Shown here piece by piece: positions 1 to 33,993 of a stretch of DNA of 33,993 nt; position 1 is the first letter of the stretch, and the number at the start of each line of letters is the position of its first letter. Under the pieces are notes generated by a model. The model was not told the origin of the DNA. It saw only the letters and a program-made list of their open reading frames with translations, and made no database searches. Location of the stretch: positions 1-33,993 of the IMG/VR virus record IMGVR_UViG_3300047550_000290. One strand, written 5' to 3'. Source of the stretch: a virus. A program made the translations under genes and the position numbers.

Positions 1-52
1 TCTCACTACTGTATCTACTGTTATTAACTCTCCTACTAACCTCCGTTAACGT

Positions 53-235
53 ATGAGTAGAACTTATCGTAAACAGCCTACATATGTATTTAGAGCTGTA
101 CAAACTTATAGTGAGTTAAAACAGCAGTCATTTGATGATGATGGCTATACGGTATCTACTCGGCATCGTTATATCCCGTCATTGTATGACGACATTAAAG
201 TATCCGCCTACCAACAGTTAGACCATCATTCATGA
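53..235 (+). CDS. Small hypothetical protein upstream of thyX
   Basis: A 60-residue protein of unknown function. It is rich in Tyr, Arg and His, with a basic N-terminus (MSRTYRK) and no visible signal peptide, membrane segment or known motif. Its stop overlaps the thyX start by four bases (ATGA), so the two genes are probably translationally coupled. No clear Shine-Dalgarno precedes the ATG. The tight coupling is the main reason to call it real. Confidence 0.6.
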   Translation: MSRTYRKQPTYVFRAVQTYSELKQQSFDDDGYTVSTRHRYIPSLYDDIKVSAYQQLDHHS

Positions 236-867
236 CTACCCACCAAGTCAAACTCGTACACATTACTCCTAACGCTGAACAACTCATTGCCTATATGGCT
301 AGAGTCAGTAACCCCGCTAATCAAAACAACACTGAGACCAGTGCAAAGTTAATTAAATATCTCATTGACCATAAACATTGGTCTCCATTTGAGATGGTTA
401 ATATGTGCGTAGAAATAGAAACAACTAGGAGTATAGCAGCACAGATCCTCAGGCATAGGAGCTTCAGCTTTCAAGAGTTTAGCCAACGGTATGCTGAGGT
501 ACAACTTAGACCTGAGTTACCTGAAATGAGAAGGCAGGATCTGAAGAATAGACAGAATAGTGTTGATGACCTTAGCCTTGAGACACTGAAAGAATGTGAT
601 GAGGTGTTGGGTAAGGCATTGGTAACAAGCTACCGAGCATATGAGCGTTTACTTGAGCTTGGTGTCGCTAAAGAGTGTGCTAGGGAAGTGTTGCCACTGT
701 GTACTCCGACTCGACTGTATATGAACGGTACAATTAGGTCTTGGATTCATTATTGTCAACTTAGGTGTGCTAACGGGACACAGCTTGAACATCAGATCAT
801 CGCTAGAGAGGCCTGGAAGCTTCTGCAAGAGCACTTACCGAGTGTGTGCATGTCTCTGGAGGTTTAA
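232..867 (+). CDS. thyX: Flavin-dependent thymidylate synthase ThyX
   Basis: Makes dTMP from dUMP using methylene-tetrahydrofolate as carbon donor and FAD/NADPH as reductant, supplying thymidine for phage DNA. The 211-residue length fits the family (about 200-250). The signature RHRxxSxxxxSxR is present as RHRSFSFQEFSQR at about residues 77-89. An N-terminal segment with NPxN (residues about 26-30) and a C-terminal region with R-x-x-LP-x-x-x-x-T (REVLPLCTPT) are also typical of ThyX. It starts with ATG overlapping the stop of the preceding gene. A terminator-like hairpin follows nine bases after the stop, so thyX probably ends a transcript. It sits far from the other nucleotide genes (ribonucleotide reductase, MazG-like) in this window. 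Assignment is secure from the motif. Confidence 0.95.
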   Translation: MTTHQVKLVHITPNAEQLIAYMARVSNPANQNNTETSAKLIKYLIDHKHWSPFEMVNMCVEIETTRSIAAQILRHRSFSFQEFSQRYAEVQLRPELPEMRRQDLKNRQNSVDDLSLETLKECDEVLGKALVTSYRAYERLLELGVAKECAREVLPLCTPTRLYMNGTIRSWIHYCQLRCANGTQLEHQIIAREAWKLLQEHLPSVCMSLEV

Positions 868-875
868 CTGGTTAG

Positions 876-916
876 AGGGGCTTTACAGGTCATCCTGTGT
901 TGTCCCTTTAATTTTT
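876..916 (+). terminator. Probable rho-independent terminator after thyX
   Basis: Nested stem: AGGG (876-879) pairs with CCCT (904-907), and ACAGG (885-889) pairs with CCTGT (894-898) around a TCAT loop. A mostly wobble or U-U internal loop separates the two. The tail TTTAATTTTT (907-916) supplies the T tract. It lies nine bases past the thyX stop. Confidence 0.65.
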
Positions 917-942
917 GACAGAAATTTCAGAAGCCTTATATC
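915..942 (+). promoter_or_regulatory. Candidate sigma70-type promoter
   Basis: A perfect -35 box TTGACA (915-920) and a -10 box TATATC (937-942) are separated by 16 bases. The -35 box starts inside the T tract of the thyX terminator. Position and orientation fit an early promoter read by host RNA polymerase, but the first gene is over 800 bases downstream. Sequence evidence only. Confidence 0.45.
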
Positions 943-944
943 GA

Positions 945-970
945 CATGGGCGGTGGCATTTACCCCCATG
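945..970 (+). other. Strong hairpin just downstream of the candidate promoter
   Basis: CATGGG (945-950) and GGT (952-954) pair with ACC (962-964) and CCCATG (965-970). This gives nine base pairs with one bulged C and a seven-base loop. No T tract follows, so it is not a simple terminator. It could be a transcript leader structure or a protein-binding site. Confidence 0.5.
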
Positions 971-1503
971 GCCCCTTATAAGAATAGGCAACGCAGTGGT
1001 ATCCAGGATGCACCCTGATTGATGTATTATAATTACATAGGGACCAGGATATTTACTGTTGATAGATAGTAATAGCAGGATTGAACTGTTATTAACTGTG
1101 TGCGTGCATTGTGTTATCTATTGCCACGCCTTATTGAGAATGAATCGCAATAAGCAATGTGATAGTTATAGGTAATGATAAGTTATTGTAATCAGTTAGT
1201 ACTGTGTGATAAGGTGCTGCTATAGGTAGATACGAAGTGATCTGTCCGCCCTCCCTGTTCCGTCAGTACAGCGCAGCTATAACGCTCTCAGACACGTCTA
1301 GAAGGCGCTATAAGGCCGCTCTAATCATGATTAGGTATACTGTGACCTGATGCAGTATCGAGACGCCTTACAGGGGATGTACTAACTGTATTCACACTCA
1401 TGCACTCGTTACACTCGAGCTCACGCAAACTAACACGCAGCTCAGCACGACATACGCCACGATACCAAATCCCTAATTGGTAGCTAGGAGCCCTAATCAG
1501 GGG

Positions 1504-1532
1504 TTGACAGGGCAGCCTGGATGGTCTATGGT
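1504..1532 (+). promoter_or_regulatory. Candidate sigma70-type promoter for the early genes
   Basis: A perfect -35 box TTGACA (1504-1509), a 17-base spacer and a -10-like TATGGT (1527-1532). It points towards the early gene cluster that starts about 230 bases downstream. The short inverted repeat CCCTaatcAGGG ends just before the -35 box. The -10 match is imperfect. Confidence 0.4.
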
Positions 1533-1764
1533 AGGCTCATCGGTGGGGGACAGGAGACCCGGTTCTTTCCACCAGCACCTAGACAATTGCATATTTAGGT
1601 CGTCACAATACGGAACTAGCGGAGCGAGCGATCCCGCGAGACAGAGATATGGTTGCAACCCGACCAGCTGTCACGACCACGTTGTTACTAATCATTAACA
1701 CAGAGCCACATGTGTTTAATAAATTAGATCATGGCAACTACTAACTACTATTGGAGGACTGCTT

Positions 1765-1917
1765 ATGTCTCTTACTCTTGACCGTAAAGTAGCTACTGGT
1801 CTTCTCAGTAAGGCTACTACTGGTGATGATCTCTTGTCTGTACTTGAGATGATTACAGCTAGCTTCACCAAACCTGTTGCCAACACTGTTCCTACACTTG
1901 AGGAGATTGAGTTCTGA
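1765..1917 (+). CDS. Small early protein, first gene of the early cluster
   Basis: A 50-residue protein of unknown function, MSLTLDRKVATG...EEIEF. The start is chosen by a clear Shine-Dalgarno, GGAGG at 1753-1757, eight bases upstream of the ATG. It ends in TGATG, sharing a base with the next start. No known motif; predicted largely helical. It is the first of a run of overlapping small genes. Confidence 0.7.
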   Translation: MSLTLDRKVATGLLSKATTGDDLLSVLEMITASFTKPVANTVPTLEEIEF

Positions 1918-2135
1918 TGTCTGTGTTTACTTTTGATCAACTGCGTGATGCTGTGCAAGAATGCACCAGCTATGACCTTGTTCAACGGTTTAGTGATGAT
2001 GAGGATGAGTATGTGTTGATTGATCCGTATGGCGATCAAGATGGTGATGCTTTCTATGATCTCAATGATGTAGAGGACTTCATCCGTAACAATGATCAAG
2101 TCGACCAGTATTTGTACGAGCTTGTCAATCAATGA
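1917..2135 (+). CDS. Very acidic small early protein, possible DNA mimic
   Basis: A 72-residue protein with about 20 Asp/Glu and only three Arg and no Lys, giving a net charge near -17. The acidic residues cluster in the SDDEDEY and NDVEDF segments. Function is unknown. Such composition in the early region recalls small acidic DNA-mimic inhibitors such as T7 Ocr, although no sequence similarity to Ocr is visible. Its ATG overlaps the stop of the upstream gene and its stop overlaps the next ATG, so it sits in a coupled operon immediately before the ArdA-like gene and its upstream neighbour. Confidence 0.75.
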   Translation: MSVFTFDQLRDAVQECTSYDLVQRFSDDEDEYVLIDPYGDQDGDAFYDLNDVEDFIRNNDQVDQYLYELVNQ

Positions 2136-2284
2136 CATACTACATTGCACGTATGAATGATGAGGGTAATTGGGAGTATTTAGATAATGCTCCTAGTTAT
2201 TCTGATGCAGAGATGATGCTTGATGCGTACTGTGATATGTATCCAGCGTCTTACATTGACGTAATTCACACTCACGAGGGCTGA
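2132..2284 (+). CDS. Small acidic early protein
   Basis: A 50-residue protein (MTYYIARMNDEGNW...HTHEG) of unknown function. Its start overlaps the upstream stop (ATGA), and the next gene starts two bases after its stop. It is rich in Tyr, Asp and Met. The pattern of a short beta strand, an N-G or E-G turn and an Ala-rich helix resembles many tiny cyanophage proteins that have no assigned role. Confidence 0.65.
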   Translation: MTYYIARMNDEGNWEYLDNAPSYSDAEMMLDAYCDMYPASYIDVIHTHEG

Positions 2285-2286
2285 TT

Positions 2287-2865
2287 ATGACTGACACTGC
2301 TGTTGTTCCATTTATGCTCAAGGGTGATGCACTTGTTGAGTACGTAAATGAGAAGATGGAGCTTATTAATAGAAATGAGCTGACACGCACTGAAATGATC
2401 AAGGACGCAGGCTATGTGTACGACAACGGTAATGCTATGTACACACAGTTCTACACTGAGCTACTCAATGCCAAGGGTGTTGTACCTGTGACTAACAACG
2501 ACATTGCTGATCAAGAGTATGAAGATCTAAGTGTTGATAAGCGTAACCTCTATGATCGCATTGATGAATGGAGTGGTGCTAAGTGGACGCATGAGGAGCT
2601 GATTGAGTTCATTGATGAACTTGAGGACATTGGTATTGATACAGCGTCTGAGTTTGATGATGCCTATGAATGGGAGCATGATGGTTGGGCGTCTATGGCT
2701 GAGAAAGAGTTCGCTGAGTATTGGTGCATTGAGGTTCTTGATGCACAGATTCCAGAGTGTGTACTCGCTGCTGTAGATTGGCAAGATGTGTGGGATCACA
2801 ACCTACGTTATGACTTCTGCTATATTGAGACTGCTAACGGTACATTCTTCTTTCGTAACAACTAA
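2287..2865 (+). CDS. Putative AbrB-like/ArdA-like fusion, antirestriction candidate
   Basis: A 192-residue, strongly acidic protein that appears to have two parts. Residues about 10-66 (LKGDALVEYVNE...DAGYVYDNGNAMY...FYTELLNAKG) match the pattern of the cyanobacterial AbrB-like domain, with its GYV...G...FY.ALL.AKG core. Residues about 90-192 resemble the C-terminal part of ArdA antirestriction proteins: FDDAYEWEH, then a helix FAEYW, then IPECVLAAVDWQDVWDHNLRYDF, ending in FFFRNN (ArdA proteins typically end ...yiDye.fardl...y....vFr). ArdA mimics B-form DNA and blocks type I restriction enzymes. Position in the early cluster fits an anti-host-defence role, as with T7 Ocr. Both domain calls come from pattern recall and need a profile search; the N-terminal ArdA domain appears to be missing. 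Confidence 0.6.
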   Translation: MTDTAVVPFMLKGDALVEYVNEKMELINRNELTRTEMIKDAGYVYDNGNAMYTQFYTELLNAKGVVPVTNNDIADQEYEDLSVDKRNLYDRIDEWSGAKWTHEELIEFIDELEDIGIDTASEFDDAYEWEHDGWASMAEKEFAEYWCIEVLDAQIPECVLAAVDWQDVWDHNLRYDFCYIETANGTFFFRNN

Positions 2866-3023
2866 TGATGTTCAGAGTTATTCTTGATTCAGTAGACAAT
2901 CCTGGTAAGTTTACATTTATAACGGTTGATGGTGCTAAGGACTTAGATGATTGCCTAAATCACATCCGCACTAAGTTCTCTAGTGAGTTTGTTATTGATC
3001 AAATTCAGGAAATTACGGAATGA
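2865..3023 (+). CDS. Small hypothetical early protein
   Basis: A 52-residue protein starting MMFRVILDSVDNPG, of unknown function. The ATG shares one base with the stop of the ArdA-like gene (TAATG), and the stop overlaps the next ATG. The pattern is a beta strand, a turn, a second strand and then a helix, a common fold outline among tiny cyanophage ORFs. A second ATG follows directly and could be the real start. Confidence 0.6.
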   Translation: MMFRVILDSVDNPGKFTFITVDGAKDLDDCLNHIRTKFSSEFVIDQIQEITE

Positions 3024-3181
3024 CTATGACTGAGACCAACATTATCCTTGCTGTGATTGGCATGGTTGGGTTGTTCGCTACGGCTACAATCTATCAACGT
3101 GCTAATCGCATCACAAGTGTGTATTATGCTAACAAGGTTAATCGTGACCTTATCAACCTGAACAAGCGAGAGTTTAACTGA
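3020..3181 (+). CDS. Small single-pass membrane protein
   Basis: A 53-residue protein with one hydrophobic segment at about residues 8-24 (ILAVIGMVGLFATATIY), followed by a basic tail with several Arg and Lys. This suggests an N-out, C-in topology in the cytoplasmic membrane. Function is unknown; a small early membrane protein could interfere with host transport or block superinfection, but nothing here shows that. Start and stop overlap both neighbours by one to four bases. Confidence 0.65.
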   Translation: MTMTETNIILAVIGMVGLFATATIYQRANRITSVYYANKVNRDLINLNKREFN

Positions 3182-3369
3182 TGACAATTATCCACGACAC
3201 GGCTATTAAGGTTGATGTTTACCCTGATGAGTTCAAGCCCCTCATGAAGGCAGTAAAGTATGCTTTAGTGTGTGATGATTCACGCAAGGTATTTAATGAG
3301 GAAGAGTGGTCTACGCTTAATGCGTGGCTTGATGACTTTTGTGACATTGCACTTAACGAGGCTGTATGA
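3181..3369 (+). CDS. Small acidic early protein
   Basis: A 62-residue protein, MTIIHDTAIKVDVYPDEF...NEAV, of unknown function. It is acidic and predicted mostly helical, with an EEEWSTLNAWLDDF segment near the end. The start shares one base with the upstream stop, and the stop (TGA) overlaps the next ATG. Confidence 0.65.
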   Translation: MTIIHDTAIKVDVYPDEFKPLMKAVKYALVCDDSRKVFNEEEWSTLNAWLDDFCDIALNEAV

Positions 3370-3542
3370 AAGTCAACACCCGTGCATTGCTTGATCGCTT
3401 TATTCGTGAGGGGATTGAGCATACGTTCCTGAATACAGATGTTGAGTTAACGCCTATGGGTGAGCAGATCTTAGCCAATGACATAGAGCACCGCATCTGG
3501 CTTTACCTTGATGAATACTTCACCTTCGATGAGGACAACTAA
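3366..3542 (+). CDS. Small hypothetical early protein
   Basis: A 58-residue protein, MKVNTRALLDRFIREGIE..., of unknown function. Basic near the N-terminus and acidic at the C-terminus (FTFDEDN). It overlaps both neighbours (ATGA at the start, TAATG at the end). Predicted helical; no motif recognised. Confidence 0.6.
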   Translation: MKVNTRALLDRFIREGIEHTFLNTDVELTPMGEQILANDIEHRIWLYLDEYFTFDEDN

Positions 3543-3712
3543 TGGCTAAAGCACTGACTGATGAGCAACGCAAGCTGCGTCTTGAGTTGGTTGACCTTGC
3601 TGCTCAAGGTGTACGCACTCAAGCAACAGCTGGTTACTATGATGCTGAACAAGTATCGTATTTAACTCAACAACTTGAGCGTATTGCTAAGTTCCTTTGT
3701 GTTAAATCCTGA
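3542..3712 (+). CDS. Small hypothetical early protein, helical
   Basis: A 56-residue protein, MAKALTDEQRKLRLELVDLAAQG..., of unknown function. Two likely amphipathic helices (residues about 6-24 and 36-52) are joined by a GYYDAEQ turn, so it may form a helical hairpin. The start overlaps the upstream stop by one base. Fifteen bases separate it from the next start. Confidence 0.6.
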   Translation: MAKALTDEQRKLRLELVDLAAQGVRTQATAGYYDAEQVSYLTQQLERIAKFLCVKS

Positions 3713-3727
3713 TTCACACTCATCGCC

Positions 3728-3892
3728 ATGTTGACAATGACAAAGCCACTCAAAGAGTACGAAGTCACTACTAGCACTGGTGTTTGGTACTTACTTGCTC
3801 GTGATAACGAACAAGCTGCCTGGTCTGCTTTAGAGCTATCAGGGCAGCGTAATGAGAAACTACTTAATGTGAGGATTGCTGATGCCTGGTAA
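3728..3892 (+). CDS. Small hypothetical early protein
   Basis: A 54-residue protein (MLTMTKPLKEYEVTTSTGVW...ADAW) of unknown function. Two beta strands with a G-V-W-Y turn, then a helix (EQAAWSALELSG) and a last strand. Met-4 (3737) is an alternative start. The stop lies inside the next gene. Confidence 0.55.
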   Translation: MLTMTKPLKEYEVTTSTGVWYLLARDNEQAAWSALELSGQRNEKLLNVRIADAW

Positions 3893-4187
3893 GGATTATC
3901 TGCCTAACAACTGGCAAGAATATAAAGATGCACCTGATGATGCATTCATCCCTCATACCTTTGAGGAGATCATGTCGTGGAAGGTAGCAGGTTGGGAACT
4001 TCCTAGCTCTGTTGCTTGCATTATTCGTGTGTCTGATCGTAAGTCAGGCAAGGTTAAAGAGTTTGTCTACAGCAAGCCTAGCGCTGCTCGTAACAAGGTA
4101 GAAAAACTGTTAGCTACACCTGATGTAGAGTTTGCAGTATGTGACCACAAAGCTATTCACCACCTATCCCCTGAGTACAATGACTGA
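3882..4187 (+). CDS. Conserved-type hypothetical early protein
   Basis: A 101-residue protein of unknown function. I prefer the ATG at 3882 over the in-frame TTG at 3876 because GAGGA (3871-3875) sits six bases upstream. Features: a Trp-rich acidic N-terminal third (NNWQEYKDAPDDAFIPHTFEE is acidic apart from one Lys and one His), then strand-rich sequence with a basic K-S-G-K turn, and a helix SAARNKVEKLL. It overlaps the upstream gene by 11 bases and the next by 8 (ATGACTGA). Confidence 0.65.
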   Translation: MPGKDYLPNNWQEYKDAPDDAFIPHTFEEIMSWKVAGWELPSSVACIIRVSDRKSGKVKEFVYSKPSAARNKVEKLLATPDVEFAVCDHKAIHHLSPEYND

Positions 4188-4329
4188 TCTTGTTTTCTCT
4201 CGTCGTCTTCAACAACTAATCGATCAACTTAAGAATCACCCATTCAAAGAGGAGATCATCAAACTGGCACAAGAGCAGTTAATTGATGACTCCGATGTGG
4301 TAGAATACTGCATGGTCACTAATGACTAA
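4180..4329 (+). CDS. Small hypothetical protein before RNA polymerase
   Basis: A 49-residue protein (MTDLVFSRRLQQLIDQLKNHPF...), predicted helical, of unknown function. I chose the ATG at 4180, which overlaps the preceding stop as ATGACTGA, over an upstream in-frame ATG (4132) that would lie deep inside the preceding gene. It ends 18 bases before the RNA polymerase start. Confidence 0.55.
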   Translation: MTDLVFSRRLQQLIDQLKNHPFKEEIIKLAQEQLIDDSDVVEYCMVTND

Positions 4330-4334
4330 TTACC

Positions 4335-4341
4335 TGGAGAG
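4335..4341 (+). promoter_or_regulatory. Ribosome binding site setting a TTG start
   Basis: GGAGAGG lies six bases before TTG at 4348. It is one of the better Shine-Dalgarno matches in the window and decides the TTG start of the RNA polymerase gene; the next in-frame ATG is far downstream. Confidence 0.7.
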
Positions 4342-4347
4342 GTTTAT

Positions 4348-6687
4348 TTGGCTACACCAGCAGAGATTGATGCACAAGTTCAACTAGAAAGAGACCAAAT
4401 CAATCAAGGACTCAAGCGACTGCATGAACAACGCAGACAACTAGAGGAAAAGAGTTATGCGTCTGCCACAATTTATGGCGTGGCTTCTATTGATGCTCTT
4501 CTTCCTAAGCTGGTTGAACGTATCCAGGAGACCAACCATAGGATCTACCAAAGACAAAACGGAGTAGCATTCAAGGAGATTGCTGTCTACCTATCGGACA
4601 TTGAACCTATGGCATCCGCTGCTATTGCACTTAAGATAACCTTTGATAAGGTATTCTCATTTAAGCAGGGCAGTGATCAACTTGTTTCAGTGTGTGATGC
4701 TATTGGTTCGGCTGTTGAGGCTGAATGCCAGATGCGTCACTATGAACGTAATGCTCCGGGTTTACTGGCAACACTCAAGAAGAACTACTACCATAGTTCA
4801 ATGGGCACACATCAGAAGCTCGTTGTTATACGAACACTGATGAATCGTTGTGAGGTAGATCAGTGGCCTGCATGGGGTAGAACTAATCGTATCAAACTAG
4901 GTACGTGGTTGTTGGATTGTATTATCCAAACAAGCAACTGGTTTACCAAAGAACTCAAACAAGAGGGTAAGAACCGCGTTAATTACGTTGTCCCTACACC
5001 TGAGTTCATTGAGATCAAGGATCGCATCATGAAGGATGCTGAACTCTTTGCTCCACTTGCATGGCCAATGCTAATCGAACCTAATGATTGGGCTGTTGGT
5101 AGGTCTGGTGGTTACATCTTGAACGAGGTGATGCACGGACATGAAATGGTTCGCCGGGGCAACCACCCATGTATACAGGGGGAGATACCCTATGCCTTTT
5201 TGAACAAGATTCAGAAGGTTGCTTATCGACTAAACCCCTTTATTGTAGGGGTTGCTGAAGAACTAAGCAGACTGGAACGTTCAGTCGGTAAGTTTCTCCC
5301 TATCGTTCATCACGAGCTGCCTGCTAAACCTGCTGATATTGAAACTAATTACGATAGTCGTAAGGATTATCGGAGAAGAGCAGCAGCTGTGATGAATACC
5401 AATGCTCAAGAGTTTAAGAAGTCATGTAGAACTCGCATGACAATGGAAGCAGTAAAACGCTTCAAGGATGTACCTAAGTTCTACATACCGTGGTCTTTTG
5501 ACTATAGAGGTAGAGCTTACCCTATTCCTAGTTTCTTAACTCCCCAAGATACTGACTTCGGTAAGTCATTGCTTCGTCTTGCTGATGAGGCTTATATGAC
5601 ACCTGAAGCTGAGGATTGGATAGCATTTCAAGTTGCTACCTGCTATGGTCTAGATAAGGCTGCAATGGTAGAGCGTCTTGAGTGGGTACGAAATAACATC
5701 ACACTCATCACGCAAGTTGCCACAGATCCAATTGGATCGTTACCTGAATGGGAAGCAGCAGAAGAACCATGGCAGTTTCTAGCAGCATGTGAAGAATACT
5801 ATCATTGCGTGATCGCAGCTGATAGACAGTTCACTGGACTGATGATAGCAACAGATGCTACCTGTTCAGGTCTACAAATTCTAGCAGGTCTTGCTAGAGA
5901 TCGTAATACCGCTCGCCTTGTTAATGTCTTACCTGGTGATAAACCACAAGATGCTTACAAAGTAGTTGCTGAGGAAGCTACACCTCATTGCCCTGCTTCT
6001 ATTCAACCATATATGGATAGGAAGACGGTCAAGAGGGTAGTGATGACAGTACCGTATAACGCTAAACCTTTCTCTAATCGTGGCTACATCCGAGAAGCTT
6101 TAACTGAAAAGGGCGTAGAGATCTCTAAAGAAGATCTAACCGCAACTGTCAAGGCAGTTAGAGATGCTATGAATCGTGTCGTCCCTGGTCCCATGGCCGT
6201 GATGACGTGGATTGAGAAGGAAGTAGCTAATGCTATTAAATCTGGCAAGACATTCCTTGAGTGGACAACACCATCTGGGTTTGTCGTACACCAAAAGCTG
6301 AACAAGAAACAGTTTGAGGTCTTAGATCTACAACTGCTTGGTCGCTGTAAGATGAAGGTTGCAGTTGGTGACACAGATGAGGTTGACATCAACCATCACA
6401 AGAACGCTACTGCTCCTAATCTTATCCATAGTTTAGATGCGTCCTTGCTCCATTTAGCTGTCTTACGATTTGACGCACCAATTGCTCTCATTCACGATTC
6501 TGTGCTTTGTCGTGCAACGGACATGTCCACCTTGTCCACTATTGTACGAGAAACATACATGCACTTATTCGCAGAGCATGATTATCTAAAAGACTTTGCC
6601 CTGCAGATCGGGGCAGAGACTGAACCACCGATCATTGGTGATCTGGAACCAGAGACCGTGATTGAATCCACCTATTTCTTTTGTTAA
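4348..6687 (+). CDS. T7-type single-subunit RNA polymerase
   Basis: Transcribes the replication and late genes from phage promoters. It is 779 residues, about 100 shorter than T7 gp1 (883), with the reduction mostly in the N-terminal half. Catalytic motifs are all visible: FDYRGRAYPIP (about residues 383-393, T7 MDWRGRVY); motif A DATCSG with Asp503 (T7 Asp537); O-helix KRVVMTVPYNAK with Lys562 and Tyr570 at the T7 Lys631/Tyr639 spacing; HSLDASLLH; and motif C IHDS with His716-Asp717 (T7 His811-Asp812). The N-terminal 50 residues are charged and coiled-coil-like. It starts with TTG behind a good ribosome binding site. The stop overlaps ssb (TAATG). No integrase gene separates it from ssb, unlike P-SSP7. 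Confidence 0.97.
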   Translation: MATPAEIDAQVQLERDQINQGLKRLHEQRRQLEEKSYASATIYGVASIDALLPKLVERIQETNHRIYQRQNGVAFKEIAVYLSDIEPMASAAIALKITFDKVFSFKQGSDQLVSVCDAIGSAVEAECQMRHYERNAPGLLATLKKNYYHSSMGTHQKLVVIRTLMNRCEVDQWPAWGRTNRIKLGTWLLDCIIQTSNWFTKELKQEGKNRVNYVVPTPEFIEIKDRIMKDAELFAPLAWPMLIEPNDWAVGRSGGYILNEVMHGHEMVRRGNHPCIQGEIPYAFLNKIQKVAYRLNPFIVGVAEELSRLERSVGKFLPIVHHELPAKPADIETNYDSRKDYRRRAAAVMNTNAQEFKKSCRTRMTMEAVKRFKDVPKFYIPWSFDYRGRAYPIPSFLTPQDTDFGKSLLRLADEAYMTPEAEDWIAFQVATCYGLDKAAMVERLEWVRNNITLITQVATDPIGSLPEWEAAEEPWQFLAACEEYYHCVIAADRQFTGLMIATDATCSGLQILAGLARDRNTARLVNVLPGDKPQDAYKVVAEEATPHCPASIQPYMDRKTVKRVVMTVPYNAKPFSNRGYIREALTEKGVEISKEDLTATVKAVRDAMNRVVPGPMAVMTWIEKEVANAIKSGKTFLEWTTPSGFVVHQKLNKKQFEVLDLQLLGRCKMKVAVGDTDEVDINHHKNATAPNLIHSLDASLLHLAVLRFDAPIALIHDSVLCRATDMSTLSTIVRETYMHLFAEHDYLKDFALQIGAETEPPIIGDLEPETVIESTYFFC

Positions 6688-7262
6688 TGGCACAACCCAT
6701 CCACATTACCCAACAGCCTGTTGTCCTTGAAGGCTATCAAGCTGTGCTGAAACCTAGTAAGTTTGGCTACTCACTGTCTGCGATCCTTGATGATAAGATG
6801 ATCGCTACTCTTGAAGAGGATCGAGTTGAAACTCTCAAGTGGGCAGAGAGTAAGCTGAAGAACCCTAAGCGTAGTGTACTTAAACCTGAGCCTTGGGAAG
6901 AGGTGTCTACTGGTAAGTACAAGGCTAAGTTCTCCTGGAATGAAACCAACCGGCCACCTGTTGTCGATAGTGAAGGGACACCTATCACTAACCTTGATCT
7001 GCCTGTCTACAGTGGCAGCAAGGTGAAGCTTGCTTTCAAGCAAAAGCCTTACATCCTCAAGGATGGTGTCACCTACGGCACTAGCCTTAAGCTTGTAGGA
7101 GTGCAAGTTGTAGAGCTTAATGGTTCTGCTGGTGTCGATAGGAGCGACCTTGGTGACGCTGAGGTGGCTGCTCTGTTCGGGCAGACCACTGGGTTCAAGG
7201 CTGACTCAGCACCGCCTACTGTGGTCGATGAAGAGCCCGTGGCAGAAGACGACGACTTCTGA
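6687..7262 (+). CDS. Single-stranded DNA-binding protein (T7 gp2.5-like)
   Basis: Coats single-stranded DNA at the replication fork and contacts polymerase and helicase through its acidic tail. 191 residues (T7 gp2.5 has 232). The last residues, DEEPVAEDDDF, form the acidic tail ending in Phe that is diagnostic of gp2.5-type proteins. The body is a strand-rich OB-fold-like sequence. I chose the ATG at 6687, which overlaps the RNA polymerase stop, over the in-frame TTG at 6681. Its stop overlaps the endonuclease start (TGATG). Position between RNA polymerase and endonuclease I supports the call. Confidence 0.88.
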   Translation: MAQPIHITQQPVVLEGYQAVLKPSKFGYSLSAILDDKMIATLEEDRVETLKWAESKLKNPKRSVLKPEPWEEVSTGKYKAKFSWNETNRPPVVDSEGTPITNLDLPVYSGSKVKLAFKQKPYILKDGVTYGTSLKLVGVQVVELNGSAGVDRSDLGDAEVAALFGQTTGFKADSAPPTVVDEEPVAEDDDF

Positions 7263-7615
7263 TGGCGTATCGCTCAGGTCTGGAGGTGAAGGTCGCTGAT
7301 CTTCTCTCCAACTTGGGAGTTAAGTACGAATACGAATCAACTAAAGTACCATATGTCTTGCAGTGCAACTATACGCCAGACTTCCTCTTGCCTAATGGTG
7401 TCTTCCTTGAAACAAAGGGCCACCTGACGGAAGAGGATCGTCGTAAGATGAAAGCTGTCAAGGCTGCTAATCCTGATCTAGATATTCGTTTCGTATTTCA
7501 ATCCCCTTACAACAAGATCTACAAAGGATCAAAGACAACCTATGCCAAGTGGGCTGAGAAACACGGCTTTCCTTGGTGTGCATTTCACTCCATCCCCATT
7601 GATTGGTTAACATGA
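7262..7615 (+). CDS. Endonuclease I, Holliday junction resolvase (T7 gp3-like)
   Basis: Resolves branched DNA before packaging and helps break down host DNA. 117 residues against 149 in T7; the T7 basic N-terminal and C-terminal extensions are missing. The core follows T7 gp3 closely: FRSGLE becomes YRSGLE with Glu8, then KVPYV, YTPDFLLPNG with Asp40, and FLETKG with Glu50 and Lys52. These four match T7 Glu20, Asp55, Glu65 and Lys67. Further matches include LDIRFVF and KIYKGS. Coupled to ssb by a one-base overlap and to the next gene by four bases. Confidence 0.95.
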   Translation: MAYRSGLEVKVADLLSNLGVKYEYESTKVPYVLQCNYTPDFLLPNGVFLETKGHLTEEDRRKMKAVKAANPDLDIRFVFQSPYNKIYKGSKTTYAKWAEKHGFPWCAFHSIPIDWLT

Positions 7616-7836
7616 TTGCTGCTACCCCCACTCGTTTCGAGTACGGCACTGCTGAGTTCTACGAAGAGTCGTTCTCTGATATTCTTGCTGATGTAGACTC
7701 TGATAACCCGGAGTATGCTGATGCAATTGTTGAGGGATTCCTGAAATCAATCGACTCTTGGTTTAACTATCACGACCATCAAGCCACTGCATATGATGAA
7801 CTCCGACAGCGAGTTCGTAAGGCACTTACCGTGTGA
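7612..7836 (+). CDS. Small acidic protein in the T7 gp3.5 position
   Basis: A 74-residue acidic protein of unknown function. It occupies the place where T7 carries lysozyme gp3.5, but shows no amidase motif (no zinc-binding His pattern). I took the ATG at 7612 (ATGA overlap with the endonuclease stop). Features: an acidic middle (DILADVDSDNPEYADAI), then SWFNYHDHQ. It overlaps the primase-helicase start by 44 bases in another frame. Confidence 0.65.
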   Translation: MIAATPTRFEYGTAEFYEESFSDILADVDSDNPEYADAIVEGFLKSIDSWFNYHDHQATAYDELRQRVRKALTV

Positions 7837-9367
7837 CAATTGTGGGTCATCTGACGCAAACTCTTTGTACTCAGATGGCCACACTTTTTGTTTCTCGTGT
7901 AATGCCTACGGTAATACCGAAAACGTTCACACTCATAAAATGTCCACCAATGTCAGACTACAAGGCTCAGCTGAACGGCTGCAGAAACGAAACCTATCCG
8001 AAAAGGTCTGCCAGCAATACAAAATCTACCGAGACGGAGACGTTCTACGGTTCCATTATTTCGACAGCTCTGGCGTACTTAAAGGGTGTAAGGTAAAGAC
8101 TAAAAACAAAATATTTACTTATGAAGGAGAGACGCCTGGAACACTCTTTGGACAACATTTGTTTCCCGCCACTGGAAAACGAGTCGTTATCACCGAAGGA
8201 GAACTCGATGCAGCTAGCTGTCAAGAAGCTATGCCGGGGTGGCCGATGGTTTCTCTACCTAGCGGTGCCGCTTCGGCAAAGAAGTCGATTCAACGGTCTC
8301 TCCAATGGCTCCAGGGTTATGAGGAGATTGTCCTGTTCTTCGACAATGACGAGGCAGGCCGTAAAGCGGCGGAGGAGGCGGCAAGCGTCCTACCACCTGG
8401 CAAGACAAAGATCGCCCGTCTGGAGGCGTACAAGGACGCATCAGACGCTCTCCAAGCCAATGACTCCGAAGCAATTCGCAGAGCTATTTGGGATGCTAAA
8501 CCGTACAGACCAGATGGCATTGTTGATGGCAGATCTCTCCTTGAGTTAGTAACTACACCCTCTCCACCATCTGATCATGACTACCCATTCAATGGGCTAC
8601 AAAAGAAGCTTCACGGGATACGGTACGGAGAGCTTGTCACAATTACTGCTGGATCTGGCATCGGAAAATCCTCGTTCTGTCGTGAACTCGCAACTAACCT
8701 TCTCAGTAACGGCGAACGAGTCGGGTATTTGGCACTTGAAGAGTCAAATCGTAGAACGGCCCTAGGGTTAATGTCCGCTGCTGTAGGCAAATCGCTCCAT
8801 CTTGGAGAGTATGATCGAGAGACGTTGACCGAAGCGTACGAGGCAACACTAGCGAAGTGGAACCTATTCCTGTTTGATGGCTTTGGTTCATTCGATCCTG
8901 ACTTGATCTACAATCGAATTGAATACCTGGCAGCAGGTCTTGATGCGAAGGTAATCTTCCTTGACCACCTATCTATTCTGCTTTCTGGCCTCGATGGAGA
9001 CGAGAGGCGGATGATAGATACAACAATGACTAAGCTACGTTCTCTTGTAGAGCGTACGGGTGTTGCCATGTTCCTTGTTTCACATCTACGACGAACATCT
9101 GGAGACACTAACCATGAAGAAGGGGCACGGGTTACACTTGGACAGCTGCGCGGAAGTGCGGCAATTGCACAACTCTCTGACGGAGTTATTGCACTCGAAC
9201 GCGATCAACAGGCCGCAGCTGGAGGAAGTAATACAACAGTGCGAGTCCTTAAAAATCGCTATTCGGGCGAAGTTGGCATCGCTTGCAATCTAAGTTATGA
9301 TTTATCCACCTGTAAATTCCATGAAACAGAAGCAGCAGAAGAGTTCGACGCAAGTACAGACTTTTGA
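7793..9367 (+). CDS. Bifunctional primase-helicase (T7 gp4-like)
   Basis: Unwinds DNA ahead of the polymerase and makes primers. 524 residues against 566 in T7. Domains in order: a zinc ribbon with Cys14, Cys17, Cys33 and Cys36 (CDNCGSSDANSLYSDGHTF is nearly identical to T7); a TOPRIM primase with Glu135 in ITEGELDA and Asp184/Asp186 in FFDNDEAGRKA; a linker; and a RecA-like hexameric helicase with Walker A SGIGKS (Lys292) and Walker B VIFLDHLSIL. The C-terminus ends DASTDF, like the T7 tail that contacts the polymerase. I saw no good ribosome site for a gp4B-like internal start, although a Met lies near residue 50. The start lies inside the preceding ORF. Confidence 0.97.
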   Translation: MMNSDSEFVRHLPCDNCGSSDANSLYSDGHTFCFSCNAYGNTENVHTHKMSTNVRLQGSAERLQKRNLSEKVCQQYKIYRDGDVLRFHYFDSSGVLKGCKVKTKNKIFTYEGETPGTLFGQHLFPATGKRVVITEGELDAASCQEAMPGWPMVSLPSGAASAKKSIQRSLQWLQGYEEIVLFFDNDEAGRKAAEEAASVLPPGKTKIARLEAYKDASDALQANDSEAIRRAIWDAKPYRPDGIVDGRSLLELVTTPSPPSDHDYPFNGLQKKLHGIRYGELVTITAGSGIGKSSFCRELATNLLSNGERVGYLALEESNRRTALGLMSAAVGKSLHLGEYDRETLTEAYEATLAKWNLFLFDGFGSFDPDLIYNRIEYLAAGLDAKVIFLDHLSILLSGLDGDERRMIDTTMTKLRSLVERTGVAMFLVSHLRRTSGDTNHEEGARVTLGQLRGSAAIAQLSDGVIALERDQQAAAGGSNTTVRVLKNRYSGEVGIACNLSYDLSTCKFHETEAAEEFDASTDF

Positions 9368-9473
9368 ATCTCCGCATCAGCAAGCAATGCTGACTAAACC
9401 TAACCCTCCCACTCCTGAGGCAGTCAAGCGAGCACAGTTCGTCGATAAGACCTATCGCTGGACTGGTAAATGA
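9321..9473 (+). CDS. Small basic ORF overlapping the helicase 3' end
   Basis: A possible 50-residue protein, MKQKQQKSSTQ...TYRWTGK, rich in Gln, Pro and Lys. It overlaps the helicase by 47 bases in another frame, and its stop overlaps the next ATG. It accounts for the otherwise empty 100 bases between helicase and the next gene. A shorter start within the gap would give about 28 residues. Moderately supported by packing alone. Confidence 0.45.
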   Translation: MKQKQQKSSTQVQTFESPHQQAMLTKPNPPTPEAVKRAQFVDKTYRWTGK

Positions 9474-9709
9474 CTCAAGAACACCCAATTACTCCGCCAG
9501 AAGAACTAGTAGATCAATGGAACGAAGCTTGGATTGATGCCAAGGTTAAACACGAAGGACTTGTAACTTTCATTGCCACTCAAGCCGCCCGCTGGGGCGC
9601 CGACCAGGAACTGGAGGCGTGTTGTGAGTGGCTTCACTGGCAAAACCTGGCCACACATCCCGAACTGATCCCTTCGCTCCGCGCCGCACGCCGCCGAGCT
9701 GGAGGGTAA
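9470..9709 (+). CDS. Hypothetical protein between helicase and DNA polymerase
   Basis: A 79-residue protein of unknown function. Mostly helical, with a Trp-rich centre (QAARWGADQELEACCEWLHWQ), a pair of adjacent cysteines and a strongly basic end (LRAARRRAGG). Its ATG overlaps the upstream stop by three bases, and the polymerase exonuclease ORF starts on the next base after its stop. I infer a replication-linked role only from position. Confidence 0.65.
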   Translation: MTQEHPITPPEELVDQWNEAWIDAKVKHEGLVTFIATQAARWGADQELEACCEWLHWQNLATHPELIPSLRAARRRAGG

Positions 9710-10228
9710 ATGAACCTAATCTTCGACTTAGAAACTGACGGTCTCTACGATGATGCTACCAAGATCCACTGTATCGGCATCTATGATCTCGACACTAATC
9801 AGACGCTTGTCTTCAATGATGAAGGCAGTGAGCAACCAATTACAAAAGGTGTTCAGCTACTAGAAGATGCCTGTTGCCTTATTGGCCACAATATCATTGG
9901 CTACGATATTCCTGTGCTCCGCAAGCTCTATCCTTGGTTTACCCCCGGTCCTAGGATTATTGATACTCTGGTTCTCAGTCGTATTTATCACGCTGATATG
10001 CTGAAGACAGACCAGAAGCGTAAGTGGAAGAATATGCCACCACGGCTTCAAGGTCGCCACTCACTTGAATCCTATGGATACAGGCTCGGCGTTTACAAAG
10101 GAGAGTTTGGTAAGGATACTGACTGGAAGAACTGGTCACAAGAGATGCAGGATTACTGCATACAAGACGTAAAGGTAACACAGAAGTTATGGCAACATTT
10201 CCACCCATACCTGACTTCATCCAACTAG
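9710..10228 (+). CDS. DNA polymerase, 3'-5' exonuclease part
   Basis: Proofreading half of a T7 gp5-type family A polymerase, 172 residues. Catalytic residues are visible: Asp6 and Glu8 in FDLETDG (T7 Asp5/Glu7), Asp66 in HNIIGYD (T7 Asp65), and Asp153 in YCIQDVKVT (T7 Asp174), plus IDTLVLSRIYH. The ORF stops shortly after the last exonuclease motif, while T7 continues in one chain. The polymerase part lies in the -1 frame and overlaps by 40 bases. So the enzyme is made as two chains, or joined by frameshifting, or the sequence has an indel near 10190-10200. Confidence 0.9.
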   Translation: MNLIFDLETDGLYDDATKIHCIGIYDLDTNQTLVFNDEGSEQPITKGVQLLEDACCLIGHNIIGYDIPVLRKLYPWFTPGPRIIDTLVLSRIYHADMLKTDQKRKWKNMPPRLQGRHSLESYGYRLGVYKGEFGKDTDWKNWSQEMQDYCIQDVKVTQKLWQHFHPYLTSSN

Positions 10229-11469
10229 AACATGACGTTGCAACCATCCTCACAGAACAAGAGATACATGGGTGGTACTTTGATGAAAGAGCTGCATGGG
10301 AACTTGAATCGACTCTCCGAAGAGAGCTTGAAACACTTACTCAGCTACTACGCAACAGGTACCCTCTCATTAAAGATCGAGAGTTTACTCCTAAAAGAGT
10401 TAACCGAACAACGGGATACGTCGCAGGCGCTCCTCTCACTAAACTGAAGGAGTTCAACCCTGGTAGTCGTGATCACATTGCATGGGTCATGAAGAACCAC
10501 CATGGTTGGGTGCCAGATAAAGAGACAGCTAGTGGCAAGACTGCCATTGACGAGACTGTACTCAAGGATATAGGAACCGAAGAAGCTCTTCAATTCTTGC
10601 GTTGCCTTGAGTTAACCAAAAGCCTCGGTATGTTGTCTGAAGGCAACAACGCCTGGTTGAAGTTAGTCAAAAACAATCGAATACACCATCACTGTTCAGT
10701 CAGTACGAACACGCACCGATGTGCTCACCGTAATCCAAACCTTGCGCAGGTCCCGAGTGACTTATCATTCAGAAAACTCTTTACCGCGTCGCCTTCCATG
10801 GTTATGGTCGGTGCTGACTTAGCTGGTATTGAGTTGCGGATGTTGGCTCACTATTTAGCTAGGTACGATGGCGGCAGGTATGGAGACGTACTTCTTAATG
10901 GAGACATTCACCAAGAAAACGCCGACAAGATAGGTATATCACGCCGATTAGTTAAGACTGTAACTTATGCCTTCCTCTACGGAGCAGGCGACCAAAAGAT
11001 AGGACTTAGTTATGACCAAAGCCTTTCCCCGAACAAGGCAAAAGAAAAAGGGGCTGAAATCCGAAGTGCTTATGTTGCTGCCATTGACGGCTTGGGTGAT
11101 CTTCTTGCCGCTGTTCGTGCAGCGGGTGACAGAGGCTTTGTCAAGTCGATAGATGGACGTAAGATCGCAGTAGATAGCCCCCACAAGGCACTCAACTACC
11201 TTTTGCAGTCAGGGGCAGGTGTGGTTGCAAAGCGGTGGATGGTCATCGCTAATCAGAACTTCCCTACCATTGACAACGACTATCTCAGTCACACTCATCA
11301 ACTTGCATTCATCCACGACGAACTACAGTGGGAATGCCTGCCAGCTTATGCAGAAGATCTCAAGAACCATCTTGAGTTATGCGCTGCGCTAGCTGGCGAA
11401 TACTACAACCTCCGAATCCCCATTGCTGCTGAGGGGAAAATCGGCTCCACCTGGGCAGATGTACACTAA
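10189..11469 (+). CDS. DNA polymerase, polymerase part (T7 gp5-like)
   Basis: Replicative polymerase domain, 426 residues. It begins ATFPPIPDF, aligning with FPPEIDF just after the exonuclease domain in T7. Motif A is VGADLAGIELR with Asp210 (T7 Asp475). The O-helix KTVTYAFLYGAGD has Lys256 and Tyr260, the latter at the T7 Tyr526 / E. coli position 762. Motif C is IHDE with Asp377 (T7 Asp654). The thumb segment that binds thioredoxin in T7 is clearly shorter: only about 200 residues precede motif A here. A plausible ribosome site for the ATG at 10189 is weak (AAAGG about 14 bases upstream). The stop overlaps the next gene (TAATG). Confidence 0.93.
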   Translation: MATFPPIPDFIQLEHDVATILTEQEIHGWYFDERAAWELESTLRRELETLTQLLRNRYPLIKDREFTPKRVNRTTGYVAGAPLTKLKEFNPGSRDHIAWVMKNHHGWVPDKETASGKTAIDETVLKDIGTEEALQFLRCLELTKSLGMLSEGNNAWLKLVKNNRIHHHCSVSTNTHRCAHRNPNLAQVPSDLSFRKLFTASPSMVMVGADLAGIELRMLAHYLARYDGGRYGDVLLNGDIHQENADKIGISRRLVKTVTYAFLYGAGDQKIGLSYDQSLSPNKAKEKGAEIRSAYVAAIDGLGDLLAAVRAAGDRGFVKSIDGRKIAVDSPHKALNYLLQSGAGVVAKRWMVIANQNFPTIDNDYLSHTHQLAFIHDELQWECLPAYAEDLKNHLELCAALAGEYYNLRIPIAAEGKIGSTWADVH

Positions 11470-11606
11470 TGGCTACTAAATCAAAGACAAACCTTGGCCG
11501 TAAAGAGTTTCAATCACGAGCTAAGTTCAAACATACACATCAAGGCAATGGGACTCGATCTCTACCTTCCCATGGGCGTAAGCTTCGGAGAGGTCAGGGT
11601 AAATGA
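11469..11606 (+). CDS. Small highly basic protein
   Basis: A 45-residue protein (MATKSKTNLGRKEFQSRAK...RRGQGK) with about 14 Lys/Arg, four His and almost no acidic residues. Probably binds nucleic acid; function unknown. Coupled to the polymerase by a one-base overlap and to the next gene by ATGA. Its composition resembles the lysine-rich mini-proteins downstream of hli, but I see no shared motif. Confidence 0.6.
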   Translation: MATKSKTNLGRKEFQSRAKFKHTHQGNGTRSLPSHGRKLRRGQGK

Positions 11607-11806
11607 CATACCACGGAGATAAACAGGAGCAAGCTTTCTCTAAATGGTTTAACGGTGACTACAATCACCGCTCATGGAGATCAGAAATTTTCTATTCAGA
11701 TTGCACTATAGGAGACGAGAAAACAAGACAAGATGTTCTGTACAATTGGCTAGTTAAAGCTTACATGTCTGGATACGAGGAGGCTAGCAATGAGCCTTCT
11801 CATTGA
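11603..11806 (+). CDS. Hypothetical protein before the exonuclease
   Basis: A 67-residue protein of unknown function, rich in Trp, Tyr and Asp (FSKWFNGDYNHRSWRSEIFY), with a helical end (LVKAYMSGYEEA). It overlaps the exonuclease start by 17 bases and the upstream gene by four. Confidence 0.6.
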   Translation: MTYHGDKQEQAFSKWFNGDYNHRSWRSEIFYSDCTIGDEKTRQDVLYNWLVKAYMSGYEEASNEPSH

Positions 11807-12518
11807 TGCTGATTATATCGTCTACAAATGTTGTGCTGCTTCCGAATCAGAGATTGATTGGGGTGATGATGTAATCACTGTTACCAGTCGCTTCTCTGAA
11901 GCATACGAGTATGTAGAACGGGAGCTTTATAACATTGCTAACGATCTGGGACATTTTGACGATTCTATTCTGTTTTTTTCTGATTCTATCAATTTCCGTA
12001 AATCTCTGTATCCAGACTATAAAGGACATCGAAACAGAAAGAAACCGTGCGGCTATAAAAGAGTCATCAATAAACTCAAGGAGGAATACACGGTCGTAAT
12101 TCTCCCTACACTAGAAGCTGATGACGCTATAGGAATCTACGCAACCAAAGAGAAGGGGCACATCATCTGCTCGCCTGATAAGGACATGAGGCAGATCCCT
12201 GGTGACCTGTACGACCTCTCTGATGGCGTGGTGACCATTACCCCTGAAGATGGGCGTAGATGGCACCTCATACAGACTATGGCAGGCGATCAGACCGATG
12301 GTTATGCTGGTATTCCTGGTATTGGCGTTAAGAAAGCCGCAGACCTTCTTGATAAATATGGAGACACCTGGAAGACCGTTGTAGATGCTTTTGCTGATAA
12401 GGATCTCGATGAGTCAGTTGCACTACTCAATGCACGATTAGCAAAGATCCTTCAAGTAGAAGATTATGATTTCACCAATCAAACAGTCAGACCTTGGACC
12501 CCCTCCAGTAGTGACTGA
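11790..12518 (+). CDS. 5'-3' exonuclease (T7 gp6-like)
   Basis: Flap/FEN-family nuclease that removes RNA primers and degrades host DNA. 242 residues against 300 in T7. Metal-binding acidic residues occur in the expected order: DADYIVYK (residues 6-8, T7 MDGDWLVF), FSDSINFRKSLYPDYKGHR with conserved basic arch residues, LEADDAIG, CSPDKDMRQIPG, and GDQTDGYAGIPGIG, the helix-hairpin-helix region. It ends FTNQTVRPWTP, parallel to the T7 ending. ATG 11790 lies downstream of GAGGA (11779-11783). The first of the nucleotide-metabolism block follows directly. Confidence 0.93.
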   Translation: MSLLIDADYIVYKCCAASESEIDWGDDVITVTSRFSEAYEYVERELYNIANDLGHFDDSILFFSDSINFRKSLYPDYKGHRNRKKPCGYKRVINKLKEEYTVVILPTLEADDAIGIYATKEKGHIICSPDKDMRQIPGDLYDLSDGVVTITPEDGRRWHLIQTMAGDQTDGYAGIPGIGVKKAADLLDKYGDTWKTVVDAFADKDLDESVALLNARLAKILQVEDYDFTNQTVRPWTPSSSD

Positions 12519-12525
12519 ATTAAAG

Positions 12526-12753
12526 ATGGAGCAGAAATTTAAGCTCCGTCAGATTGAAGACGCACTGCGCCACCCGGAGTCACAGAAAGAGGACATCATT
12601 ACTGTCTTCATGGCTCTACAACACCAATGTTTTGTTCTAAGTAACAACGTAGTCAATCTTGTATCTAAATGGCCAACAGCAACTCCTGTGGACCCGAGTA
12701 TTACCGACGAGGCAATATTCAAGTTTGGGACTTCATCCGAGATCAAGGATTAA
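12526..12753 (+). CDS. Small hypothetical protein
   Basis: A 75-residue protein of unknown function from ATG 12526. A GTG at 12511, overlapping the exonuclease stop as GTGACTGA, would add five residues. The N-terminal half is a charged helix (KFKLRQIEDALRHPESQKED), then VFMALQHQCFVLSNNVV and a Pro/Thr-rich acidic tail. It overlaps the next gene by 85 bases in another frame. Confidence 0.6.
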   Translation: MEQKFKLRQIEDALRHPESQKEDIITVFMALQHQCFVLSNNVVNLVSKWPTATPVDPSITDEAIFKFGTSSEIKD

Positions 12754-12992
12754 ACTTTCATCTTGGCAACGCAATTAAATACATTTGCCGTGCCGGTTAC
12801 AAAGGCATCGACGGCAAAAGCATGACAGACGCTTACATCAAAGATCTAACTAAAGCAATCCACTATCTTCAAAATGAGCTTGAGCAAGAAATCCTTCATC
12901 AGCGAACAGGCAAAGGAGTTCAGGGCTGGTTTCCAAGTGATGAACAGTACGACGCCAGCTTCACGGACTATGCAGCGGACTTTGATCGTTGA
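12669..12992 (+). CDS. DUF3310 (SaV-like) protein, gp1.7-type candidate
   Basis: A 107-residue protein with the DUF3310 signature: an aromatic-rich N-terminus (PEYYRRGNIQVWDFI), LNFHLGNAIKYICRAGYKG, and a helix DLTKAIHYLQNELE. As I recall, this family includes T7 gp1.7, a nucleotide kinase, so a role in dTMP/dGMP phosphorylation is plausible, but the function is not shown here. Its position between exonuclease and the MazG-like gene supports nucleotide metabolism. It overlaps the upstream gene by 85 bases and the MazG-like gene by 119 bases. Confidence 0.78.
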   Translation: MANSNSCGPEYYRRGNIQVWDFIRDQGLNFHLGNAIKYICRAGYKGIDGKSMTDAYIKDLTKAIHYLQNELEQEILHQRTGKGVQGWFPSDEQYDASFTDYAADFDR

Positions 12993-13263
12993 GGAGTTCA
13001 AAGAGTTCCTAGATGCTGAGAATCAACTAATCATGGGACTGACTATCAACGCTGCTGACTGCCTTAAAGAGTTAGCTGATCTAGTTTATGTCTGCTATCA
13101 ATACGCAGAGAACCTTAAGTGGGATCTAGATGAAGCATTGAATCGTGTTCATCAAAGCAACATGAGTAAACTTGATGAAAACGGTCAACCTATTCGACGT
13201 GGGGATGGTAAGATCCTCAAGGGACCTAACTACCAAGAACCTAAACTCACTGATCTTGTCTAA
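12874..13263 (+). CDS. MazG-like nucleotide pyrophosphohydrolase
   Basis: A 129-residue all-alpha NTP pyrophosphohydrolase of the MazG/PRA-PH group, thought to hydrolyse nucleoside triphosphates or alter alarmone levels. Metal-binding residues: EEFKEF (about residues 41-46, the EExxE-type helix), then DCLKELADLVYV with E-x-x-D about 25 residues on, then the typical DLDEALNRVHQSNMSKL and GKILKGPNYQEP ending. The early start at 12874 is preferred because the segment EQAKEFRAGFQV corresponds to the family's first helix; an ATG at 12940 would delete it. It is far smaller than MazG of cyanomyoviruses. Its 5' end overlaps the DUF3310 gene by 119 bases. Confidence 0.85.
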   Translation: MSLSKKSFISEQAKEFRAGFQVMNSTTPASRTMQRTLIVEEFKEFLDAENQLIMGLTINAADCLKELADLVYVCYQYAENLKWDLDEALNRVHQSNMSKLDENGQPIRRGDGKILKGPNYQEPKLTDLV

Positions 13264-13265
13264 TA

Positions 13266-14654
13266 ATGTCTAATACCACCAAAGAACTTATCGCACGTAC
13301 TGGCCGTGTACAGAGTTGGATTGATGATCCAACATCCCGTCTTCCCGTCAGTTGTACTGTCTTCGTTGTCGAAGACTCCATCGAGGGACCTAATGGCATC
13401 GAAGCATCATGGCGTTTTGTTTCACACGCTCTACGCTACGGAGCTGGCGTGGCTGTCCATCTATCCAAACTCCGACCCAAAGGCTCTGAAAACAGCAAAG
13501 GACTTGTGGCTAGCGGCCCAGTATCCTTTGGAAAGATCTACTCAACCCTTAACGAAATCCTGAGGCGTGGTGGTGTTTATAAAAATGGGGCTGTGGTTCT
13601 ACATCTGGATCTCAACCATCCTGATGTGCTTGAGTTTATTACTGCTGACCGTGCTGACCTACCTTGGGTTAAGCGTTGCGTCAACATCAATAAACATTGG
13701 TGGAATGTCACTACTCAAGAAATACGAGAAGCACTCCTCCAAGGTATCCGTAAGGGAGACATCTGGCTGAACAAAACTAAGGTTGACAAAAATGGAAATC
13801 GAATCCGGGGTAACGTATGCCTGGAAGTCTATCTCCCAAGCCGGGGCACCTGTCTACTTCAACATGTCAACCTCGGCGGATGTGAACTCCATGACATTCA
13901 AAGTGCATTTGTCCACGGAATGTCCCAATTGTGCTCACTTCACGGCAAAACAAATGTTGGAGAAAGCGGAGAATACCTCCCTTCAGAGACAGATCGCCAA
14001 GTCGGTCTCGGAATGCTGGGACTTGCCAACCTTCTAGCACGTTGTGGTGTCACTTACAAACAATTCGGTGAGGCACTGGATGATATTCTGAACTATCGGA
14101 TGGCTCAGACTCCTGCCCACATTCTTGCAGCTGAGATCAACGCAGGTATCCAAGCAGCAGCGCATACAGCACGTCTCAACAACATGGATCGTGCCTTTGC
14201 TATTGCCCCTACAGCAAGCTGCAGCTACCGCTATAAGGATCTGAATGGGTATACTACTTGCCCTGAGATCGCTCCTCCTATTGCCCGCCAAGTTGACCGT
14301 GACAGTGGTACATTTGGTGTCCAGAGCTTTGATTACGGTCCTGTTGAGATCGCATCTGAAGTTGGCTGGGAAGACTACAAGCGTGTAGCAGATGGCATTG
14401 TATCTCTGCTCGATAAGACGGGACTTCTTCATGGATACTCTTTTAACTCGTGGAGTGATGTGATCACTTACGATGAAGCATTCATTGAAGAGTGGCTGGA
14501 TAGCCCCCAAACTTCTCTTTATTACTCCCTTCAGGTAATGGGTGATGTTCAGGACAAATCCAGCGCATATGCAGCATTGGATGAAACTGAAGTCGATGAT
14601 TACCTGGAGTCTATTCTAAACGACCCTGCTCCTGATTGTAATTGCGGCGAATGA
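13266..14654 (+). CDS. nrdA: Class I ribonucleotide reductase, alpha subunit
   Basis: Reduces ribonucleotides to deoxyribonucleotides. At 462 residues it is much shorter than E. coli NrdA (761) and lacks the N-terminal ATP-cone, so the usual activity-site regulation should be absent. Active-site residues: Cys30 (PVSCTV, E. coli Cys225); Asn183-Cys185-Glu187 in NVCLE (Asn437/Cys439/Glu441); Cys196 as the likely second redox cysteine; PTASCS; radical-transfer pair Tyr419-Tyr420 in SLYYS (Tyr730/731); and C-terminal CNC. This P-SSP7-type enzyme was long annotated as class II. The beta subunit gene directly downstream, overlapping by four bases, and the YY pair support class I. Confidence 0.93.
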   Translation: MSNTTKELIARTGRVQSWIDDPTSRLPVSCTVFVVEDSIEGPNGIEASWRFVSHALRYGAGVAVHLSKLRPKGSENSKGLVASGPVSFGKIYSTLNEILRRGGVYKNGAVVLHLDLNHPDVLEFITADRADLPWVKRCVNINKHWWNVTTQEIREALLQGIRKGDIWLNKTKVDKNGNRIRGNVCLEVYLPSRGTCLLQHVNLGGCELHDIQSAFVHGMSQLCSLHGKTNVGESGEYLPSETDRQVGLGMLGLANLLARCGVTYKQFGEALDDILNYRMAQTPAHILAAEINAGIQAAAHTARLNNMDRAFAIAPTASCSYRYKDLNGYTTCPEIAPPIARQVDRDSGTFGVQSFDYGPVEIASEVGWEDYKRVADGIVSLLDKTGLLHGYSFNSWSDVITYDEAFIEEWLDSPQTSLYYSLQVMGDVQDKSSAYAALDETEVDDYLESILNDPAPDCNCGE

Positions 14655-15361
14655 ACCCCTACGAAAAACTACAAAGTCGAAAAAGGAAGTGGTCTCCTGT
14701 ACAGACCACAGCTGGCAAGCTTGCTGAGGGTGCGGAAGAAACTATCTTTCGTGCTCTTGCTATGCGTCATATGGAACTACCTGTAGGTGACTTTATTGAA
14801 GCATCGCTTTCTGAAATTCCAGTACTATCGCAAGACCTACTCCGATCTAATATCAAAGACGAAGAAAACCACGACTTGGCTCTCGGTTACATCGCCAATG
14901 CTCTCGGTGTTGATCCTAAAGCTGAAGCGGAAGCCAAGCGAATCAGAGAAGCGTGGATTGCGCATCCTGATCACACGGTCCTCAAAGCACTGGTTGCCGA
15001 ACGTGCGCTTTTCTTCGTTCTACTCCCGTTCTTTCGATTTAATGGTGATGCTGGTCTCAGGACCGTATCCGCTGACATCAGCCGAGATGAGCAAGTCCAT
15101 GTGGCTGCCAACTCTCTTGTCTGCAGGGAACTTGGATATGAACCATCTCCATCTCTCGACAAGCTCAGGAAAGCGACGATCAATTGGGTTATGACGCCTT
15201 TGAAATCGTCCACTAACAAATATTTGGACAAAAAATTTTGGCTGGATGCAAGTGATCGCCTGATGTACGAAGGTAAGGCTCCTGAACTTTCTGACACGAA
15301 ACGAGCACGTATGCCTGCCTTCTTTGAACATGCAAACCCCAATCTCCCTCAATACGCTTGA
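14651..15361 (+). CDS. nrdB: Class I ribonucleotide reductase, beta subunit, lacking the radical Tyr
   Basis: Ferritin-like di-metal subunit that generates the radical for the alpha subunit. 236 residues against 376 in E. coli. Two ExxH motifs hold likely metal ligands: Glu71/His74 in DEENH and Glu147/His150 in RDEQVH, with Glu117 (ERALFF) between them; the first ligand is Glu30 or Glu42. The residue four past His74, where E. coli has radical Tyr122, is Leu78. Tyr80 is near but out of register. A Tyr near the C-terminus (QYA) may serve radical transfer. The ATG at 14651 overlaps the nrdA stop. The family link matches the overlooked beta subunit reported for phage P-SSP7. Confidence 0.88.
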   Translation: MNPYEKLQSRKRKWSPVQTTAGKLAEGAEETIFRALAMRHMELPVGDFIEASLSEIPVLSQDLLRSNIKDEENHDLALGYIANALGVDPKAEAEAKRIREAWIAHPDHTVLKALVAERALFFVLLPFFRFNGDAGLRTVSADISRDEQVHVAANSLVCRELGYEPSPSLDKLRKATINWVMTPLKSSTNKYLDKKFWLDASDRLMYEGKAPELSDTKRARMPAFFEHANPNLPQYA

Positions 15362-15527
15362 AACATCTGGCCTTCAACTGAGGGCCATCCTTAATGAACT
15401 TGAGGAGAACTTTCCGCCAACTAATCCCCACCCGGATGACTCACACTCATTAATTATGTATCGCTCTGGCCAGCGATCCGTAGTAGAGTGGATTAACTAT
15501 CGTTTATCCGACGACTATAATGGCTAA
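15330..15527 (+). CDS. Small hypothetical protein
   Basis: A 65-residue protein from ATG 15330 (an in-frame TTG lies six bases upstream). Unknown function; acidic, with LQLRAILNELEENFPPTNP and SGQRSVVEWINYRL segments that look like a conserved small globular protein. Overlaps nrdB by 32 bases and the next ORF by 8 (ATGGCTAA). Confidence 0.6.
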   Translation: MQTPISLNTLETSGLQLRAILNELEENFPPTNPHPDDSHSLIMYRSGQRSVVEWINYRLSDDYNG

Positions 15528-15972
15528 ATCTAAATCACCGTTTTCTATTGAAAACCTAACAAAGCGGCCTCTTGCTCCCTCTTTAATTTCCACCCCAAGA
15601 AAGAAAAATACTTTTGGTGACTCGCTTCTGTCAGCACTGCAAGCACTGAAGGTACAACCACAAGCGGCTAGTCTCCCAACGTTTAAGCTTGACAAGCCAA
15701 CCAAACCCCTCACCACTGCTACTGCTAAACCAGTAGCGCCAACGTATCTAGACACAGGTGACACATCTGCAATAGACTCTACAGGCTCATCCATCACTGA
15801 CCCTACTGTTACTGCTCAGCTTCCTACTGTTGTTGAAGATGTAGGGGCCACTGCTACTGGGTTTAGGACTAAAAAATCAAGCCGTAAAATGGCTAAAAGT
15901 GGTGCTCAGGGATATGGGTCAATGAAAATCAGTACAAATACTCCATTCGCTAGTACTATTAATCTTGGATAA
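15520..15972 (+). CDS. gp7.3-like protein upstream of the portal (tentative)
   Basis: A 150-residue, low-complexity, Ser/Thr/Pro-rich protein with a basic N-terminus and a basic patch (FRTKKSSRKMAKSG), ending GYGSMKISTNTPFASTINLG. T7 gp7.3, a tail assembly/host-range protein just before the portal, has the same layout: basic, low complexity, and a C-terminus with a K-S-L-S-V...INI ending. The call rests on position and this C-terminal resemblance, not on strong similarity. It lies four bases before the portal start. Confidence 0.5.
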   Translation: MAKSKSPFSIENLTKRPLAPSLISTPRKKNTFGDSLLSALQALKVQPQAASLPTFKLDKPTKPLTTATAKPVAPTYLDTGDTSAIDSTGSSITDPTVTAQLPTVVEDVGATATGFRTKKSSRKMAKSGAQGYGSMKISTNTPFASTINLG

Positions 15973-15976
15973 TTAA

Positions 15977-17596
15977 ATGACCGCAAAAACAAGATACGAT
16001 TATCTAACTAAATATCGTACTTCGTTTCTAGACACAGCCGTTCAGTGCTCTAAGCTTACGCTCCCTACACTTCTTCATGATGATGATGACATTGGGCGTA
16101 GCGTACGGGCAAGGTTGATTACACCATGGCAGTCAGTCGGTGCCAAAGGAGTTGTTACACTTGCATCAAAATTGATGCTTGCTCTTCTACCTCCACAAAC
16201 CAGCTTCTTTAAGCTACAAATCGACGACTCAAAAGTAGGTGTAGATCTTCCGCCTGAAGCACGTTCTGATCTTGACCTTTCATTTGCAAAGCTTGAAAGA
16301 TCAGTAATGGAAATTATTGCAGCATCCAGTGATCGCGTTACCGTACACCAAGCTCTTAAGCATCTGGTAGTAGGTGGTAATGCTTTGATCTACATGGGAC
16401 CTAAGGGTTTGAAGCTGTATCCATTGAATAGGTATGTCGTAGATCGAGATGGTAACGGTGAGGTGCTAGAAATCGTAACCAAAGAACGGATTAGTCGAAA
16501 ACTTCTATCTCCAGTAATTAACAACATCCAACCTGTTAATTCTCCAGGAGAAGATGGATCTGATAGTGAAGAAGATGTAGATGTGTACACACATGTGCGT
16601 CGTGACAACAATAGATTCATTTGGCACCAAGAAGTATTCGATAAAATCATTCCAGGTTCTCAAGGTAAGGCACCACTGGATGCAAACCCTTGGTTAACCT
16701 TGAGGTTTAATGTTGTAGATGGTGAGCCTTATGGCCGTGGTAGAGTAGAAGAGTTCCTAGGAGATCTGCGTTCTCTGGAAGCTCTAATGCAAGCGCTCGT
16801 AGAGGGCTCTGCAGTCGCTGCTAAGGTCATCTTCACTGTCTCTCCTAGCTCTACTACCAAGCCCCAATCCCTCGCTGCTGCGGGGAACGGAGCCATCATT
16901 CAGGGCCGTCCTGATGACATCGCTGCTATCACTGTTGGTAAAACAGCAGACTTCCGTACTGCTATGGAAATGGCTAGCGTACTAGAACGGCGTTTGAGTG
17001 AAGCATTCCTTATTCTTAATGTTCGAGATAGTGAGCGTACTACTGCTGAAGAAGTACGTATGACTCAAATGGAACTAGAACAACAATTAGGTGGATTGTT
17101 TTCCCTATTGACTGTTGAGTTCCTTGTACCTTATCTAAACCGCAAGCTGTCGGTTCTTCAAAAGACAGCAGAAATCCCGAGGATTCCAAAGGACTTGGTA
17201 CGGCCAACGATTGTTGCTGGTATCAACGCATTGGGCAGAGGACAAGACAGAGAATCTCTTGCTCAGTTCTTTACTGTTATTGCTCAGACACTTGGCCCAG
17301 AGGCTGTCAATACTTTCCTCAACCTTGACGAAGCTATCAAACGTCTAGCTGCTGCTCAAGGTATTGATGTACTGAACCTTGTTAAATCGATGGCTGAAGT
17401 ACAGCAACAACGTCAGGATGGTATGCAGCAAGCTCAACAGATGGAACTGGTTAAGCAGACAGCTGCTCTTGCTAATACTCCACTCCTTGATCCCGAAAAG
17501 AATCCTGAAGCTCTTAACCAAATTTATGGACAAAGCAACCCCAACCAAACCCCAGAGGTCGAAGCAGCCACCGCTCCCCCCAGTATCACCGCCTAG
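15977..17596 (+). CDS. Portal protein (head-tail connector, T7 gp8-like)
   Basis: Forms the twelve-subunit ring through which DNA enters and leaves the head. 539 residues, almost equal to T7 gp8 (536). Recognisable segments: TPWQSVGAKGVVTLASKLMLALLPPQTSFFKLQ near the N-terminus is interrupted here for length, but its core is ASKLMLALLPP; also LVVGGNALIY, PYGRGRVEEFLGDL, RDSERTTAEEVR and LGGLFSLLTVEFLVPYLNR. The C-terminal 80 residues are Gln-rich and helical, then Pro/Ala-rich. It is the first of the canonical structural genes and is followed by scaffold and capsid in T7 order. Confidence 0.95.
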   Translation: MTAKTRYDYLTKYRTSFLDTAVQCSKLTLPTLLHDDDDIGRSVRARLITPWQSVGAKGVVTLASKLMLALLPPQTSFFKLQIDDSKVGVDLPPEARSDLDLSFAKLERSVMEIIAASSDRVTVHQALKHLVVGGNALIYMGPKGLKLYPLNRYVVDRDGNGEVLEIVTKERISRKLLSPVINNIQPVNSPGEDGSDSEEDVDVYTHVRRDNNRFIWHQEVFDKIIPGSQGKAPLDANPWLTLRFNVVDGEPYGRGRVEEFLGDLRSLEALMQALVEGSAVAAKVIFTVSPSSTTKPQSLAAAGNGAIIQGRPDDIAAITVGKTADFRTAMEMASVLERRLSEAFLILNVRDSERTTAEEVRMTQMELEQQLGGLFSLLTVEFLVPYLNRKLSVLQKTAEIPRIPKDLVRPTIVAGINALGRGQDRESLAQFFTVIAQTLGPEAVNTFLNLDEAIKRLAAAQGIDVLNLVKSMAEVQQQRQDGMQQAQQMELVKQTAALANTPLLDPEKNPEALNQIYGQSNPNQTPEVEAATAPPSITA

Positions 17597-17744
17597 CCCT
17601 GAAGAAGTATCTACTGATACTCCGTACATGCGACGTTCCAAAATTGGTGAACCAACGATCGGTCGTCCACCCGATTATGTCAAGACTGTCGGTCTTGGTA
17701 ATCTAACCGTAGTTACTGCAAATGGCAAACGAAATTACTCTTAA
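17526..17744 (+). CDS. Small Pro-rich protein bridging portal and scaffold
   Basis: A 72-residue protein from ATG 17526. N-terminal half Pro/Lys-rich (KATPTKPQRSKQPPLPPV), C-terminal half YMRRSKIGEPTIGRPPDYVKT and a short strand. It overlaps the portal by 71 bases and the scaffold by 23, both in other frames, and fills a gap of 125 bases that otherwise has no gene. The unique part looks protein-like, so I consider it real. Unknown function. Confidence 0.55.
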   Translation: MDKATPTKPQRSKQPPLPPVSPPSPEEVSTDTPYMRRSKIGEPTIGRPPDYVKTVGLGNLTVVTANGKRNYS

Positions 17745-18486
17745 TCCCTACGAACAAGTTGAAGGAGAACTGACTGCAGATGAACAAGAATCTCTAGAAA
17801 TTGGAGAACGTCTTGCTCAGGAACAGAATCAACTCCTGGCTGGTAAATACCGTTCAGCTGAAGAACTTGAACGTGGCTACCTTGAGCTGCAAAAGAAACT
17901 AAGTGGAAAGGAAGAGGCTCAGCAAGAAGAGCCTCAAGAGGATGTAGACTCTACACCAGAAGAACCTGAACAGGTTAACCTGTATGAACAGATTATGGAT
18001 TCTTACCGACAAGGTGAGTGGGATCAAGATCTAGTTAAACAGGTAGAAGGTATGGACCCTGTAGATGTTGTTAATTTGTTTCTAGAAAACCAACAACAGC
18101 AACAGGATACAACCGCTGTTCAAGCTACCCCAGATGATGTTGAACAAATTCAAGCATCAATTGGTGGTGAGGCAGAGTACAACAACATGCTTCAATGGGC
18201 AAGTAGTAATCTTTCCCAACAGGAGATTGAGATGTACGATACTGTGATGGATCGTGGTGATCCCCTTGCTATGTTCTTCGCAGCTCAGGCACTTAATTTT
18301 CGTTATAAAGATGCCGAAGGTTATGATGGTAGGTTGCTGACTGGCAACGCACCTAAAACTAGTGCTGATGTATTCCGCTCTCAAGCAGAACTTGTTGCTG
18401 CTATGAGTGACCCACGTTACGATAAGGATCCTGCGTATCGTGCTGATATTGCAGACAAACTAGAACGATCCAACATTCAATTCTGA
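17722..18486 (+). CDS. Scaffolding protein (T7 gp9-like)
   Basis: Guides capsid assembly and leaves before maturation. 254 residues (T7 gp9 has 307). Strongly acidic, Gln/Glu-rich and helical, with coiled-coil-like stretches (residues about 10-75) and a Gln run (NQQQQQD). The C-terminal part YRADIADKLERSN is a helix that in scaffolds typically contacts the shell protein. Composition and location between portal and capsid support the call; sequence similarity alone is weak, as is usual for this family. Confidence 0.85.
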   Translation: MANEITLNPYEQVEGELTADEQESLEIGERLAQEQNQLLAGKYRSAEELERGYLELQKKLSGKEEAQQEEPQEDVDSTPEEPEQVNLYEQIMDSYRQGEWDQDLVKQVEGMDPVDVVNLFLENQQQQQDTTAVQATPDDVEQIQASIGGEAEYNNMLQWASSNLSQQEIEMYDTVMDRGDPLAMFFAAQALNFRYKDAEGYDGRLLTGNAPKTSADVFRSQAELVAAMSDPRYDKDPAYRADIADKLERSNIQF

Positions 18487-18494
18487 CCCACCTA

Positions 18495-18668
18495 ATGAAC
18501 GATACCAACGTCTTCGCTAAAGAACCCACCATGTACACTGATAAAGACTACACCGTACCTCATAACGAACGTGCTGAACTCCTCAATGGTCGCCTTGCTA
18601 TGCTTGGTTTCGTGGCTGCTGTTGGCGCTTATCTAGTGACTGGTCAAATCATCCCTGGAGTACTCTGA
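18495..18668 (+). CDS. hli: High-light-inducible protein (Hli)
   Basis: A 57-residue one-helix thylakoid protein of the chlorophyll a/b-binding family, thought to bind pigment and dissipate excess light energy, protecting photosystem II during infection. The signature is clear: [20 protein letters not shown] (residues 28-47), with the Glu and Asn/Arg that bind chlorophyll, forming the single membrane helix. The N-terminal 25 residues are polar. Met-13 is an alternative start. It shares one base with the next gene. It lies upstream of psbA, as in P-SSP7, but separated from it by about 1.1 kb of other genes. Confidence 0.95.
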
Positions 18669-18808
18669 TGCCCCTTAAGAAAGGGTCTTCTGATAAGACT
18701 GTATCAGCCAACATTCGCAAGATGAAGGCAGAAGGTTATCCTCAGAAGCAAGCAGTTGCTGCAGCACTTAGCAGCGCTGGTAAATCTAAATCAAAAAAGA
18801 AAAAGTAA
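18668..18808 (+). CDS. Lysine-rich mini-protein 1
   Basis: A 46-residue basic protein: [19 protein letters not shown], then [12 protein letters not shown] and a KSKSKKKK tail. The NI...M...GYPQKQAVA pattern recurs in small phage proteins of unknown function. About 14 Lys/Arg and two acidic residues, suggesting nucleic-acid binding. Start and stop are coupled to both neighbours (TGATG, TAATG). Confidence 0.75.
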
Positions 18809-18858
18809 TGTCTTGCGGTAAGAAGGGCCATAAAGGAAATGGCACAAAGAAAAAGTAA
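18808..18858 (+). CDS. Possible 16-residue lysine-rich peptide
   Basis: ATG overlaps the stop of the previous gene (TAATG) and the frame encodes [16 protein letters not shown] before TAA. It is coupled like its neighbours and shares their Lys/Gly composition, but it is so short that chance cannot be excluded. It overlaps the next ORF start by 20 bases. Confidence 0.35.
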   Translation: MSCGKKGHKGNGTKKK

Positions 18859-19087
18859 CGTCAGTCTAAAGATTGGCGTACACAAATCACGTACTGGCGG
18901 CCTAACGGCTGCTGGTCGTGCTAAATACAACCGAGAGACTGGCTCTAACCTGAAGGCTCCACAGCCTGAAGGAGGGCCACGTAAGCGTTCCTTCTGTGCT
19001 CGTATGGGTGGTGTGAAGGGACCAATGAAAGACGAGAAGGGCAGACCTACTCGCAAAGCACTGGCCCTCCGTAAATGGAAATGTTAA
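18839..19087 (+). CDS. Basic small protein, DUF6321-like
   Basis: An 82-residue, highly basic protein. The C-terminal part, RKRSFCARMGGVKGPM...KALALRKWKC, matches a small-protein pattern (SFCARM.GMK...ALRKWNC) found in several marine phages, which I recall as DUF6321. TGGLTAAGRAKYNRETGSNLK is also typical. Two cysteines (in SFCAR and the last residue) are the only ones. Function unknown; charge suggests DNA or RNA binding. It shares a base boundary with the next gene (TAA then ATG). Confidence 0.75.
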   Translation: MAQRKSNVSLKIGVHKSRTGGLTAAGRAKYNRETGSNLKAPQPEGGPRKRSFCARMGGVKGPMKDEKGRPTRKALALRKWKC

Positions 19088-19237
19088 ATGGCTAAGCCTG
19101 GTTTGTACGCTAACATTCATGCTAAACGTATGCGTATTGCAGCTGGCTCTAATGAGAAGATGAGGAAGCCTGGTACTCCAGGTGCACCTACCGCTGCTCA
19201 GTTTAAGAAAGCAGCTAAAACAGCTAAGAAAAAATAG
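19088..19237 (+). CDS. Lysine-rich mini-protein 2
   Basis: A 49-residue basic protein, MAKPGLYANIHAKRMRI..., then KMRKPGTPGAPTAAQFKKAAK. The GLYANI.AKR.RI..GS.EKMRKPG..GAPT pattern is widespread in phages and unassigned. It starts immediately after the preceding stop. Confidence 0.75.
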   Translation: MAKPGLYANIHAKRMRIAAGSNEKMRKPGTPGAPTAAQFKKAAKTAKKK

Positions 19238-19248
19238 GAGAACATCTC

Positions 19249-19371
19249 ATGCCTAAAGTCGGAAACAAAGAGTATCCCTATACTCCTGCTGGTAAAGCTG
19301 CAGCTAAGAAAGCTGCTTCTAAAACCGGTAAGCCCGTTAAAATGAAGCCTTCAACCAAGAAGGGTTATTGA
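19249..19371 (+). CDS. Lysine-rich mini-protein 3
   Basis: A 40-residue basic protein, MPKVGNKEYPYTPAGKAAAK..., with an Ala/Lys-rich middle and KPVKMKPSTKKGY end. The GNKxxPYTPAGKAAAKKAA core recurs among small phage proteins. A good Shine-Dalgarno (GGAG, 19237-19240) lies nine bases upstream, so it can be translated independently of the upstream genes. Confidence 0.72.
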   Translation: MPKVGNKEYPYTPAGKAAAKKAASKTGKPVKMKPSTKKGY

Positions 19372-19378
19372 TCGATAG

Positions 19379-19410
19379 AGGCTCAGCCCCTAGCGAGTAG
19401 TGCCGAGCCT
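19379..19410 (+). other. Hairpin between the mini-protein cassette and the RlpA-like gene
   Basis: AGGCTC (19379-19384) and GAGCCT (19405-19410) form a perfect six-base-pair stem with a 20-base loop. No T tract follows. It could be an RNA processing site or a boundary of an inserted cassette. Confidence 0.4.
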
Positions 19411-19452
19411 TAATGAGTAGACGGAAATAAGAATGTCCTTCGCTATCTTATT

Positions 19453-19749
19453 ATGATTCCTCTTCTAACTACTCTGTCGGTGATCTCTAGTTGGTATGGG
19501 CCTGGCTTCCATGGCAACCTAACAGCTAGTGGTTCTCGATACAATCAACACGGCCTTACTGCAGCGCACAAGACACTCCCATTTGGTACTAAACTTCGTG
19601 TTTGTTTCAAAAGGTGTGCCGTTGTTCGGGTCAATGATCGAGGTCCCTATGTTCATGGTAGGGAATTAGATCTCAGTAAAGGTGCGGCTGATGCTATCGG
19701 TCTCACTGCCTCTGGAGTTGGACGAGTTAAATTAACACGTCTTAATTAA
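19453..19749 (+). CDS. RlpA-like double-psi beta-barrel protein
   Basis: A 98-residue protein that is essentially one RlpA domain: [20 protein letters not shown], then [39 protein letters not shown] and GVGRVKL. RlpA proteins are septal lytic transglycosylases that cut glycan strands lacking stem peptides; the NDRGP loop with its Asp is the catalytic region. The first 12 residues are hydrophobic ([12 protein letters not shown]) and could be a short export signal, but there is no lipobox or SPOR domain. It may help cell-wall breakdown at lysis or entry. It ends eight bases before psbA. Confidence 0.88.
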
Positions 19750-19757
19750 CTTCAACT

Positions 19758-20819
19758 ATGACTGCTATTCTTGCAGCCCCAAAGTCCCAGCGTAATACCT
19801 GGGACTCTTTTTGTAGCTGGGTAACCAGCACTGATAACCGTCTATATGTTGGCTGGTTTGGTACACTGATGATTCCGTGTCTCCTCGCGGCCACCATTTG
19901 CTTCATCATTGCATTCATTGCGGCTCCCCCTGTCGATATTGATGGCATCCGTGAGCCCGTAGCTGGGAGTCTTCTTTATGGAAACAACATCATATCGGGA
20001 GCCGTCGTTCCGAGCAGCAATGCCATCGGACTACACTTCTACCCAATTTGGGAAGCTAATTCACTTGATGAATGGCTCTACAACGGGGGTCCGTTCCAAC
20101 TTACAGTGTTCCACTTCCTCATTGGCATCTATGCTTACATGGGACGAGAGTGGGAACTTAGCTATCGACTAGGGATGAGGCCCTGGATCTTTGTCGCATA
20201 CTCAGCTCCTGTCGCGGCAGCTACCGCAGTCTTCCTCGTTTATCCGTTTGGTCAAGGTAGTTTCTCCGATGCTATGCCTTTGGGTATTTCGGGGACCTTC
20301 AACTACATGTTGGTTTTCCAGGCCGAACATAACATTCTCATGCACCCCTTCCACATGCTTGGGGTTGCTGGTGTGTTCGGTGGGTCGCTATTCAGTGCAA
20401 TGCACGGCTCGCTGGTTACCTCTTCGCTTGTTCGTGAAACGACTGAGCAAGAGTCTCAGAACTATGGCTACAAGTTTGGCCAAGAGGAGGAGACTTATAA
20501 CATTGTCGCTGCTCACGGTTATTTTGGTCGGCTCATCTTCCAGTACGCTTCCTTTAATAACAGCCGTAGTCTTCACTTCTTCCTCGCTGCTTGGCCTGTG
20601 GTTGGTATTTGGTTTGCTGCACTTGGTGTAAGCACCATGGCATTCAACCTTAACGGTTTTAATTTTAATCAATCTCTTCTTGATAACAATGGTAGGGTGG
20701 TTAATACTTGGGCTGATATACTTAATCGAGCTAACCTTGGTTTTGAGGTAATGCACGAACGTAATGCCCACAACTTCCCTCTTGACTTGGCTACACATCA
20801 AACTCCTATTATTGGGTAA
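19758..20819 (+). CDS. psbA: Photosystem II D1 protein
   Basis: Replaces host D1, which turns over fast in light, and keeps electron flow going during infection. 353 residues, unbroken, numbered one above the standard D1 numbering. Visible: YRLGM with Tyr162 (Tyr161/YZ); FSDAMPLG with Asp171 (Mn ligand Asp170); QAEHN with Glu190 and His191; HMLGVAG; the DE-loop region [29 protein letters not shown] with the QB-site Ser; and [14 protein letters not shown] with His/Glu, Asp and C-terminal Ala ligands. Residue 131 (standard 130) is Glu, the high-light D1:2 type. The extension after the processing site is only THQTPIIG. No Shine-Dalgarno is obvious. Confidence 0.99.
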
Positions 20820-20821
20820 TT

Positions 20822-21001
20822 ATGGCTCGCGCTAATCCGTTTGATCCTAAAGTCTCTTCAGTCTCCAGTGTTCAATATGTGACCTTTACTAGCACATCAC
20901 CTGCGTTTATCACTGCTTACGGTGAAACAGAACAGACTCTAACTGAAATGAGTCCTAAGGGTGTCAAGGCACAAGCTAATACTTTGAGTGCTTGGCCCTG
21001 A
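20822..21001 (+). CDS. Small hypothetical protein after psbA
   Basis: A 59-residue protein, MARANPFDPKVSSVSSVQYV..., of unknown function. Ser/Thr-rich with short strands and little charge. Starts two bases after the psbA stop, so probably co-transcribed with it. Confidence 0.65.
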   Translation: MARANPFDPKVSSVSSVQYVTFTSTSPAFITAYGETEQTLTEMSPKGVKAQANTLSAWP

Positions 21002-21003
21002 GT

Positions 21004-21213
21004 ATGAAGCAACTTAAAGATCAAAAGAAAAATAAAAACAACCTCAAGATTGCACAAGGTAAGAGCTTCGATCTGAATCAACCATATATTCCTGGTGGAC
21101 AGAGCTATGAAGGTATTCCTAATGCAAGTCCTGAGATGCTGCGTAAATTGCAGCAACGCAAACTCAAGAATAAAGGTGGTCAAGAGCTGCCTGGTTTCTT
21201 GAGGGGAGCTTAA
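21004..21213 (+). CDS. Small basic protein
   Basis: A 69-residue basic protein from ATG 21004, two bases after the previous stop. The N-terminus is Lys/Asn-rich (MKQLKDQKKNKNNLK), followed by FDLNQPYIPGGQSYEGIPNA and a basic helix EMLRKLQQRKLKNK. Unknown function; its strongly positive ends suggest DNA or membrane contact. Confidence 0.6.
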   Translation: MKQLKDQKKNKNNLKIAQGKSFDLNQPYIPGGQSYEGIPNASPEMLRKLQQRKLKNKGGQELPGFLRGA

Positions 21214-21270
21214 AGTGTTTGGGCATCAGAATTTATTTCTGCTCTGCCCACCATCCAACTACTTTGTTTT

Positions 21271-21486
21271 ATGCCTAACATTGCAACTGGTCGGTATTCA
21301 AGCCGACAAATGGAAACGGGTCTTAGTGTACCCGAACATGATTACATCAGCATTACCAATGATGCCAACGGTAACCCTACAACTGTTGTCTATCGTGCTG
21401 GTGGATCTAGCGGCCAAATTGTTTCTACCGTCAACATGAGTTATGATGGTAATGGCTACCTCGTTAGTGTTACCAGAATCTCGTAA
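21271..21486 (+). CDS. Small strand-rich protein upstream of the fibres
   Basis: A 71-residue protein, [19 protein letters not shown]..., with beta strands and two DANGN/YDGNGY turns, ending LVSVTRIS. The YDGNGYL repeat-like pattern is typical of structural proteins. It shares a base with the next gene start (TAATG). Function unknown; position suggests a virion or fibre-associated part. The 57 bases before it contain no gene. Confidence 0.6.
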
Positions 21487-22043
21487 TGTTCCGCCTCAAT
21501 CCGATCACTGGTGTACTTGCCTTTGTTCCTGAGTATGCTCCGCCTGGCCCTCAAGGAGAAGCTGGAGAGCCTGGAGAACCGGGATTAGATGGTGAGACAG
21601 GCCCTCAAGGTGAGACAGGCCCTCAAGGCCCACCTGGGCCCAAAGGAGAGCCTGGTGCTCCTGGTAAAGATGGGGCAGATGGCCTTGGTATTCTGAGTGG
21701 TGTTAATCCTCCATCTCCGTTTATTGGAGAGACTGGACAATTCTATATTGATTACCATAGTTGGTTAATCTACGGACCTAAGTCCGCTGATGGTTGGCCG
21801 CAAGGTGTATCATTGATAGGTCCTCAAGGTCGTCCTGGACAAGATGGTTTGGATGGTTTAGATGGTGAGCCTGGTCCTCAAGGGGAACGTGGTCTGCCTG
21901 GTCCTCAAGGTCCCGTTGGTCCTCAAGGGAAACCCGGTTTACCTGGACCGCCTGGACCATCAGGAAGAGTTCAATATGTAGGGGATTCTAATCAACCTCA
22001 GAAAGGTTGGGTATCTGGTGGAATTACAGTTCAACATAACTAA
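21486..22043 (+). CDS. Collagen-like fibre protein
   Basis: A 185-residue protein with two uninterrupted runs of 16 Gly-X-Y triplets (residues 21-68 and 112-159), which should fold as trimeric collagen-like rods. Between them is a compact segment, [23 protein letters not shown], a pattern often seen in phage fibre proteins. The N-terminal [15 protein letters not shown] resembles the start of the next protein and may anchor the fibre to the virion. The end, [12 protein letters not shown], is a likely trimer tip. Located upstream of the capsid gene rather than after the internal proteins, so it could be a head or tail accessory fibre. Confidence 0.85.
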
Positions 22044-22048
22044 AAACA

Positions 22049-23209
22049 ATGCCATATAAACTTAATCCATTTACAAATAATTTTGATCAAGTAAATACTG
22101 GCATTCCAGGCCCAACAGGTCCCCAAGGTCCTGCAGGCCCAACAGGTGCTACTGGAGCTACAGGTGCTACTGGTCCTGCAGGTGTGGTTGCTGCAACAGC
22201 ACCAATCTCCTATGACAGCGGCACACAGACAGTTAGTACAAGCATGGCTACTAACCGTCTACTTGGTAGAAGTACTGCTGGTACGGGTGTTGCAGAAGAA
22301 ATTAGTGTGGGCACTGGTCTATCTCTAAGTGGAGGTACACTAAGTAACACACAATCAGGTACAGATCTCTCCTATACTGCTAGTAGTAGGCTGCTTGAAT
22401 CAAGCACTGGTAATGATGTTACCTTGCCTTTGTTTACTAGTTCTCTAGATGGTTTAACTCCTTCTTCTGGTGGTGGTACTAGTAACTTCTTAAGGGCTGA
22501 TGGTACATGGGCTGCTCCGCCTAGTAGCGGTTTTACTGGTGGAACGCTGACAAGCAACCTGACGCTTGCGGCTGGCACCACTTCGTTGTCACCGCTGACC
22601 ATGCAGTCAGGCACCAACCTGACGACAGCAACGGCTGGCGCAGTCGAATACGACGGCAACGTTATCTACACAACGCCTAGCGCCACAGCTGGCCGAGGGT
22701 TTTCCCCTTCTGTTTTGACCTACAGGCTAAATAGTGCATTAGCCGGTGGCACTGGCACATCAGCCCAAAGCGTTTTTGGAAAAGGCGTCACCGTAGCTGG
22801 ATCTACGGTTTATTTGTTTGAGGCTGTGTATAGATTTTCCAGAGCTTCCGGGACTACTTCTCATAGCTTTGGTATTTCATTTGGCGGGACAGCTACGCTC
22901 AACAATATTGCCTACCAGTACCTACGTGTTGGTGTAGATACAAGCAGCACAACTATTGGCACTCCATCGCTAGGGTATCGAGTAGTGGCTACCAATATAA
23001 ATATTCTTAGTGCTATTACAACTGCAGCTTATAGTATTTCTGTGCAGATTGTGGGATCTTTTAGCGTCAACGCAAGTGGTACTTTTATCCCTCAGTACAC
23101 TCTTTCTGCCAACCCTGGGGCAGCGTACTCAACGGAAACTGGAAGCTACATCAAAATATATCCAGTTGGAGCCTCTGGCGCTGACACCTCAATCGGTGCT
23201 TGGGCATAG
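22049..23209 (+). CDS. Fibre protein with collagen-like neck and beta-rich tip
   Basis: 386 residues. The N-terminus MPYKLNPFTNNFDQVN parallels the upstream fibre protein. It is followed by nine Gly-X-Y triplets (residues 18-44), including three GAT repeats, then Ser/Thr/Gly-rich strands with the familiar fibre motif TSNFLRADGTWAAPP (around residues 148-162). The C-terminal 200 residues form a beta-sandwich-like domain (AVYRFSRASGTTSHSFGISFGG...) likely to bind the host surface. From about 22540 the base composition shifts to more GC-rich codons, suggesting a domain swap. Five bases separate it from the upstream fibre gene. Confidence 0.82.
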   Translation: MPYKLNPFTNNFDQVNTGIPGPTGPQGPAGPTGATGATGATGPAGVVAATAPISYDSGTQTVSTSMATNRLLGRSTAGTGVAEEISVGTGLSLSGGTLSNTQSGTDLSYTASSRLLESSTGNDVTLPLFTSSLDGLTPSSGGGTSNFLRADGTWAAPPSSGFTGGTLTSNLTLAAGTTSLSPLTMQSGTNLTTATAGAVEYDGNVIYTTPSATAGRGFSPSVLTYRLNSALAGGTGTSAQSVFGKGVTVAGSTVYLFEAVYRFSRASGTTSHSFGISFGGTATLNNIAYQYLRVGVDTSSTTIGTPSLGYRVVATNINILSAITTAAYSISVQIVGSFSVNASGTFIPQYTLSANPGAAYSTETGSYIKIYPVGASGADTSIGAWA

Positions 23210-23222
23210 TATTCAATACTTG

Positions 23223-23253
23223 GAACAGGGCACCTCAGAGTCGGACCCTGTTC
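23223..23253 (+). terminator. Hairpin after the fibre genes, possible terminator
   Basis: GAACAGGG (23223-23230) and CCCTGTTC (23246-23253) form a perfect eight-base-pair stem with a 15-base loop. It begins 14 bases past the fibre stop. The tail, TTCTC, is only weakly T-rich, so it may instead be a transcript-processing site. Confidence 0.5.
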
Positions 23254-23332
23254 TTCTCGGCTATCGGCCCGTACGCGGATACCCAATAGCCATAGACGGT
23301 CTGGAGAGACAGACAAAAAAACAAACAAAAAT

Positions 23333-23382
23333 TCTAAGCGCTTAGAGAGACAACAACAACTACAACTCTCTCTTTTCTTACT
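23333..23382 (+). promoter_or_regulatory. Structured leader of the major capsid gene
   Basis: A 14-base perfect palindrome TCTAAGCGCTTAGA (23333-23346) overlaps a second hairpin: AGAGAGA (23344-23350) pairing with TCTCTCT (23367-23373) around an ACAACAACAACTACAA loop, then TTTTC-like pyrimidines directly before the GTG start. An A-rich stretch lies upstream. No Shine-Dalgarno is seen. Likely a promoter or leader that sets capsid expression or RNA stability. Confidence 0.5.
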
Positions 23383-24402
23383 GTGGCTAACACTCTTGTT
23401 ACTCCTTCAGGTCGGATTAATAATACTAGTTCGACCCCTCTTGCGCTTGGTACTGCCTATGATACCAAGTACGCAACTTATCTGAAACTGTTTTCTGGCG
23501 AAATGTTCAAGGCCTATGAAGGGGCCACTATCGCCAAAGGAACTGTGCAAAGCCGTACGCTGACTAATGGTAAGGCTATGCAGTTCATCTTCACTGGCCG
23601 TATGGAGGCTGCATACCACGAGCCCGGAACTCCTATCCTGGGTACTGGTGATCCTCCGGTGGCAGAGAAGACCATCGTCTGTGACGACCTGCTGATCAGC
23701 TCGGCATTCGTCTATGACCTTGATGAGACTCTTGCTCACTACTCGCTGCGTTCGGAGATTGCCAAGAAGATTGGTTATGCTCTGGCTGAAGCATATGACA
23801 AGAAGATCTTCCGTCAGATCGCTAAAGCTGCTCGTGAAGCTCACCCCATCACTGCTGCCCCTGGCCCTGAGCCCGGCGGTTCGGTGATCCAACTGGGTGC
23901 CAACAAAGAGTATGATGCTCAAGCCCTGGTGGATGCTTTCTTTGAAGCTGCCAGCATCATGGATGAGAAGAACCTTCCTAAGCAAGGTCGCACCGCTGTG
24001 CTGTCTCCTCGTCAGTACTATGCTCTCATCTCTCAAGTTGATAGCAACATCCTCAACCGTGACTATGGTAATGCCCAAGGCAACCTGAATAGCGGTGAAG
24101 GTCTCTATGAGATCGCTGGTATCTCTATCAAGCGTTCCAACAACCTGCCCTTCCTGGCTGGTAACGTCTCTTCCGTCAACGGTGAGAACAACGATTACTC
24201 TGGTAACTTCAGCACCCACTGCGGTCTGATCTACTACAAGGATGCTGCTGGTGTTGTGGAAGCTATTGCTCCCTCCGTGCAAACCACCTCTGGTGATGTG
24301 TCGGTGATGTACCAAGGTGACCTGATCGTTGGTCGTCTTGCTATGGGCTGCGGTACTCTGAACCCCGCTGCTGCTATTGAGCTGCAGTCGGCTCGCTCCT
24401 GA
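23383..24402 (+). CDS. Major capsid protein (T7 gp10A-like)
   Basis: Builds the icosahedral shell (HK97 fold). 339 residues (T7 gp10A has 345). Matches the T7 pattern: FSGEMFKAYEGATIAKGTVQ, FIFTGRMEAAYHEPGTPI, then LLISSAFVYDLDETLAHY, SEIAKKIGYALAEAYDK and GLIYYKDAAGVVEA. The start is GTG at 23383, giving MANTLVTPSG, with no Shine-Dalgarno, which is unusual for the most abundant virion protein. Codons end in C far more often than in neighbouring genes, consistent with high expression. A strong terminator lies two small genes downstream, as after T7 gene 10. Confidence 0.95.
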   Translation: MANTLVTPSGRINNTSSTPLALGTAYDTKYATYLKLFSGEMFKAYEGATIAKGTVQSRTLTNGKAMQFIFTGRMEAAYHEPGTPILGTGDPPVAEKTIVCDDLLISSAFVYDLDETLAHYSLRSEIAKKIGYALAEAYDKKIFRQIAKAAREAHPITAAPGPEPGGSVIQLGANKEYDAQALVDAFFEAASIMDEKNLPKQGRTAVLSPRQYYALISQVDSNILNRDYGNAQGNLNSGEGLYEIAGISIKRSNNLPFLAGNVSSVNGENNDYSGNFSTHCGLIYYKDAAGVVEAIAPSVQTTSGDVSVMYQGDLIVGRLAMGCGTLNPAAAIELQSARS

Positions 24403-24417
24403 TAAGGAGGGAGTATA

Positions 24418-24747
24418 ATGGGATTCGCCCCTGTTGATGGTGTAGGCGTCACTAATAGTGAAACCTCCTACATGCGTCCTCCTATTGAGCCTGGTCGTGA
24501 AGGTGGTACGGTTGTTACCGTAACTCGCCTCACTGCTGGTACTGGCCAAACTGCTGGCACTAAGGCTACTACTGTTGATAACATCAATGGTACTGGCTGC
24601 ACTCTTACTACTACTGTCACCGATGGAGCAGTAACTGGTCAGACTGTTGCTGCTGGTGGTGATGGTTACCGGGTTGGTGATGTACTGTCGGTTGCTGGTA
24701 CAACTGCTGCCACCTTCCGTGTTGATACTGTTTCTTATACCAACTGA
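24418..24747 (+). CDS. Small structural-type protein after the capsid gene
   Basis: A 109-residue protein with a strong ribosome site (AAGGAGGG, 24403-24410) before the ATG. Thr/Gly/Val-rich beta sequence with AAGGDGYRVGDVLSV, a GYxVGDVL turn seen in several phage surface proteins. It shares the capsid gene's codon style. A head decoration or accessory capsid protein is plausible; not demonstrated. Confidence 0.7.
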   Translation: MGFAPVDGVGVTNSETSYMRPPIEPGREGGTVVTVTRLTAGTGQTAGTKATTVDNINGTGCTLTTTVTDGAVTGQTVAAGGDGYRVGDVLSVAGTTAATFRVDTVSYTN

Positions 24748-24758
24748 GGTAATTAAAA

Positions 24759-25031
24759 ATGGCTAATGCTGCTGTTGCTGCTGGTGGCAACGGTGTGGCT
24801 GGCAATGTAAACTTTGCTACTCGCACCGTCACTGGCGCTTACGCTTCTACTTATTCGGATAACGGCAACCTGGCTGTCTCTGACAACCACGCTGTACGTC
24901 GTTCCGTTTCCCGTACCAACGGTACTAGCACCGCTTCTGGTGTGTTCTCTGAAACTCAGTGCTTGCGTTTCGCATACACTGGTGTTGAAGCTGATAGCCC
25001 TGCGCTTGACGCATCACGTACCGCTGTGTAA
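24759..25031 (+). CDS. Small Ala/Ser/Thr-rich protein before the terminator
   Basis: A 90-residue protein, MANAAVAAGGNGVAGNVNF..., of unknown function. Low in charge, rich in Ala, Ser, Thr and Asn, with a high-expression codon style like the capsid gene. It starts 11 bases after the previous stop and ends eight bases before the terminator stem, so it is the last gene of the capsid unit. Probably a virion component. Confidence 0.65.
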   Translation: MANAAVAAGGNGVAGNVNFATRTVTGAYASTYSDNGNLAVSDNHAVRRSVSRTNGTSTASGVFSETQCLRFAYTGVEADSPALDASRTAV

Positions 25032-25038
25032 TTTATTT

Positions 25039-25067
25039 GGGGGATCTTTCGGGGTCCCCCTTTTTTT
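25039..25067 (+). terminator. Strong rho-independent terminator after the capsid unit
   Basis: GGGGGA (25039-25044) pairs with TCCCCC (25055-25060), extended inward by TC/GG pairs around a short loop, and is followed by seven Ts (25061-25067). It sits where T7 has its late terminator after gene 10. Confidence 0.93.
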
Positions 25068-25104
25068 ATTTTATTTGAGAATGGTTTTTATTTCCATCTA
25101 AACT

Positions 25105-25719
25105 ATGGCTGAACCCTATACGACCACACAACTAGCTGCTGTTAACGAAATTCTGGGGTCTATAGGACAAGCCCCAGTTACTGTGCTTGATCAAACCAAC
25201 CCTGAAGTTGCTTTTGCTTTTAACACCCTAATGGACATTAGCAGAGAGGTTCAAGCAGAAGGTTGGTCATTTAATCGAGAATATGAATATCCTGTTACTC
25301 CTGATACATCTGGTAATATAACTATCCCTAACAATGTTCTCCAGATGGATCTTAGTAGGTCCTACTACAATACACAGTACGATACTGTTATTCGTGATGG
25401 TAAGTTGTATGATAGATTGAACCATACATTTACTTGGGATACGACAGTAACATATAAAGTTGACATCTTGTGGATGTTTGATTTTGACGATCTACCACAA
25501 CCTTTCAGGGATTACATTGCTGCCAAAGCTGCTACTAGAGCTGCTACTCGATTGGTTGGTGATGTAAATCTAGCACAAGTACTCATAGCTCAAGAGGCTT
25601 GGAGGCGTTCAGTCTGTTTAGAATATGAATGCAATCAGGGCAATTACACCATGTTTGGTTTTGCCAAAGGAAATGATTACTACAATAGTTACGAACCATT
25701 TAGGGCACTTGTACGATGA
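25105..25719 (+). CDS. Tail tubular protein A (T7 gp11-like)
   Basis: Forms the adaptor ring between portal and nozzle. 204 residues against 196 in T7. Matches the family: LAAVNEILGSIGQAPV near the N-terminus, NPEVAFAFNTLMDISREVQAEGW is a contiguous hallmark of which EVQAEGWSFN is the core, then DLPQPFRDYIAAKAATRAATRLVGD. It overlaps the next gene by four bases. Confidence 0.95.
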   Translation: MAEPYTTTQLAAVNEILGSIGQAPVTVLDQTNPEVAFAFNTLMDISREVQAEGWSFNREYEYPVTPDTSGNITIPNNVLQMDLSRSYYNTQYDTVIRDGKLYDRLNHTFTWDTTVTYKVDILWMFDFDDLPQPFRDYIAAKAATRAATRLVGDVNLAQVLIAQEAWRRSVCLEYECNQGNYTMFGFAKGNDYYNSYEPFRALVR

Positions 25720-28355
25720 CAGCAGTTTCTCAAAGAGTATCTAACTTTATTGGAGGTGTTTCGCAGCAAGCTGATGAGAAGATCCTGCCAGGGCAAGTTA
25801 AGGATGCTTTGAACTGTTATCCAGACCCTACCTTGGGTATGATCAAACGTCCTGGTGGTAAATTTACTTCTCAACTACAACCAACTCTGTCTTCTTTGGC
25901 TGCTGGTTCCTTAGATAATAATGCAATCTTTACTATCTTTAGGGATGATCAAACTAAGTACCTTGCTACTGTTACCTCTGGTGGGGTAATCAGGGTTTGG
26001 GATCTGACAACAGGAGTTGAAAAGCTAGTTACACAGAGTGGTATTTCGTCTTATCTAACAGCAACCGACTATAGGAATCTTAAAGCACTTACTGTTAATG
26101 ACTTCACTTATATTGTCAACAGTGAAAAAACAGTTGCTGCACTAACAGCTCCTTCATTTACTCCAAAGCGTCAAGCTGTCATATCTTTGATGATGCTTGA
26201 ACATAACACCACTTACAGTGTTACAATTAATAGGACAACGTATACATACACGTCTCCTACAAACGCTGGTGGTACCCTTTTGACTATTCCTATAGTAATG
26301 AAGGGTATTTCTGATGCTATTGGATTTCCTGCTGGACTTGGTTTAACCAAGACAATTGTCGATGGTGTATTGGTTCTTACTAGTACAGCTGATATGACAG
26401 TTACAGTTGCTGGTGGTAACGCTAGTACTGATGGTAAATATATTAGAGTCTTTAATAATTCGGTTGATTCTATCACTAGACTACCGGAACAATGTACTAG
26501 TAATTTAGTAGTTAAAGTTGCTAACACCTCTAGTGCTGCAGCCGATTACTATGTCAAGTTTGTTGGAGAAAATACTGGTACATCAGGTACTTACAGTCAA
26601 ACTGGTACAACAGTAACTGTTACAACTACAGCTGCTCACGGCTTTAGTACAAACGACCTTGCTACTATGGTATTCTCTACCGGAGCAGGTGTTAATGGTA
26701 CATACGCAGTTACAGTTAGTAGTACAACACAGTTTACCTATACATCAGGTACTAGTCAAACTACTAGTGGTAATGTTACAGTAAGTGGATCATTCAATCC
26801 TGGTTACTGGGAAGAGACTATTGCACCTGATGTGAGCACTGGGTTAGATAGCACAACCATGCCTATTGTATTGGTTAGGTTGTCTAATGGTAACTTTCAA
26901 GCTGCTCCGTTGAATGGAACTTTAACGGTTAATAACCTAGCACTTACTTGGGAACCTCGTCTTGTTGGTGATGATACTACCAACAGTCATCCTAGTTTTG
27001 TTGGAAGTACAATTCAAGATATTTTCTTGTTTGCTAATCGACTAGGGTTTCTTACAGATGACAACATCTCAATGTCTCAAGCTGGTGATTACTATAATTT
27101 TTATAGTAAATCAGCTTTGACTCAAGTTGCAGCTGATCCGATTGATCTTAGTGTATCTAGTATTAAACCAGCTGTTGTTCACTCTGTTATCCCTAGTCCA
27201 CAAGGACTGCTTTTGTTTAGTGCTAATCAACAGTTTTTGATGGAAGCAGAGAATGGTGCTTGGACTCCTTCAACCGTAACAATTCGCACTATTTCAAACT
27301 ATGAGTCTGACAAGTATGTAAAACCAGTTGACCTTGGTGCTACAACTATGTTTGTCAGTAAGAATCCAAGTTGGGCACGTACATTTGAAATTGCACCTCG
27401 TGGACAACGTGAAGCTCCTGGTGTATTTGAGTCTACAAGAGCAGTACCAGAGTGGATACCACAATCGATCTCTATGGCCTCTGGAAGCTCCCAGAACGGC
27501 CTTTGGGTTGGTTCTGGTAGAACTAGTCCAACGATCTATTTGTACAGGTACTATGACGAAGGAAACGAGCGTAAACTATCCTCTTGGATACGCTGGACTC
27601 TACCATCAAATGTACTGCATACAGCCATCCAAAGTGATACACTTTTCATCGTAACAACAGGTACAGAGGGGTATACGGTACTAGCACATAACTTGGTTCT
27701 ATCTCCTACAACTGGTGGATTGATTAATGCATTAGGTAATGCAGTTGATCCTCACCTTGATGCTTGGTTCCGAATTACATCCACTCCTACATACGCTAAT
27801 GGTGTAACTAAAGTCTACCTACCTACTCACTTTAATACCAGTAAAACATTGCAGTATGTTGTTGGTACACCTATAAGCGGTGCAAACACATACTCTGGTT
27901 ATAATAATACTATTACTGTATTGTCTGATGGTGGTGGTAGTTATTTTAACATTCCAGGTAATGTTACTGCTAATTATATCTTTGTAGGATATGAGTACCA
28001 GATGGAAATTATTCTTCCTAGGTATAACTATTCAGCAGGTGATCAAGGTTATGACTTTACTGGTAATACCAGAACTGCTCGGATGAAATTCTACACAGGA
28101 CTTGGTGGTACTGTTGGGTTCAGTATTACAGATAATACTAGAGCTGCTTGGACTAATATCCCTAGCGTTCGTTTAGCAGATTTCTATAAAGCTGATACTT
28201 CTCCTTTCACTACATCCTATGTCTACAATGTGCCAATCTATCAAAGGCCTGACAACTACGTTATGAAAGTACTGTCAAATAACCCATTCCCTGTTAGCCT
28301 TGTTGCTATGCAGTGGGAGGGACAGTATTCACCTGGATTCTATAGGAGGGCCTGA
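25716..28355 (+). CDS. Tail tubular protein B (T7 gp12-like nozzle)
   Basis: Forms the hexameric tail nozzle. 879 residues against 794 in T7. The start SQRVSNFIGGVSQQADEKI and CYPDPTLGMIKRPGGKF are diagnostic, as are FLFANRLGFLTDDNISMSQ and LLFSANQQFLMEAENG in the middle. Residues about 292-358 carry an inserted Thr/Ser-rich module (VTVTTTAAHGFSTNDLATM...GTYAVTVSS...FTYTSG), a pattern found as a mobile small beta domain in many phage structural proteins, which accounts for much of the extra length. Followed after two bases by the internal protein gene. Confidence 0.96.
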   Translation: MTAVSQRVSNFIGGVSQQADEKILPGQVKDALNCYPDPTLGMIKRPGGKFTSQLQPTLSSLAAGSLDNNAIFTIFRDDQTKYLATVTSGGVIRVWDLTTGVEKLVTQSGISSYLTATDYRNLKALTVNDFTYIVNSEKTVAALTAPSFTPKRQAVISLMMLEHNTTYSVTINRTTYTYTSPTNAGGTLLTIPIVMKGISDAIGFPAGLGLTKTIVDGVLVLTSTADMTVTVAGGNASTDGKYIRVFNNSVDSITRLPEQCTSNLVVKVANTSSAAADYYVKFVGENTGTSGTYSQTGTTVTVTTTAAHGFSTNDLATMVFSTGAGVNGTYAVTVSSTTQFTYTSGTSQTTSGNVTVSGSFNPGYWEETIAPDVSTGLDSTTMPIVLVRLSNGNFQAAPLNGTLTVNNLALTWEPRLVGDDTTNSHPSFVGSTIQDIFLFANRLGFLTDDNISMSQAGDYYNFYSKSALTQVAADPIDLSVSSIKPAVVHSVIPSPQGLLLFSANQQFLMEAENGAWTPSTVTIRTISNYESDKYVKPVDLGATTMFVSKNPSWARTFEIAPRGQREAPGVFESTRAVPEWIPQSISMASGSSQNGLWVGSGRTSPTIYLYRYYDEGNERKLSSWIRWTLPSNVLHTAIQSDTLFIVTTGTEGYTVLAHNLVLSPTTGGLINALGNAVDPHLDAWFRITSTPTYANGVTKVYLPTHFNTSKTLQYVVGTPISGANTYSGYNNTITVLSDGGGSYFNIPGNVTANYIFVGYEYQMEIILPRYNYSAGDQGYDFTGNTRTARMKFYTGLGGTVGFSITDNTRAAWTNIPSVRLADFYKADTSPFTTSYVYNVPIYQRPDNYVMKVLSNNPFPVSLVAMQWEGQYSPGFYRRA

Positions 28356-28357
28356 TT

Positions 28358-29278
28358 ATGCCATTTAACGTTATTGGTGCTGTCGTTGGAATTGGCAGCG
28401 CCATTATGGGGGGCATTTCGTCTTCCCAATCATCGAGTGCCCAAAAAAAGGCAATAGAAAAACAGTACGAATACGATAAGGAAGTTTGGAAAGCTAATCA
28501 AGCTAAGATAACTCTTGATTACGACCAAGCTGTTAAAAACTTTAATGCTGGTGTACGCAACGAAGCGACCCTTGCTGCCTTTAAGGATAAGACTAATCTT
28601 GATGATTATCTTTATAAATTAAAGATTCAGAATTTTGAGTATCAGACGCAAATGCGTCAATACCGTAAATCTGAAGAGCTATATGGTCAGCAACTAACTT
28701 ATAATTCCCTAGCCCAGCAAGCAGCTAATGAAGCTGAGTATCGCAGACTTCAAGATGCTACAAATGAAATTGCTTATCAGAATCAAGACATTATCATTAA
28801 AGCGCTAGATACTGAGGGAATTACAGCTGTCAAAGGTCAGCAAGGGAGAAGTGCTGAAAAAGGAGAGCAAGCACAATTAGCAGCACTTGGCCGTAACCAA
28901 GCTATTCTATTTGATTCCTTACTAAGTGCTAGGGGTGAAACAGAGGCTGCATTGAAAAAGATTGCTGCTGATAAATATGGAGCGGATCTTTCAGCGCAAG
29001 CGGCACGTATGCTACAACCTGAGCGTACTCCAGATGCGCCTAAACCTCTCAAAACACCTAAAGCTGTGATGGTTGCTCCTAGAAAGCCAACAGTTTATGA
29101 TTTCGGTCCTGAACCAATCAAAGGTGCTATGTCCACTTCTAGCTTTAGTGGTTGGGCTAATGCACTTAGTGGTGTCGGTTCGAGTATTGCTGGATTGGCT
29201 AACGCCAAAGTTTTTGAACCACGCAGTAGTTCGCAACCATCATCACAACCTGCACCTGCACCTGCACCCAAAAAATAA
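28358..29278 (+). CDS. Internal virion protein (T7 gp14-like)
   Basis: Probably an ejected core protein that forms a pore in the host outer membrane. 306 residues (T7 gp14 has 196). N-terminal hydrophobic Gly-rich segment (NVIGAVVGIGSAIMGGISS), then a long charged coiled coil (residues about 28-150), a Gly/Ala-rich region and a Pro/Ser tail (APAPAPKK). Identification rests on position after tail tubular protein B, and on the hydrophobic segment plus coiled coil. Confidence 0.75.
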   Translation: MPFNVIGAVVGIGSAIMGGISSSQSSSAQKKAIEKQYEYDKEVWKANQAKITLDYDQAVKNFNAGVRNEATLAAFKDKTNLDDYLYKLKIQNFEYQTQMRQYRKSEELYGQQLTYNSLAQQAANEAEYRRLQDATNEIAYQNQDIIIKALDTEGITAVKGQQGRSAEKGEQAQLAALGRNQAILFDSLLSARGETEAALKKIAADKYGADLSAQAARMLQPERTPDAPKPLKTPKAVMVAPRKPTVYDFGPEPIKGAMSTSSFSGWANALSGVGSSIAGLANAKVFEPRSSSQPSSQPAPAPAPKK

Positions 29279-29316
29279 CTTAAAGTAGTATTTAGTAATC
29301 TTTTTATCTAACTTAA

Positions 29317-32316
29317 ATGGATCAAGTAAGCTACAGAGGGTACGCCCGTAGTATTGGTTTTGATCCTGTTAAAGCTCCCTACGGTGCGCTCGATCGTATG
29401 CAAGAGCGCGATAACCGTACCATACGTGGTATGGAAGAAAACCGTCGTGAGATTAAACAGGTAAGAGACGAGTATGGGGCTGGACTAGAACGTAAGTTCA
29501 GCCTTGAACAGCAAAACAGTCAACAGAATTATGCTTGGGAAACGAAACTCAGAGAGAATCGTCAACAAGCTGTACAAAAGAATGCTGAAATTTTAGTTCA
29601 AAATGAGCTAAATAAAGGCAAGAGGATTGTCGAAACTCTAGAAGGTCTATCTAAGTTTAGTACTACAATTTCAGAAACTCTTACTGAGTATAAGAAAGTT
29701 AAGGACGAACAGGATACGCTGAATGGTTACATGGAAGTTGCTTCCGGTGAGATTGATGCTGATCGTCTCCAACGGCAAGCGGCTGGTGAAACCGTTCTTC
29801 AAACTTCTGGTGAAGCCACTAATACAGTTGCAGGCGAACTACAACAACGCGGGGCCAGTCCTGATGTTGTTATGGGTCTCCTGACTGGTAATAAAGCTAG
29901 GGACTATGGACGCCTTAAAGCGTACATGGAAATGAGTATGGCTGAGTTTCCTGGTTATGCTCAAAGTAAGTTAGATGAGATGGGTGCGGTTACAGCTGCG
30001 GATCGTACTGCAGCTATGCCTACCTTGTTTGGTGACTTCCTAAAGGATCGTGGGTTATTTGGCTTGAAGGCTGACTTCATGGCCAAAGGTCTCATGCAAA
30101 TGCGTGGAGCTTATAACTCATTAGTTGAAGACGCACGTAAGGCTGATGTTATTAACAACTCAGAAACTCTTCGTGATGAAGCTCTTACTAACCTGTCTCG
30201 TGCTAAGAATGGAGAAACACTAAATAACGCATTCCTTTCTTTATCTAGAACGTATCGAGCAGATGGCAAAACTCCAATTGGTAGAGCCGGTGCTAAGGAA
30301 CTTATTTATAAAGAACTTGGTGATACAACTCGTTACTCTGACCAGGATGTAGAACGTATCCTGTCTGAAGCTAAAACTGATCAAGGCCAAAGCTGGAAAG
30401 ATCGATTCCCTCGTGATTACGACGAACTAATCAATCTGCGTCGTCAAGATTCACAGAAAGAGTTTAGTCTCCTAGAAGCTGAAGAGCGTCAGAAGAATAA
30501 GGAAGCTGAGAAGCAGCTACTTGATTGGACTGCTAGTAGCTGGAATGGTGATCAGAAGGTTCTGCAAGATGTTATTAAACAAGCAGAAACTCAAGGTATT
30601 CCTACTGATCGTCTGAAGTCTTATCTTGCTTTCAGTAACGAACAACGTAATGTTGACTTCTGGACTGAACAATTTGATGCTGCCTATGAGCAGGGAACCC
30701 TTACCACGGAAGATGTTGATCAGCCTGGTGTACCTGCTACTGTTCGTCAGACATACCGTGCTCGTGCTCAGGAGCTAGAAAAGGCTAGAGCTACTGCAGG
30801 CATCAGTCAAGACGTACTTAAGAATGAGTTTACTGATGCTATTAAAAGTAATTTGATTGGTGACAGCACTAATAAGACTGCTCACTTTAGTGCTAGGTCT
30901 GCTTCTGATTATGCACTGCGTCTTTACAACAGTAAGTTTAAGACGTATGCTAAAACAATGGAGCCTGGCCAAGCATCTGAAAAGGCTCGTGGTGATGTGC
31001 TTAATGCAATCACAAAACGCACTGGTAAGTTTGCTGTAACAACCTCTTCAGCTGCAAAAGGCACACAAGCTTTTTATGGTGCATTTACTCCTGGTAATCA
31101 TCCTGGTGCCCCAAGGTATATTGATGCTATTAATGCCTCGGATTCCGTTAAACAGTTTAGGAATAATCCGGGTATTATAAATCAAAAGGTCCTTGTTAGT
31201 CCTGCTATGCTAGCAGATATTAACAATCGCCTTGAGAGTGGTCGCCCCATTTCTGTTCCGCTGTTCTTCAATGATCTAGCTAAAACTACACAGAATATGA
31301 GCGCTACGGATATTCTTAATGCTCAACTTAAAGCTGCTGGATATAACACTAAAGTTACTCCTGGATTCAAACAACAACTTCAAGATCAGCTCAATGACCC
31401 TCGGTTGAAAGCTATCTTTGAAAACAATAAGCTAACACAGGATAACCTCAATACTGCTATCATTGGTTCTGGTAATGCACCTGCTACTGTGCGTACAGGC
31501 AATGCTGGTTACACTGATGTGATGTCTCTTGGCAATGCAGCTGGTTTTGCTTTCCCGCAAGTAATGGCTGCTATGTGGGCATTGGAAAGTGGATGGGGTA
31601 AATACCATTCAGGTAAGAATAATGTCTTTAACATTAAGGCACGTCCTGGTCAAGGCACAATGAAGAATGGTTCCTATTGGAGGGACTATGCTTCGCCTTT
31701 GGAGTCTGCTAAGGACTTCATGAACCTGATGACTGATCCTCGCTATGCTCCTGGTCTAAAGGCTGCTAAGACACCACGCCAAGCTATTGAAGCTATTGCG
31801 GCTGGTGGTTATGCTGGTGGTGAAGCTGCGTATCCTGGTAAGATTGTCCGTATTATGCAGCAGATGGGTGTTAACGTTGATCAACCCTTCACCAAGGCTA
31901 AAACACCTGGACGTAACACTGCATATATGCGTCCTACTCTTGCCTACATCACCGATAACATTGGTCCTACTTCTACTGGTCCTCATCTTGATGTTAAACA
32001 ACAAGACAACCCCAATACGCCAGTTAATGAGTTTGCTAGAGAATTTTCTGCTAAAGCTCTCGATCAGTTTGTCGTTGTCGATGACCCTCAGTACGGACGA
32101 GTCCCATTGAGCCGTATTCCTATTACCGATACTTTTGCTGGTCATGTTGCGCGTGGTTCGCACGGCATTGATTATGGTACTGCCAAAGGTTCTAGGGTGT
32201 TCATTCAAAATGGTGCTCGTGTTGTCTCAAAAACACGCACTCAACACGGAGATAAATTGATTATTCAACTGCCGGATGGACGGCGTTTCAGTTTCTTACA
32301 TGGTAAATCCGTATGA
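29317..32316 (+). CDS. Internal virion protein with glucosaminidase domain
   Basis: A 999-residue ejectosome-type protein in the T7 gp15 position. The first 700 residues are charged and largely helical, with coiled coil at about 30-130. At about 735-850 lies a peptidoglycan-cutting N-acetylglucosaminidase-type domain: AMWALESGWGKYHSGKNNVFNIKAR (catalytic-type Glu757 in LESGWG), WRDYASPLESAKDF and KAAKTPRQAIEAIA. The last 55 residues (SHGIDYGTAKGSRVFIQNG, RFSFLHGKSV) resemble an M23 endopeptidase fold, but the metal-binding His are misplaced, so it may be a non-catalytic remnant. In T7 the wall-cutting domain is on gp16, not gp15. The stop overlaps the next start by four bases. Confidence 0.85.
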   Translation: MDQVSYRGYARSIGFDPVKAPYGALDRMQERDNRTIRGMEENRREIKQVRDEYGAGLERKFSLEQQNSQQNYAWETKLRENRQQAVQKNAEILVQNELNKGKRIVETLEGLSKFSTTISETLTEYKKVKDEQDTLNGYMEVASGEIDADRLQRQAAGETVLQTSGEATNTVAGELQQRGASPDVVMGLLTGNKARDYGRLKAYMEMSMAEFPGYAQSKLDEMGAVTAADRTAAMPTLFGDFLKDRGLFGLKADFMAKGLMQMRGAYNSLVEDARKADVINNSETLRDEALTNLSRAKNGETLNNAFLSLSRTYRADGKTPIGRAGAKELIYKELGDTTRYSDQDVERILSEAKTDQGQSWKDRFPRDYDELINLRRQDSQKEFSLLEAEERQKNKEAEKQLLDWTASSWNGDQKVLQDVIKQAETQGIPTDRLKSYLAFSNEQRNVDFWTEQFDAAYEQGTLTTEDVDQPGVPATVRQTYRARAQELEKARATAGISQDVLKNEFTDAIKSNLIGDSTNKTAHFSARSASDYALRLYNSKFKTYAKTMEPGQASEKARGDVLNAITKRTGKFAVTTSSAAKGTQAFYGAFTPGNHPGAPRYIDAINASDSVKQFRNNPGIINQKVLVSPAMLADINNRLESGRPISVPLFFNDLAKTTQNMSATDILNAQLKAAGYNTKVTPGFKQQLQDQLNDPRLKAIFENNKLTQDNLNTAIIGSGNAPATVRTGNAGYTDVMSLGNAAGFAFPQVMAAMWALESGWGKYHSGKNNVFNIKARPGQGTMKNGSYWRDYASPLESAKDFMNLMTDPRYAPGLKAAKTPRQAIEAIAAGGYAGGEAAYPGKIVRIMQQMGVNVDQPFTKAKTPGRNTAYMRPTLAYITDNIGPTSTGPHLDVKQQDNPNTPVNEFAREFSAKALDQFVVVDDPQYGRVPLSRIPITDTFAGHVARGSHGIDYGTAKGSRVFIQNGARVVSKTRTQHGDKLIIQLPDGRRFSFLHGKSV

Positions 32317-33993
32317 CCCAAACCCCCTTTGTTGATGAAGAAGAGCTGAAGCGTCTAGAGGCACAGTACGCAGAAGAGGAGAAGCAGTTACAAGCACAAG
32401 CTCCTGAGTACACGCCACAGACAGCAGCTCAAACTACTTTTAAGGAACCAACAGCTGCACAAAATCAAGCTGCTGGTAATGTACAACCTGTAAAATCACC
32501 TCAACAGCAAGCTGTACAACAACTTACTGGTGGTGGTAAACCTGAAGCTCAACAACCACTTAATCGTGGTAGTGGTTTTATTTATGGTAGTGGTGACCCT
32601 AACGCTACACTTGGTGAGGATGTAGGTAAGTATGCCCAACGTACCCTTGAAGGTCTTGGTGCTGCTGGTATGGGTCTTATTGACTTTGGTATGGATGCCA
32701 TTGGTCGTATCCCTGGTGCTGAGTGGATCGATGATGCTTGGGATAAACACACCAAATACCAGAACCCTGCCTTCGATAAGGCCCGTAAAGCCGCCTCTAT
32801 TGTCCTTCCTAGTATTGCGGTAGGTGGGGCTGCTGCAACAGCTGGTAAGGCCGTACAGGCTGGTGTGGTACTGCCTAGCTTAGCTGTTGGCGGTGCTGCA
32901 TCTACCGTTGGTAAGACTGTACAAGCTGGTGGTCTACTGCGTGGATTGACTACTCTTGGTGTTGCAGTTGGTGGTGATGTTGGTGTCAATGTTATTAGTG
33001 ATCAATCTGAGGAAGAAACCATATCTACTGCTGTTAAAGAAGTAGCACCGTGGCTTCCTGTTCCTGATGCACTTGTTACTAAAGACACTGATTCTCCTGA
33101 AGTACGTCGCCAACGTAATATCTATGAATCTGCTGGTTTGAGTGTTGTAGGTGATTTGATTGGTTATTCGTGGAATGCTGGTCGATCCGTGATGGATTGG
33201 TTCAAACCTAATGACAACACCGCTAAAGCTTATAAGGCTTCAGAGGCTATGGTTAATGCAGATGAAGCAACGTCCGTACGCATCTCTGAAATTAACACCC
33301 AAACTGAAGCACTTAAAGCTCAAGCAGATCAGTATTCCACACTGATTGCTCAAGATCCTGCTAATGCTTTTCAATATAGTGTTGATCTAGATAATATCAA
33401 TAAGGCAATTAAGTCCCTTGAGGATGAATCAGTAACTCTAACTACTGAGTATCTTTCTACAGGTAAATCCAGTCTTACTGAGAATCCCCTGGATTCCTTT
33501 ATTCAACGTCAACAGATCTCTAGGGATCTACAAATTGATGAAGTAGGTAAAGCACGTCTTTTTGATGATCCAGAAGGTGTTGCAGGTGTTGATGCATACA
33601 TCAGTCCTAACATGTTCCCAGAGGGCTCTACAGCAGCCTTGAGCATTCCTCCAGGTAACATGGCTAGGAATATGGCTGATGTGGCTGCAATCAAGCTTGG
33701 AGGCGCTTCTGGAAGCCCTGCACCGATTATGTCTGAGCGGGCTTATATGGACCTGGCTAGGGGTAATCTTCAGTCACGAGACATTATCCTTGATATTGCA
33801 GAGGCTACTCGCTCTGCTGGTGATTTCGATGCTACTGTTAACGGATTCCGTTATACTAAAGCTCAAATGTCACAGGCAGCATTTGAGATCTACAAGGATA
33901 TTATTGCTGCAGATACTGTAGATGATGTTAAGAAGCTGTTCCTTGACAATAGGGATGTAAAGACTATCCTTGATGGCCGTAAGATCTCATATG
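32313..33993 (+). CDS. Internal virion protein (T7 gp16-like), partial
   Basis: Starts at ATG 32313, overlapping the upstream stop, and runs open to the window end (560 residues seen). Probably the large core protein that lines the DNA-ejection channel. The N-terminus is acidic and Gln-rich without the T7-type transglycosylase. Residues about 130-225 contain a Gly/Ala-rich hydrophobic stretch with a 22-residue tandem repeat, fitting insertion into a membrane. Then comes helical sequence (residues 250-370). Identified by position and composition, since it directly follows the gp15-like gene. Confidence 0.75.
   Translation, partial: MTQTPFVDEEELKRLEAQYAEEEKQLQAQAPEYTPQTAAQTTFKEPTAAQNQAAGNVQPVKSPQQQAVQQLTGGGKPEAQQPLNRGSGFIYGSGDPNATLGEDVGKYAQRTLEGLGAAGMGLIDFGMDAIGRIPGAEWIDDAWDKHTKYQNPAFDKARKAASIVLPSIAVGGAAATAGKAVQAGVVLPSLAVGGAASTVGKTVQAGGLLRGLTTLGVAVGGDVGVNVISDQSEEETISTAVKEVAPWLPVPDALVTKDTDSPEVRRQRNIYESAGLSVVGDLIGYSWNAGRSVMDWFKPNDNTAKAYKASEAMVNADEATSVRISEINTQTEALKAQADQYSTLIAQDPANAFQYSVDLDNINKAIKSLEDESVTLTTEYLSTGKSSLTENPLDSFIQRQQISRDLQIDEVGKARLFDDPEGVAGVDAYISPNMFPEGSTAALSIPPGNMARNMADVAAIKLGGASGSPAPIMSERAYMDLARGNLQSRDIILDIAEATRSAGDFDATVNGFRYTKAQMSQAAFEIYKDIIAADTVDDVKKLFLDNRDVKTILDGRKISY
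32805..32936 (+). repeat. Tandem 66-base repeat in the gp16-like gene
   Basis: Two in-frame 66-base units (32805-32870, 32871-32936) encode 22-residue copies: LPSIAVGGAAATAGKAVQAG and LPSLAVGGAASTVGKTVQAG, plus two differing residues each. 16 of 22 residues are identical, while the DNA has diverged at many third positions. Glycine-zipper-like and hydrophobic. Confidence 0.85.

Follow-up and report, generated by a model that had tools for sequence, protein, structure and literature searches.

An early cyanophage protein joining a cyAbrB N-terminal domain to an ArdA-like domain, a possible counter to host gene silencing

The window analysed here is a complete stretch of 33,993 bases from a virus record, kin to the T7-like Synechococcus phages (Autographiviridae). 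Along it, thyX (232-867) is followed by a non-coding leader, a run of small ORFs and a T7-like RNA polymerase gene (4348-6687, + strand), which provides the context for an early region. The small forward ORFs are tightly packed and span 1765-4329; inside this early block, 5' of the polymerase gene, lies P0001 (2287-2865, + strand), an ORF of 192 aa with an SD-like GAGGG 5' of its ATG, present exactly as described in an earlier note on this DNA. Ahead of the early ORFs, the leader carries a sigma-70-like promoter sequence (TTGACA-17-TATGGT; 1504-1532, + strand); promoter matches in total are no more numerous than expected from shuffling, which makes this sequence weak evidence for a promoter. 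The order of P0001 homologue, small ORFs and RNA polymerase recurs in DSL-LC07, S-CBP1, S-B28, WH11-B and 7B11-B, and in S-CBP1 the interval from the homologue to the polymerase (L002:2856-4014) contains genes annotated as a transcriptional regulator and an integrase. P0001 has a net charge of -31, of which -27 falls in the C-half (125 residues); the view of it as an early, acidic protein thus holds in both respects. Small acidic proteins are common in this region, and a 72-aa early ORF at 1917-2135, with a net charge of -17 and an acid density exceeding that of the ArdA-like half described below, is possibly a further candidate DNA mimic.

Homologues covering both halves of P0001 were found by tblastn in seven phage records, all of Synechococcus phages, and relatives were found in viral contigs, 50 in a first scan and then 123, of which 80 were kept. 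The family comprises 69 distinct sequences among 135 loci, with whole-protein net charges from -33 to -24. Between P0001 and seven relatives, dN/dS ranges from 0.19 to 0.35 in the N-half and from 0.09 to 0.25 in the C-half, indicating that both halves are maintained by purifying selection. Single-sequence searches of P0001 against Pfam, NCBIfam and PDB sequences returned nothing useful, so that its resemblances are invisible to a standard annotation search; a PDB bromodomain match (E 0.049) was set aside as chance. The product name ‘antirestriction protein’ has already been given in GenBank to the homologues in DSL-LC07, WH11-B and 7B11-B. The cyAbrB half appears to be unreported as far as we found: the open-access papers searched yielded no report of a cyAbrB domain in phages or of an ArdA-cyAbrB fusion, an absence that is not proof.

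The N-half follows the pattern of cyanobacterial AbrB (cyAbrB), as the earlier note had recognised. Using host cyAbrB sequences taken from cyanobacterial genomes, we aligned the N-half profile to host cyAbrB residues 1-54 at P = 3.6e-12 (HH-suite hhalign). The score was 65.7, and none of 200 column-shuffled controls exceeded 9.9; smaller inputs gave P = 6.6e-9 (first 15 rows) and 6.2e-7 (P0001 alone). An HMM of the cyAbrB N-domain finds all 69 phage members, shuffled sequences reaching E 3.9 or worse, and the phage profile matches 189 of the 201 host-family genomes, nearly always through its N-terminal part and in cyAbrB-sized open frames. Common to both sides is the pattern LxG..L....(S/T)(R/K)(T/S)(E/D)....(A/C)GYV......FYxxLLxAKG, and divergent members such as L317, which has SFTAFYEALLEAKGV at the place where host proteins have NFTAFYEALLEAKGV, bridge the phage N-half and host cyAbrB at the sequence level. 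The aligned region, residues 11-66 (2317-2484, + strand), is predicted by AlphaFold to form a helix (13-28), a second helix (34-40), a small hairpin and a third helix (52-62), with pLDDT of about 90 or more across most of its length. A linker of four residues (67-70; 2485-2496, + strand; pLDDT 74 in the block 61-70) separates it from the second aligned region.

CyAbrB differs from other AbrB proteins in carrying its DNA-binding domain in the C-terminal region (PMC4284466), and the Pfam AbrB-like model for this DNA-binding region, PF14250, covers cyAbrB residues 43-110. PF14250 has no match anywhere in the window, and neither the N-half (HH-suite, P = 0.3) nor the C-half of P0001 matches the C-terminal part of cyAbrB. 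The PF14250 result looked refuting at first; since the model covers only cyAbrB 43-110, homology to the N-domain is unaffected. We therefore reject the N-half as an AbrB DNA-binding domain, and with it the ‘host-type DNA-binding fold’ that had been proposed for this half, because the alignment is confined to cyAbrB 1-54 and the C-terminal DNA-binding part is absent; judged by profile comparison, residues 11-66 are homologous to the cyAbrB N-terminal domain instead. Within this domain, the position just ahead of GYV holds Cys in 66 of the 72 host cyAbrB sequences, and Ala (67/69) or Ser (2/69) in the phage family; in P0001 it is Ala41 (2407-2409, + strand). The host cysteine probably corresponds to the one glutathionylated in Synechocystis cyAbrB2, Cys34. 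Glutathionylation of the single cysteine of AbrB2 alters oligomerisation and DNA binding (PMC4264147, PMC13421787), and since the position is never Cys in the 69 phage sequences, this control would be lost in the phage proteins.

The C-half had been likened to the last two-thirds of ArdA, a DNA mimic known from defence-evading plasmids; this likeness is borne out by fold and more weakly by sequence. In the PDB, the two top hits of the full-length AlphaFold model of P0001 (pLDDT 88.7, pTM 0.61) are both to ArdA 2w82 (probability 0.90 and 0.94), and among viral models it matches several antirestriction proteins. When the C-half was modelled by itself (pLDDT 90.9, pTM 0.81), Foldseek matched it to 2w82_A with a probability of 1.00 and to 2w82_B with 0.99, over 118 and 107 columns, all other listed PDB chains scoring 0.15 or less. 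The E-values (0.0085 and 0.033) and TM-scores (0.53 and 0.52) of these two matches are modest, which points to a divergent relative of ArdA. In the model, the DWQ-x-VWD-x-x-L segment (residues 164-173; 2776-2805, + strand) contains a predicted helix at 165-173, with W165, V168 and D170 invariant in the alignment of P0001 relatives, and a predicted C-terminal beta hairpin with strands 177-182 and 185-190 runs into the FFFRN ending (residues 177-190; 2815-2856, + strand). Structure prediction, one of the checks suggested beforehand, gave an ArdA match for this half, whose net charge counted from the sequence is about -27.

At the sequence level, the PHROG ‘anti-restriction’ family was matched by 18 of 26 members (best E 7.9e-5). 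A few relatives reached the ArdA model PF07275 at E 0.0055-0.029, with collinear coordinates and below the 27-bit cut-off; neither P0001 nor any of the relatives searched passed this curated cut-off. A first ArdA profile comparison with the close family only was not significant (P 0.061), and one that included divergent members and was restricted to the middle and C-terminal part of ArdA gave P 3.4e-5, with a score of 27.5 against a shuffled maximum of 15.1. As this restriction was chosen after the first result, we regard the fold match as the stronger evidence. Profile searches of the separate halves, also suggested at the outset, succeeded for cyAbrB through hhalign, stayed below the Pfam threshold for ArdA and failed with single-sequence Pfam. 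ArdA's own N-terminal domain is absent: residues 1-67 match cyAbrB instead, and comparison of the N-half profile with ArdA gives P 0.75. On the strength of the predicted models, residues 71-192 (2497-2862, + strand) are an ArdA-like domain that comprises the middle and C-terminal fold and lacks the ArdA N-terminal domain. A cyanobacterial sequence with a sub-threshold PF07275 match (L239) was considered as a relative and discarded, as it does not match the C-half profile.

Each half is also found apart from the other. Stand-alone C-halves occur in Cyanophage NATL2A-133 (CYPG_00064, 120 aa, HMM E 2e-13), in MedDCM-OCT-S04-C24 (113 aa, HMM E 4e-15) and in a further contig (L322), and a 116-aa open frame of this kind lies on the minus strand of L421, from cyanobacterial genome G259, where it may be a host gene or a prophage remnant. 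In NATL2A-133 the C-half adjoins a DNA methyltransferase gene (L242:2375-2737 and 2803-3372), the two forming a possible anti-restriction pair. The cyAbrB N-domain in turn makes up the whole of gp074 of Prochlorococcus phage P-TIM68 (L419:1498-1656; 52 aa), a candidate truncated cyAbrB antagonist, and in gp246 of Synechococcus phage B23 (L420:1414-1842) it is followed by some 75 residues of unrelated, basic sequence at the C-terminus. In the viral collection it stands at the C-terminus of a short protein (L329:1767-2189) and mid-way in a 240-aa open frame (L365:79-798). On the minus strand of L418, host proteins of 589 aa (3132-4901) and 1110 aa (5240-8572) share a hydrophobic N-terminal segment followed by the cyAbrB N-domain and long repeat arrays, and a 1052-aa open frame in G361 has the domain as well. 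Full-length cyAbrB with both domains is present in many viral-collection contigs (L326-L381, e.g. L332, L351 and L368), which may be viral or host DNA; one such query had no full-length match in the isolate phage collection. Its occurrence alone and with varied partners marks the N-domain as a mobile module, which in the P0001 family has been joined to ArdA.

Taken together, P0001 is almost certainly an early protein that combines a cyAbrB N-domain lacking the cyAbrB DNA-binding domain with an ArdA-like DNA-mimic domain lacking the ArdA N-domain. Because the cyAbrB DNA-binding domain is absent, what is fused to the DNA mimic is a truncated nucleoid protein, not a DNA-binding fold; of the anti-host design proposed in the earlier note, the anti-host appearance persists through both homologies and the DNA-binding fold does not.

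CyAbrB2 is described as a nucleoid-associated protein that binds AT-rich DNA, including IS elements, with an H-NS-like preference, and it has been suggested as an H-NS-like defence against exogenous DNA (PMC11368403). CyAbrB1 interacts with cyAbrB2 (PMC11368403; PMC4264147; PMC13421787) and self-interaction of AbrB1 has been reported (PMC4264147; PMC13421787); the biochemistry of cyAbrB oligomerisation is described as lacking in PMC11368403. Silencers of the H-NS type are known to be countered in two ways that P0001 brings to mind. H-NST, which lacks the H-NS DNA-binding domain, antagonises H-NS, and T7 gp5.5 and LUZ24 gp4 act as ligands of the oligomerisation domains in such silencers; for T4 Arn, a block of H-NS through DNA mimicry has been proposed (PMC8501957). 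Ocr, ArdA and Arn also influence H-NS-dependent gene regulation (PMC12707154). By analogy, P0001 looks like a DNA-binding-dead partner or oligomerisation ligand and a DNA mimic, both in one chain.

We envision that the N-domain, a partner unable to bind DNA, would join host cyAbrB complexes or dock on them, so placing the acidic ArdA-like half beside the cyAbrB DNA-binding surface, where it would compete with DNA; early in infection cyAbrB, as an H-NS-like silencer, would thereby be stripped from, or blocked on, the AT-rich DNA of phage and host. Type I restriction enzymes or their relatives may be a further target of the ArdA half. We put this inferred docking and displacement at a little short of an even chance; in this reading the cyAbrB N-domain would be an oligomerisation domain. 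With slightly less assurance still, we regard P0001 as a possible two-part counter-silencer, in which a copy of the host nucleoid-protein N-domain, stripped of the DNA-binding part, would target an ArdA-type mimic to that same protein in a manner both H-NST-like and Arn-like. The 52-aa N-domain of P-TIM68 is what would be expected of a truncated nucleoid-protein antagonist and so supports docking. The N-domain may bind something other than cyAbrB, since it is also found in host proteins unlike cyAbrB, some of them large and with a hydrophobic N-terminal segment, and the commonness of small acidic proteins in the early region counts against a counter-silencing role. Among the 201 host-family genomes, PF14250 is near-universal (198) and hsdR over cut-off is patchy (39), which favours cyAbrB as the target only mildly, because patchy defences are often encountered by phages and the genomes include drafts.

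The same survey bears on a more conventional reading, in which the DNA mimicry of the ArdA-like half would serve to inhibit enzymes of type I restriction-modification or BREX-like systems, with the cyAbrB part merely a structural or dimerisation substitute for the ArdA N-terminal domain. The ArdA fold of the C-half, the PHROG and GenBank labels, the methyltransferase gene beside the NATL2A-133 C-half and the hsdR genes of those 39 genomes all speak for it, as does the finding that C-terminal ArdA fragments (sArdC) shield phage lambda DNA against type I restriction in E. coli (PMC12548430). However, it leaves unexplained why a host nucleoid-protein domain was chosen and then maintained by purifying selection, type I restriction has a patchy distribution in the host family, and the ArdA sequence similarity stays under curated cut-offs; we consider this reading the main and a strong rival, with a little over a third of the weight. 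Alternatively, the cyAbrB domain could recruit the acidic half to cyAbrB, RNA polymerase or regulators in complexes bound to host DNA, so that host transcription is redirected with cyAbrB left in place. ArdA proteins can bind a repressor, AllR, opening its promoter (PMC13300388), and the recurrence of the N-domain in varied proteins is as expected of a recruitment module, but no specific target is indicated and a silencer left in place needs an extra step, making this option unlikely. Least probable of all is that the N-domain now serves a structural purpose in the phage, with no link to cyAbrB biology, and that the acidic C-half acts on some target that is neither a restriction enzyme nor a silencer: the function of each family member is a prediction and very acidic small neighbours share its region, yet both halves retain family patterns and fold and both are constrained (dN/dS).

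A counter-silencing role suits the architecture at least as well as antirestriction, which is itself plausible, and the two roles are mutually compatible. The comparison with known systems sharpens what is distinctive. P0001 shares with ArdA (PF07275; Tn916 ArdA, PDB 2w82) the fold of its C-half, acidity, carriage by a mobile element and a place in the early region, and differs in having a cyAbrB N-domain where ArdA has its N-terminal domain and a sequence below the Pfam cut-off. According to a title cited in PMC13300388, ArdA counters H-NS repression through its N-domain; if this is right, the domain that P0001 has exchanged would be the silencer-directed one. Like sArdC, it retains the C-terminal part of ArdA without the N-terminal domain, but sArdC is unfused and about one-third of ArdA in length, whereas P0001 has about two-thirds plus the cyAbrB domain (PMC12548430). 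With cyAbrB1 (Sll0359) and cyAbrB2 (Sll0822) it shares an N-terminal domain of about 55 residues; it lacks their PF14250 DNA-binding domain and has Ala or Ser for the conserved Cys. H-NST and other truncated H-NS antagonists would work alike, as nucleoid-protein domains without a DNA-binding domain on mobile elements, but they belong to an unrelated family, have no DNA-mimic half and, in the case of H-NST, are experimentally supported, whereas P0001 is known from sequence and models. Phage DNA mimics such as T4 Arn and T7 Ocr are likewise acidic and act on restriction and H-NS; they are non-homologous families with no host-derived docking domain.

Cyanophages shape primary production in oceans and lakes. 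Proteins of the P0001 type are made by phages of ocean and lake cyanobacteria, and their architecture suggests that these phages may disarm host gene silencing, with or instead of DNA-cutting defences. If this is true, P0001 would, to our knowledge, be the first cyanophage factor directed against silencing and would provide evidence for cyAbrB as a defence against phage DNA. A widespread early protein with a cyAbrB N-domain and a DNA mimic makes the proposal of an H-NS-like role for cyAbrB directly testable; it also offers a way into the study of the cyAbrB N-domain, and through it the ArdA family gains a member in which one domain has been swapped.

Follow-up and report, generated by a model that had tools for sequence, protein, structure and literature searches.

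The small subunit (β) of the ribonucleotide reductase (RNR) of phage P-SSP7 and its relatives, the Cyano SP group, lacks the usual radical tyrosine; this feature and the metal pattern have been described, and a new class I subclass proposed (Harrison 2019, PMC6370689). The large subunits (α) of these enzymes were later placed in an ancestral class, class Ø, whose small ferritin-like partner is described as lacking an α-binding tail, carrying a Tyr at its C-terminus and having either Phe or Leu in the radical position, and whose metal is stated in the same paper to be not known (Burnim 2022, PMC9531940). According to that paper no class Ø β had been characterised biochemically, a 2026 preprint (PMC12918982) still terms the group biochemically uncharacterised, and our search of the open-access literature agrees with that description.

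The DNA analysed here is a 33,993-base viral record (the window) from a T7-like cyanophage, with T7-type RNA polymerase, primase/helicase, portal, T7-type capsid assembly and major capsid genes in addition to ThyX and psbA. Its RNR genes, both on the + strand, are flanked by a MazG-like gene (12874-13263) and the portal gene; the 236-residue β-subunit gene (14651-15361) shares its first 4 bases with the end of the 462-residue α-subunit gene (13266-14654). The β open reading frame (ORF) begins with ATG, an alternative TTG start lying three codons upstream at 14642. The protein matches PHROG 6799 across residues 1-236 (E 5.9e-132) as well as 56 phage records in the phage collection, each match covering at least 80% of the query. 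It is the small subunit of a class Ø RNR (Cyano SP, proposed subclass If), and its gene comes immediately after that of the α-subunit. The first-pass annotation had assigned it to the P-SSP7-type group, which is borne out by 78.5% identity to the P-SSP7 β-subunit and by the same residues at eight metal-site positions, and the novel class I subclass to which it referred is indeed proposed in print (PMC6370689). Absent from that annotation was the later placement of the family in class Ø with a solved α-subunit (PMC9531940), which makes this a known kind of enzyme; with 56 phage records matching β and the kind already published, the window holds a further member and not a new one. The leucine at the radical site, the metal ligands, the group membership and the lack of an ATP-cone in that first description hold, while its analogy to class Ie and its suggested use of Tyr80 do not, as detailed below.

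Several other genes of the phage deserve mention. The T7-like DNA polymerase is encoded by two ORFs (exonuclease, 9710-10228; polymerase, 10189-11469) with a 40-base overlap; the identical split, down to the ORF lengths (519 and 1281 bases), is seen in phage DSL-LC07, making a sequencing error unlikely. A ThyX-type thymidylate synthase (PF02511; 232-867) is a further nucleotide gene. The photosystem II D1 gene psbA (PF00124; 19758-20819) separates the gene for capsid assembly from that for the major capsid protein (23383-24402) and is followed by two collagen-repeat ORFs (21486-22043 and 22049-23209).

The α-subunit matches that of Synechococcus phage S-CBP4 (7urg_A) over residues 1-462 with an E of 3.8e-263, and PF02867 also matches. 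Cys30, Cys185 and Cys196 carry the same numbers as in S-CBP4 α. By residue check, the finger loop N183-V-C185-L-E187 (13812-13826, + strand) is the class Ø motif NVCLE, reported in 30 of 35 class Ø sequences (PMC9669993). The Tyr419-Tyr420 dyad (14520-14525, + strand) corresponds to Y420-Y421 of S-CBP4 and C458-x-C460 (14637-14645, + strand) to its C-terminal CXC motif (PMC9531940), so that the class Ø combination of a YY dyad with a C-terminal CXC (or CXXC) is present. Class Ø α-subunits are short (average 412 residues) and without an ATP-cone. The first reading of the DNA had described α as ATP-cone-free, and no PF03477 match occurs in α or elsewhere in the window by a search that was positive in 12 of 14 control genomes. 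The ferritin-like gene of about 240 residues expected directly downstream in class Ø is here 236 residues long and ends Y235-A236. No NrdI gene was found in the 33,993 bases of the window, which is weak evidence since the record may be a fragment.

At the level of sequence, β is only very weakly similar to class I β-subunits. A Pfam search returned no match at E up to 1, the single NCBIfam match was weak (E 0.018) and far under the family cut-off, and a phmmer search of PDB sequences gave nothing convincing, the best hit being an unrelated sperm protein (E 0.56). When a β profile was searched against the PDB, the sole matches were the R2 chains of C. trachomatis; these were weak (E 0.27-0.32) and placed Leu78 on Phe127, which we take to be the residue at the radical position of class Ic R2, and Tyr80 on Tyr129. 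A literature search for what C. trachomatis Tyr129 does turned up no paper that mentions this residue by name.

Structure prediction gave a clearer result. The AlphaFold2 model of β, built from a 53-sequence alignment (53 of 88 selected proteins), has a pLDDT of 91.4 and a pTM of 0.86, is least confident in the C-terminal tail from residue 220 and is predicted to adopt the R2 ferritin-like fold. Its best Foldseek match is the class Ic NrdB of C. trachomatis (E 8.5e-04, probability 1.00), and with VIA-align 2 the 50 matches listed are all class I β-subunits, at Z 18.9-20.4. Classes Ia, Ib, Ic, Id and Ie are tied in this range, so the fold identifies an R2 protein and not its subclass.

Six metal ligands are predicted in β, spread over four long helices of the model (residues 29-55, 58-85, 109-131 and 134-161). 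These are Glu42 (14774-14776), Glu71 and His74 of the first EXXH motif (D70-E71-x-x-H74, 14858-14872), Glu117 (14999-15001) and Glu147 and His150 of the second EXXH motif (D146-E147-x-x-H150, 15086-15100), all on the + strand, with Asp70 and Asp146 forming the second sphere. Residue check and alignment place both motifs where they had first been read. Glu42 and Glu117 occupy the positions of E. coli Asp84 and Glu204, which we take to be metal-ligand positions; Glu42 falls on Asp84 in three of four MAFFT strategies and is misplaced in one mode, and the register of the second motif is also found by hhalign. The metal-site residues given for P-SSP7 β (E42, E71, H74, E117, E147, H150, D70 and D146; Harrison 2019, PMC6370689) are thus matched at all eight positions with identical numbers. 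The arrangement is that of class Ø, with E,E,H,E,E,H in the first sphere, D,D in the second and either Phe or Leu in the radical position.

Conservation was assessed in relatives drawn from viral contigs, genome contigs and named phages. Among the 186 loci are some partial or frameshifted copies as well as stretches that overlap on one contig; merging identical proteins gave 152 distinct rows, the window included, with none dropped. The ligands, Trp14 and Tyr235 are kept throughout, though the conservation of Asp70, Glu71 and His74 is biased by retrieval, as the patterns used to find relatives contained these three residues; positions 78 and 80 lie outside every pattern. This retention bears on the idea that β is degenerate or serves some other ferritin-like function, which its short length and invisibility to Pfam might suggest. 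Given also that the gene overlaps that of α and that P-SSP7 α and β are co-expressed (PMC6370689), we regard such a loss or change of function as very unlikely.

Among the records collected, the β match is in two pieces in the deposited genomes of S-CBP4 (KC310804), P-RSP2 and P-GSP1, and the annotated β gene of S-CBP4 is shorter, an ORF of 618 bases which stops before the C-terminal Tyr. Microcystis phage Mic1 encodes a class Ø-like β (2483-3253 of the retrieved locus) with no adjoining annotated α, its annotated neighbours being hypothetical proteins on the opposite strand. Divergent β-subunits (42-53% identical; five loci) occur in assemblies labelled Calothrix, Limnothrix, Planctomycetota, Verrucomicrobia and Chloroflexi.

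The residue four positions after His74 is Leu78 (codon CTC, 14882-14884, + strand) and not tyrosine, as had been noticed from the sequence at the outset. For comparison we used nine class I β-subunits, E. coli NrdB and NrdF and seven from cyanobacteria, all nine of which have Tyr at this position; cyanobacterial class I β-subunits were found in 8 of 39 genomes, and one that is split over two loci (L202 and L203) was excluded from the controls. In all four MAFFT strategies Leu78 sits on E. coli Tyr122, which we take to be the radical tyrosine of class I β. The offset to the E. coli residues is constant for E71, H74, L78 and Y80 in each alignment and hence leaves no gap inside the motif. Alignment by hhalign with the nine class I sequences did not extend beyond the surroundings of the second motif (probability 3-8%), so that the register of the first motif rests on MAFFT, the weak profile match and the fold. 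Across the census position 78 is Leu in 148 rows, Phe in 3 and a gap in 1, with Tyr in none. The leucine is encoded by CTC in 61 rows, CTT in 31, TTG in 28, CTG in 18 and TTA in 10, and this use of five codons is the picture that would be expected from selection on the amino acid.

Tyr80 (14888-14890, + strand), only two residues away and Tyr in 138 of the 152 rows, had been put forward as a possible substitute, in effect a displaced class Ia-like radical site, with an indel shifting it into the radical position named beforehand as the refuting test of the Leu78 reading. No such indel occurs in the four MAFFT alignments. Furthermore, position 80 is Phe in 8 rows, Met in 3, Asn in 1 and Leu in 1 (with 1 gap), and the nearest relative, 95% identical to the window protein (224/236), is among those with Phe80. 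A tree was built from 143 of the 152 rows, namely those of 225 to 262 residues without X; this selection lost one Phe78 row out of three and a single row with a residue other than Tyr at position 80. On this tree there are at least 10 changes in the Tyr80 trait and two at position 78. In the weak profile match Tyr80 pairs with Tyr129 of a class Ic R2 that itself has Phe at the radical position. Replacement in 13 of 152 rows, the nearest relative included, argues that Tyr80 is not the radical site, and a radical there is extremely improbable.

The ligand set also bears on the metal-free class Ie, to which the first-pass annotation had likened the protein. Class Ie enzymes have lost carboxylate ligands and keep a tyrosine that becomes DOPA. 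The window β has every carboxylate, so it is not of class Ie, and the tyrosine on which that class depends is missing from it. Three of the carboxylates are lacking in class Ie (PMC6370689), and the sole point in favour of a metal-free enzyme with a modified Tyr is that the usual radical tyrosine is absent; we give this reading practically no credence. Classes Ia and Ib, characterised by Tyr at the His+4 position of the first motif and a first-sphere Asp, fit no better, as β has L78 and E42.

Since β retains all its ligands and has no Tyr in the radical position, an oxidant centred on the metals is the simplest reading, and a probable one. The six ligands would bind two metal ions, and given Leu at the radical site the one-electron oxidant would be kept on these metals rather than on a tyrosine. 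It could then pass by way of Trp14 and the C-terminal Tyr235 to Tyr420/Tyr419 of α and on to Cys185, allowing α to reduce ribonucleotides for phage DNA. Trp14 (14690-14692, + strand) falls on E. coli Trp48 in all four alignments and is Trp in 151 of 152 rows (1 gap). Trp48 and Tyr356 are, we assume, the radical-transfer residues of the E. coli protein. Tyr235 (15353-15355, + strand) is Tyr in 147 rows, the other 5 being gaps, but in the MAFFT alignments it is Leu232 that pairs with Tyr356, Tyr235 standing three residues off. The offset is probably caused by the FFE motif anchoring the alignments, and the equivalence of Tyr235 and Tyr356 is a published proposal (PMC9531940) and not a product of the present alignments. 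This F-F-E (residues 224-226, 15320-15328) is invariant in the β-subunits and resembles the NFFE found in several class I β-subunits ahead of their C-terminal Tyr; the Tyr lies 9 residues past the Glu in proteins of the window type versus 6 in those class I proteins.

The family, the fold, the ligand set, the conserved Leu78 and the α-subunit motifs are best explained as a whole by a class Ø β-subunit with a metal-held oxidant, to which we assign a probability of about 0.8. The very weak sequence similarity to class I β-subunits and a fold that picks no subclass count against this explanation. As to the identity of the oxidant, class Ic enzymes combine a first-sphere Glu with a residue other than Tyr (PMC8463856), and the published rule for class Ic, a first-sphere Glu with Phe, Leu or Val in the radical position (PMC6370689), describes E42 and L78. 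This combination favours Mn(IV)/Fe(III), although Asp70 takes the place of the class Ic second-sphere Glu (position 7 of the published pattern) and the Cyano SP clade stands apart from class Ic in all the trees of Harrison 2019 (PMC6370689); we put a class Ic-like cofactor at roughly even odds.

A dimanganese oxidant, as in a class Id-like enzyme with an Mn2(III/IV) cluster formed with superoxide, may be considered more tentatively. The first-sphere ligands of P-SSP7 fit both Ic and Id, and the Id α group is likewise without an ATP-cone (PMC6370689); class Id is described as needing no NrdI (PMC8463856), and none was found in the window. Class Id, however, conserves a Tyr that is required for activity and has a lysine, K71, placed four residues beyond its first Glu, E67 (PMC8463856), positions that are Leu78 (no Tyr in 152 rows) and Gly46 in the window β. 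These differences speak against a plain class Id enzyme, and we consider a class Id-like centre possible but doubtful. More speculative still is the thought that class Ø β-subunits use a cofactor unlike those of the five class I types characterised so far, such as a cluster whose properties are set by Asp70 together with Leu78; this seems rather unlikely. Were it so, in a β without the usual α-binding tail, oxidant storage and subunit coupling would differ from those of every known RNR. The window gene itself adds little to this question. The census offers constraints for purification work: Leu, rarely Phe, appears to be under selection at position 78 across the family, and the apparent dispensability of Tyr80 suggests that effort is best directed at the metals.

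Compared with known systems, the window β shows no difference of substance from the P-SSP7 (Cyano SP) β-subunit, which shares its metal-site residues, its missing radical Tyr and its place next to α. The window α likewise resembles the class Ø RNR of S-CBP4 (7urg) over its full length, with NVCLE, YY and CXC common to both, and differs in nothing of substance beyond its length (462 vs 470 residues). The Mn/Fe class Ic R2 of Chlamydia trachomatis has in common with the window β a first-sphere Glu, a non-Tyr radical site and the fold, but is not confidently detected by sequence and differs in having Phe127 rather than Leu78, Glu119 rather than Asp70 and 346 rather than 236 residues. The Mn2 class Id R2 of Flavobacterium johnsoniae has the same first-sphere ligands and a known metal-centred oxidant of the kind that the window β would use, while it keeps the Tyr and Lys71 that are replaced in the phage protein by Leu78 and Gly46.
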